Of a DNA stretch of 47,505 bases, positions 1 to 47,505 are shown in pieces. Source of the DNA: Lachnospiraceae bacterium (GTDB taxonomy: Bacteria; Bacillota; Clostridia; Lachnospirales; Lachnospiraceae); contig JAGAQI010000126.1 of NCBI GenBank assembly GCA_017622795.1, positions 1 to 47,505 on the forward strand. The letters run 5' to 3'. The position numbers and the translations under genes are program-made. Within the stretch, counting starts at the first letter, position 1. The number at the start of each line of letters is the position of its first letter. A model generated the notes under the pieces. It worked only from the letters and a program-made list of their open reading frames with translations, had not been told where the DNA came from and did no database searches.

Positions 1-88
1 CGAATGCAGAACCAGCCGGAGCTACTAAGGATACAACCATAGCGAGAGCCATAACGAGGGAAAGCTTCTTAAAGAAACTCTTCATCAT
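1..88 (-). CDS. Surface/secreted protein, N-terminal fragment (cut by window edge)
   Basis: Only the first 29 codons are in the window. They encode a classical signal peptide: MM start, Lys-rich n-region (KSFFKK), hydrophobic core and an AGSAFA-type cleavage region. The ATG pair at 83-88 follows an AAGGAGGA ribosome site at 93-100. The visible sequence is identical, base for base, to the start of the 851-aa surface protein at 2831-5386, so this is probably a paralogue transcribed off the left edge. The mature protein cannot be seen. It is divergent from the DUF4160 gene, with 181 bp between the two starts. Confidence 0.85.
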   Translation of the reverse strand, partial: MMKSFFKKLSLVMALAMVVSLVAPAGSAF

Positions 89-102
89 ATTTTCCTCCTT
101 AA
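1..102. repeat. Direct repeat shared with 5299-5400 (signal peptide plus RBS)
   Basis: Positions 1-102 match 5299-5400 without a mismatch, at an offset of 5298. The repeat covers the signal-peptide codons, the start codons and the ribosome binding site. It breaks down just upstream of the ribosome site (aagtagtatt against aaataatata). The left limit is unknown because the window ends there. Confidence 0.95.
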
Positions 103-219
103 GTAGTATTTTTTGCCAGTTTTGGAGGGTTTTGGAAGTGGAGAAAATGCCGAATAAATATGCGGTATTTTGAGTAATCATGCATAATGATACGCATGAG
201 GTGTTAGGCACATTTAACC

Positions 220-248
220 TTGAAATTAACACAAAAAATGTTTATAAT
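220..248 (+). promoter_or_regulatory. Sigma-A promoter for the DUF4160/DUF2442 pair
   Basis: TTGAAA at 220-225 and TATAAT at 243-248 are separated by 17 bp. The predicted start of transcription is near 255, downstream of the ATG at 180, which excludes that ATG and supports translation from 270. Confidence 0.8.
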
Positions 249-269
249 ACAATTAAGGAGGGAAGTAAT

Positions 270-533
270 ATGCCGGAATTAAGTAGATTTGAAGGAATGA
301 TTATCAAAATGTTATTTAATGATAACATTCAGCATAACAAGCCCCATGTACATGTGTATTATGGCGAATACGAAGCATCAGTTGGAATCGACGGAGAATT
401 GCTTGCCGGTGCACTTCCGCATAAGCAGCTAAAAATTGTTGTTGGCTGGTTGGCACTTCATGAGGAAGAAGCATATGCAGCATGGAACAAGGCAGTTCGT
501 GGTGAACACTTTGATAAAATAAAGCCGCTGTAG
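270..533 (+). CDS. DUF4160 domain protein
   Basis: An 87-aa protein that resembles DUF4160 along its full length: MPELSRFEGMIIKM start, a QHNKPHVHVYYGEYEASVGI core and an LPHKQLKIVVGWLALHEEE helix. These proteins are usually encoded next to DUF2442 proteins, as here, and such pairs have been proposed as toxin-antitoxin-like cassettes; their biochemical role is not established. The start at 270 is chosen because an AAGGAGGG site lies at 255-262 and a consensus promoter ends at 248. A longer reading from 180 would begin upstream of the promoter. The stop is 10 bp from the next gene. No catalytic motif can be named. Confidence 0.8.
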   Translation: MPELSRFEGMIIKMLFNDNIQHNKPHVHVYYGEYEASVGIDGELLAGALPHKQLKIVVGWLALHEEEAYAAWNKAVRGEHFDKIKPL

Positions 534-543
534 GAGGTGTGTA

Positions 544-840
544 ATGTATATTGTAAACGGAATTGCGTATGCAAATGAGCGTACGGCGGGTATAAAAGTG
601 AAAGAAATCAAGCCATTGGATGACTTGATTATGATTGTTACCTTTTCTACCGGAGAACAGCGTATTTTTGATGCAACCTGCATGTTGGAATATCCTGCAT
701 TTAAAATCCTTGCTAATGAAGAAGTTTTTAAGGCAGCCAAAGTTGAGTATGGAGTGGTAGTTTGGAATGATGGTGAAATTGACTTGGCACCTGAAACTAT
801 GTATGAAAAAAGCTATGCCTATGACACGATCGTAGCATAA
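544..840 (+). CDS. DUF2442 domain protein
   Basis: A 98-aa protein matching the DUF2442 pattern: an early KVKEIKPLDDLIMIVTFSTG beta segment, then GEQRIFDATCMLEYPAF and a closing VVWNDGEIDLAPETMYEKS. DUF2442 proteins resemble the N-terminal domain of NE0471, and some carry a helix-turn-helix; none is obvious here. The ATG follows AGGAGGTG directly, and that site overlaps the stop of the DUF4160 gene, so the two are probably translated as a unit. The role, perhaps antitoxin or partner of DUF4160, is inferred only from pairing. Confidence 0.8.
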   Translation: MYIVNGIAYANERTAGIKVKEIKPLDDLIMIVTFSTGEQRIFDATCMLEYPAFKILANEEVFKAAKVEYGVVVWNDGEIDLAPETMYEKSYAYDTIVA

Positions 841-873
841 ATGGGTGGGCAAAGTTTTTAGCAATATGCCTAT

Positions 874-955
874 GTTATTAAATGAAGATGAGGATGCCCC
901 CTCACTACGATTTAAAAATCATAGTTTTGGGACACCCTCATTTTCATTTAATAAC
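874..955. repeat. Long imperfect hairpin, possible bidirectional terminator or small MITE
   Basis: Two arms of about 40 nt (874-913 and 916-955) pair with only a few mismatches around a 2-nt centre. The outer segment is GTTATTAAATGAA on both arms when read in opposite directions. It lies between the convergent DUF2442 and ligase genes. A terminator is the simplest reading, but the stem is longer than needed and has no classic run of T after a GC-rich stem. No target-site duplication was identified. Confidence 0.6.
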
Positions 956-975
956 CATACAATCAGTCATAATAA

Positions 976-2745
976 TTAACAAGAACGCTTATTATCCTTT
1001 GTCATTCCCATACCAAACATCACCCAGAATAATGGTGTGATACAAATAGAGGAATCATTTATAAATGCCATTAATATAAACGCAATGGTACCTAATAAAA
1101 ATGCTTTCCCTTTACAATTCTCACAATCCAAATTACTCTTTCTAAAACAGCTTTTGAGTCCTTTCACACAATAAATTAGAAGAACAGCTATTAAACAAAG
1201 CATAGACGGTATGCCGGTTTGTACTCCAACTTGAAGATACCAGTTATGTGGGCGCGAAGTATACTCATGTTCCGTCATTGTGTGATGTCTTCCCAAATAG
1301 TCATTATTAGGATATACCATTACGAAACTATCCGGTCCGCTTCCTAAAAAGAAATTATCTTTCAAAAGCGGCAATGTTCTTGCCCAAATGTAGCCTCGAT
1401 AGGTTAGCCAGGAAGGATACTCTGTAAATACAGCTGTTTCAGGCGCAGAAAGAACATCAAAATTACCGGCGGTATTTAAATATAGATATACATTTGCCAA
1501 TTGATCAGTAACAATCCAATTTTTCCCGTCCACCTGTACTTGCATGCAGATAATATTATTATAGTTTACAAAGGATACCGGAATATCAGGCAAAGCTTCA
1601 TGGCGAAGAAGAAAATGCGCCGTACCATCAGTTACCTGGACAATTTCCATTGGATATACATCATTGCACGTGGTTCCAACGGTAAGACCTTGTTCACTCC
1701 ATTCCATGGAAACACAAAATTCTACATCATGGTACAAGAAATGAATCCCTTGTTTATCTGTATACGCTTCTTCTAAATCATATTCTGCTTTCTTAGGAAG
1801 AAAGCTGTCAGCAAATCCTTGTATTGTTCCTTGCGGAGCGAAACGAAGCAAAGCAAGAAAAATCATACATACTAAAACCACAGAAGGAACAACAATCTTC
1901 CATTTTTTTAAGAAATGTACTCCCTGTAACAAAACAGTAAAGAAACACATTACCGCAGTTATTATCCAGCCGGTTTTTGAACCGGAGCCAATTAGGCTGA
2001 TTATCATTCCCGGAAGTGCTATTGCATATAGTATTTTTTTCTTCCATGTTTTTTCTGATAAAACCATAGATAAAAGAATAACTATCATACAGGTGCAATA
2101 TACACCCGCATAGTTTGAATTATATAATGTCAGATATACTCTGTTATTTTCAAATCTAAATTGTATTCCACCCGAAGCTTCCAAAACATCTGCAGGAATA
2201 CAAAGGGACTGAACAAATTTTGTATAAAACGGATCATTTCCGCTTATTTGAAGGCATCCTAAAATACCCAAAACTAGTGAGGAGATTAAAAAAAGAAGCG
2301 GTAACTTTTTATAAATTGCTTCTTCTTGGCAATATACAGTACAATAAAGCGCGGTAATTACGTACCCTAAAAGTACAAATACGGATTCAAATTGTCCCCC
2401 ACCACCTTGCGTTGCAAATAGAGGATACTGAGAAGTCAAAGCAGAGATAATAACAAATACACTATAGCAACCAAGCAACCCCCAGATTACTTTTTGGCGT
2501 AGTAAAGTTTCTTTTACTCTTTTCCAATCCGCAAACATAAATACCAGCATTATGGAAGAAAGAATAATAAAGAAACGAGATTTATTGTACAAATAAAGGT
2601 CGGTAGCATATTCATCAACCGTATTCCAGGGTTCGTTTGAAATTCCGGTTTCATAAACACCAAAACGAACAATGAGTGGTAGCAAAAGAACAAGCAGAGC
2701 TATCGGAATAAAATATATTTGATTCTTCGTAATTTTTTTCTGCAT
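976..2745 (-). CDS. O-antigen ligase-like (Wzy_C family) membrane protein
   Basis: A 589-aa polytopic membrane protein with many hydrophobic segments in the first 300 residues and again in the last 90. The signature SRPHNWYLQVGVQTGIP near residue 510 is typical of the Wzy_C/WaaL group, which moves undecaprenyl-linked glycans to lipid, polymer or protein acceptors outside the membrane. Between about residues 310 and 450 lies a hydrophilic, beta-rich segment rather than membrane, probably exposed on the cell surface. The ATG follows a GGGAG site. It is downstream of the surface protein on the same strand; only 31 bp separate it from that gene's terminator, so read-through is the likely source of transcript. 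The acceptor is unknown. In Geobacillus a related protein glycosylates the S-layer, which makes protein glycosylation a reasonable guess. Confidence 0.75.
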   Translation of the reverse strand: MQKKITKNQIYFIPIALLVLLLPLIVRFGVYETGISNEPWNTVDEYATDLYLYNKSRFFIILSSIMLVFMFADWKRVKETLLRQKVIWGLLGCYSVFVIISALTSQYPLFATQGGGGQFESVFVLLGYVITALYCTVYCQEEAIYKKLPLLFLISSLVLGILGCLQISGNDPFYTKFVQSLCIPADVLEASGGIQFRFENNRVYLTLYNSNYAGVYCTCMIVILLSMVLSEKTWKKKILYAIALPGMIISLIGSGSKTGWIITAVMCFFTVLLQGVHFLKKWKIVVPSVVLVCMIFLALLRFAPQGTIQGFADSFLPKKAEYDLEEAYTDKQGIHFLYHDVEFCVSMEWSEQGLTVGTTCNDVYPMEIVQVTDGTAHFLLRHEALPDIPVSFVNYNNIICMQVQVDGKNWIVTDQLANVYLYLNTAGNFDVLSAPETAVFTEYPSWLTYRGYIWARTLPLLKDNFFLGSGPDSFVMVYPNNDYLGRHHTMTEHEYTSRPHNWYLQVGVQTGIPSMLCLIAVLLIYCVKGLKSCFRKSNLDCENCKGKAFLLGTIAFILMAFINDSSICITPLFWVMFGMGMTKDNKRSC

Positions 2746-2776
2746 TGAAAAGCTCCCTTCATTCTTTTATTATTAT

Positions 2777-2809
2777 AAAACCTCCGGGGAAAGATTCCCC
2801 GGAGGTTTT
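2777..2809 (-). terminator. Intrinsic terminator after the surface-protein gene
   Basis: A perfect 15-bp stem (2777-2791 with 2795-2809), core CCTCCGGGGAA, closed by a 3-nt loop and ending in U residues on the minus strand. It is 22 bp after the stop at 2831. Confidence 0.9.
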
Positions 2810-2830
2810 GGTTCATCTTAAAGGATGAAA

Positions 2831-5386
2831 TTATTCTTCAGCGCCTTCGTAGATGTACTTGTTAACAGTTACAGTCTTTGTTACAGTGTAATCTGTTTCA
2901 GCATTTCTGTCATCTAATGGAAGTTCGAAGGTTACCTTCTTGATATATACCTTGCTGGAGTATGCCTTGAAGGTTACGTCTGTAATGTATTTGCTGTCTG
3001 CGGAGAACTTCATGTTTTCCTTAACCAGTGCCATTACCGTAGCAACATCAGCATCATTATCGTCGCGCCATGTAGCATCAATATCTGTTGCTGTCTCATT
3101 ACCAAGAGTATCATCAAACTTCTTGAAGGATACACCGGACTGGGAATTGCTTACATTGATGTTGTAAGTTGTGAGGCTCTTTAATGTGCCACCATCCTTA
3201 GAAGCATACTGAAGTGTTACCTTATAGATACCGGTGGACGCATAGCCGAAGCCATCATTTACTGGATTACCATTTTTATCAACTTCATTAATGCTATTGA
3301 ATGTTAACTTAATCTGACCGTTATCTTCCTTATAACCCCAGTTATCATTTGCACTCTTAGGAGCGGATACGGAGAAGTAGATAACACCGGCATCACCGGT
3401 AGTCTGGCCATCAACCTTTTCTACCATATCTGTTACAGCTGCCATGTTAAGGTCGGATGTAGGATCTAAGTAGTTAACGCCAACGCTTACGGTCTTCTGT
3501 GCATCATGCTTCTTTGTAAACTTGTAGTTAGCGATGTTGTTTACTGCTAAATCAACAGAAGTAGGATCTGCCCATGGACCATACGCAAATGTTGTAGCTG
3601 TGTCAGAAGTAAGCTTTGTATAATATGCATCAGTATTGTAAACCTTTAAGGTTACAGAAGCGTTTGCGGAAGTTGTGATTGTATCATTTTCTTCCTTATC
3701 AAGAGTAATCTTGTACTTGTAAGTGCCATACTTGTCATTACCAATCATGGAAGCAAACTGGTCACCGTCATAATTCATTACGTAATAATCACCGGACTTA
3801 CCGAGAGCACCACACCAGCCATTTGCATTTTCAAATTCAAGTTCAACTTCGTTCTTGGAAGAAGAAGCTACAACTGCAAGGTCTGCAGCACCATTTTCAA
3901 GAGCGATTAAATCACCGTACTGGTCAAATGCACCAAGAATGAAGCTGCCCCATCTTGCGCTACCGTCAGTAGCAGCCTTATTTGTTGTGCTAGCAAGCTT
4001 GTAGCTTACAGCATATCTTGCAGGCTTAACAGTAAGTGTTTTGAAAGCAACATAGATCTTTTCAGCTTCGCCTTCTTCAACATCATTTGGAAGGAAGGAA
4101 ACAATAATGTTTGCTCTACCTTCACCAACAACAGTTAAGGAACCATCTTCTTCAACTGCGATTACCTTATCGTTAGTGGATTCAAATACGAATTCACCAT
4201 AAGGATAAGTATCATCACCTGTTGCAAGAGTATTACCTCTGTTATCCTTTAATGCTGCAGCAAATACTAAATCGTCCGGCTGACCATCACCATCAATGAA
4301 CTCAGATGTGTAGCCCCAGTTGGACCAAACATAGCCATCACCGTCTGTAAGGAAGCTTTCACGAGCTTTATCAGGCTCTGCATCCCACCACCAGGAGTTG
4401 AATACACCAGCGCCAAGAACTGTGAAAGAGAGTGCAGGACGATTCTTAGCAACTACGATGCCAGGATATTCTCTAACAACGTCTTCGCCTTCTTCATCCA
4501 TCCAGGATACAGTTAACATAATCTGAGCAACAGTTGGCTCTGTGAATGTAACTGTGTTGTCGATTAAATCAACAGCTTCGTTTTCAGCGATTAATTCATA
4601 AGCAACTTCTACGTCTGGGTAAAGAGCTGTAACATCAACACCCTGCGCATCATAGTAATGAGCAACTAAAGTTGTAGCAGTGTCATCAGAATCATTTTCA
4701 GGAACGAATGCATTGCCATCGCCATACTTATCTGTCCAGTATTCGAAGTTAACACTGAAGATTTCGCCTGCGCTTGCAACGAGTTCAGCTGTGTAACCGT
4801 CAAATGTGAAGTTATACTTACCACCATCTAAAAGAGTTGTGTAAAGTGTAACAACAGCTTCGTTGTTGTTTACGTTTACGCTCTTAACAGGCTGTTCAAT
4901 GTAAGTATCACCGTAAAGTGTACCAAATACAAGATTGTCAACAGTAACGTTCTTGGATTCAGCAAAAACAAGCTTTACTACATTTGTGCTGAGCTGGTCA
5001 ACTTCAAATGCCTTGAGGTCAACATTACCCTTACCTACAGTAACTTCTACAGAGTGCTTGTAGCTTGCGTCAGCACCTGCTGTGATTGTGATGGTAGCAA
5101 CACCATCCTTAAGAGCTGTTACCTTACCAGCCTTATCAACTGTTGCAACAGTCTCGTCGCTGGAAGCCCACTTGAATGTGCTCTTCCAGTCTGCCGGAGC
5201 ACCGAGGAAGCAGAAATCTGCTACTTCTTCTCCAACTTCCACGTTAACAGCTGTAACTACAGTCTTTGTACCCTGATGAGCGATACCAGCTTCTGCTGCG
5301 AATGCAGAACCAGCCGGAGCTACTAAGGATACAACCATAGCGAGAGCCATAACGAGGGAAAGCTTCTTAAAGAAACTCTTCATCAT
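2831..5386 (-). CDS. Secreted S-layer-like surface protein with bacterial Ig-like domains
   Basis: An 851-aa acidic protein, rich in Asp, Thr, Val and Ala. Residues 1-31 form a signal peptide ending AGSAFAA. A BIG2-type Ig-like domain follows at about 40-117, with the WASSDETVATVDKAGKVTAL signature. A second Ig-like stretch lies near 395-455 (VFESTNDKVIAVEEDGSLTV), and the rest looks beta-rich. I see no SLH repeats, LPXTG motif or C-terminal membrane anchor, so attachment is unexplained. The start is taken at 5386, behind an AAGGAGGA site, rather than at an upstream in-frame codon at 5473 that lacks one. A strong promoter lies at 5525-5553 and a strong terminator follows the stop, as expected for an abundant surface protein. 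Function beyond a structural or surface role is unknown. Confidence 0.8.
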   Translation of the reverse strand: MMKSFFKKLSLVMALAMVVSLVAPAGSAFAAEAGIAHQGTKTVVTAVNVEVGEEVADFCFLGAPADWKSTFKWASSDETVATVDKAGKVTALKDGVATITITAGADASYKHSVEVTVGKGNVDLKAFEVDQLSTNVVKLVFAESKNVTVDNLVFGTLYGDTYIEQPVKSVNVNNNEAVVTLYTTLLDGGKYNFTFDGYTAELVASAGEIFSVNFEYWTDKYGDGNAFVPENDSDDTATTLVAHYYDAQGVDVTALYPDVEVAYELIAENEAVDLIDNTVTFTEPTVAQIMLTVSWMDEEGEDVVREYPGIVVAKNRPALSFTVLGAGVFNSWWWDAEPDKARESFLTDGDGYVWSNWGYTSEFIDGDGQPDDLVFAAALKDNRGNTLATGDDTYPYGEFVFESTNDKVIAVEEDGSLTVVGEGRANIIVSFLPNDVEEGEAEKIYVAFKTLTVKPARYAVSYKLASTTNKAATDGSARWGSFILGAFDQYGDLIALENGAADLAVVASSSKNEVELEFENANGWCGALGKSGDYYVMNYDGDQFASMIGNDKYGTYKYKITLDKEENDTITTSANASVTLKVYNTDAYYTKLTSDTATTFAYGPWADPTSVDLAVNNIANYKFTKKHDAQKTVSVGVNYLDPTSDLNMAAVTDMVEKVDGQTTGDAGVIYFSVSAPKSANDNWGYKEDNGQIKLTFNSINEVDKNGNPVNDGFGYASTGIYKVTLQYASKDGGTLKSLTTYNINVSNSQSGVSFKKFDDTLGNETATDIDATWRDDNDADVATVMALVKENMKFSADSKYITDVTFKAYSSKVYIKKVTFELPLDDRNAETDYTVTKTVTVNKYIYEGAEE

Positions 5387-5524
5387 ATTTTCCTCCTTAA
5401 ATAATATATGGTTTTTTTGACCTGTCGCCTTTTGTACATCTCTCTGTCCTCTGCCGTGCTGCTGTGCCGTCAAATTTCTTCAAAATGGGCAAAATTATGA
5501 CATAGTCGTTCCAATAACAAGATG

Positions 5525-5553
5525 ATTATAGCAACATTGTCTTCAAAGGTCAA
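5525..5553 (-). promoter_or_regulatory. Promoter of the surface-protein gene
   Basis: On the minus strand TTGACC (5548-5553), a 17-bp spacer and TATAAT (5525-5530), with a TG one base before the -10. Transcription would start near 5518, giving a leader of about 130 nt before the start codon. Confidence 0.8.
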
Positions 5554-5594
5554 GTGTTTTCAGCAAATTTTAATTTTACTGAACCCTCCCCACA

Positions 5595-5770
5595 GCTATC
5601 ATTCATCTGTCTGGACTTGATTTTGTTCAAAACAGGACTGCTTGTTCCATATTGGCTCACCCTAAATCGTATATCGGATTAGGATGTGACACCCGACTCA
5701 GGAGTAACCCCTCCGGAATGCGCAACCCGCTTGACCTGACATAATAATGCACCTTGTTTGTGTCAAATCT
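5595..5770 (-). other. Non-coding stretch with small hairpins and a second candidate promoter
   Basis: The 5387-5955 gap has no gene. Upstream of the main promoter, a TTGACA at 5761-5766 is followed at 17 bp by a weak TATGTC (5738-5743). Downstream of this on the minus strand are hairpin-capable segments: GGAG..CTCC near 5705-5720 and CCTAATC..GATTTAGG near 5660-5682. It could be an upstream second promoter with a structured leader, or a small RNA. It matches no riboswitch class that I recognise. Confidence 0.35.
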
Positions 5771-5884
5771 ATGGCATGGGTTTGTCATAATTGGTTTATT
5801 TTCATATTTTTTTAAAAAAATTATAACTCTGATGTAACATTTTCGTCACAAACCAGGCACATATGCATCCATAAAGCTCTTCTA

Positions 5885-5930
5885 CAAAAAAGAGACCCAC
5901 GTCTGCTAATAGACAGCACCGTAAATCTCT
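5885..5930 (-). terminator. Intrinsic terminator after the Rpn-family gene
   Basis: The minus strand reads AGAGA..GTCT ATTAGC AGAC..TCTCT followed by a run of T (5885-5890). The hairpin lies 26 bp after the stop at 5956. Confidence 0.75.
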
Positions 5931-5955
5931 TTTGGTTACGATTTAGATTCTTTAC

Positions 5956-6918
5956 TTATTTTCTAAAATATTCTTTTATCGTTTCTCTTGAAACATCTTT
6001 ATAGGCGTCATGTTTTATGATGGCCTGATATAAGTCTTCTTCCTCGGTAATAAACTCTTTCAGGGAATTTATTAAAACTGACAGACCTTGTTCTAATCCT
6101 CTGGCTTCTCCAATTGCTTCGCCTTCAGCGCGCAGGCGCTCCGATTCCAATTGCAACACCTTGCCACCCATAACATCAGCCACTCCCTTCTTTACATTAT
6201 CTGTGGATTGTAGGAAATAGTCTGAAATTCGGATAATCAAACTGATCATATCGGTATAAACCGCAGCACGATCCTCCCCTGACAGTTCTTTATCCAACAT
6301 TTCTTTCATCTTTTCATATTCACGCAATAATTGTAACAGTTTTTCTTTGTCACTGTCAATTACTTTCAATTCTTTTTCGTAACGCAGAATATAATACGGC
6401 AAAAATGCCACAAGTTTTTTCTTAAATATTTCATCAAGCGTGTACTTTTGCACCTTGACCACCGGAATTTCATACACAATTTCCTTGTACTCCTGCTTTT
6501 GCCGCGCGTCCGGAATACAAAGAAGCACTTCTAAAAAATCCGGTGTACGTTCTGTGTGACGCAAATACAAAGTACATGATCGAGGCATCTCCATAATATA
6601 TCTTCCATTCTTCTTTTTAGCATATTCCAATGCTAAAAAGAAATCATATTCTATCATTCGGATTTCCATTTTTGAATCCGGCCAGCTTTGGCACTCCATA
6701 TGATATATATGTTTTTTCACCAAAAGACAACTATCGGTAATGACCTTCCCATCCTCCCTATAGTGTTCATTGTGCAAAACAATTATTTTTTCGCTTTCTG
6801 CATAACAAGTATGAAAAACTTCGTTAATTACCGGAATTAAAAGTTCCGGCATTTTTTCCACAAGTGTGCGAAAGACATCATCATAAATGGTGTTATAATT
6901 TTTTTCGGTAGTACTCAC
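5956..6918 (-). CDS. Rpn family (PD-(D/E)XK) nuclease/transposase-like protein
   Basis: A 320-aa protein of the Rpn/PDDEXK_2 group, common in multiple copies in Lachnospiraceae. The N-terminal half carries YDDVFRTLVEK at the start and a nuclease-like core with Asp62 and MECQ (Glu75, Gln77), matching the variant PD-(D/E)XK motif. The C-terminal part is helical, with an ESERLRAEGEAIGEARGLEQG stretch typical of the family. Rpn proteins in E. coli are DNA endonucleases that promote RecA-independent recombination; this function is inferred. The start is GTG, with AGAGAGG just upstream, and there is no in-frame ATG near it. It is a single-gene unit with its own promoter and terminator. Confidence 0.75.
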   Translation of the reverse strand: MSTTEKNYNTIYDDVFRTLVEKMPELLIPVINEVFHTCYAESEKIIVLHNEHYREDGKVITDSCLLVKKHIYHMECQSWPDSKMEIRMIEYDFFLALEYAKKKNGRYIMEMPRSCTLYLRHTERTPDFLEVLLCIPDARQKQEYKEIVYEIPVVKVQKYTLDEIFKKKLVAFLPYYILRYEKELKVIDSDKEKLLQLLREYEKMKEMLDKELSGEDRAAVYTDMISLIIRISDYFLQSTDNVKKGVADVMGGKVLQLESERLRAEGEAIGEARGLEQGLSVLINSLKEFITEEEDLYQAIIKHDAYKDVSRETIKEYFRK

Positions 6919-7009
6919 TGCATTCCTCTCTTTCGTTTACTTATTTTTAGGGGGGATTTTTCAGACTGTAACGAGATTTCTTTGATTATAAGAAAATTTT
7001 CTTTCGATA

Positions 7010-7038
7010 ATTTTAACACACAGTGTAACTATTGTCAA
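7010..7038 (-). promoter_or_regulatory. Promoter of the Rpn-family gene
   Basis: Minus strand TTGACA (7033-7038), 17-bp spacer, TAAAAT (7010-7015). The start of transcription would be near 7003. Confidence 0.8.
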
Positions 7039-7042
7039 TAAA

Positions 7043-7089
7043 AACAAAAAGGACATTCTCTGATTCGACATAATCAAACCGGAATGTCC
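7043..7089 (-). terminator. Intrinsic terminator after thrC
   Basis: Stem GGACATTC (7051-7058) with GAATGTCC (7082-7089), with an inner TGATT/AATCA pairing. It is followed on the minus strand by TTTTTGTTTTTATT. It lies 15 bp after the thrC stop and just upstream of the Rpn promoter. Confidence 0.85.
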
Positions 7090-7104
7090 CTCGTATTGTT
7101 CTAT

Positions 7105-8592
7105 TTACTTCAATCCCAAAATACCGGTTACGGTCTCCTGCATCTTATCCTTGTCACAAACCATGGTATGACGCACCTTGGCATTGCGGATTTCTTCGAT
7201 GGCATTCGGAACCTTTACACCGGATACTTCGCAAAGGCGGTCAACCAAAGTGAAATCATCTTCGTCGGTTGCCTTGTTTTCCACAGCTTCCATAACGCTT
7301 CTTGTAAACTTATATGGGCTGGCGGTGGATGCGATTACAGTTACGGTATCGTCCTTTGTTGCTTCTCTATATTTGTAGAATACTGTTGCAGCTACTGCAG
7401 TATGGGTATCAATGACATATCCTGCCTTTTCGTAAACCTTGCGGATGGTTGCTGCAGTTTCTGCTTCGGATGCATATCCGCCGGCAAAGTCAGCAAGCTT
7501 TGCCTTCATATCGGAAGTGATTTCGTACTTGCCTTCTTCCTTTAACTGTCTCATAAGTTCTGCATTTACGTCGGAGTTTTCGCCGGCGCAGGTGTAGATA
7601 AGACGCTCTAAGTTACTGGATACCAGAATATCCATGGATGGAGAGCTGGTGAGTACGAACTCACGCTTTCTGTCATAAACACCTGTTTCGAAGAAATCAA
7701 ACAGAACCTTATTTTCATTGGAAGCGCAGATTAACTTCTTCACCGGCACACCCATCTGCTTTGCATAGTAAGCAGCCAGAATGTTACCGAAGTTACCGGT
7801 AGGAACCACAACGTTCATTGGTTCGCCGCAGGTTAACTTACCTTCTGCCACTAAAGTTACATAGGTATATACATAGTAAACCACCTGTGGAACCAGACGG
7901 CCGATGTTGATGGAGTTTGCGGAAGAGAACTGATAGCCCTGCTCTTTCATGCGCTTTGCCAGTTCCTTATCACCGAAGATTTCCTTTACGCCGGTCTGGG
8001 CATCGTCAAAGTTACCGTGGATTGCCACTACGTTGGTGTTGTCGCCCACCTGGGTAACCATCTGCTTTTCCTGAATCTTACTTACACCGTCCTTTGGATA
8101 GAACACGATGATGCTGGTACCCGGAACATCTGCGAAGCCTGCCAGAGCTGCCTTACCGGTATCACCGGAGGTAGCGGTAAGAATTACGATTTCTTCCTTC
8201 ATATTATGCTTCTTTGCCGCAGTGGTAAGTAAGTGAGGCAGAATAGAAAGTGCCATGTCCTTGAATGCAATGGTTGCACCATGGAACAGTTCCAAATAGT
8301 AGGCACCATCTGCTTCCTTTAAAGGAGCAATCTTCTTTGTGTCAAACTTATCGTCATAAGCACTGTTAATGCAGTGCTTTAATTCTTCCTCTGTGTAATC
8401 GGAAAGGAACAGCTTCATTACTTCATAAGCAACTTCCTGATAAGACTTGCCTGCCAAATCCTGCAGGGACACATCCAGTGCCGGAATGGAATCCGGAACG
8501 AACAATCCGCCATCATCCGCAAGGCCCTTTAACACAGCCTCGGATGCTGTTACCGATATATTGGAATTTCTTGTGCTCTTATAACGTACCAT
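7105..8592 (-). CDS. thrC: Threonine synthase
   Basis: A 495-aa PLP enzyme converting O-phospho-L-homoserine to L-threonine, the last step of threonine synthesis in the cytosol. The N-terminal VRYKSTRNSN..ASEAVLKGLADDGGLFVP is typical of the long threonine synthases. The PLP lysine is in GATIAFKDMAL, and the phosphate-binding glycine-rich loop is in VVVPTGNFGNILA. Length fits the clostridial form. I chose 8592 over an upstream codon at 8619 because GGAGGATTACAAG leads into this ATG. It is apparently monocistronic, with its own promoter (8677-8705) and terminator. Confidence 0.95.
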   Translation of the reverse strand: MVRYKSTRNSNISVTASEAVLKGLADDGGLFVPDSIPALDVSLQDLAGKSYQEVAYEVMKLFLSDYTEEELKHCINSAYDDKFDTKKIAPLKEADGAYYLELFHGATIAFKDMALSILPHLLTTAAKKHNMKEEIVILTATSGDTGKAALAGFADVPGTSIIVFYPKDGVSKIQEKQMVTQVGDNTNVVAIHGNFDDAQTGVKEIFGDKELAKRMKEQGYQFSSANSINIGRLVPQVVYYVYTYVTLVAEGKLTCGEPMNVVVPTGNFGNILAAYYAKQMGVPVKKLICASNENKVLFDFFETGVYDRKREFVLTSSPSMDILVSSNLERLIYTCAGENSDVNAELMRQLKEEGKYEITSDMKAKLADFAGGYASEAETAATIRKVYEKAGYVIDTHTAVAATVFYKYREATKDDTVTVIASTASPYKFTRSVMEAVENKATDEDDFTLVDRLCEVSGVKVPNAIEEIRNAKVRHTMVCDKDKMQETVTGILGLK

Positions 8593-8635
8593 CTTGTAAT
8601 CCTCCTCTTTCTTCCACATCGTCTTCTAATAAAAA

Positions 8636-8681
8636 AAGATGTGACTCTCCGGGTTCTTCCCAACCCATTTTGTCACATCTT
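8636..8681 (-). terminator. Intrinsic terminator after the SleB-like gene
   Basis: Stem AAGATGTGAC (8636-8645) with GTCACATCTT (8672-8681), an inner GGGTT/AACCC hairpin, and seven T residues after it on the minus strand. It lies between the hydrolase gene and thrC, and its upstream arm overlaps the thrC promoter. Confidence 0.85.
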
Positions 8682-8705
8682 ATCACAACTTTTCCGCTTT
8701 AGCAA
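8677..8705 (-). promoter_or_regulatory. Promoter of thrC, overlapping the upstream terminator arm
   Basis: Minus strand TTGCTA (8700-8705), 17-bp spacer, TAAGAT (8677-8682). The -10 box lies in the first arm of the terminator hairpin, so transcripts started here lack that arm and cannot form the full stem. Confidence 0.65.
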
Positions 8706-8722
8706 GATAAATTATTCTTTTT

Positions 8723-9373
8723 TTACTTTTTTTCTACGTAGAACTCATGACAGCCATGCTTGAACAGGAATTCCAAGTTCTTATCAAACCAACGTCTTCC
8801 TTTTTTACTTGCCAGTTCCCTGCACATAAAGTACAAAGCGCCTTCGGAGTAGTCTTCACCGTCAAGAACACGTTCTACCGCTTCTATTGTAGTTTCGGAC
8901 GGAGTTACTTTAAAAAATCTTCCGTCTGCAATCGGAGCAAACTGTCCTTTGGAAAATACTACATCACTGATAGTACGGCCGCCAAAACCGATTTCCAAAC
9001 GATTTAATACTACGTTGGCAACCAGCATTCTGCCTTTGATATCTTCACCGCCGGCTTCTGCTTCTACAATTCTTATCAATACCTGATAGTCATCCTCTGT
9101 AATAGCGAACCGCTCGCCATGGTAATTTACAATATGATCGGTAGAGCTGGACATCAATGCCAGATCACGCTTCTCGGCACGGTCCAAAGCTTCCTTCCAA
9201 ATATCTTCTGTACAAACAAGACTCAGCTGTTCGCCTGCGTCAACCAATGTTGTCATTTCTGCCTTTGTTGCAGCTGCCGCGGTCTTAAGACTTTCGTCCG
9301 GTGCAAAGAGTTCCACAGCCAGTCCCAAAAATAACGCTGCAATCAACACAATCCATTTTTTTTGATTTAACAT
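8723..9373 (-). CDS. SleB-like cell wall hydrolase
   Basis: A 216-aa exported protein. It has a short N-terminal hydrophobic segment (WIVLIAALFLGLAVELF, about residues 7-23) and a C-terminal Hydrolase_2/SleB catalytic domain from about residue 90. The domain contains LIRIVEAEAGGEDIKGRMLV, ANVVLNRLEIGFGGRTISDVVF and KGQFAPI, the usual signature of SleB/CwlJ lytic enzymes that cut spore cortex or vegetative peptidoglycan. The Glu in EAEAGGE is the probable catalytic acid. The start has AGAGG upstream. Whether it acts in germination or in growth cannot be told; there is no peptidoglycan-binding domain as in SleB itself. Confidence 0.85.
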   Translation of the reverse strand: MLNQKKWIVLIAALFLGLAVELFAPDESLKTAAAATKAEMTTLVDAGEQLSLVCTEDIWKEALDRAEKRDLALMSSSTDHIVNYHGERFAITEDDYQVLIRIVEAEAGGEDIKGRMLVANVVLNRLEIGFGGRTISDVVFSKGQFAPIADGRFFKVTPSETTIEAVERVLDGEDYSEGALYFMCRELASKKGRRWFDKNLEFLFKHGCHEFYVEKK

Positions 9374-9436
9374 AGTTTACCTCTTCTTTTTCACAATTCT
9401 AATCTGCTTAAAAAAACGATAATTTGTCAACTTCGA

Positions 9437-9533
9437 GTGAGTTTACCCTAAAAATGGGCATTCTGTCAATCACTTCCTCTGAATTTCGTTATATCTCCTA
9501 AAAAAGTGGTCGCCCATTTTCGCTACCCACTCA
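9437..9533. repeat. Spaced inverted repeat between divergent genes
   Basis: AAAATGGGC at 9451-9459 faces GCCCATTTT at 9512-9520. GTGAGT just outside the left copy and ACTCAC outside the right copy extend the symmetry, giving two 23-bp half elements of which 15 positions agree. They lie between the start of the SleB-like gene (minus) and the AP2-domain gene (plus), where an operator could act on either gene. No regulator is known. Confidence 0.4.
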
Positions 9534-9634
9534 CCTCTTTGTGCGTTTTCTCCAATTTTTTCGACTTTTTTTGTGATTTTTGCACAATACTTTTTCCGTT
9601 TTCTTTTTTGTACTTATAGTGTAGACTATTAATA

Positions 9635-9657
9635 AATCACCATTTTCGGTGATTTTT
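9635..9657 (+). terminator. Small terminator-like hairpin upstream of the AP2 gene
   Basis: AATCACC (9635-9641), a 6-nt loop, GGTGATT (9648-9654) and then T residues, followed 20 bp later by the AP2 gene's GGAGG site. It may attenuate that gene or end upstream transcription. The stem is short, so confidence is low. Confidence 0.4.
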
Positions 9658-9690
9658 ATACCAAATAATTCGATTTTGGAGGTAAAACTC

Positions 9691-10488
9691 ATGCTTCCCG
9701 GCGTATATTTAAACAAAAAAAAGGACGGAACTCCTTTATATCGCGCTTCCATCACCCATGGCGGCAAGCATATCAGCCTGGGAAGCTTCCCGGATGAGCA
9801 GACAGCCCACCGGGCTTATTTAGAGGCCTCTTCCCTGTTTACCACAAAGCAGCCTGCCGCTATGCTGTTGGAACATTTCAAACAGGAGCAGCAGATTCTC
9901 CCCTTTGAAAAATGGGTTGTGCTTCTTAATTACCGTGACAACGACATTTATATAAAAACCCCGATTTATCTGGAGCACCGTTCCTTTACCTATCATTACA
10001 GTCAGAACTGCCGCTACAAATTTGACGTAGACGACCTGTTTTACTATTCCAACCATAAAATCATGAAACGCGGCAATCATCTTTTTGTGGCAGATTACGG
10101 CATGCAGGTAAATATCCTCTCCCGTTACGGTATCAAAAATTATGCCGTACCGGGCCGGGACTACCGCTTTGTAAACGGCGATGACACCGACTTCCGTTAC
10201 CGCAACATTGAAATCATCAACCGTTACCACGGCGTAACCAAGCAAATCATCAAAGGCCGCGAGGTGTACGTAACTAAAATCCATGTCAACGGGGATTTCA
10301 TCGTCGGCCGCTATACCACCGAAAACGAAGCCGCTGCCGCTTATAACCGCGCTGCCATGCTTCTGCAGGAACAAGGTGTCACAAAAAACTTTCCAATTAA
10401 TTATATAGAGGGAATTTCTGATATCGAATACGCAGGATTGCTTATGAAGGTAAGAATTTCTGCGAAGATACGAAATTATAAGAAATAA
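9691..10488 (+). CDS. AP2-domain DNA-binding protein with two AP2-like domains
   Basis: A 265-aa protein. The first domain (about 3-45) is AP2-like: GVYLNKKKDGTPLYRASI, then GKHISLGSFPDEQTAHRAY. The second (about 180-235) repeats the pattern: GVTKQIIKGREVYVTKI, then GDFIVGRYTTENEAAAAYN. Between them RDYRFVNGDDTDFRYRNIEI resembles the HNH motif of AP2-HNH homing endonucleases, but the catalytic His is not present, so nuclease activity is unlikely. The start at 9691 follows GGAGG at 9678-9682; the in-frame codon at 9649 has no such site. It probably binds DNA, possibly as a domesticated mobile-element protein; its target is unknown. Confidence 0.65.
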   Translation: MLPGVYLNKKKDGTPLYRASITHGGKHISLGSFPDEQTAHRAYLEASSLFTTKQPAAMLLEHFKQEQQILPFEKWVVLLNYRDNDIYIKTPIYLEHRSFTYHYSQNCRYKFDVDDLFYYSNHKIMKRGNHLFVADYGMQVNILSRYGIKNYAVPGRDYRFVNGDDTDFRYRNIEIINRYHGVTKQIIKGREVYVTKIHVNGDFIVGRYTTENEAAAAYNRAAMLLQEQGVTKNFPINYIEGISDIEYAGLLMKVRISAKIRNYKK

Positions 10489-10538
10489 TCATTCATTTTA
10501 TTATAGAACATCTTTGTTCTGTACCTGCACGCTTCGAC

Positions 10539-10786
10539 CTTACAGCGCTGCTCAAATCAATAAAAAGGCTTGTTATAATATATATAGAGATTTTGGGAAT
10601 ATGATATCTAAGTGTCCGGCATCTCAGCAGATAGTCGTTCGTAAATGGCGGACAACCAAACTGGTTTTGGATTGTTCCGACAGTTGCGAATGACTGTCTG
10701 AGGAGTCAGACGAACACAGATATCATACTCCCGAAATCTTTTTTTATTATAACAAACCTTTGTCTTCTTTTGAGCAGCACTGTAAG
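10539..10786. repeat. Approximately 248-bp imperfect palindrome reaching into the rnpB 3' end
   Basis: The outer arms CTTACAGCGCTGCTCAAA (10539-10556) and its near-complement at 10769-10786 pair around a centre at 10662. Further inside, TTGTTATAAT, ATATGATATCT and TCGTTCG pair with their partners on the other side, with small indels. The right arm is the end of the RNase P RNA gene. The core (10564-10761) begins and ends with AAAGG..CCTTT and looks like a MITE or a very long hairpin. No ORF lies in it. Confidence 0.75.
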
Positions 10787-11128
10787 CCGGGTTCTGTATC
10801 AGACGATCATCTTTCTTGACTGTACGTTACCGCACAGCTCCTCTGCCCGGTTACCCGGACAGAACGCGACCAACCCGGAAGCACGACGGGCCGCCGTATC
10901 GCTTCCTATTCGGTCTTGCTTCGGGTGGAGTTTACACAGCCTTGTCTGTTACCAGCCAAGCGGTGGGCTCTTACCCCGCCATTCCACCATCACTCACCGC
11001 AAGCGGCGAGCTGTTTCTTTTCTATTGCACTAGTCTTGGAGTCACCTCCACCGGACGTTATCCGGCACCCTGCCCTGTGAAGCCCGGACTTTCCTCACCA
11101 TAATCGGCGCGACCGTCTGTGCTGCTCA
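10772..11128 (-). ncRNA. rnpB: RNase P RNA (catalytic subunit)
   Basis: A 357-nt RNA that removes 5' leaders from pre-tRNA. The conserved segment GAGGAAAGTCCGGGC is at 11082-11096 (complement), and the 3' consensus ACAGAACCCGGCTTA is at 10783-10797 (complement). The first and last nine bases (GAGCAGCAC and GTGCTGCTC) pair to form helix P1, which fixes both ends. A promoter ends 7 bp upstream. Open frames on the plus strand here are chance readings of the antisense. Confidence 0.95.
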
Positions 11129-11134
11129 TGCGGT

Positions 11135-11163
11135 ATTCTAACATGTTTTCTGGATTTTGTAAA
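11135..11163 (-). promoter_or_regulatory. Promoter of rnpB
   Basis: Minus strand TTTACA (11158-11163), 17-bp spacer, TAGAAT (11135-11140). The expected start near 11128 coincides with the 5' strand of helix P1. Confidence 0.85.
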
Positions 11164-11171
11164 TTCCTATT

Positions 11172-11213
11172 AAAAAAATACACCGGCATGGGAGAATTCT
11201 CTCCCATACCGGT
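11172..11213 (-). terminator. Intrinsic terminator of the dgt-to-kinase operon
   Basis: Arms ACCGGCATGGGAGA and TCTCCCATACCGGT (11182-11213) pair around ATTC with one mismatch. They are followed on the minus strand by seven T residues. It lies 9 bp after the stop of the kinase gene. Confidence 0.9.
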
Positions 11214-11221
11214 ACGTTCTA

Positions 11222-12874
11222 TCACACCTTAAAGCAACTTCCACCGATAAATTCCCTGATAATAGAATTTTTCGGCACATTTTCACAATCTGCCCCCAGG
11301 AAATAGTCCAGAAATTTCAGCAATCGTTTTGCCTCTACATATTCCGGAGCATCCTTTGGCACGCAAAACAGCAACGGTTCCGCAAACTGCTTAATTAGCA
11401 CCAGTTCATAAATCAATGCCGAATTAAACATGACATCCGCGCTCTCCTGGAACGGGAAGATATTTTCTTCCTCTCCCTGACGTACCGACGGCCACATACG
11501 GATGGTATCCACCGCAGCGGCGCCGCGGGTTCTGGCATCTCTTACAATACGGCGGAGCATTCTGGCATCTGTGGTCGGGATACGGTTATGCTCATCGATA
11601 TTTAACTGGGTCAAAGCACTGATGTAAATTTTAAACTTGCTCTCGGTAGGGAGTTTGTAAGAAAGCGCATCATTCAACCCGTGAATGCCCTCAATTACCA
11701 GAATATCCTCCGGACCAAGCTTCTTTACATTGCCTTTATATTCCCGCATACCGGTTTTAAAATTAAAGCTCGGAAGTTCTACTGCTTCTCCTGCAAGGAG
11801 CGCAGTCATATCCTGATTAAACTGCTCCACATCAATAGCACCGAGACATTCAAAGTTATAGCTGCCGTCTGCATGCTTCGGCGTATCGTCACGATTCACA
11901 AAGTAATCATCCACCGCAATCGGATGCGGCTTCATGCCAAGAGTCTTCAACTGGATGGACAAACGGTGGGAAAACGTAGTCTTTCCGGAAGAAGACGGTC
12001 CGGCAATCATGACAAATTTCACATTACCTCTTGCTTTAATCTGTGCCGCAATATCCGCAATTTTCTTTTCCATGAAAGCTTCCTGCACCAAAATCAGCTC
12101 CTGCAGTTCGCCCCGGGCCAGCACATCATTGATGTCTCCCACGGTTTCTACGCCCATGATGCGGCCCCAGGTGGAGCCTTCCTGTAATACATCAAAAAAC
12201 TTTCTTCGTTCTTTAAATTCCGGTAAAACCGCCGGTGCTTCTTTGGACGGCACCAGTAAAATAAATCCTTTATCATACGGGAACAGGTCAAATACCTTTA
12301 ACACGCCGGTGGAATACGGCATATAGCCATAGAAATAGTCCTCAAATCCGCCCAAACTGTAAATGTTGGTTTTAGAAACCCGGCGGTAGCCAAACAGCTT
12401 TTCCTTTTCAAACATCCGGTGTTCTCTGAAAATCTTGCAGGCATCCTCTGTATTTACTACTTTTTTATCAAAGGGAATATCCGCCGCAATAATGCGTTCC
12501 ATCTCCTGCTTTACCAAAGCCAAAGTGTCTGCATCTGCGCAGACATCGCCCTCTAATTCCCCGTAAATTCCGTTTCCGATGGTATGTTCAATACGCACCT
12601 TTTCCAGACCTTTGGAACCAAGTACCTTATAAACCGCTTTCATAAACACTAAAATAATGCCCCTGCGGTAGGTGCGGATGCCGTTTTCGGTATCCATGGT
12701 AACAAATTCTACCGTATCGCCATCTTTTGGCGCTTTGCGCAGTTCCTTCAGCTTGCCGTTTACCATGGCAAGCAAAATTGGCGCAGAATACTCTGCTGCC
12801 ACATCTTCACTGATGGCAAATAATGTTGTTCCTTCGTTATAGGTTCTTTCTTTCCCCAATATCGTAAGCTTCAC
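11222..12874 (-). CDS. Nucleoside (uridine-type) kinase with N-terminal TGS and ThrRS-like editing domains
   Basis: A 550-aa protein. An N-terminal TGS-like fold (about 1-60, MKLTILGKERTYNEGTTLF) is followed by a segment like the second additional domain of threonyl-tRNA synthetase. A P-loop uridine kinase domain starts near 285 with Walker A GPSSSGKTT, then AVDDYFVNRDDTP and LVIEGIHGLND. Such fusions are widespread in Clostridia and are annotated as nucleoside kinases; the real substrate is not certain and the TGS part suggests an RNA or nucleotide sensor. It starts with GTG, sharing one base with the trmK stop (TAGTG), so translation is coupled. It is the last gene of the operon. Confidence 0.85.
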   Translation of the reverse strand: MKLTILGKERTYNEGTTLFAISEDVAAEYSAPILLAMVNGKLKELRKAPKDGDTVEFVTMDTENGIRTYRRGIILVFMKAVYKVLGSKGLEKVRIEHTIGNGIYGELEGDVCADADTLALVKQEMERIIAADIPFDKKVVNTEDACKIFREHRMFEKEKLFGYRRVSKTNIYSLGGFEDYFYGYMPYSTGVLKVFDLFPYDKGFILLVPSKEAPAVLPEFKERRKFFDVLQEGSTWGRIMGVETVGDINDVLARGELQELILVQEAFMEKKIADIAAQIKARGNVKFVMIAGPSSSGKTTFSHRLSIQLKTLGMKPHPIAVDDYFVNRDDTPKHADGSYNFECLGAIDVEQFNQDMTALLAGEAVELPSFNFKTGMREYKGNVKKLGPEDILVIEGIHGLNDALSYKLPTESKFKIYISALTQLNIDEHNRIPTTDARMLRRIVRDARTRGAAAVDTIRMWPSVRQGEEENIFPFQESADVMFNSALIYELVLIKQFAEPLLFCVPKDAPEYVEAKRLLKFLDYFLGADCENVPKNSIIREFIGGSCFKV

Positions 12875-13596
12875 TAAGCATCAACCTTTCTCATAATACG
12901 GGTTCTTGCTTCTTCAATCAAAGAAAACTCCCGGTTTAAACTTTCCTTCCGGAGCCGGGCATTTTCCGTGTCCAGGCCGGAAAGCGCCGCCAGTACATCG
13001 GTGCGCAGCCGCTGCTCTCTCTCAAGATACTCCAGCAAAACCTCATTTTTTTCCTCGATAAGAAGCTTTCCGTATAGATAATCACATTCTGTTTCATAGA
13101 CTTGCGGAGCAGTACATTTTACCGCCCGCATCATGACATAAAACTTGCCGTCTTCTTTCAGCATATGCTCCTTGGTGATTTCATATCCCTGCTTATGTAA
13201 AAACATCCGCACTTCCCCTACTTCCGACTGGGGCTGTAACACCAGCTCCTTCAGGGAAGCCGTTGCTTCCGGAAAATCCGACAAAATTTTTATCATCAAA
13301 AGCCCGCCCATACCGCAAAGCAACACTGTGTCTGCTTCACCCGGCACCAGTTTTTGCAAACCGTCTGACAACCGGATATCAATCTGCGAAGCCAGTCCTG
13401 CTTCTTCCACATGGGCTCTTGCCCCCACCAGGGGACCTTTATTTACATCCATGGCAATTACTTTTGGTGCGATTCCCGCCCGACACAAATAAATAGAAGT
13501 ATACGCATGGTCGCATCCGATATCTGCCACAATATTTCCTTTGGTCACCATTCCTGCTGCCGCAAGAAGGCGTTTTGATAATTGTACTAATTTCAT
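12874..13596 (-). CDS. trmK: tRNA (adenine(22)-N(1))-methyltransferase
   Basis: A 240-aa class I SAM methyltransferase that methylates N1 of A22 in bacterial tRNA. The SAM motif is VADIGCDHAYTSIYL (about 23-37), then AMDVNKGPLVGARAH and the LLCGMGG motif. Length and the position directly after rpoD are as in Bacillus and Clostridia. Its start overlaps the rpoD stop by one base (TAATG), and its stop overlaps the next start. The usual neighbour, a Nif3-like gene, is absent here. Confidence 0.92.
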   Translation of the reverse strand: MKLVQLSKRLLAAAGMVTKGNIVADIGCDHAYTSIYLCRAGIAPKVIAMDVNKGPLVGARAHVEEAGLASQIDIRLSDGLQKLVPGEADTVLLCGMGGLLMIKILSDFPEATASLKELVLQPQSEVGEVRMFLHKQGYEITKEHMLKEDGKFYVMMRAVKCTAPQVYETECDYLYGKLLIEEKNEVLLEYLEREQRLRTDVLAALSGLDTENARLRKESLNREFSLIEEARTRIMRKVDA

Positions 13597-14717
13597 TACT
13601 CAAGATAGTCCTTTAATTTTCTGGAACGGCTCGGATGACGGAGCTTCCGGAGGGCCTTTGCCTCAATCTGGCGGATACGCTCTCTGGTTACCTTAAACTC
13701 CTTGCCCACTTCCTCTAAGGTTCTGGCACGGCCATCATCTAAACCGAAACGGAGACGGAGCACCTTCTGTTCTCTGTCGGTTAAGGTATCCAATACTTCC
13801 TTTAACTGCTCACCAAGCAAAGTATAAGCAGCTGCTTCCGGTGGTGTCGGAATATGGTCGTCTTCTACAAAATCGCCCAGATGGCTGTCTTCCTCTTCAC
13901 CGATTGGGGTTTCCAAAGACACCGGTTCCTGGGAAATCTTCATAATTTCGCGGACACGCTCTACCGGCACGCCCATTTCCTTTGCAATTTCCTCCGGCAG
14001 CGGTTCTCTGCCGTATTCCTGCAAAAGCTGACGCTGTACGCGGATTAATTTATTGATGGTTTCTACCATATGCACCGGAATACGGATGGTTCTTGCCTGG
14101 TCTGCAATAGCGCGGGTAATCGCCTGACGAATCCACCAGGTAGCGTAGGTAGAGAACTTGTAACCCTTGCGGAAATCAAACTTTTCTACCGCCTTCATAA
14201 GGCCTAAATTACCTTCCTGAATTAAATCAAGGAATTGCATACCTCTGCCCACGTATCTCTTTGCAATGCTGACAACCAGACGAAGGTTTGCCTCGGACAG
14301 ACGCTTCTTCGCTGCTTCGTCGCCCTCTTCGATTCTCTTTGCCAGTTCCATTTCCTCATCTGCGGAAAGCAGCGGCACCTTACCGATTTCCTTTAAATAC
14401 ATGCGGACAGGGTCTTCCAGGCTGACACCTTCCGGCACGGACATGTCGATATTAGCATAGTCTTCTGCTTCTTCATCATCCAGAAGCATTTCCGGTTCCA
14501 TATCGTCATCCGCATCCTCAGAGAAGCTTTCTGCACGGAGAATATCCACACCGTTATTCTCTAAAAACTCGTAGATTTTATCAATCTGGCCTGCTTCCAA
14601 TTCCATATCGCCTAAAAAATCATTGATTTCCTGATATTCCAATACATTCTTTTTCTTCTTGGCAAATGCGAGTAACTCCTTCATTTTGTCCATGAACTTA
14701 TTTGCATTCTCTTCCAT
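13596..14717 (-). CDS. rpoD: RNA polymerase primary sigma factor
   Basis: The 373-aa housekeeping sigma (SigA/RpoD). A short acidic region 1.1 (about 1-95) is followed by region 1.2 ([20 protein letters not shown]), region 2 ([40 protein letters not shown]), region 3 and the region 4 helix-turn-helix ([20 protein letters not shown]). Length is that of Gram-positive SigA, without the large E. coli insert. It lies 20 bp after dnaG. The TTGACA/TATAAT promoters seen throughout the window are its expected targets. Confidence 0.98.
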
Positions 14718-14737
14718 TTGTAATACCCCATCCTTTC

Positions 14738-16540
14738 TTACTCCGGAATCGGAAACTGGTTTTTATACCGGTTCTTTTCCATTAAAAGTGCTTGAAAACG
14801 TTCCATATCGCCGGCTTCCACCGCCTGCTCAATCCGCTGTTCGATGGCTGCCTGCTTTACCTTACGGACCGTGTCTTCAAATGCCTTCTTTTGTCCTGCC
14901 GCATCCATTTCCTCCCTGAATTCCGTGGAGAATAATGCCGCCGCCATATTTTGTTCTTCTTTATCTTCAAAATGACTGATGATTTTTGCCGGATTCACCT
15001 TACCGTCCTGCCAGAACTGGTCAAATACCATTTCTGCAACGCTACGGCAAAAGCCCGGCGAAAAATCTTCCGGTGTAATAATCTCTTTAATTCTGCGAAA
15101 TTTTGTAACATCCGTAGCCAGCCAGGTCAGTAAAAGCTTCTGCGGTTTTGTGATTCCTTCTTTATCCTCTTCCCGTTTTTGCTTCTCCAATGCTGATTTT
15201 CTGCTGTTTTCTGCCTGGACATTCGGAACCGCCTGTCCCTGTATCATAATCATCTGGGAACCGTATTTGTTTACCAGCTTATGCAGCATATCGTAATCAA
15301 TACGGTACTGCCTTGCCACAGCCTGTTCATAATTGGAGCGCTCCAATTCGTCGGAAAAGCCCACCAGTTTTTTCGCCACTTCCTGAAAGAACTTTGTTTT
15401 CTGTTCCGGGTCCTCCATATTGTAGCCCGTTTCCAATACCTGCAATTCAAAGAAGAAACTGGAAATTGCATTATCGATGCGCTTTTGGTACTCCTCCGCT
15501 CCCAGATTTTTAATAAACTCATCCGGGTCCTTATACGGTTTCATATTGATTACTTTGACGCTGACTCCCGCTTCCTTCATGATTGGAATGGCGCGGAGCG
15601 CCGCTTTGATACCGGCACCATCACTGTCATACGTCAGATATACTTCTTTTACATATCTTGCAATTAAATTTGCCTGCAATCCGGTGAGTGCTGTACCCAA
15701 GGACGCCACCGCGTTGGTAAAGCCTGCCTGATGCAGGGAAATCACATCCATGTATCCCTCGCAAATCAGCATATACGGTTTGCGGGAATGCTTGGCATAA
15801 TTCAAGCCGTATAAGTTACGGCTCTTATCAAATACCTTGGTTTCCGGGGAGTTTAAATACTTTGGCTCGCCGTCGCCCATCACACGTCCGCCGAAAGCAA
15901 TCACGCGGTTGTTGGCATCCATAATCGGGAACATGGCACGGTTCCAGAACTTGTCCCGTCCGCCCCGCTGCTCATCCAGCGTAACCAGGCCGCTTTCCTT
16001 TAAGAAGCTGTCCTCATAGCCCTGCTGCTTTAAGTACTTATATAGTGTGTCACTAAACTTACTGGAATATCCAAGACCAAATTTGGTGATGGTTTCATCC
16101 GTCAAGCCACGCTTTTTGAAATAATCATACGCCGGCTTTCCCTGCTCGGATTTTAACTGCACATAGAAAAACTTCGCCGCCAGCTTATTTACTTCCAATA
16201 ATCTGCTCTTAAAATCCGCTGCTTTTTTTGCATCCTCGGAATACTCGATTTCCGGAAGCTTGACTCCGGCCCGCTCCGCCAGATATTTTAGCGCTTCCAC
16301 AAAGGTAAAATTTTCATATTCCATGATAAAGGTAAAGGCATTACCGCCTACACCGCAGCCGAAGCAATGATACATCTGACGCCCGCCGTGTACGGAAAAC
16401 GACGGGGATTTTTCGTTATGGAACGGACACAGCCCCATGTAGTTGCCGCCCTTTTTCTGGAGCCGCACATAGGAACCGATTAAATCCACAATATCCGTTC
16501 TTTGTCTAACTTCTTCTACTATTTCTTCCGGGTAATACAT
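14738..16540 (-). CDS. dnaG: DNA primase
   Basis: A 600-aa enzyme making RNA primers at the replication fork. The N-terminal CHC2 zinc finger is visible ([21 protein letters not shown], about 37-65). The catalytic core and TOPRIM domain follow ([20 protein letters not shown]), with a helical C-terminal DnaB-interaction domain. I place the start at 16540 ([12 protein letters not shown]), behind AAAGGACAGACATCAC, because primases begin this way; the in-frame extension to 16612 has no homologous look. Next downstream is rpoD, the classic macromolecular synthesis operon. Confidence 0.97.
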
Positions 16541-16612
16541 GTGATGTCTGTCCTTTCTGACTTGGTCTGATTGTGCTTCTGCGCCGGATATCTCCTGCGC
16601 AGCAACGCGCAA

Positions 16613-17623
16613 TTAGAAAACATCCCACGCATCAGGAATGGTAATATCTTTAAATTTTGCCACGGCATAGCGGTCGGTCATGCCGGCAACGTAGTCACAA
16701 ACCACCCGTTCTAACGGCTCGCCCTGCTCGTCCATCATGGCACGGCTTTCTTTTGGTAAAAGCTCCACATGCTCCATGTAATACTGATAAAGCTCCTTTA
16801 CCATCTGCTCCGCCTTGGCTTCCTGGCTTTTTGCCACCGGATTGGTATATACGCTCTTAAACATATAAGCACGAAGATTCTGGAAGGCTTCCTCGATATG
16901 TGCCGACATGGTAATATCATTTTTATCTTCGCTACTGGTAATAATATCGTGAATCAAAGTATTTAAACGCTCCGACAGGCTGTGACCCAGCACATTGGTA
17001 TACTCCGCCGGAATCTCTTCTTCCTTGATAATATGCCCACGGATGGCGTCATCTATGTCATGATTTACATAAGCAATTTTATCGCAAATGCGGACAATAC
17101 GTCCCTCTAATGTTGCCGGAGTGGTGCTTACCTGATGATTGGCAATACCGTCCCGCACTTCTTTGGTAAGATTTAGTCCCTTGCCGCCCTTTTCCAGCTT
17201 TTCTACAACGCGCACACTCTGCAGATAATGAGCAAAGCCTCCCGGACAAATTTCATTTAACGCACGTTCACCGGCATGTCCAAACGGAGTATGACCCAAA
17301 TCATGACCAAGAGCAATTGCCTCGGTCAAATCCTCATTTAAACGCAGTGCCTTGGCAATGGTACGTGCAATTTGGGAAACCTCCAGAGTATGTGTTAAAC
17401 GTGTGCGATAATGGTCGCCCTCCGGTGTTAAGAACACCTGGGTTTTACCGTTTAACCGGCGGAACGCCTTACTGTGGATGATTTTGTCGCGGTCCTGCTG
17501 ATAAATGGTACGGATATCACACAGCTCACTGGCATAGTCCCTACCCTGGGATTTATCGCTAAACGCCGCATATTTACTTAACATAGCATATTCCCGATGT
17601 TCCTGCATTTCTCTAAGATTCAT
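16613..17623 (-). CDS. dgt: Deoxyguanosinetriphosphate triphosphohydrolase-like protein (dGTPase)
   Basis: A 336-aa HD-domain hydrolase expected to split dNTPs into nucleoside and triphosphate. The motif set is RTRLTHTLEVSQIARTIAKA, then GHDLGHTPFGHAGERALNEI, with metal-binding His and Asp, and a later IADHxxD-type ICDKIAYVNHDIDDA. It starts MNLREMQEH at 17623, with GGAAGGAGCCAGG upstream, rather than at 17701. First gene of the dgt-dnaG-rpoD-trmK-kinase unit; its promoter is at 17652-17679. Confidence 0.93.
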   Translation of the reverse strand: MNLREMQEHREYAMLSKYAAFSDKSQGRDYASELCDIRTIYQQDRDKIIHSKAFRRLNGKTQVFLTPEGDHYRTRLTHTLEVSQIARTIAKALRLNEDLTEAIALGHDLGHTPFGHAGERALNEICPGGFAHYLQSVRVVEKLEKGGKGLNLTKEVRDGIANHQVSTTPATLEGRIVRICDKIAYVNHDIDDAIRGHIIKEEEIPAEYTNVLGHSLSERLNTLIHDIITSSEDKNDITMSAHIEEAFQNLRAYMFKSVYTNPVAKSQEAKAEQMVKELYQYYMEHVELLPKESRAMMDEQGEPLERVVCDYVAGMTDRYAVAKFKDITIPDAWDVF

Positions 17624-17651
17624 CCTGGCTCCTTCCACCGATTCCTGTCGG

Positions 17652-17679
17652 TTTATAAAGATAAACAAGTTACTGTTAA
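17652..17679 (-). promoter_or_regulatory. Candidate promoter of the dgt-dnaG-rpoD operon
   Basis: Minus strand TTAACA (17674-17679), 16-bp spacer, TATAAA (17652-17657). It lies 29 bp upstream of the chosen dgt start, which also speaks against the longer dgt reading frame. Confidence 0.6.
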
Positions 17680-17730
17680 CTATGTAAACAGCAACCATCA
17701 AAAAAGTGTCTCTAATAGATTAATTCGACA

Positions 17731-17767
17731 AAAAAAAGGGATATCCTTTTTTGATATCCCTTTTTTG
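17731..17767 (-). terminator. Intrinsic terminator of the leu operon (bidirectional form)
   Basis: GGGATATC (17738-17745) and GATATCCC (17753-17760) form the stem, with A and T runs on the two sides, so it can act on either strand. It sits just after the leuB stop. Confidence 0.9.
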
Positions 17768-17771
17768 AAAA

Positions 17772-18848
17772 TTATTTTCTTATCATTCCGGTAATAATCT
17801 CACCACACTCACTGCATCCAACCTTCTTCATACCCTTGCTCATAATATCCGCAGTACGGTATCCCGCATCCAGATAATCCGACACGGCCTTTTCGATAGC
17901 ATCCGCTTCTGCTGCCATGTCAAAGCTGTAGCGCAGCATCATAGCTGCGGAAAGAATGGTGCCCACCGGATTGGCGATATCCTGTCCGGCAATGTCCGGC
18001 GCAGAGCCATGGATTGGTTCATACAGGCCACAGGTAGTTGCACCTAAGCTGGAGGACGGAATCATGCCGATGGAACCGGTAATCATTGACGCCTCGTCAG
18101 AAAGAATATCCCCAAACATATTCTCCGTTACTACGACATCGAACTGGGCAGGATTTTTTACAATCTGCATGGCACAGTTATCCACCAACATATCGGAAAG
18201 CTCTACGTCCGGATATTCCTCGGCAAGGCGGTGCATCACCTTTTTCCAAAGACGGCTGGAATCCAGCACATTACTCTTTTCCACGGAGCAAAGCTTCTTA
18301 TTTCTCTTTCTTGCGGTTTCAAAACCGATTCTGCCGATGCGCTCAATTTCTTTTTCGTCATAAGAGAGAATATCGACAGCCGTTGGCACACCGTCCACCT
18401 CTTCGGTCTTGTGCTCGCCAAAGTAAATACCGCCAATCAGCTCTCTTACGATAATAAAATCAATACCCTGGTCCACGATGGACTTCTTAAGAGGCGAAGC
18501 ATCGGAAAGCTGTGGCCAGATTTTTGCCGGGCGGTTATTGCTGTACACACCCATGCCGGCGCGCAGTCTCAAGAGGCCTTTTTCCGGACGCATATGGCCC
18601 GGCACATCGTTCCACTTGTTTCCGCCCACAGCGCCTAAGAGCACGCTGTCAGATTCCACGCACTTTTGCAACATTTCTTCCGGCAGCGGGTCGCCCCACT
18701 TGTCGATGGCACAACCGCCCATATCCACATCAGTATAGTTAAATGTATGTCTGTAAAGCTCCGCGATTTTGTCAAGCACCTTTAATGCCTGGTCTACAAT
18801 TTCCGGACCGATTCCGTCACCACGGATTACTGCAATATTCTTAGTCAT
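17772..18848 (-). CDS. leuB: 3-isopropylmalate dehydrogenase
   Basis: A 358-aa NAD-dependent oxidative decarboxylase, the third enzyme of leucine synthesis. Motifs are [14 protein letters not shown] at the N terminus, the substrate arginines in [18 protein letters not shown], and [25 protein letters not shown] with the metal aspartates, then [18 protein letters not shown]. It starts at 18848 (MTKNIAV) with GGAAGG eight bases upstream; this ATG lies within the end of leuD (8-nt overlap, ATGACTAA). A GTG three codons earlier is possible but less well placed. Last gene of the operon. Confidence 0.97.
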
Positions 18849-19338
18849 TTTGTGCACCTTCCTTCAAAGACTTTAATAAACCGCCGCTCTTAATAATATT
18901 CTGGATAAATGCCGGGAACGGCTGGGCCTGATAGGTCTTGCCTGTGGTTACGTCAATAATGATACCGGTGTCAAAATCCACCTTTACTTCATCGTTTGCA
19001 CTGATTTCCTCTGCCGCTTCCTCACACTCCAAAATTGGAAGACCGATGTTAATGGCATTGCGGTAAAAAATTCTTGCAAAACTTTTGGCGATAACACAAC
19101 CGGTGCCGCAGGTTTTGATAACCAGAGGCGCATGCTCACGGGAGGAGCCGCAGCCGAAGTTCCAGCCTGCCACCATGACATCGCCGGTCTGCACCTTTTT
19201 AACAAATTCTGTATCGATATCCTCCATGCAGTGAAGCGCCAGCTCCTTTGCATCCGGAGTGTTTAAATAACGTGCTGGAATAATAACATCGGTGTCTACA
19301 TTATCCGGATATTCAAAAACCTTACCTTGTGTATTCAT
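18841..19338 (-). CDS. leuD: 3-isopropylmalate dehydratase small subunit
   Basis: A 165-aa partner of LeuC in isomerising 2- to 3-isopropylmalate. The [17 protein letters not shown] and [15 protein letters not shown] motifs are diagnostic of the small (swivelling) domain of the archaeal/bacterial short type. It lies 12 bp after leuC and overlaps leuB by 8 nt. Confidence 0.97.
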
Positions 19339-19350
19339 CTTTGCGCCCTC

Positions 19351-20610
19351 CTATTCTGCCACATATTCTGTAATGTATCCTGTCAGCGCACTGGCTGCCG
19401 CTGTATGAGGAGACGCCAGATACACCTCGCTGTCTACATGGCCCATGCGTCCTACAAAGTTACGGTTCGTGGTAGCAAGGCAACGCTCGCCTGCTGCCAG
19501 AATGCCCATGTAACCGCCAAGACACGGTCCGCAGGTTGGGGTGGAAACCACCGCTCCCGCATCGATGAATGCGGTGATGTAGCCCTTTTCGATACAATCC
19601 TTATAAATCTGCATGGTACCCGGAATGATGATGCAGCGGATGCCGTCGGCAATCTTCTTTCCCTTCAGAATGTTGTAAGCTGCTTCCATATCTTCCATTC
19701 TGCCGTTGGTACAGCTGCCGATGACTACCTGGTCAATCTTGATGTCAGAAAGTTCCTTTGCCGGATGAGTGTTTTCAGGAAGATGCGGACAGGCAACCGT
19801 AGGAACAATCCTGCTTAAATCAATGTCAATAACCTTTTCATATTCTGTGTCAGCATCAGCCTCATAAACCACCGGCTGACGTTCGCTTCTGCCGTCTAAG
19901 TAATTCATGGTTACATCGTCCACAGGGAAGATACCGTTCTTTGCTCCGGCTTCGATAGCCATGTTACAAATGCACAGACGGTCATCCATGGAAAGATGTT
20001 TTACACCATCCCCCGTAAATTCCATACTCTTGTACAATGCACCATCCACGCCGATTTTACCGATAATAGTGAGGATTACATCTTTACCGCTACAATTGGA
20101 CGGCAACTTGCCGGTTAAATTAAATTTAATGGCAGATGGCACTTTGAACCATGCCATTCCTGTTGCCATACCTGCCGCCATGTCTGTAGAACCGACACCG
20201 GTGGAAAACGCCCCTAAAGCACCGTAGGTACAGGTGTGGCTGTCAGCACCGATAATACAGTCACCGGCAGTTACCACGCCCTGCTCCGGAAGCAGTGCAT
20301 GCTCGATACCCATCTTACCCACATCGTAAAAATGGCTGACGCAATGGGCACAGGCAAATTCACGGCAGGTCTTGGACTGCTCCGCCGCCTTAATATCCTT
20401 ATTTGGTACAAAGTGATCCAGAACAATGGCCACCCTGTCCTTATCAAAAACTTTTTCAAATCCCGCTTTCTTAAACTCATTTACCGCCACCGGGGTTGTA
20501 ATATCGTTACCCAGCACGATATCCAGCTTTGCGCTGATTAACTGTCCTGCAACTACTGTATCAAGACCTGCATGGGCAGCAAGAATTTTTTGTGTCATGG
20601 TCATTCCCAT
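19351..20610 (-). CDS. leuC: 3-isopropylmalate dehydratase large subunit
   Basis: A 419-aa aconitase-family subunit carrying the 4Fe-4S cluster. The cluster cysteines are visible in VIGSCTNGR and [13 protein letters not shown]. Other marks are [26 protein letters not shown]. Length fits the short LeuC paired with a 165-aa LeuD. Its ribosome site AAAGGAGG lies in the last codons of leuA; the two genes are one base apart, so they should be translated together. Confidence 0.97.
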
Positions 20611-20611
20611 T

Positions 20612-22279
20612 TTAGTTGCCTCCTTTTGTCATATTTGCGAATGCACTAAGCAGTGCATTTGTACTTGCTTTAATAATGTCGGTGTCCGTACCGGAGCCCC
20701 AGAACATGCCTTCCTCGGTTTCCAATCCGATATAGGATGCCGCCACGCTGCCGGAACCCTGTCCCTGCATACTATGCTGGGTATACACCTGTAATGTGTA
20801 TGTTTTTCCGGTGTAAGCCTTTAATGCATTATTGATGGCATTTAAAACGCCGTTACCCTCTGCCTCTAATTCAGTTTCTTCTCCGTTCTGCATAAAGGTA
20901 ATGTTAATTTTCACCGCTTCATTTTCTCTCATGAAATCAAAATCCGTAACCTCAATAGCACCCGGCAGATTCAAATAATTCTTCTCAAATATTTCAAAAA
21001 TTTCCTCTGTCTTTAACTCTCTGTGCTCATGGTCGGAAATATTCTTACACAGATAGCTTAAGTGTTCCCTCATCTTCGGCGGCAGATTGTAGCCAAAAGT
21101 CTGCTCCAAAAGATATCCGATGCCTCCCTTTCCGCTTTGGGAATTCACACGGATGACATCTGCATCATAGGTACGGCCGATGTCCTTCGGATCAATCGGA
21201 ATATACGGCACATTCCACTCATACAGATTTTTCTTGGTCCGGTACTTCATGCCCTTGGCAATAGCATCCTGATGACTGCCGGAGAAGGCCGCAAATACCA
21301 GGGCTCCCGCATATGGTGCTCTTTCATATACATGCATCCGGGTGCAGCGCTCATAGGTTTCCACCAAAGTGTTCATGTCTGAAAAATCCAGCTTCGGGTC
21401 TACGCCGTGGGAATACATATTCATTGCCAGTGTAATAATGTCCACATTTCCGGTACGTTCCCCGTTACCAAACAGTGTTCCTTCCACACGGTCCGCGCCT
21501 GCCAGCAACGCCAGCTCCGTGTCTGCCACACCGGTACCCCGGTCGTTGTGAGGATGCAGGGAAACCGTTACATGCTCACGATATTTTAAATTCTCGCTCA
21601 TGTACTCCACCTGGGAAGCGTACACATGGGGCATACTCATTTCCACTGTTACCGGTAAATTGATGATGACGTTGTTATCCGGACCCGGCTCCAAAACATC
21701 TAACACCGCATTACACACTTCCAATGCATAGTCAGTTTCAGTTCCGGTGAAGGACTCCGGAGAATATTCAAACCGGAAATTTCCTTCGTACTCGCTTGCC
21801 AGCTGTTTTACTAATTTGGCTCCGTCAATGGCGATCTGCTTAATTTCTTCCTTGGATTTTTTAAACACCTGCTCCCGCTGTGCCACGCTGGTGGAATTGT
21901 AAAAATGAATAATGGCACTTGGGGCGCCCTTGCAGGCATCAAAGGTTTTGCGGATGATGTGCTCCCGGCACTGGGTCAGCACTTGCACTGTCACATCCTC
22001 CGGAATCATATTGTTATCAATCAGGGTTCTTAAGAATTCATATTCGGTCTCGCTGGCTGCCGGAAAGCCAACCTCAATTTCCTTAAATCCTACCTCCAGA
22101 AGCACTTTGTAATATTCCAGCTTCTCTTCCAGGCTCATGGGAATGACCAGACTCTGATTGCCGTCCCGCATATCCACGCTGCACCAGGTTGGCGGAGCTT
22201 CGATATGGTCTTTTGTTACCCACTTGTTGTACTTTTTGTCCACGGGAAAGTATCCCACTCGGTACTTACTTGCGTCCAT
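20612..22279 (-). CDS. leuA: 2-isopropylmalate synthase (yeast-like LeuA)
   Basis: A 555-aa enzyme condensing acetyl-CoA with 2-oxoisovalerate, the committed step to leucine. The N-terminal catalytic barrel has [27 protein letters not shown] and [20 protein letters not shown] with metal His residues. The C-terminal LeuA dimer/allosteric domain follows from about 430. The sequence is of the long fungal-like type (LeuA_yeast) rather than the E. coli type. First structural gene of leuA-leuC-leuD-leuB, under the T-box just upstream. Confidence 0.96.
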
Positions 22280-22336
22280 TATTTGTTTGTCTCCTTTTCT
22301 CTAAATTCTGTCACGGGGTTACTGGCTTTGAGGCAA

Positions 22337-22635
22337 ACAAAAACCCGCCTCAAAGCTTTTTCTGCTTTGAGACGGGTGTAATTACAATTTCCACTCGCGG
22401 TACCACTCAAATTGCGGATAAAATATCCGCCACCTCATCGAGATCTAACAATCTCTATGCACTAACGTAGCATACACGGGACGTCCTACACACCCTTACG
22501 GGCTTCACGCATCCGGCTCAGAAGTGAGAGGACAAAGCTTTTTCATACCGGTTCACACCAACCACCGGCTCTCTGAAATGTTTTATCACCTTGACCATTC
22601 TTCGTCACAGCTTTTTGTAGTAACTTATTAAGTTG
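22337..22635 (-). promoter_or_regulatory. T-box riboswitch, leucine (CUC specifier), upstream of leuA
   Basis: A leader of about 300 nt on the minus strand. The T-box core GAGTGGTACCGCGAG is at 22392-22406 and is followed by a terminator, CCCGTCTCAAAGC..GCTTTGAGGCGGG plus T run (22340-22376). Stem I contains AGAGAGCCGGTGG near 22562-22575. The codon CTC directly before ACTTCTGAG in the expected specifier loop reads leucine, matching leuA. Uncharged tRNA-Leu would favour antitermination. Confidence 0.92.
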
Positions 22636-22641
22636 TAATGA

Positions 22642-22670
22642 AGTTTATCACTTTAAAGCAGTGGTGTCAA
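22642..22670 (-). promoter_or_regulatory. Promoter of the leu T-box operon
   Basis: Minus strand TTGACA (22665-22670), 17-bp spacer, TAAACT (22642-22647); start of transcription near 22635. Confidence 0.85.
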
Positions 22671-22688
22671 GAACCTTTTTAAATTTTT

Positions 22689-23909
22689 TTACCGGATACC
22701 ATAGGTCTCGATAATATAATCCATATCCTTGTCGCCTCTTCCCGAAAGGTTGATTAAAATCGAACCCTTATCCATCTGTTTTGCCAGTTTCATGCCATAA
22801 GCAACTGCATGGGAACTTTCAATGGCAGGAATAATACCTTCCATTCTAGACAATTCGAAGAATGCATCTATGGTTTCCTCATCTGTTACAACATCATAGT
22901 TTACTCTTCCCAAGTCGTGAAGGAATGCGTGCTCCGGTCCACAGGACGGGTAATCCAAGCCGGAGGCCACAGAATATACCGGTGCAGGATTGCCGTTTTC
23001 ATCCTTCAGCATAATACTGTTAAACCCATGCATAATACCTTCTTCACCGTAGGTCAGGCTTGCTGCATGGTCACCTAATTTTATTCCTCTGCCCAGTGGT
23101 TCCACACCGTAAATTTCTACCGGGTCATTTAAAAATCCGGAAAAGAGTCCCATAGCATTGGAACCGCCACCCACACAGGCAACCACTGCATCCGGAAGCC
23201 CTCCTGTCATTTCTAGAAACTGTTCCCTTGCTTCCACACCTACGACACTTTGAAAATCACGTACCATCATCGGAAACGGATGCGGACCGACCACCGAACC
23301 GATACAGTAAATGGCATCCTTATATTCCTTACAATACGCCGCAAAAGCTGCATCCACCGCCTCCTTTAAGGTTGCAAGCCCCTCCGTAACCTCAATCACC
23401 CTGGCACCAAGAATTTTCATTCTTGCCACATTAGGCGCCTGCTTCTTAATATCCACAGCTCCCATATAAATATCACATTCCATTCCAAAATATGCTGCCG
23501 CTGTTGCCAGTGCCACACCATGCTGCCCCGCACCGGTTTCTGCAATGACTTTTTTCTTTCCCATATATTTTGCCAACAATACCTCACCCATGCAATGATT
23601 TAGTTTGTGGGCGCCGGTGTGATTTAAATCCTCCCGTTTTACATATAGCTGAACTCCGGTGCCGATTTTATCCGACAATCGCTCCAGATGGGAAATAGGT
23701 GTTGGTCTTCCCTGAAATTCCTTACGGATTCTTCGAAGCTCATCAATAAATTTTCTGGACTTGCAAATCGTCTGATAAGCCTGTGTAATTTCATTCATGG
23801 CAACCTGCAGTTCCGGCGGAATATAGGAGCCGCCGTATTTTCCAAAATAGCCGTTAATATCCGGATAATTTTTAAAGTAGGTATTAAATTCAACATTCTT
23901 ATAATTCAT
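22689..23909 (-). CDS. trpB: Tryptophan synthase beta chain, standalone
   Basis: A 406-aa PLP enzyme joining indole and serine to tryptophan. The PLP lysine lies in [15 protein letters not shown], followed by [20 protein letters not shown] and the phosphate loop [10 protein letters not shown]. It is TrpB1-like in length and motifs, but no trpA or other trp gene is near, so it may work with indole taken from outside or with a distant TrpA. It starts at 23909 behind GGAGGAATCTACT; five upstream in-frame codons are not needed. It is controlled by a tryptophan T-box, and a 24-codon ORF lies between that and trpB. Confidence 0.95.
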
Positions 23910-23934
23910 AGTAGATTCCTCCAATTAAAATCAA

Positions 23935-24009
23935 TCACTTAAATTTGCTGCTTTCCCTTAAAATTATTTTCATTCGGCGCACCGGGCGCCACCATCGTTT
24001 TGTTTTCAT
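23935..24009 (-). CDS. Putative 24-aa ORF in the trpB leader
   Basis: ATG to TGA, beginning MKTKTMVAPGAPNENNF and ending in a Lys/Gln-rich tail. It has a textbook ribosome site, AAAGGAGGT, six bases before the ATG, stronger than that of trpB itself. It lies after the T-box terminator, so it would be read only when tryptophan is short, and ends 25 bp before the trpB start. It has no Trp codon, so it is not a classical attenuation peptide. A GC-rich GGCGC/GCGCC hairpin lies inside it. I do not recognise the peptide; it could serve translational coupling or be a small functional peptide. Confidence 0.5.
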   Translation of the reverse strand: MKTKRWWRPVRRMKIILRESSKFK

Positions 24010-24033
24010 GCGTTTACCTCCTTTGGGACAAAT

Positions 24034-24329
24034 AAAAAACGTCCTTGACAGAATTTCAGACTCTGTCAAGGACGAATATTTACAATCCGCGGTGCCACCT
24101 TGATTTACAGCAATGACGCTGTACTCTTAGCAGGATACCAACATATCCCCGGCAACTGACGTATGCCCACACGTCACAGAATACTCAGTGCAGCCTGACT
24201 ACACCTTTGACCATGCCCTCCGCGGTCCATTTGACAACTTGTTTCTCACCTGACTCTCACCAACACAGGCTCTCTGTAAAGGCATCATTGCCGTTATCTC
24301 CGCTTCAACGGTTTGAATAATTAAATTTG
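24034..24329 (-). promoter_or_regulatory. T-box riboswitch, tryptophan (UGG specifier), upstream of trpB
   Basis: The minus-strand T-box core AAGGTGGCACCGCGG is at 24087-24101, followed by the terminator arms CGTCCTTGACAGA (24040-24052) and TCTGTCAAGGACG (24062-24074) and a T run. In the specifier region TGG precedes ACCGCGGAGG, reading tryptophan. It therefore senses uncharged tRNA-Trp. Confidence 0.93.
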
Positions 24330-24335
24330 TTTGGG

Positions 24336-24364
24336 ATTATAGAACTACTATATGCATTTGTCAA
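24336..24364 (-). promoter_or_regulatory. Consensus promoter of the trpB T-box leader
   Basis: Minus strand TTGACA (24359-24364), exactly 17 bp, TATAAT (24336-24341): a perfect sigma-A promoter. It starts 17 bp downstream of the queH stop. Confidence 0.92.
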
Positions 24365-24380
24365 TAGAAAATTACAAAAA

Positions 24381-25007
24381 TTAATTTTCTTTTTCTGCCT
24401 GCATTTTCGAAAACACACATCCGCAGTAATTCTGCCGATACAACTCATACTGTGCCGACAGCTCCACAGACCGCTTGTACCCATTCTTCTTTTTAAAATC
24501 CGACGGCAAGTATTCCACACCGTACTCCTCCGCCAGCCGTTCCCCAATCTCATTTAGCTTCTGCGCATTTTTAAGCGGGCTGATCGTAAGCGTCGTGGCA
24601 AAATACTCCGCCCCCTGCTCCTTGGCAATCTTGGCAGATTCCCGAAGGCGCATTTCATAACATTTAAAGCAGCGTTCGCCGCCCTCCGGTAACTCTTCCA
24701 TGCCTTTTACCATGGCAAAGAAGTCCTCCGGTTGATAAGTTCCCTCCAAGAAGGTTACTTCTGTGGATAACCCCATTTCCCGAATTAAACGCACCAGCTC
24801 TTCCTTTCGGTCTTCGTACTCCTGTTTCGGGGAAATATTCGGGTTGTAATAAAAGTCACAAATGTTAAAATACGGCGCCAGGTATTCCAGCACATAACTG
24901 CTGCATGGCGCACAGCAGCTGTGAAGCAAAAGGGAGGGCTTTGCGCCTTCCCTCTGTTGTTTTTCTATTAACTTTTCCAGTTCTTTCTGGTAGTTTCTGT
25001 TTTGCAT
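24381..25007 (-). CDS. queH: Epoxyqueuosine reductase QueH
   Basis: A 208-aa DUF208-family enzyme for the last step of queuosine synthesis in tRNA, the cobalamin-independent alternative to QueG. Four conserved cysteines are visible in HSCCAPCSS near residue 30 and ERCFKCYEMR near 112, and a further pair in NYCGCVF near the end; these bind the metal site and the Fe-S cluster in known QueH. It follows hisC by 46 bp and probably shares its transcript. No strong terminator follows, only a weak AGAAAATTA/TAATTTTCT hairpin. Confidence 0.9.
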   Translation of the reverse strand: MQNRNYQKELEKLIEKQQREGAKPSLLLHSCCAPCSSYVLEYLAPYFNICDFYYNPNISPKQEYEDRKEELVRLIREMGLSTEVTFLEGTYQPEDFFAMVKGMEELPEGGERCFKCYEMRLRESAKIAKEQGAEYFATTLTISPLKNAQKLNEIGERLAEEYGVEYLPSDFKKKNGYKRSVELSAQYELYRQNYCGCVFSKMQAEKEN

Positions 25008-25053
25008 AAAAATTTCCTATCTGTACTAATTTCACAAAAGTAATCCACAATCT

Positions 25054-26115
25054 TTACTTTGTTGCCAGATACTTTTCCACCTCTGCTAAAAAGATAGCCA
25101 TTTGTTCCCGTGTGCCGATGGTAATTCTTAAGTAATTCTGGATTCTCGGCTGCTTAAAATAACGCACATAAATGTGCTTTTCTCTCAGCATCAAAAACAA
25201 TTCCTCCGCCGGAACACTCTCGTGTGCGGCAAACAGGAAGTTGGTGCTGGAAGGAAGCACGGTAAATCCAAGCTTTGCAAGCTTCTCTGCCACATCTTCC
25301 CTTGTTTCCATGATGGCATTTCTTGTTTTATCAAAATATGCACGGTCCTTTACCGCTTCCACCCCACACAAAATGGACGGCATGTTCATAGTGTAGGAAT
25401 TATAAGAATTACGAACCGCATACATGGCATCAATTAATGCACGGCTGCCGATGGCAAAACCGATACGCATACCTGCCATGGAACGGGACTTGGAAAAGGT
25501 CTGTACCACCAACAGGTTATCATACTTCTTCACCAGAGGAAGAGCACTCTCCCCGCCGAAATCCACATAAGCTTCATCGATAATCACTACAGAATCCGGA
25601 TTTTTTGCAATAATCTCCTCAACGTCCGCAAGCGGCATAGCAATAGATGTCGGTGCATTCGGATTGGCAATAACAATACCGCCGTTTTCTGCGAAATAAT
25701 CTTCTTTTTTAATACAGAAGTTTTCATCCAATGCCGGACGGTTGTACGGAATCTTAAACAAGTCTGCCCAAACCGGATAGAAAGAATAGGTGATGTCCGG
25801 GAACAGTACCGGTTTCTCACTGTTAAAACAAGTCAGAAATGCCATACCAAGCACGTCATCGGAACCGACGCCCACAAACACCTGCTCTGCAGGAACACCG
25901 TATTCTTCTGCCAAAGCATCTACCAGCTCTCTGGCATCCGGCTTCGGATACAGGCGGAAATCACCGGTTTCCATACTCTTTAACACCTTCTCCACGCCCG
26001 GTGCCGGCGGATAAGGATTTTCGTTCGTATTTAATTTAATCATATTCTCCTGCTTTGGCTGTTCCCCCGGTACATACGGGTCTACTACACGCAGGTTCTT
26101 TTTCCAGTTTCCCAT
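25054..26115 (-). CDS. hisC: Histidinol-phosphate aminotransferase
   Basis: A 353-aa class I/II PLP aminotransferase of histidine synthesis. Motifs are IKLNTNENPYPPAP near the N terminus, GSDDVLGM, NPNAPTS, IDEAYVDFGG and the PLP lysine in VQTFSKSRSMAGMRIGFAIG. It starts at 26115 (MGNWKKNLR) behind AAGGAGTATAACA; the in-frame extension to 26214 overlaps the preceding gene. The upstream stop is only 2 bp away, so it is coupled to the zinc-ribbon gene. No other his genes are in the window. Confidence 0.94.
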   Translation of the reverse strand: MGNWKKNLRVVDPYVPGEQPKQENMIKLNTNENPYPPAPGVEKVLKSMETGDFRLYPKPDARELVDALAEEYGVPAEQVFVGVGSDDVLGMAFLTCFNSEKPVLFPDITYSFYPVWADLFKIPYNRPALDENFCIKKEDYFAENGGIVIANPNAPTSIAMPLADVEEIIAKNPDSVVIIDEAYVDFGGESALPLVKKYDNLLVVQTFSKSRSMAGMRIGFAIGSRALIDAMYAVRNSYNSYTMNMPSILCGVEAVKDRAYFDKTRNAIMETREDVAEKLAKLGFTVLPSSTNFLFAAHESVPAEELFLMLREKHIYVRYFKQPRIQNYLRITIGTREQMAIFLAEVEKYLATK

Positions 26116-26117
26116 TG

Positions 26118-26423
26118 TTATACTCCTTCTTGTTGTTCTTTTTCTGTGACATGGACACCGCAGAAATTGCAATAATCCATTCCGTGGGAAATTCTGCGGC
26201 CACAACCCGGACACGGAATTTTAGCAGGGGAAATTTCCTGCTCAATAATTTCGTACTTGCTGTTCTTATCAAAATATACCCGGATTGGGGTTTCTTCACC
26301 CTCTAAAACTTCCAACTCCTGTTCCGGCGTTGTCTCACGGGTATTCAGGTTTCCTTCGATATAAATCTTCTTTTTCGGCAACAGATTATGTAATCTGCGC
26401 CAAAAACTCGTTTTGCGCGCCAT
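26118..26423 (-). CDS. Small zinc-ribbon protein, unknown function
   Basis: A 101-aa protein with a basic N terminus (MARKTSFWRRLHNLLPKKK) and a C-terminal zinc ribbon made by IPCPGCGRRI and DYCNFCGVHV (two CxxC pairs, about residues 70-88). It is hydrophilic, with no signal peptide. It is the first gene before hisC and queH, with its own consensus promoter. No specific function can be given; zinc-ribbon proteins of this kind often bind nucleic acid or protein partners. Confidence 0.75.
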   Translation of the reverse strand: MARKTSFWRRLHNLLPKKKIYIEGNLNTRETTPEQELEVLEGEETPIRVYFDKNSKYEIIEQEISPAKIPCPGCGRRISHGMDYCNFCGVHVTEKEQQEGV

Positions 26424-26455
26424 ATCACACCTTCTTTATCTTGGTAATTAGTTAA

Positions 26456-26484
26456 AGTATAGTATCCCTTTCTTCTCTTGTCAA
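26456..26484 (-). promoter_or_regulatory. Promoter of the zinc ribbon-hisC-queH operon
   Basis: Minus strand TTGACA (26479-26484), 17-bp spacer, TATACT (26456-26461). Confidence 0.85.
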
Positions 26485-26504
26485 ACACAAAAATGGATTT
26501 TTAT

Positions 26505-28019
26505 TTATAAATTCCTCAAAAGTTCAAACACCCCGTACAGATTTAAGGTTCCGTAACCATACGCCGGGGACGGATATTCCTCTCTATCTTCCCGGGCCGC
26601 TCCAAGCAAAAACAGATTCCGAAGGAGCACAGTATCTAACGGTGCCACCGTCCCGGCACGGCGGTATTCCTCCATATATTCCCAGAGCAATGCAACAGCT
26701 CCCGCGGTATACGCTGCCCCGATGCTGGTACCGTTCTTTACAATATAGCCACCGCCTGCAAAAGGACCGTTTACATTCACGGCAGGTGCCAACAGCGTCG
26801 GTTGATTCAAACCATCTGCCGTAAACCCTCTTCCCGAAAAGGGCGCTAACCCATTATTATCAGTTGAATATCCCCCAACTGCCAAAAGAAGAGGAGCATT
26901 TGCCGGTTCGCACAGCGTTACCTCCGGATCAGATTCCAGAAAATATACGTCTCCCTCCAAAAACTCCTTTTGCGGCAGCCACAAATTCACCTCTGCTGAC
27001 ATATCACTTCTGCCAAACCGGACCCTCCAAATTCCGGTGGAAGGCCGTTCCATGCGCACCCGTATCCTCTGCATTGTACCGGTGCGCATCAGGTTTTCCC
27101 TTTCTATATACACAATACTCCGGTCAAAAATCAACGGAAAACGTGCACTTCCCGTAAAACCGCTTCCCACCACGGAAGTATCGTCTCCGGCAGGAGAAAT
27201 CATCCGAAGTTCCAAATCCGCAATTGCTTCCGCAAATATTTCCATCGTAAATCCGTTGCCGCGGGTACTGACATAGAGCTCTACTTCCCTTTGCACATTT
27301 CCCAGACTCATCCGGGCATGATGTCTTGCGTTCCCCTCATTTCCCGCCGCCGTTACAATACAGATATCCGGCCGGTACACTAAACTGTTCAAGTAAAGAG
27401 AAAGTGGATTTGCCCCGCGGTGACTTCCCAAGCCGCAACACACACCAAGACATAATACCAGCGGTTTCCCTTGTGCCGTGGCATATTCCAGCAAATACCG
27501 AACTCCCTGCATAATATCCGCCTCACTAAAGGCAACTGCATCCGTCGGCATGCAAAAATATTCTTTCAGTTGTATAGGTGCTTCCCGAAGTTTTACTACC
27601 GCCAGTTCCGCGCCGGATGCCACACCGGCAAACCCATTTTCCCGGTCTTCTTTTCCCGCCGCAATTCCAGCCATAAAAGTACCGTGTCCGTTTTCGTCCT
27701 TCGGTGCCCTTCCTTCCGCAATTTCCTGCTTACCGTACTCCGTTCCAAAGGAAAAACCTTTCGGTGGCGCTCCTGTTTCTCCCGCCTGATCCCAAACAGT
27801 TGTTACCCGGCTGACTCCGTTGGCCTCCACAAAGACGGGATGGGTATAATCTATTCCCGTATCCACAAAGCCAATGATAATTCCGGTTCCCCGGTAGTCA
27901 AATCCGGGCATCCTCCGTACCCGGTTTACCCCGATTGCCTCTAAATTTTCCATCTGTGACAACCCAAAAAGGTATGGCATTTCCCCCAGCATTCCATAAT
28001 ACAAATCAAAATCCGACAC
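26505..28019 (-). CDS. Csp-like S8 (subtilisin) family protease
   Basis: A 504-aa subtilase with the full catalytic triad: Asp53 (GFVDTGIDYTHP), His112 (ENGHGTFMAGIA) and Ser432 (NGTSIGAAYTAGAVAL). An insert between His and Ser from about 240 to 345 looks like the jellyroll domain of the clostridial Csp germination proteases. There is no signal peptide and no obvious prodomain, so it is probably cytoplasmic or packaged in spores; a role in germination is only suggested by family. The start is GTG with GGGAG seven bases upstream, both lying at the edge of the clpX terminator. No separate promoter is visible. Confidence 0.85.
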   Translation of the reverse strand: MSDFDLYYGMLGEMPYLFGLSQMENLEAIGVNRVRRMPGFDYRGTGIIIGFVDTGIDYTHPVFVEANGVSRVTTVWDQAGETGAPPKGFSFGTEYGKQEIAEGRAPKDENGHGTFMAGIAAGKEDRENGFAGVASGAELAVVKLREAPIQLKEYFCMPTDAVAFSEADIMQGVRYLLEYATAQGKPLVLCLGVCCGLGSHRGANPLSLYLNSLVYRPDICIVTAAGNEGNARHHARMSLGNVQREVELYVSTRGNGFTMEIFAEAIADLELRMISPAGDDTSVVGSGFTGSARFPLIFDRSIVYIERENLMRTGTMQRIRVRMERPSTGIWRVRFGRSDMSAEVNLWLPQKEFLEGDVYFLESDPEVTLCEPANAPLLLAVGGYSTDNNGLAPFSGRGFTADGLNQPTLLAPAVNVNGPFAGGGYIVKNGTSIGAAYTAGAVALLWEYMEEYRRAGTVAPLDTVLLRNLFLLGAAREDREEYPSPAYGYGTLNLYGVFELLRNL

Positions 28020-28022
28020 AAA

Positions 28023-28061
28023 AAAACTCCCATATCTTTTTTACTAAGATATGAGAGTTTT
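28023..28061 (-). terminator. Intrinsic terminator after clpX, overlapping the RBS of the Csp-like gene
   Basis: AAGATATGAGAGTTTT (28046-28061) pairs with AAAACTCCCATATCTT (28023-28038), with one mismatch, and a T run follows on the minus strand. The GGGAG that should initiate the next gene is in the 3' arm of this hairpin. Confidence 0.85.
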
Positions 28062-28078
28062 CTTCGGTTTACGCTTGT

Positions 28079-29473
28079 TTATTCTCCGCCAAGAAGCGGT
28101 GTTGCATGAGTACGCATCTCGATAACAGGCGCACCGTTATTTGCAATATAATCCCTGGTAATGGTAACACGGCCGATAGAGTCATCCTTCGGAATTTCAT
28201 ACATAATATCTAACATCAGCTCTTCAATAATAGCACGCAGAGCTCTGGCTCCCGTATCCTTTTCCATAGCCTTTTCCGCGATAGCCTCCAAAGCACCTTC
28301 ATCGAATACCAAATCTACTTCGTCCATGGCAAGCAGCTTTTTATACTGCTTTAATATAGCATTCTTCGGCTCCTGTAAAATCTGGATTAACATATTTTTA
28401 TCCAGTGGGTTTAAGGAAAACAGCACCGGCAGACGGCCGATAAATTCCGGAATCATGCCGTATTCCCGAAGGTCTGCTGCCGTAGCCTTAGAAAGCAGGT
28501 TTTTATCACCGTCAAAGCGGTCTTTCAGTTCACCGGTAAAGCCCATAGTGGACTGCTTGGTAAGACGCTCTTTTACCACATTTTCCAAATCAGGGAAGGC
28601 ACCACCGCAAATAAACAAAATATTGGTGGTATCAATGGTGGTCATCGGCACCATGGCATTTTTACTGGATGCACCCACCGGAACTTCCACCTCGGCACCT
28701 TCTAACAGTTTAAGCAAGCCCTGCTGCACGGATTCTCCGCTGACGTCGCGGCTGTGGGCATTTCTCTTCTTTGCGATCTTATCAATTTCGTCGATAAATA
28801 CGATACCCTTTTCCGCCCGGTCCACATCATTGTCTGCTGCTGCCAAGAGCTTGGAAAGCACGCTCTCCACGTCGTCACCGATATAGCCCGCTTCCGTAAG
28901 GGAAGTGGCATCCGTAATGGCAAGCGGTACATTCAACAGCTTAGCCAGTGTTTTTACAAGGTAGGTTTTACCGGAACCGGTAGGTCCTAACATCAGCATG
29001 TTGGATTTTTCTAATTCAATGCCGTCTTCGGACTTGTCGTATACTCTCTTATAGTGATTATATACCGCTACGGAAACTACTTTTTTCGCCTTTTCCTGTC
29101 CAATCACGTATTCGTCCAACTCTGCCTTAATGACATGGGGCGGCTTTAAGTTGCGGATATCGAATACACCTTCCGGTGCTTCGCCCGCCGCTTCTTCCGG
29201 CTGTTCCTTTGGCTGCTTTTTCTTTATCTTCTGGCTTTTTGGCATTTCTCCGCCAAACATGAACGGAGAAAATCCGGACAAGTCCATGCCACCCATCGGA
29301 AACGGATTGTTGTTCATGGCATCGAAGGTTTTCTGCATGCAGTCGGAACAGATACAGATTCCCGTAGGAAGCTTCATCATGGTTCCGGCTTTGCTTTCCG
29401 GCCGGCGGCAGATATAACAAATATCTTCATAATTATCCTTTTTTTCTTCTGTCTTGTTTACATCGTCAGTCAT
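28079..29473 (-). CDS. clpX: ATP-dependent Clp protease ATP-binding subunit ClpX
   Basis: A 464-aa AAA+ unfoldase feeding substrates to ClpP. The N-terminal zinc domain has Cys19, Cys22, Cys42 and Cys45. A linker of about 60 residues, rich in Met, Pro, Lys and Glu, is longer than in the E. coli protein. Walker A is GPTGSGKT (163-170), Walker B is IVFIDEIDKI, and the ClpP-contact loop region contains GFTGELKDRF (equivalent to the IGF loop, changed in sequence). It lacks clpP and tig neighbours; instead it follows a glycosyltransferase by 27 bp. The altered loop and long linker suggest a second ClpX-type paralogue. Confidence 0.88.
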   Translation of the reverse strand: MTDDVNKTEEKKDNYEDICYICRRPESKAGTMMKLPTGICICSDCMQKTFDAMNNNPFPMGGMDLSGFSPFMFGGEMPKSQKIKKKQPKEQPEEAAGEAPEGVFDIRNLKPPHVIKAELDEYVIGQEKAKKVVSVAVYNHYKRVYDKSEDGIELEKSNMLMLGPTGSGKTYLVKTLAKLLNVPLAITDATSLTEAGYIGDDVESVLSKLLAAADNDVDRAEKGIVFIDEIDKIAKKRNAHSRDVSGESVQQGLLKLLEGAEVEVPVGASSKNAMVPMTTIDTTNILFICGGAFPDLENVVKERLTKQSTMGFTGELKDRFDGDKNLLSKATAADLREYGMIPEFIGRLPVLFSLNPLDKNMLIQILQEPKNAILKQYKKLLAMDEVDLVFDEGALEAIAEKAMEKDTGARALRAIIEELMLDIMYEIPKDDSIGRVTITRDYIANNGAPVIEMRTHATPLLGGE

Positions 29474-29500
29474 TAAAAATTCCTCTTTTCTATAAACTCT

Positions 29501-30928
29501 CTAATAAGCATTTTTATTGATAAAGCCTTTAAACACCGTCAGGAACATGATTAATAGATCAAATCCCGGAGTCCAGTTTTCAATATAATATAAATCATAA
29601 TCAATACGCTTACGGATGGAGGTGTCGCCACGGTAACCGTTGACCTGGGCCCATCCGGTCATACCCGGACGCACCTGATGCTTTACCATATATCTTGGAA
29701 TTTCTTCCTTGAATTTTTCTACATAGAACGGGCGCTCCGGACGAGGTCCAACCAGACTCATGTCTCCCTTTAATACATTCCAAAGCTGCGGAAGCTCATC
29801 AATGCTGGTTTTTCGGATAAACTTGCCGATTGGCGTCACCCGCGGATCTTTAAAGGTAGTCCATGCGGTTTTTTCTTTGCTCTCCTCCTGCACTTCCATG
29901 GAGCGGAACTTATACATCATAAATTCCTTGTTGCGGAAGCCTACTCTTTTTTGGGCATAGAATACAGGACCCTTGGAGGTACATTTAATAATAATTGCCA
30001 CTATCAGCATCGGAACAGCCGCAATCAGCAATGCAATACTTCCTAATAGTAAATCCATACTCCGCTTAATAAAACGGTTTAACTCGCTGGACGATAACGG
30101 CACCTTACGGATATGCACCACCGGCAGGCCTTCCAGGTCTTCCATATAAGGAATGGTCGGAATGATATCCTGATAATCCGGCAGGAATTTGGTGTGCACA
30201 CCGCTTTTTTCACACTTTGCCACCATTTCCGCCAAATTGGCATAGTCATCCATACGCATGGTAATATTGATTTCATCTAAATCATAGTCCTCCAGCTGCT
30301 GCTCCAGACTGGACAGGGGACCGATTACCGGTACGCCTTTATACCGCGTTCCTGTTTCCATTACATCATCCAAAATGCCGATGACATGATAGCCCCACTG
30401 CGGATTTGCCATCATACGGTCAATTAATCCTTCTGTCGTACGGCTGTAGCCTACCAGCAAAATATGTTTAATATTGTAGCCTTCCTTGCGGAGCTTTCGA
30501 AGCGTGCGCCGCAAAACAAAGCGGTATGCCAGTTCTAAAAACACATTTAACAGAAAGAAAAGGACTAAAAACACACGGGAAATATCAATTTCCTTTACCA
30601 GGAACAACAGCGCCATGATATAGAAAATTCCGACGATGTTGATTCGCACAATACGCATGATTTCTAAGAATCTTCCGCTGCTACGCTGCGGCCGGTATAC
30701 TCCGTTGGTCAATAAGATAATAAGATACCCCGGCAAGATAAACCAAAGATAGCTCATATACACGCCAAATTCCAAATACGTACCCGGCTGCTTATCGAAG
30801 ATAGGAATCCAACGAAGCCATAAGAAACGGAAGCCGTAGGACAATGCATATGCCACAACTACCAAAATCAAATCTATTGTCACATATATTCTGTTTAAGG
30901 TTTTTTGATGATTTTTAATCATACTCAT
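29501..30928 (-). CDS. Polyprenyl glycosylphosphotransferase (WcaJ/UDP-sugar:undecaprenyl-phosphate transferase)
   Basis: A 475-aa membrane enzyme that begins an exopolysaccharide repeat by placing sugar-1-phosphate on undecaprenyl phosphate. The N-terminal half has about four transmembrane helices and a nucleotide-binding-like domain ([21 protein letters not shown]). A further helix near 285 leads into the bacterial sugar transferase domain with [39 protein letters not shown] and [14 protein letters not shown]. Length fits the long WcaJ type. It starts at 30928 behind GAGGTGTCAGAAT. No glycosyltransferase cluster is next to it; clpX follows on the same transcript. Confidence 0.92.
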
Positions 30929-31000
30929 ATTCTGACACCTCATACCGACGGACGTTACTTCTTATTCTATCCCATCGAAGACAATTCTACTACAGCATAC

Positions 31001-31009
31001 ATTGTAGCA
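31001..31009 (-). promoter_or_regulatory. Extended -10 promoter for the glycosylphosphotransferase-clpX unit
   Basis: Minus strand TGC followed by TACAAT (31001-31006), an extended -10. The best -35 is weak (TTGCTT at 15-bp spacing or TTTTGC at 17 bp). Confidence 0.5.
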
Positions 31010-31034
31010 TAACTTAAAAGAAAGCAAAAGTATT

Positions 31035-31068
31035 TTAACAAAAAAAACAGTTTTTCTTCACAAACTGT
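31035..31068 (-). terminator. Orphan terminator facing away from htrA
   Basis: On the minus strand ACAGTTT, an 8-nt loop, AAACTGT (31047-31068) and then eight T residues, interrupted only after that. No minus-strand gene lies upstream, since htrA is on the plus strand. It may stop antisense transcripts from htrA before they reach the transferase promoter. Confidence 0.55.
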
Positions 31069-31122
31069 ACACAAATGGCTGTTACTATAGTTTCACAGCA
31101 ACACGAAAGGAGCACATGTATC

Positions 31123-32676
31123 ATGAGTGAAGATTACACTAACAACTATGAATCCCGAAACGATTCTTACAGAACCGGTTCCAATACAGAAAATGAAACA
31201 ACCGTTTCCGAACCATACCGTTATCGGTATGAAAACGGCGAAAAAAGAGAAAACACCAATACTTACGATTCCTATTACCATACGGGATATCATACCTACC
31301 ATTATTCCTCCCCTTACGGAAGCACTGCTTCTACCGTTACGGCAGAGGTTCCGGGCAAAAAAAAGAAACGCCCGTTTGTAAAGCTTTTAAAATGGGCAGC
31401 CGGTGCCGCCTGTTTCGGCATCATTGCCGGTGCCGCATTTGTAGGTACTTCTTATCTGGCATCTGAAGTGTTTCATATTCCGCTGGTACAAATACAGTCG
31501 ACCGACGGAAAATCTTTTGATGGTATTGCTTCCGGAAACAACGGAGTGGGTACCCCTACGAATATTACATTGGGAGTAACCAGCACTATTGAAGCAGCCG
31601 ACACTCCGGCAGAAAGCGTTGTGGTTCAGGTAGTGGATCAAAATATGGCAGCAACCGTTGCTGTTAAAAGCACTTTCTTAAATACGTATTCTTACTGGGG
31701 ACAGCAATACCAGCAGGAAAGCCAGGGCAGCGGTTCCGGCTTCATTGTAGGTAAAAACGATACCGAGCTGTTAATTGCCACCAACAATCATGTAATTGAC
31801 AATGCCACAAAAATTGAAATCACATTTATTGATGATGTTACTTTGGAAGCAACCATCAAAGGTACCGATTCTATTGCAGACCTGGCTATCATCGCAGTTC
31901 CTTTAGACACCATCAGCGCCGATACTCTTGCAGTTATCCGCGTAGCTACCCTCGGTGATTCCGAAGCAGTGCGTCTCGGTGAAATGGCCATCGCCATCGG
32001 TAACGCCCTTGGTTACGGTCAGTCCGTAACCGTCGGCTACATCAGTGCCAAAGACCGTACCGTAACCGTAGACGGCAACGAAATGATTCTTCTTCAGACC
32101 GATGCTGCCATCAATGGCGGTAACAGCGGTGGTCCGTTATTCAATACCAAGGGAGAGGTTATCGGTATCAACTCCGTAAAATATGCCGATACCAGTGTTG
32201 AAGGAATGTGCTTTGCCATTCCAATTTCCCGTGCGATTCCTATTTTAAACGAACTTATGACCAGAGAAACTTTAGCAGAAGAAGACAAGGGCTTCTTAGG
32301 CGTCAGCAGCCGTAGTGTTACGGATACTCTGTCTGATTTTTACGGTTGGCCGTTAGGTGCTTATATTGTAGAAGTTTTGGAAGGCAGTCCTGCCGAAGCA
32401 GCAAACCTGTATGTGGGCGATATCGTAACAAGAGTAAACAACGTACAGATTACTACAGCCGACCAGCTGGTAGCTGCTATTTCCTCCTATCGTCACGGTA
32501 CTACCATAGACTTAACCGTACAGCGTAATATCAACGGCAAATACGAGGAAATTACCATCAGTGTCACCCTTGCAAAAAAAGCAGATGTTGAAGCGGCAGC
32601 CGAAGCAGCCAAAGTCACTACCGACGCGGAAAGCTCCGAAAAGCCGGAAGAAAACCGTCGTCCTCGAAAAGAATAG
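31123..32676 (+). CDS. HtrA/DegP-like membrane-anchored serine protease
   Basis: A 517-aa envelope protease that degrades misfolded exported proteins. The N-terminal 85 residues are cytoplasmic and rich in Tyr, Asn, Thr and Ser. One transmembrane helix follows at about 87-110 (AAGAACFGIIAGAAFVGTSY), after KKKKRPFVK. The trypsin-like domain has His223 (NNHVID), Asp253 (SIADLAII) and Ser335 (NGGNSGGPL). A PDZ domain occupies about 390-485 (FLGVSSRSV..GDIVTRVN), with a charged tail after it. It starts at 31123, behind AAAGGAG. Divergent from the transferase-clpX unit. Confidence 0.93.
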   Translation: MSEDYTNNYESRNDSYRTGSNTENETTVSEPYRYRYENGEKRENTNTYDSYYHTGYHTYHYSSPYGSTASTVTAEVPGKKKKRPFVKLLKWAAGAACFGIIAGAAFVGTSYLASEVFHIPLVQIQSTDGKSFDGIASGNNGVGTPTNITLGVTSTIEAADTPAESVVVQVVDQNMAATVAVKSTFLNTYSYWGQQYQQESQGSGSGFIVGKNDTELLIATNNHVIDNATKIEITFIDDVTLEATIKGTDSIADLAIIAVPLDTISADTLAVIRVATLGDSEAVRLGEMAIAIGNALGYGQSVTVGYISAKDRTVTVDGNEMILLQTDAAINGGNSGGPLFNTKGEVIGINSVKYADTSVEGMCFAIPISRAIPILNELMTRETLAEEDKGFLGVSSRSVTDTLSDFYGWPLGAYIVEVLEGSPAEAANLYVGDIVTRVNNVQITTADQLVAAISSYRHGTTIDLTVQRNINGKYEEITISVTLAKKADVEAAAEAAKVTTDAESSEKPEENRRPRKE

Positions 32677-32688
32677 CAGAAACAAAAC

Positions 32689-32723
32689 ACGCCGGATCCG
32701 GAATGGATTCGGCGTATGTTTTT
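32689..32723. terminator. Bidirectional terminator between htrA and the ABC transporter genes
   Basis: ACGCCGGATCC (32689-32699) pairs with GGATTCGGCGT (32705-32715), one mismatch. It is followed on the plus strand by ATGTTTTT, with A residues on the other side, so it serves both converging genes. It overlaps the end of the ATPase gene by two bases. Confidence 0.8.
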
Positions 32724-33459
32724 ACTCTGTCAATTTTTTATATTTTTCCAACACTTCATCTACCGGTCCTGCGGCAGTAAGTTTTCCATGTTCTAAAAGA
32801 ATTCCTTTGGTGCAGATATTTTTCACCTGTTGTTCGTTATGGGATACAAACAGCACCGTAATTCCTTTATCGAACATATCCATAATCTTTTTTTCACTCT
32901 TTTTCTTAAACTTGGCATCTCCTACAGAAAGAACCTCATCCAGAATTAAGATATCCGGCTCCACAATTGTGGCAATGGAAAATCCAAGACGGGCTTTCAT
33001 ACCGGAGGAATAATTTTTAACCGGTACATTAATAAAATCTCCCAGTTCGGCAAATTCTACGATTTCATTATACTTTTCATCTAAAAAAGCCTTAGAATAA
33101 CCAAGCATGGCACCGTATAAATAAATATTTTCCGAACCGGTATACTGCATGTCAAAACCGGCGCCGAGCTCCAGAAGCGGAACTACCTTGCCGTGCTTTG
33201 TCACCTTTCCTTCCGATGCTTTGAGCACTCCGGCAATCACCTTAAGGAGCGTAGACTTTCCTGCACCGTTTAATCCCATAATTGCCAAACGGTCTCCCCT
33301 CTCTAACGAAAAGGAAACCTCCTGCAGCGCTAAAAACTCCTTATATCTCAACTCACGTTTAAAAAGCTTAATCAGATAATCCTTTAAGTCATCTACCTTT
33401 TGCTCCGTCAGACGGTATTTCACACTGACATTATCTACTGTTAAAACTGTTTCTGACAT
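32722..33459 (-). CDS. ABC-2 polysaccharide exporter, ATP-binding subunit (TagH/Wzt type)
   Basis: A 245-aa ATPase driving export of a polysaccharide or teichoic acid. Walker A is GLNGAGKST, the signature is NYSSGMKARLGF, and Walker B is ILILDEVLSVGD. The region before Walker A (KRELRYKEFLALQEVSFSLERGD) is typical of the O-antigen/teichoic acid subgroup. It lacks the C-terminal carbohydrate-binding domain of longer Wzt proteins, so substrate selection probably depends on the permease. Last gene of the long cdaA operon; 21 bp after the permease. Confidence 0.92.
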   Translation of the reverse strand: MSETVLTVDNVSVKYRLTEQKVDDLKDYLIKLFKRELRYKEFLALQEVSFSLERGDRLAIMGLNGAGKSTLLKVIAGVLKASEGKVTKHGKVVPLLELGAGFDMQYTGSENIYLYGAMLGYSKAFLDEKYNEIVEFAELGDFINVPVKNYSSGMKARLGFSIATIVEPDILILDEVLSVGDAKFKKKSEKKIMDMFDKGITVLFVSHNEQQVKNICTKGILLEHGKLTAAGPVDEVLEKYKKLTE

Positions 33460-33479
33460 AGTAACCTCTATTCCTGATA

Positions 33480-34253
33480 TTACAAATGTAAAATAAACTT
33501 ATCCTGATTTTTGTAAAATACAATCAGACCGCTAAAGAAAAGCACCAGGGAAAATCCCAGGGAATACAACATTACCGGCACATTCATTGCACGGCCGTAG
33601 ATGGCATCACGGAAGTTTTCAATCACCGAATACAACGGATTTAAACGGAAGAGCCATTCGTTATTCTCTCCGATTACCGTTTCCACTTTATAGAAAATGG
33701 CGCAGGCATACATAATCAGGGTAAGCGCCACTCCCCATAAATATTCTAAGTCACGGAAAAACACCGCCAGTGTGGATAGCCACAAGCCTGCTCCCATCGT
33801 TAACACCAAAATGATACTTAAAGGAACCAGAGCCTCTACCAAATGCCCGGTTGGCTGAATGTCACAAAACACTGCCACACCTGCCAGCACCACTAAGGAA
33901 ATCAAAAACTGGATGTAACCGGACAGCACACTGGCAAACGGATACATATACTTTGGAACGTATACTTTTTTAATCATACCCGCATTTGCCCGGACGGACT
34001 TTAAGGATGCCCTTGTCGTATTTGCAAAAAAGGAATACAAAAGACGTCCCGTCAGAATATAAACCGGAAAGTCTTTTGTATTATGATATAATTTTGAAAA
34101 CACCAAAACCAGAACCATCATGGTTAATAATGGTTCCAGTAAGGTCCAAAGTACTCCCATATAGGAGCTTCTGTATTTTAATTTTATGTCCTTCTTTACC
34201 AGCTGGAACAGCAGGTATTGATATTTCTTGAATGTCAAAAATAAGTTCTTCAA
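33480..34253 (-). CDS. ABC-2 polysaccharide exporter, permease (TagG/Wzm type)
   Basis: A 257-aa membrane protein with about six helices. It starts with KYQYLLFQLVKKDIKLKYRS and SYMGVLWTLLEPLL, the standard entry of ABC-2 polysaccharide permeases. The LYSVIENFRDAIYG segment near the end is also family-typical. The start codon is TTG, with AGGA nine bases upstream; no nearby ATG fits. It lies 20 bp after cdaR. The glycan it exports is unknown; the operon contains no sugar enzymes. Confidence 0.92.
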   Translation of the reverse strand: MKNLFLTFKKYQYLLFQLVKKDIKLKYRSSYMGVLWTLLEPLLTMMVLVLVFSKLYHNTKDFPVYILTGRLLYSFFANTTRASLKSVRANAGMIKKVYVPKYMYPFASVLSGYIQFLISLVVLAGVAVFCDIQPTGHLVEALVPLSIILVLTMGAGLWLSTLAVFFRDLEYLWGVALTLIMYACAIFYKVETVIGENNEWLFRLNPLYSVIENFRDAIYGRAMNVPVMLYSLGFSLVLFFSGLIVFYKNQDKFILHL

Positions 34254-34272
34254 ATTACTAAATTCCTATCAT

Positions 34273-35583
34273 TTATTCTGTTTCTGCGGTGCCGGCTTCC
34301 CCGCCTTCAAAAGATGTTACTGGCGCATCCGGTTCCTCGTTCTGCCGCGGTCTTAACTCTACATGTACATTCGCCTGCAGAATATCGTCCAAAATCAAGT
34401 CGCCCAGATTTTCCAAGTAAACCGGGACAAGGTGAACACCTTCTGTTGTTATATTGCTTAAGTCTATGTACGGAGCAAGCTTTTGCAGATTAATACCCTG
34501 TATGCTCGCTTCCTTGCCTGTTATATGCACCTGACTCACGGATAGGGACAAAATTTTTCCAAGGAACTCATCGGAAAGTCCGCGTAGTTCCACTGCCCCC
34601 GGCGTAATTTCAAATACTTTTTCCTCATATGGCTTCATGGTAATGGTAACCGCCAGCTTGTCCTCATCTACCAGGCGAAGACTCTCCAGGCTTTCATTCC
34701 ACAAGGATGCAATATCTATATTCTCTTCTACCACACCGCTTTGGTCGGTAATGTCGCACTGTGCCTTTAAGGTAGAGCCAAGTAACACCAATTCCGACAA
34801 GGTGCCTGCTACCGTAACCATATCCGGCTGGTAAGAAATACTGCCGACTTCATAACCTACCGCAGGTTCTCCTGTGGTTGTTACAATAATACGTACCGTT
34901 TTTGTTTTCAGTACCGGAACGGTTACCTGCACTTCGGAGGTGCTTATGGATACCTTAGAAGAATTGACTACATCACCGTTCATGTCGTAAATAACAGGAA
35001 CGCCGGTTGATACGGAACCCCTGAAAATTCCGTCCACATCCACCATGAGCACCACTTCTTTAATTTTACTGATTTGGGTACTGGAACCGGTAATGCTGAT
35101 CATGTTTGGACTTGCTACCATATCACCGATGACATAACCTTCTTTTGTCTGACCGGTTGTAGATATTTTTACACGAAAATCCTTAGTAATGGAATCCTCC
35201 AGACGTAACTTCATCACCTGATTTAATCCACGGACAATTTCCACATCCCTGGCATAGGCTGAATTAACGGAAACATCAATAGGTACCGCATCTGTTACGG
35301 ATATTTTTTCAAAATCCGCTACAGCAATAATGTCATCTTTGGTAAGTTTTTCGCAAATGGTACGTCTTGCCTCCACCACCACAGAAATCGTATCACCTTC
35401 CACGATTTCCGGAATTTTGTCTTTTGCGACCAAAGACGCTTCGTTAATAATGGTTACCGGAATATCCTCAAAAGTTACGGTTTCTACCGGGTCCTGGGAA
35501 TTGATAACCACCAGCCACAGCAACGCCGCCAGGCCAACCGATAACAGTTTTAATCCAAAATTGTGAGTTACTTTCTCTTTCAT
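34273..35583 (-). CDS. cdaR: CdaA regulator (YbbR-like domain protein)
   Basis: A 436-aa protein with one N-terminal transmembrane helix (LLSVGLAALLWLVVINSQDP, about 12-31) and four YbbR-like repeats outside the membrane, ending in a Glu-rich tail. In Bacillus and Listeria this partner binds and modulates CdaA. It starts at 35583, overlapping the cdaA stop as ATGA, so the two should be made in step. The ORF could extend upstream to 35604, but the overlap with a close GGGAAAA site favours 35583. The usual glmM gene does not follow; a polysaccharide exporter does. Confidence 0.93.
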   Translation of the reverse strand: MKEKVTHNFGLKLLSVGLAALLWLVVINSQDPVETVTFEDIPVTIINEASLVAKDKIPEIVEGDTISVVVEARRTICEKLTKDDIIAVADFEKISVTDAVPIDVSVNSAYARDVEIVRGLNQVMKLRLEDSITKDFRVKISTTGQTKEGYVIGDMVASPNMISITGSSTQISKIKEVVLMVDVDGIFRGSVSTGVPVIYDMNGDVVNSSKVSISTSEVQVTVPVLKTKTVRIIVTTTGEPAVGYEVGSISYQPDMVTVAGTLSELVLLGSTLKAQCDITDQSGVVEENIDIASLWNESLESLRLVDEDKLAVTITMKPYEEKVFEITPGAVELRGLSDEFLGKILSLSVSQVHITGKEASIQGINLQKLAPYIDLSNITTEGVHLVPVYLENLGDLILDDILQANVHVELRPRQNEEPDAPVTSFEGGEAGTAETE

Positions 35584-36452
35584 TTTTCCCGCTTTCCTCT
35601 CCATCTTGGGAATCTGGTTGTCTTTGTTTCCTGTTCTTTACCCTTCTGCAATTCCATAAGCTTTGCCCGGAGGAAATCACCGTCTACGTTGAAAATCAGA
35701 TTGCCTCCCCTTGCTATGGAAACCTTGCCGGTTTCTTCCGAAACAATAATGGTAAAGCTGTCGGATACTTCACTGATACCGACACCGGCACGATGTCTGG
35801 TGCCAAGATCTTTACTTAATCTCATGTTTCCGGACAACGGAAGATAACAGGTTGCGGATACTACCCTGTCTCCCCGTACAATAACTGCACCGTCATGTAA
35901 CGGTGTATTATGCTCAAAAATATTAATCAAAAGCTGGCTGGTAATCAGACCGTCAATCATGATACCGGTTTGGGAATATTCCTCCAAAGAAATATCCTGT
36001 TCCAACACAATAAGAGCACCGGTTTTTGTTTTTGCCAGTTCAAAGGTACCGCGTACCAGTTCATTCAACGTATCCTGGGAGAATTTTTCATTCTTTCTGT
36101 CTTTTCCTTCCATAAACATATCCAAAGACAAAATTTTTCTCTGACCCAGGGTTTCCAGAACCTTTCGGAGCTCCGGCTGGAATAAAATCAGGACCGCGGT
36201 AATACCAACGCCGATGGTATTGGTGAACAGCCAGAGAATAACATCGAATTTTAACACAGTGGCCAAAATCCACACAAGCAGAAGCACAATCAGTCCTTTT
36301 ACAATTACCCAGGCCCTGGTTGTTTTAATCCACTTAATGACATAGTAAAACAGCACCGCAATCAAAATGATTTCCACAAAATCCATCGGGCGCATTTGCG
36401 GCAAAGATAGCCATCTTACTAATTTGTCTAACATGTTTACGATGTTACTCAT
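35580..36452 (-). CDS. cdaA: Diadenylate cyclase
   Basis: A 290-aa membrane enzyme making the second messenger c-di-AMP from two ATP. Three N-terminal transmembrane helices (about 25-90) precede the DAC domain, with the catalytic motifs Asp187-Gly-Ala (PLHDGAVIV) and Arg219-His-Arg (GTRHRAGVGISE). These are all present, so it should be active. It is coupled to cdaR by a 4-nt overlap. c-di-AMP controls osmotic balance and wall integrity, which fits the envelope genes in the same unit. Confidence 0.96.
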   Translation of the reverse strand: MSNIVNMLDKLVRWLSLPQMRPMDFVEIILIAVLFYYVIKWIKTTRAWVIVKGLIVLLLVWILATVLKFDVILWLFTNTIGVGITAVLILFQPELRKVLETLGQRKILSLDMFMEGKDRKNEKFSQDTLNELVRGTFELAKTKTGALIVLEQDISLEEYSQTGIMIDGLITSQLLINIFEHNTPLHDGAVIVRGDRVVSATCYLPLSGNMRLSKDLGTRHRAGVGISEVSDSFTIIVSEETGKVSIARGGNLIFNVDGDFLRAKLMELQKGKEQETKTTRFPRWRGKREK

Positions 36453-36476
36453 AGCATTATCCGTTCCTTATCTTTT

Positions 36477-37526
36477 TTATTCCTCGTCTTCCGTAAGCTC
36501 TTCCTCTTCAGGAATTTCATCGGAATGTTCTGCAAAGTCAAAATCCTCTTCTTCCTGCTCGGCAGCCGTTAATTCTTCCTCCGGCTCCTCTTCATCGTCA
36601 GAAAAAGTGGTTACATTTTTCTGGAGCATTGCCACATCAATTTTCGGCACTGCCTTTACGTAGTAATAATAGTCGTCATCCTCAAACTGGACATGCTCCA
36701 CGGAAGTATAATCCAATACCACGCGGAAAAACTGCGCCACAAATACCAGTAACATGGAAACTACGGTTCCGAGAATCATGGAGCCCGTACCCACATTGAT
36801 GTCCATCTGCAGGTTTGCCAGTAAAAAGCCTAAAATATTGATAATTGCACCAAGTACAATGGTAATTTCAAAAACAAATTCAAAACGCATTCTTCTTACC
36901 AGCCACATAACGAGAATTACAACAGCAAAAATTGCGGCAGTAATAAACATTTCTTTATGCTTAAACAGGCTGTTAACTACGTCAATGTATAATGCCAGGG
37001 TGGCATCCAGGCTGGTGATGTCCTGACGGGTGGCTGCTTCCTGGATTACTTTAAAAACAAAGTAAATGATAACACCGCTGACCGTCGGGAAAATTGCCAT
37101 CGGCGTGGCAATCATTCCAAGTAAAAGCGGAATCAGGTACGGCATTTTAAATACGAACAGAATCGGTACCGCCACTACCGCATAACCGTACTGTCCGGAA
37201 AAACGTGCAATAAAGCAATACAGGACTGCAAAAATAACAACCACCAGTGCTGCCAAAATAGGGGAAGCACTGTACACCTGTAAAATTGCCAAAAGTGCAC
37301 ACATCAGAATTAAAACCACCGGTGGTAAAAAGGCACCTACTGCTGCCAGTGCAAGTTCAATTACAGGACTTGCCACCTTGGTATTATATGCCAATGCCGT
37401 ATTAATGGTATGAAATGCCAAATAGGAAATAACAAACCGGAACACCGGCTCAATAATCAACTGGTACTTTTGGAAAAACCGTCTGGCCATTCCTCTGAAT
37501 TCCAATAACTTAGTTATAATTTTCAT
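36477..37526 (-). CDS. Polytopic membrane protein with acidic C-terminal tail, unknown function
   Basis: A 349-aa protein with about eight hydrophobic segments (roughly 30-270), among them LALAAVGAFLPPVVLILMCA and TGSMILGTVVSMLLVFVAQF. A cytoplasmic-looking tail from about 280 follows, containing DDDYYYYVKAVPK and then long runs of Glu and Asp. I do not recognise a named family. It starts two bases after the preceding stop and ends 24 bp before cdaA, so it probably works with that system or in the envelope. Confidence 0.8.
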   Translation of the reverse strand: MKIITKLLEFRGMARRFFQKYQLIIEPVFRFVISYLAFHTINTALAYNTKVASPVIELALAAVGAFLPPVVLILMCALLAILQVYSASPILAALVVVIFAVLYCFIARFSGQYGYAVVAVPILFVFKMPYLIPLLLGMIATPMAIFPTVSGVIIYFVFKVIQEAATRQDITSLDATLALYIDVVNSLFKHKEMFITAAIFAVVILVMWLVRRMRFEFVFEITIVLGAIINILGFLLANLQMDINVGTGSMILGTVVSMLLVFVAQFFRVVLDYTSVEHVQFEDDDYYYYVKAVPKIDVAMLQKNVTTFSDDEEEPEEELTAAEQEEEDFDFAEHSDEIPEEEELTEDEE

Positions 37527-37528
37527 CC

Positions 37529-37951
37529 TTATTCCTTCTCCTCTTCCAATCCAAGCTGTCCTTCTTCTTCCTGATACATACTGCGGAGCAGACGAAGCAT
37601 TCGGAAATACTTCGCCAGCTTTTTACGGGAATAATCATAATAGATACCGTAACCGACCATGGCCGCCATCACATAAACGGTAACCACAATAATGTAGGCT
37701 CCGAGAATGGTTTTTCCCATGCCGATATAGTCTAAATTTACTGCCTCACGGATTAAATACTCCATTTGGTAAGCAATCACCATGGCCAGCACCAAGAAAT
37801 ATCCGATGGTAACTGCCACAATATTGTGCAGGATTTTTAACCGCACATAATCCCGCCGGAAATATTTTCCCAGCTTGATATCTTCTTTTCCTTCTGTTTT
37901 TTCATATATTGCCAGCTTTGTCATCAGCCGGACCTTACGCATATTTACCAT
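37529..37951 (-). CDS. Small two-helix membrane protein, unknown function
   Basis: A 140-aa protein with two transmembrane helices (about 45-62, VAVTIGYFLVLAMVIAY; and 85-107, ILGAYIIVVTVYVMAAMVGY). It has a basic N terminus (RRDYVRLKILHN) and an acidic C-terminal end (QEEEGQLGLEEEKE). It has a good ribosome site (GGAAGGAACAGC). First gene of the operon that leads through a second membrane protein to cdaA and cdaR. No family is recognised; it may form a complex with the next protein, given their tight coupling. Confidence 0.8.
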   Translation of the reverse strand: MVNMRKVRLMTKLAIYEKTEGKEDIKLGKYFRRDYVRLKILHNIVAVTIGYFLVLAMVIAYQMEYLIREAVNLDYIGMGKTILGAYIIVVTVYVMAAMVGYGIYYDYSRKKLAKYFRMLRLLRSMYQEEEGQLGLEEEKE

Positions 37952-38013
37952 GCTGTTCCTTCCTTCATTCCGTCAAATCTGCATTTAAACAAAATTATAC
38001 TTATACATAATCT

Positions 38014-38041
38014 ATGATACCACACTCTTCCACGATTTCAA
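38014..38041 (-). promoter_or_regulatory. Promoter of the membrane protein-cdaA-exporter operon
   Basis: Minus strand TTGAAA (38036-38041), 16-bp spacer, TATCAT (38014-38019), 63 bp upstream of the first start codon. Confidence 0.7.
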
Positions 38042-38111
38042 ATAGATTTTTTTACATTCTTGCCGGATTTATGTAAATTATTCCATTCCTAAAAAAAAGA
38101 AACCCTTTTTG

Positions 38112-38140
38112 TTGCGAAAAACACCTTTTTTTGGTATGCT
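38112..38140 (+). promoter_or_regulatory. Candidate promoter of the MFS-GH2 fusion gene
   Basis: TTGCGA (38112-38117), 17-bp spacer, TATGCT (38135-38140). The -10 is weaker than others in the window. The spacer is a T-rich stretch. Confidence 0.55.
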
Positions 38141-38178
38141 GAAAACAAGAAAAAACTCGTATGAAGGGGGATTGTCGT

Positions 38179-41100
38179 ATGAAACGTCTCAACAAAAAAT
38201 TCTGGGCAGTACTTGCCGTCTTCGGTCTTATGGGACAGGTAGCCTGGGTAGTGGAAAACATGTATTTTAATGTATTTATTTACAAAATGTTTCATGCCTC
38301 TGCCGCAGAAATTTCCTTAATGGTCAGTGCCAGTTCCGTAGCAGCCACTGTTACCACACTGTTAATCGGTGCCCTGTCCGACCACATCAACCGCAGAAAA
38401 CTTCTGATGAGCGGCGGTTACATTTTATGGGGCGTTTCCATTTTATCCTTCTGTCTCATCCGCATGGATATTTTAACCCCGATTGCCGGAAGCACGGCAG
38501 CCGCAGCTTCCCTGGGTGTTACCCTGGTTATCATTATGGACTGCGTTATGACCTTCTTCGGTTCCTCCGCCAACGATGCCGGCTTCAACGCCTGGATGAC
38601 CGACTGGGGCGACGATTCCTCCCGCGGTAAAATCGAAGGAATCAATTCCATGATGCCGCTGGTATCCATTTTGGTGGTATTCGGCGGTTTTATGTTCTTT
38701 GATTTAGAAAAGGATTCCAGCTGGACCCTGATTTTCCTGATTATCGGTATTGCCACCCTGCTGATTGGTGTTTTAGGTCTCTTTATTGTAGAAGAAGCGC
38801 CGGAGCTGGCAATCAAGCGTGAAGAAGAACAAGCTTCCGAAGTGAAAAAAAATTACTGGGCAACCTTAGTTTACAGCTTCCGCCCGGGTGTTATGAAGGA
38901 AAATCCTCTTCTCTATCTGATTGTACTGGCCTTTGCAGCCTTTAATATTTCTATTCAGACCTACATGCCGTACCTGATTTTATACTATGAAAAAAGTCTC
39001 GGCATGACCGATTACGTGCTTATTATGGCTCCTGCCATTATTGTTGCGGCAATCATCACCGCATTTTACGGCAAATTGTTTGATATGACCGGCTTTAAAA
39101 CCTCCGTCATGCCAACCCTGTTACTGTTAATGGCAGGTTATGTCCTGCTTTTCTTTGGACGTACCACCCCGGTTGTATTTACCGGCTCCCTTCTTATGAT
39201 GACCGGCTATCTTACCGGTATGTCCGTCTTTGGCGCCATGATCCGGAGCCTGATTCCGGAAAGCAGGGCCGGGCAGTTCCAGGGCATCCGTATTATCGGA
39301 CAGGTTCTGATTCCGGGCATCATCGGTCCGTCCATTGGTGCGGCAGTATTAAAAAACGCAGAAACCATCACCAATAATGACGGTACCACTTCCTTTATTC
39401 CTAACGAAAACATTTTCCTTGCGGCTTTTTTGGTTGCGGTCGGAGTCTTACTTGTTCTGGCAGGCATTTTCCGATTTGTACGTAACGGACACTACCCTCT
39501 TATGAGTGAAGCCGGAGAACAGCTCGGCGATTCCGCCGAAGTTTGGCAGGAATATCCAAGACCGCAATTAAAGAGAAACAGCTGGTACAGCTTAAACGGT
39601 GAGTGGAAATTAAATAACGGTACCTGTCTGGTTCCGTTTCCTCCGCAATCCGAACTGTCCGGCTACAAAAAGCACGTCGGCAGCAAGCTGATTTATGAAA
39701 AGAAATTTATTGTTCCGAAGCCGGAAGCCGGTATCCGCACCCTGCTACGTTTTGAAGCGGTGGACCAGCTGGCAGAGGTTTATTTGAACGGTGTCCTTCT
39801 GGGCAGGCATGCCGGCGGATATTTACCGTTTTCCTTCGATATTTCCAACGTTCTTTATACCAATAAAGAAAACCTGCTGGTAGTCAAGGTTACCGACCGT
39901 CTCTCTACCCGCTATCCGTACGGCAAACAGACGAAAAAGCGGGGCGGCATGTGGTACACCCCGGTCAGCGGCATTTGGAAGAGCGTCTGGCTGGAGCAGG
40001 TGTCCGATACTTATGTCAAAGACCTGAAGCTTACACCGGATTTAGACGGTGTACATATTTCCTTTGCCACCAACCATCCGGAACGTGCGGTCCACGCAAA
40101 GGCACTTGTCACCCTTCACACCGGCGAGCAAATGGAATTTTCCATGTCCGGCAACTCCGGTTACTTAAAACTCCGTGACATCATTACCGCAGACGGAACT
40201 CCATATGTTCCGGAACTCTGGACCACGGAAAATCCGTATTTGTACCGCATGACTCTTTCCGTAGACCAGGACGAGTTGGAAACCTACTTTGCCCTGCGTA
40301 CTATTGAAATTATTAATAAGGACGGCGTGAACCGTGTCTGCTTAAACGGCAAACCAATCTTCCTCCATGGTGTTCTGGACCAGGGATATTTCTGTGACGG
40401 CATCTTCCTTCCTGCGGAAGAAAAAGAGTTTGAACGTGACATTCTCCGTATGAAGGAGCTGGGCTTTAACATGCTCCGGAAGCATATCAAAATTGAGCCG
40501 GAAGCCTTTTACTACTATTGTGACCTTCACGGAATGCTGGTAGTCCAGGATATGGTCAACAGCGGAAGCTATTCTTTCCTCAGGGACACCGCACTGCCAA
40601 CCATCGGCATGAAAAAACTGGTGGACACCTTGCGTTTCTTCCCTGCGAAACAGAAAAAATTTTGGGAGCAGCATATGAAAGAAACCCTGTCCCACTTATA
40701 TAACCACCCATCTATTGTGGTTTATACCCTGTTCAACGAAGGCTGGGGACAGTTTGACAGTGACCGCATGTATACCATTGCAAAGAAAATGGATCCGTCC
40801 CGCTTATATGACTCCACCTCCGGCTGGTTTGCAAGAAAAAAGAATGACTTTGACAGTCTGCATGTTTACTTTGGCAACTTAGAGCCGCAGCCTGCCACCC
40901 GTCCGATGTTTATTTCCGAGTTCGGCGGTTGTGCATATCCTGTGGAAAATCATATTTATGCAAAATACGCCTCTTACGGCTACGGCAACTGCAAAAATGC
41001 GGACGAAGTTTCCGAAAAGGTTTGGGATGCTTATAACAAAACCATTCTTCCTGTTATCGAAAAGGGCTGCTGCGGTGCGGTTTATACCCAGCTCTCCGAC

Positions 41101-41211
41101 GTAGAAGACGAAATCAACGGCTTCTACACCTACGACCGCAAGGTATGTAAGGTAAACGTGGAAGAAATGCAGAAGCTGCGCAAAGAAATAGACAATAGAA
41201 TTTGTTCATAA
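38179..41211 (+). CDS. MFS transporter fused to a GH2 family glycoside hydrolase
   Basis: One uninterrupted 1010-aa ORF. Residues 1-440 are a 12-helix major facilitator, starting MKRLNKKFWAVLAVFGLMGQ, with the SDHINRRKLLMSGGY loop typical of MFS. After a short linker, residues about 455-1010 make a complete GH2 enzyme: the WQEYPRPQLKRNSWYSLNGE entry, a sugar-binding jellyroll (AEVYLNGVLLGRHAGGYLPF), an Ig-like middle and a TIM barrel. The acid/base Glu854 is in YTLFNEGWGQFD and the nucleophile Glu914 in FISEFGG; both are intact. The substrate is probably a beta-galactoside or similar; the NxKG motif of glucuronidases is not seen. The start follows AAGGGGG. The GH2 would lie in the cytosol, so uptake and cleavage are joined. 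Confidence 0.9.
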   Translation: MKRLNKKFWAVLAVFGLMGQVAWVVENMYFNVFIYKMFHASAAEISLMVSASSVAATVTTLLIGALSDHINRRKLLMSGGYILWGVSILSFCLIRMDILTPIAGSTAAAASLGVTLVIIMDCVMTFFGSSANDAGFNAWMTDWGDDSSRGKIEGINSMMPLVSILVVFGGFMFFDLEKDSSWTLIFLIIGIATLLIGVLGLFIVEEAPELAIKREEEQASEVKKNYWATLVYSFRPGVMKENPLLYLIVLAFAAFNISIQTYMPYLILYYEKSLGMTDYVLIMAPAIIVAAIITAFYGKLFDMTGFKTSVMPTLLLLMAGYVLLFFGRTTPVVFTGSLLMMTGYLTGMSVFGAMIRSLIPESRAGQFQGIRIIGQVLIPGIIGPSIGAAVLKNAETITNNDGTTSFIPNENIFLAAFLVAVGVLLVLAGIFRFVRNGHYPLMSEAGEQLGDSAEVWQEYPRPQLKRNSWYSLNGEWKLNNGTCLVPFPPQSELSGYKKHVGSKLIYEKKFIVPKPEAGIRTLLRFEAVDQLAEVYLNGVLLGRHAGGYLPFSFDISNVLYTNKENLLVVKVTDRLSTRYPYGKQTKKRGGMWYTPVSGIWKSVWLEQVSDTYVKDLKLTPDLDGVHISFATNHPERAVHAKALVTLHTGEQMEFSMSGNSGYLKLRDIITADGTPYVPELWTTENPYLYRMTLSVDQDELETYFALRTIEIINKDGVNRVCLNGKPIFLHGVLDQGYFCDGIFLPAEEKEFERDILRMKELGFNMLRKHIKIEPEAFYYYCDLHGMLVVQDMVNSGSYSFLRDTALPTIGMKKLVDTLRFFPAKQKKFWEQHMKETLSHLYNHPSIVVYTLFNEGWGQFDSDRMYTIAKKMDPSRLYDSTSGWFARKKNDFDSLHVYFGNLEPQPATRPMFISEFGGCAYPVENHIYAKYASYGYGNCKNADEVSEKVWDAYNKTILPVIEKGCCGAVYTQLSDVEDEINGFYTYDRKVCKVNVEEMQKLRKEIDNRICS

Positions 41212-41260
41212 AAATTATGGGACTATTTGCTCAATTTTGCGCGAAAACGGTTACAATTAC

Positions 41261-41289
41261 TTGAAACATTTGCTTTTTTGAGGTATAAT
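41261..41289 (+). promoter_or_regulatory. Promoter of the chemoreceptor gene
   Basis: TTGAAA (41261-41266), 17-bp spacer, TATAAT (41284-41289). Transcription starts near 41296. Confidence 0.85.
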
Positions 41290-41316
41290 ACTTGGTACAA
41301 AAGATTTAAACTGTTT

Positions 41317-41377
41317 CTCTTAGCACAACTCCATAAAGCCACCTATTTGATGACTGACTATCCGTAGTTGCTAAGAG
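41317..41377 (+). promoter_or_regulatory. Hairpin in the chemoreceptor leader just before the RBS
   Basis: CTCTTAGC (41317-41324) pairs with GCTAAGAG (41370-41377), with AACT/AGTT extending the stem and a small ACTA/TAGT hairpin inside. It closes directly before GGGGAAGGAG. It may control translation. It does not match c-di-GMP riboswitch consensus as far as I can see. Confidence 0.5.
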
Positions 41378-41391
41378 GGGAAGGAGTACTT

Positions 41392-43122
41392 ATGAGTAAG
41401 ACAAAAAAGAAGGGAAAATTTTTAAACTTTAAGGGGATGCGTATCGAAGAACGGTTACGCAAAGCATTTAACATTATTATACTGATTGCTTCCGTTGCAT
41501 CTGTTGTAGGCATTGCATGTTTGTTGCTTGTAGTAGCTAACTTCAAAAACGCCATGAACAATTATGCACTGCCGCAGGGTGACATTGCCTTGTTCATGAA
41601 TGAGTACGCAGAGTGCCGTTCCAATACCCGCGGTATTATCGGTTATGAAGACCAGAACTTAATTGACCAGCTGGTAGACAAACACGATGACCGCGTAAAA
41701 AACACCAAAGCAAAATACGAAGCAATCCACGAAACCATTGTTACCAAAGAAGGCGAAGATGCTTATAAAAAAATCGGAATTGCCTTGGATGCTTATCTTG
41801 CAAAGGAAGCAGAAATTATTGAACTTGGTGCCAATACAGATACAGAAAAAAACCGTCAGGCCCAGCAGATGGCCATCAACGACCTGACCCCGTTATACGA
41901 AGAACTTGACAACGCAACCTTAGCACTCATGAACATTAACATCGAAAAAGAACACCAGATGGAAGTTATTTGTGAAGCTTTGGAATGGGGTGCCATCATC
42001 CTCATGGTTGTTTTAGTTATTTCTGCAAGCATCATCGCAAAGAGAATTGCCTCCATTATTTCCAAGGGTATTTCCAAGCCGCTGGCACAGTTGGAGGATC
42101 GTTTCGGAACCTTCGCCGAAGGCGACATCAAGTCCGAATTCCCAACCTCCAATGCCCAGGATGAAATTGCGGGACTTATGAACTCCTCCCATGACATGGC
42201 AGAGCGCTTAAAGATGATTATTCTCGACGTAGAAAGAATGTGTGCCGAAATGAGCAACGGCAACTTCAACGTAGAGTCCGATTGTGCAGACGCTTATGTG
42301 GGTGACCTTGCCGAATTATATGTTTCCATCAAGAACATGAATATCAATGTCAGCAACGCTTTAAGCGAAGTAGAAGAAGTTTCCAACCAGGTAAACGGCG
42401 GTGCTTCCAACTTGGCAGAAGCAGCTTCCAGCCTTGCCGAAGGCGCAACAGACCAGGCTGCTTCCGTAGAAGAAATGTTAGCTACCATGAACACCGTATC
42501 CGACGGTTTAAAGTACACCGCACAAAGTGTAGACGAAGCTTATGTACAGGCACTTGCCTGTGCTAACGACGCACAGAACAGCCACAAGGAAATGAACAAC
42601 ATGGTTGAAACCATGAACCGTATCAGCGAAACTTCCAAGAAGATTGAAAATATCATTGCAGAAATCGAAAATATCGCAAGCCAGACCAACCTGCTCTCCT
42701 TAAATGCTTCCATCGAAGCAGCCAGAGCCGGTGATGCAGGCCGCGGTTTTGCCGTAGTTGCCGATGAAATCCGTGACCTGGCAGACCAGAGTGCTAAGTC
42801 CGCAGTGGACACCCGCGAACTGGTTAACAACACCCTCCGCGAAATTGAAGAAGGCAGCCGCGTTGCCAACCGTACTGCCGACGTATTATTCGGTGTGGTA
42901 GATGCCATTCAGAAGATTGCAGAAACCTCCAAGACCTTATCCGAAAACACTCAGGTACAGGCCGAGGCAGTAGAACAGGCAGACCAGGGTATTGCCCGCA
43001 TTTCCGAGGTTGTACAGAGCAACTCCGCAGCTGCAGAAGAATCCTACGCAACCAGTGAAGAATTATCCGCACAGGCAGCAACCATGCACAATCTGGTAGC
43101 TCAGTTCCAGCTGAAAAAGTAA
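41392..43122 (+). CDS. Methyl-accepting chemotaxis protein
   Basis: A 576-aa transmembrane chemoreceptor. TM1 is at about 27-49 ([20 protein letters not shown]). A four-helix-bundle-type sensor outside the membrane follows, then TM2 at about 198-220 ([17 protein letters not shown]), a HAMP segment and the long coiled-coil signalling domain with its conserved tip ([40 protein letters not shown]). The ligand is unknown. It starts at 41392 behind AAGGAG; the earlier in-frame codon at 41368 lies in the leader hairpin. No chemotaxis genes are near. It lies 181 bp after the MFS-GH2 gene, with its own promoter. Confidence 0.95.
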
Positions 43123-43149
43123 GAAAATTGAGTTTTCTCATTGAACAAT

Positions 43150-43227
43150 AAAAGGCACCCCGCCCATATATCTACGGGTACGTGGTAAACCACTGTACTC
43201 CTCCGATATATGGGCGGGGTGCCTTTT
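43150..43227. terminator. Very long bidirectional terminator hairpin
   Basis: A perfect 23-bp stem (43150-43172 with 43205-43227; core GGCACCCCGCCC) topped by a second hairpin (GTAC..TGGT..ACCA..GTAC), with A residues on one side and T residues on the other. It lies between the convergent chemoreceptor and histidine phosphatase genes and serves both. Confidence 0.9.
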
Positions 43228-43247
43228 TGTTGTTAATTTACGAAAAT

Positions 43248-43967
43248 TCAATTTTCATACACGTTTTCTATCCGTAAGTCTTGGATATGTCTTGCATCGT
43301 TCATGATTTCAAACCGCGGTTTTACCAGCGCTCCCGGTGTGTCCGGCAGTTCCACAATGGTAATACCTGTGTAATCCTGGTTTAGGGTAGTACATACAAA
43401 CGGGTACGGCAGGTTAAACAAGTGGCTGAAAATAGCAGAACCGGCTCCTCCGTGACCGAAGGCTGCGATGGTTTTGGCAGTGTTAATTCTGCTGCCATCT
43501 TCATTTACCGATTCCTTGTCTGCCACACGGTAATAAAGTCCTTCTCTGGTGTAGCCAAGAGTCTTTAACCACTTATCTAACGCAACTGCAATATTTTCCA
43601 CATAACCCACCATTTTGTTCCGCACAAAAGGTTCCTCTTTTGCCCAGTTCGGGTTTAACAAGCTCTCGCCCTTTGCTACCATGTCATCTACCGCAGACCA
43701 GGGATGCCCGTCAAAATCAATTGGCTCATTATCCACAGAGCCCCAGGAAATTTCCCGCATAAATTCACATTTTACGATAGGCAAACCATACTTTTCTGCC
43801 ACATAACCTGCGGTTTCATAGGCACGTCCGCAGGTGGAGGAATAAATCTCGGAAATCCCTTCATCCTTTAAGCGCTCTGCCGCTGCGGCAGCATGCCTAT
43901 GACCAAGCTCCGTTAAACAGTCATTTACATAGTTTGGGTGTCCGTGGCGGACGAAAATGATTCTCAT
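43248..43967 (-). CDS. Histidine phosphatase family protein
   Basis: A 239-aa member of the phosphoglycerate mutase-like superfamily. The catalytic RHG is in IIFVRHGHPNYVND (Arg7-His8-Gly9); the second histidine is in IAAFGHGGAG, and Glu69-type acid in CEFMREISWG. These enzymes remove phosphate from small molecules or proteins; the substrate here is unknown. It has an AAAGGAG site. Last gene of the HIT-MerR-PLC-phosphatase operon, 29 bp after the preceding gene and just before the strong terminator. Confidence 0.9.
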   Translation of the reverse strand: MRIIFVRHGHPNYVNDCLTELGHRHAAAAAERLKDEGISEIYSSTCGRAYETAGYVAEKYGLPIVKCEFMREISWGSVDNEPIDFDGHPWSAVDDMVAKGESLLNPNWAKEEPFVRNKMVGYVENIAVALDKWLKTLGYTREGLYYRVADKESVNEDGSRINTAKTIAAFGHGGAGSAIFSHLFNLPYPFVCTTLNQDYTGITIVELPDTPGALVKPRFEIMNDARHIQDLRIENVYEN

Positions 43968-43996
43968 TTGGTTCTCCTTTGTGTAATATACAAAAT

Positions 43997-44701
43997 CTAT
44001 ATCCTAGTATAAAAGTTATCCGGCAGGATTGCAATGGCAAACTCCTCCCTCACCGGCACAAAATAAGTTTCGGGATTCAATATTCCTTCGCCCTTTCGAA
44101 ACGCTTTTATCACATCAACGCATTTCTCAATGCAAAGTCGAATACAGGCCATAGTAATATCATACGTATATATGGCAAGAGCTTCTTTCTCCGCCCTCGG
44201 TTCCAAAAAGAAGTCCTTGAACAAGCCGTCAAACACCTCATCATACAGTTCCGGATGAAGCCCTGCAAACTCGATATTCCGGTCTTCCGTAAGTTCATAC
44301 CGCAGGTCAAATTCTTCCCGCAAAAGATAATTTAACTTGTGAAAGTCTGTATATCCCGCCTGATATTTTTCCTGCCGCTCCTCCTTAGACTTCACTTTAG
44401 AGCGAATCTGGGTTTCCATAATTTCATAAAACCAAATCATGTCAGTAATCAGGTGACACAAAATACCTAAATATAAATCATCCTGTTTCATCCGGTCGCC
44501 ATACTCTTCTATAAACCGCAGCCAGTTACCGCCCTTACTATCTCCGTGAATTTCAAAATAGTGAGTCTGATTTTTGGAACCGTCCGTATGTAGGGACATA
44601 TCAGGACAAAGAGAACCGATTTTGAAACGGTTTTTATCCTTTATTTTCACCTGTTCAGCCACTTGTTCCGCAATCAGGTAATGAATCATTCTGGATGGCA
44701 T
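43997..44701 (-). CDS. Zinc-dependent phospholipase C-like protein
   Basis: A 234-aa protein starting MPSRMIHYLIAEQVAEQV, which resembles the zinc-dependent phospholipase C/S1-P1-like hydrolase fold (PF00882-type), with further His and Asp in FKIGSLCPDMSLHTD, QTHYFEIHGDSKG and LGILCHLITDMIW that could bind metal. There is no signal peptide, so it is likely cytosolic and a true phospholipase function is doubtful. It starts at 44701 behind AGGAGGATTGAC, one base after the MerR-methyltransferase stop, which rules out the longer reading to 44764. Confidence 0.7.
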   Translation of the reverse strand: MPSRMIHYLIAEQVAEQVKIKDKNRFKIGSLCPDMSLHTDGSKNQTHYFEIHGDSKGGNWLRFIEEYGDRMKQDDLYLGILCHLITDMIWFYEIMETQIRSKVKSKEERQEKYQAGYTDFHKLNYLLREEFDLRYELTEDRNIEFAGLHPELYDEVFDGLFKDFFLEPRAEKEALAIYTYDITMACIRLCIEKCVDVIKAFRKGEGILNPETYFVPVREEFAIAILPDNFYTRI

Positions 44702-44702
44702 G

Positions 44703-45899
44703 TCAATCCTCCTTGTATTCCTCTTTTTTGCATGTGAACAAAGCAGTATCTCTGGTGACTTCATAAATACCCTGCTCGTTTTTCAACTCTTCTTTGCCCC
44801 GCAAGTAGCTTAAGAACTCTTCTCTTCTGACTTCCAGCACTTCCCGTACCGGCTTGCACACCTGCACAATGTAATCCAGAAATTCCTCTGCGGTAGCAAA
44901 GGTCAGGGTGATTATGTAGGCATGCTTTTCTACCAACGAGAAGACATCACGCAGCTCCTGCTCCCAGGCATCCGCTCTTTCTTTGTGTTTTGCAAGACCT
45001 TTATCCAATTCCGGACAACTTCCGAAAAATTCCCTGAAATAAGGTTGCATGTTGTCATAAAAGAGATATCCGCCCCAGGTGCAGGTAAGAATTCCGGTTG
45101 TCGCAAGAGCATCGTAAAACTTATGATACAACGCCTTTCTGTCTGCGATGTGGGATACCGTGTGATTAAAGAAAATGCGGTCATAATTTTCTTCAAAGGA
45201 CATGGTTTCTAAATCATCCCACACAAAAGAAAACTCGCCGTTTGCAAATTTTCCTTCTTTTCTTTGCTCCTCCAGAAAAGCACAAAACGTATCCATGTGG
45301 GTGTTATGCCTGTCCACACAGGTAACCGATAAACCATCCGGCAAACGTTCCTCGTTACAACGCCACAAATTTCCATAACCCGCACCGGCATCCAGCACAC
45401 GCATGTCCGTTTCAAATCCTACCGTATCCACAATAAACCGTGACCAGCCCCACGGCTCATTATTGGAGTGACGGGCCAGGTGACCTACCAGTTCATCCGC
45501 CCGCTGGTTCCGCACAATACTGCCAAGAGCCTTTAAGAATGTATTGCTGTCCTGCTCGCCAAGCTTGCACTCCTGCACCGCCCGGTCCACATGGGCAATG
45601 ACGGTATTTAACTGTGCTCTCTTTTTTTCCAACAGGCGTTTCTGCTCCAACAACATCTTTTCTCTGCTGACGTTTTCATACAACGTCAAAAACTCCGCAA
45701 TCTGGTCCAATGAAAAGTCCAGCCACTTCATTAACTGGATTTTCTCCAAAGTACGCACCGCTTCTTCGCCGTACAAACGGTAACTATTATCTGCGTTACG
45801 CTCCGGAACAAGCAGGCCCTTTCGCTCGTACACACGTAATGTTTTTGTAGAAATTCCGGCAAGCTTTGCCAACTGACCGATGGTGTATAAATTGTTCAT
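44703..45899 (-). CDS. MerR-family regulator fused to a SAM-dependent methyltransferase
   Basis: A 398-aa fusion. Residues 1-70 are a MerR winged helix (YTIGQLAKLAGISTKTLRVY, ERKGLLVPERNADNSYRLYG). A coiled-coil dimer helix follows at about 75-115. From about 140 on there is a class I methyltransferase with motif I VLDAGAGYGN (near 168), DRHNTHMD and a FFNHTVSHIADR segment. The methyltransferase replaces the small-molecule or metal sensor of usual MerR proteins, so SAM, its product or the methyl acceptor may be the signal. It lies 22 bp after the HIT gene and one base before the PLC-like gene. Confidence 0.85.
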   Translation of the reverse strand: MNNLYTIGQLAKLAGISTKTLRVYERKGLLVPERNADNSYRLYGEEAVRTLEKIQLMKWLDFSLDQIAEFLTLYENVSREKMLLEQKRLLEKKRAQLNTVIAHVDRAVQECKLGEQDSNTFLKALGSIVRNQRADELVGHLARHSNNEPWGWSRFIVDTVGFETDMRVLDAGAGYGNLWRCNEERLPDGLSVTCVDRHNTHMDTFCAFLEEQRKEGKFANGEFSFVWDDLETMSFEENYDRIFFNHTVSHIADRKALYHKFYDALATTGILTCTWGGYLFYDNMQPYFREFFGSCPELDKGLAKHKERADAWEQELRDVFSLVEKHAYIITLTFATAEEFLDYIVQVCKPVREVLEVRREEFLSYLRGKEELKNEQGIYEVTRDTALFTCKKEEYKED

Positions 45900-45921
45900 A
45901 ACAATATCCTTTCTTTTGAAA

Positions 45922-46515
45922 TTAATAACTCAGTTTCTTACCTGCCACAATATGGAACGCCGAAATAGCGGTATCACCCGTCTTTTTCTCATATTGATAT
46001 ACCAGAGAATACCCCTTTTTCACGATACTAAATTCCTTATTCAGCAACTCGATATTTTGCAATATATCTTTGCAATACTCATTTGTAATTTGCCCCGATT
46101 CCGCAGCCGGAATCACCCTATGAAATTCCCACTTCGCATTCACTACATCATAATCTGTAAACATGTGAAAATGCACCTGGGAAACCTCCTGGCGCTTGCC
46201 TCCGTTTGCAACCAGCACAAAGGAATCCCTATACTCCGGATGTGCCGCATAAATCTTTTTTACAGTCCTCAGAAGCATCACAAAGTACTCTTGAAATTCC
46301 TCGGACGCCAATTGCTGCAAATTTGCAATTGCTCTTTTCGGCACAATTACTATATGATTTTTATAGGATGGTTTTGGATGATAAAACGCAATACTATCCT
46401 TACTGTTATATACTTTCTTTACAGGAATAACCCACCAAAAATATCGGAAGATGGTTCCTATGGCCTTTCCCATAAAGGGCACTTTGGCAATGTGTAATAC
46501 TGCTTGTTTCAGCAT
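45922..46515 (-). CDS. HIT-domain protein with altered histidine triad
   Basis: A 197-aa protein. After a basic N-terminal region (MLKQAVLHIAKVPFMGKAIG) comes a HIT fold: KNHIVIVPKRAIANLQQL, then the triad region SQVHFHMF near residue 112. Known HIT enzymes have HxHxH; here the first His appears to be Gln, while the nucleophilic and last His remain. Activity on nucleotides is thus uncertain. It starts at 46515 behind AAAAGGAG; the promoter near 46568 makes the much longer reading to 46674 impossible. First gene of a four-gene operon. Confidence 0.75.
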   Translation of the reverse strand: MLKQAVLHIAKVPFMGKAIGTIFRYFWWVIPVKKVYNSKDSIAFYHPKPSYKNHIVIVPKRAIANLQQLASEEFQEYFVMLLRTVKKIYAAHPEYRDSFVLVANGGKRQEVSQVHFHMFTDYDVVNAKWEFHRVIPAAESGQITNEYCKDILQNIELLNKEFSIVKKGYSLVYQYEKKTGDTAISAFHIVAGKKLSY

Positions 46516-46567
46516 TTTTCTCCTTTTCCACCTCCTAAATGTAGTTCTTTCGGTTAACCTTACTTTC

Positions 46568-46598
46568 ATTATAAACCTTTCCCTTAGGACAAGGTCAA
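46568..46598 (-). promoter_or_regulatory. Candidate promoter of the HIT-MerR operon
   Basis: Minus strand TTGACC (46593-46598), 19-bp spacer, TATAAT (46568-46573). A 19-bp spacer is the usual mark of MerR-regulated promoters, which fits a MerR protein encoded in this operon. Confidence 0.6.
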
Positions 46599-46644
46599 GC
46601 GGATATTTATCAAGCCCATGGACATATTTGTATTCACGTCTGAC

Positions 46645-46820
46645 TTTTGGGCGTATAGCGCTAAAATCATTCAAATACCGCCAAATTTTTCTATCTAAAA
46701 CGGTTTTTTCTCACTTTTCCTACTTTTTTTGGGTGTATGCATAAATAATTTATTTCTTCTGCCCAAATTTCAAATTTTCTTGGGCATGAATATACAAAAG
46801 AACACCTATACGCCCAAACT
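46645..46820. repeat. Cluster of TTTGGGCGTATA-like motifs in both orientations
   Basis: Plus-strand copies: TTTTGGGCGTATAG (46645-46658), TTTTGGGTGTATGC (46727-46740) and TTCTTGGGCATGAATA (46777-46792). Minus-strand copies: AGTTTGGGCGTATAGG (about 46805-46820) and AATTTGGGCAGAAG (about 46757-46770); a weaker one, TTTGGCGGTATT, is near 46675-46686. The two best copies are inverted to each other, 150 bp apart. The 470-bp gap between the HIT gene and the alarmone synthetase holds no ORF. Confidence 0.55.
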
Positions 46821-46920
46821 TATCAAAAAAACCAGCAATCCTATCACATATCCGAAAACTAAAAGAAAGATTAAAGTTTGATTAAGAATTCAGTTTGTTA
46901 AAAATTTAGTCACAATTATG

Positions 46921-46929
46921 TGTTATTAT
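46921..46929 (+). promoter_or_regulatory. Extended -10 promoter of the alarmone synthetase gene
   Basis: TGT followed by TATTAT (46924-46929), giving a start near 46936. No good -35 is visible. The short leader contains the perfect palindrome GCAGGTACCTGC (46946-46957). Confidence 0.5.
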
Positions 46930-46986
46930 AGACTTAAACAAAAGAGCAGGTACCTGCCTGCCGCAAGAAAGGAACAAAAACTAATA

Positions 46987-47505
46987 ATGTATGATGATGT
47001 ATTTCTTCCGGATGTATATGGTGAACTCCGCAGCACTTCTATGGAATGGGAGCGTATGCAGCTCATTTACGATGCTGCCCTGCGTGAGGTCAACACTAAG
47101 CTGGAAACCTTAAATAACGAATTCAAAATTAAACACCAATATAACCCGATTGAGCACATGACATCCCGTATCAAGTCTCCGGAAAGTATTGCAAAAAAGA
47201 TGCAGCATAACAACCGGGAACTGACGGTGGAAAATATCGTCCGCTACATCAACGACGTGGCGGGCATCCGCGTTATCTGCTCCTTCACCTCAGACATTTA
47301 CCGCATCGCCAAGCTGATTGCAAAGCAGTCTGATGTCACGGTTTTAAAAGTAAAAGACTACATAAAAGACCCAAAGCCAAACGGTAACAAGAGCTATCAC
47401 ATGATAGTTTCCGTGCCAATCTTTTTAGCGGACACCATGGTAAACGCCAAGGTGGAAATCCAAATCCGCACCATTGCCATGGACTTTTGGGCAAGCTTAG
47501 AGCAC
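46987..47505 (+). CDS. Small alarmone synthetase (GTP pyrophosphokinase, RelQ-like), partial
   Basis: 173 codons are visible before the window edge. The protein begins MYDDVFLPDVYGELRSTSME and contains the RelA/SpoT synthetase fold: SRIKSPESIAKKM, DVAGIRVICSFTSDIYRIAK and VEIQIRTIAMDFWASLEH, the last being the conserved substrate-binding strand and helix. No HD hydrolase or C-terminal regulatory domain precedes it, so it is a small, synthetase-only enzyme that makes (p)ppGpp. The start has AGAAAGGAAC about 12 bases upstream. It is divergent from the HIT operon. Confidence 0.9.
   Translation, partial: MYDDVFLPDVYGELRSTSMEWERMQLIYDAALREVNTKLETLNNEFKIKHQYNPIEHMTSRIKSPESIAKKMQHNNRELTVENIVRYINDVAGIRVICSFTSDIYRIAKLIAKQSDVTVLKVKDYIKDPKPNGNKSYHMIVSVPIFLADTMVNAKVEIQIRTIAMDFWASLEH

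Follow-up and report, generated by a model that had tools for sequence, protein, structure and literature searches.

Does the long open reading frame on the forward strand of the window, i.e. the whole 47,505-nucleotide stretch of DNA analysed here, encode one genuine protein in which a transporter of the major facilitator superfamily (MFS) is joined to a complete GH2 glycosidase, and what could such a link do? As a rule, a transporter and the hydrolase that processes what it carries are separate proteins. LacY and LacZ are encoded by operon neighbours, the transporter beside its enzyme, but they are separate chains, while LacS is a sugar transporter whose fused IIA domain is regulatory and not a hydrolase.

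The frame is open from 38161 or 38179 to a TAA stop ending at 41211, and the MFS-GH2 fusion gene (38179..41211, + strand) comprises 1010 residues counted from the ATG at 38179. This ATG is the likelier start, since a ribosome-binding stretch, AAGGGGG, is present at 38164..38170 (+). A putative promoter, TTGCGA-17-TATGCT, lies at 38112..38140 (+); it was chosen by its conservation in four genomes, the promoter scan tool having listed other sites. The window, L053, L052 and L054, which together represent the four genomes of the genus, all have it at the equivalent spot, and its matches in 11 of the 177 loci searched are all copies of that same promoter place, with 1 match in the window for 0.01 expected. 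In the encoded chain, a 12-helix MFS transporter (residues 1-436) passes into a complete GH2 enzyme with no extra linker inserted between the two. Pfam assigned MFS_1 to residues 31-384 (3.9e-33), Glyco_hydro_2_N to 496-605, Glyco_hydro_2 to 611-703 and Glyco_hydro_2_C to 719-882, with PF02837, PF00703 and PF02836 all above cut-off in the GH2 half. The AlphaFold2 model of the full fusion (pLDDT 82.2, pTM 0.71), whose input alignment consisted of 22 fused proteins, the window's own included, exhibits 12 long helices, which finish at residue 436, then a helix at 444-449 and the GH2 domains. No indel or stop interrupts the frame at the junction in the 92% congener L053 (genome G002) or in the 79% congener L052 (G001). 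The single unbroken frame, with a full MFS and then a full GH2, that had been read from this sequence in a preliminary description is thus borne out by the ORF, by Pfam, by AlphaFold2 and by the congeners. The MFS-GH2 single chain is real and conserved, and both of its halves are under purifying selection: in comparison with L053, where synonymous differences are found at 0.40-0.61 of sites, dN/dS is 0.048 for MFS residues 1-410, 0.043 for the GH2 half and 0.196 for residues 437-458.

The fusion was found in a subset of Clostridia, a good number of which come from animal guts. Of the congeners, G002 (92%) and G001 (79%) carry the same full-length protein and G003 carries the GH2 half only. In the family sample, 146 of 397 genomes match at 1e-40 and 13 have the single-frame fusion. 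These are the window's own genome, G001 and 11 genomes spread over 10 other genera; all but the first were checked as ORFs. The class sample (391 genomes) contains the one-frame fusion in the own genome and in five others from three other families; additionally, one frame of G498 that reaches the contig end matches residues 232-985, and in G610, of a fourth family, MFS and GH2 share a frame that is broken by just one stop (locus L152). In the phylum sample, 3 of 398 genomes match at 1e-100, the own genome being the only fused one. Two named strains also carry the fusion, Acetatifactor muris DSM 23669 (L074) and [Clostridium] fimetarium DSM 9179 (L110). Other single-chain MFS-GH2 proteins, a search for which had been suggested in the preliminary description, therefore exist in congeners, in other genera and in named strains. 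Matches to the query occur in 101 plasmid records; in no record does one stretch cover 80% of it, and the five matches listed fall in the GH2 half. A broken copy of the fusion gene, in separate pieces, occurs in G366 (L070:6914-8193), and a split MFS-GH2 pair is present in two metagenome-assembled genomes titled as spirochaetes (L117, L136), possibly by transfer from Clostridia.

A set of 95 loci was then formed from the loci of a named-genome scan with the MFS half (of which the best 80 of 553 relatives were kept), from a further group of loci and from the window, leaving out the six duplicate, broken or cut rows that are named below for the trees. It holds 35 fused genes, 32 split MFS-GH2 pairs, 1 reverse split (L068), 26 MFS genes alone and 1 GH2 gene alone (L054), so that the 94 MFS-bearing loci have GH2 fused in 35, downstream in 32, upstream in 1 and not nearby in 26; since 80 loci are the best of 553 relatives, the proportion of fused genes does not represent the population at large. 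In the split pairs, measured on ORFs taken from the first start codon, the two ORFs overlap or are at most 1 nt apart in 27 of 32, and the remaining five are 47 to 1055 nt apart. Adjacent pairs such as L067, L078 and L152 present the same two families in the same order as the fusion, but as two chains, with a stop codon or a frame change between them. At the L152 junction, near 3138 (- strand), the stop codon directly precedes the GH2 start codon, one codon from fusion. In some of the MFS-alone loci a downstream GH2 could be unseen because the stretch ends soon after the gene, within about 350 nt in L094, L109 and L124. A related GH2 is encoded elsewhere in 19 of the 24 MFS-alone genomes searched (of the 26 loci), each at 8.3e-113 or better, and no related GH2 was found in the other 5 of these 24. 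In comparison, 28 of the 391 class-sample genomes match the full protein at 1e-100; this comparison is an indication only, because the two counts come from different queries and samples and the sequence of some loci stops close to the gene. Fusion, adjacency and co-occurrence in genomes together tie this MFS family to this GH2 clade. It had been pointed out that separate genes in related genomes could make the fusion a chance join; separate genes do occur, but these two-gene relatives stand beside many conserved fusions, and the gene is therefore not a chance join.

For the trees, L083, L091, L110 and L133, judged to be the same genomes as L060, L057, L061 and L062, were dropped, as were L070 (broken copy) and L134 (cut by the contig end), and a second MFS tree was made also without L068, L069 and L071, which have long branches. 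The MFS tree (91 rows) needs 13 changes between the fused and unfused states, at least 11 of them forced by well-supported branches; for the GH2 tree, made from 69 rows by a quick method, the figures are 5 and at least 4. In the midpoint-rooted GH2 tree the fused rows are found in the window's clade (25 of 29), in an Oscillospiraceae-type group (8 of 10) and in the pair L061/L062. Such change counts cannot separate gain of the fusion from its loss; the fusion has arisen or been lost several times. MFS and GH2 distances correlate with r values of 0.67 for 67 loci, 0.82 for the 35 fused and 0.73 for the 32 split ones, and 0 of 2000 permutations was as high in each set. In the split pairs L078 and L082, the MFS is sister to that of the window and the GH2 is distant and on a long branch, which reflects either a partner swap or a fast-evolving GH2.

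We examined the junction, residues 437-458 (39487..39552, +), to which a similar leader (L.TEAGE-like) corresponds at the opening of most unfused GH2 proteins. From the end of helix 12 to the YPRP motif, fused proteins have 19-106 residues, with a median of 23 (35 rows), and unfused GH2 proteins have a similar 6-64 residues from their start to this motif (34 rows). As the leaders of the unfused enzymes resemble the stretch after helix 12 in kind and in length, no linker had to be added, and in-frame loss of the transporter stop would be the simplest path to fusion. In L075, L076 and L077 the stretch from helix 12 to YPRP is enlarged to 62, 106 and 104 residues, respectively. In G003 (L054), the flanks on both sides and TTGCGA-17-TATGCT are kept and the MFS half is missing, no match to it being found in this 86%-complete genome. 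The remaining GH2 (L054 6846-8701) has 597 aa and its own start, and its dN/dS against the congeners is 0.09-0.12. The lone GH2 being still under purifying selection, the enzyme has been kept in G003 without a tether.

The MFS half (residues 1-436; 38179..39486, +) presents the MFS_1 profile and the 12 transmembrane helices expected of the superfamily and, when modelled alone with AlphaFold2, reaches a pLDDT of 92.6. Lysine and arginine counts are 4, 3, 2, 6, 1 and 2 in the inner loops and 1 in each outer loop; together with the even helix number, they fit a predicted cytosolic location of both the N- and the C-terminus of the fusion. Among the NCBIfam profiles no named MFS subfamily cut-off was reached, the best score being that of TIGR00893 with 39 bits against a cut-off of 395, and no PDB sequence matched the MFS half at 0.01. 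The nearest folds in the fold search include exporters and antiporters.

The GH2 half (residues 459-1010; 39553..41208, +) is, by its sequence, nearest to the group-III furanosidases (GH2_18/GH2_19) and away from the beta-galactosidases, and a furanosidase activity is predicted. The nearest solved structures by sequence are 7sf2 (6.5e-93), 9j6n (3.3e-75), 9j6m (2e-74) and 7xyr (8.7e-54), after which the PDB sequence search drops sharply to a glucuronidase at 3.6e-20 and then to weaker matches; Foldseek ranked the neighbours in the same order. The best match both by sequence and by fold (TM 0.87 on target), PDB 7SF2 of Bacteroides cellulosilyticus, is titled beta-galactosidase; it differs in being unfused, and the likeness here is one of sequence and fold. 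ORF1110 of Streptomyces sp. JHA19 (9J6M/9J6N, GH2_18, a beta-D-galactofuranosidase) gives a 250-bit match over residues 457-997 and shares the GH2 domains, at ~30% identity to the GH2 half, but it carries a signal peptide and an AbfB domain and no transporter. As described in PMC4560423, ORF1110 acts on pNP-Galf and not on pNP-Araf or pNP-galactopyranoside, and D423A and E464A are its most damaging mutants. The counterparts of these two most sensitive residues are D791 (40549..40551, +) and E854, which align with residues 400 and 441 of the 9J6M/9J6N chain, each 23 below D423 and E464; we infer that this shift is a numbering offset, assumed to be constant. E854 belongs to the catalytic acid/base motif N853-E854 (40735..40740, +), while E914 (40918..40920, +) is the expected nucleophile, a role that we take from general knowledge of the GH2 family. 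Both N853-E854 and E914 are invariant in 14 fused rows (alignment A2) and in 22 (alignment A3), in agreement with the two catalytic glutamates, 854 and 914, first recognized in the window's protein.

Group III is described in PMC12243196 as a clade whose reported activities are those of furanosidases, alpha-L-arabinofuranosidases among them, with a threonine in place of the tryptophan of the -1 subsite as its hallmark. T970, invariant in the same 14 and 22 fused rows, is a candidate for this threonine. The same source indicates that GH2_19 enzymes such as 7XYR, also of group III, have a secretion signal in ~10% of cases, which would make most of them cytosolic, as expected of the GH2 half, and that 7XYR has lost the NE motif, which the fusion keeps. 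The cleavage of an intact beta-glycoside after uptake, as first proposed for this protein, is thus retained in outline as putative glycoside uptake, but the substrate has to be narrowed to a small furanoside, because the enzyme is nearest to beta-D-galactofuranosidase and alpha-L-arabinofuranosidase.

Which sugar the furanoside contains was approached through the genomes. In 2 of the 24 MFS-alone genomes examined (those of L120 and L122), a related GH2 and a C-terminal galactokinase-like domain form one chain; these group-III-like GH2 proteins fused to a GHMP kinase lie at L166:1967-4612 and L167:2160-4856, in two Clostridia genomes. The partner domain is called galactokinase-like because its TIGR00131 scores, 98 and 116 bits, fall below the galactokinase cut-off of 226.65; the GHMP N-domain and the galactose-binding signature are above the Pfam cut-off, and 11 of the 11 distinct solved sequences matched by the L166 domain at 1e-5 are named galactokinase. 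The genome of L166 is titled Candidatus Crickella caballi. The search for sugar genes covered 28 genome rows, G003 and 27 that carry the fusion; three are repeats, as judged from identical coordinates, leaving 25 distinct ones. A galactokinase-family match was obtained in 28 of 28 rows, 23 above cut-off, and L-arabinose isomerase (AraA) in 15 of 28, i.e. in 15 of the 25 distinct ones, no match being found in the other 13 rows (10 distinct). In genomes at least 90% complete, galactokinase is present in 9 of 9 and AraA in 4 of 9; among 14 control genomes the numbers are 8 and 5, which shows galactokinase to be widespread in any case. AraA is present in each of the four genomes of the window's genus, and the genus has galactokinase too. 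This pattern, together with the galactokinase-like fusion, favours galactofuranosides, with arabinofuranosides as the less probable substrates.

Considering these data, we propose a bifunctional chain in which the MFS would import a small furanoside and the tethered cytosolic GH2 would cleave it, a reading of the sequences, from transport and substrate to activity and benefit of the link, whose chances we judge to be evenly balanced. The substrate taken up by the MFS half, probably through cation symport, would be a small glycoside that contains a furanose, a beta-D-galactofuranoside being the most likely one; the GH2 half, held through its own N-terminal leader at the cytosolic end of helix 12, would hydrolyse it, and the freed galactose would enter the Leloir pathway. 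The covalent link would fix a 1:1 stoichiometry and place the enzyme at the membrane where the substrate arrives, which may favour net uptake by trapping, a rigid channel being unlikely. The fusion itself may arise when overlapping genes of an operon lose the stop codon of the transporter. The linker of 19-106 residues, the loss of the transporter in G003 and the distant GH2 of L078/L082 speak against an obligatory tight coupling. A bolder version, which we hold only tentatively, is that of a recurrent, self-contained galactofuranoside 'permease-hydrolase' in which hydrolysis drives net uptake, the parallel fusions, of transporter with hydrolase here and of hydrolase with kinase in L166/L167, revealing a hidden galactofuranose catabolism in Clostridia.

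The same protein might instead act on an alpha-L-arabinofuranoside derived from plant arabinan or arabinogalactan and release L-arabinose. Such glycans are common in herbivore guts. AraA is present in every genome of the genus examined, and group III, as described in PMC12243196, also holds alpha-L-arabinofuranosidases. However, AraA was not found in nearly half of the rows searched and is present in fewer than half of the most complete genomes, the kinase partner in L166/L167 is galactokinase-like, and ORF1110, the closest relative with both a structure and an activity among those examined, is galactofuranose-specific (PMC4560423), which makes this substrate rather doubtful. Another reading, which overlaps the preferred one and does not exclude it, is that the link is catalytically meaningless, a near-neutral fusion of overlapping genes whose halves work independently and merely share expression. 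The frequent switches between fused and unfused states, the variable linker length, the survival of GH2 without MFS in G003 and the single stop codon that separates L152 from fusion would be explained in this way. Nevertheless, fusion persists across large clades, as in the 25 of 29 rows of the window's clade, and the two halves agree better in fused than in split loci (0.82 and 0.73, a raw difference with no significance attached); we regard a meaningless link as a real, though minority, possibility.

The direction of transport may also be questioned, for the MFS half could export the freed sugar or serve as a membrane anchor or sensor, since its closest folds include exporters and antiporters and no named sugar-importer family scored above cut-off. 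Generic MFS fold likeness says little on direction, however, a cytosolic hydrolase needs an intracellular substrate, and the MFS dN/dS of 0.05 points to stronger purifying selection than an anchor should need, all of which renders this role improbable. As for an assembly or sequencing artefact, the window is one of the 147 contigs of its genome, but the same frame in congeners and in named-strain genomes leaves this explanation with a negligible chance.

The observation made on the window alone was right and is more general than a single sequence could show. No MFS-GH2 fusion of this sort was found in a literature search, which covered mostly top-ranked matches, nor was a paper joining galactofuranose catabolism, galactofuranosidase, transporter and gut, most subscription papers being outside its scope. 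One pair exists in nature in fused, overlapping, dispersed and secondarily shortened versions, one of them a stop codon from fusion, and with these natural versions the advantage of linking uptake to the first enzymatic step becomes directly testable. In the proposed bifunctional reading, the fusions would also act as a functional pointer, predicting that Clostridia have an MFS family for galactofuranoside import and a route for galactofuranose in the cytosol.

Neighbouring genes were also considered as a pointer to the substrate and were rejected. Clustering of the neighbours, and Pfam scans that covered 37 distinct neighbour proteins and 7 from the window, revealed no sugar gene recurring beside the fusions; the clusters that did recur were those of an ABC ATPase, at 13 loci, and of a chemotaxis receptor, at 6. 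Among the neighbour ORFs of the loci examined, nothing related to the galactokinase-like domain of L166 was found. Sugar-related neighbours were each observed at a single locus, i.e. a large GH2 protein in L058, a 3-keto-disaccharide hydrolase in L157, a PfkB kinase in L128 and a SIS-domain protein in L088. In L157, one protein type lies on both sides of the fusion gene (118-1325 and 4600-5190); the protein at 735-1325 is a member of the 3-keto-disaccharide hydrolase family by Pfam, while the other two only look alike. The PfkB-family sugar kinase gene of L128 (1913-2809) overlaps the end of an unfused transporter. In the window, a methyl-accepting chemotaxis protein (41368-43122) adjoins the fusion; relatives of it occur near the locus in two congeners (L053, L054) as well as in L055, L062 and L070, which may be due to chance.
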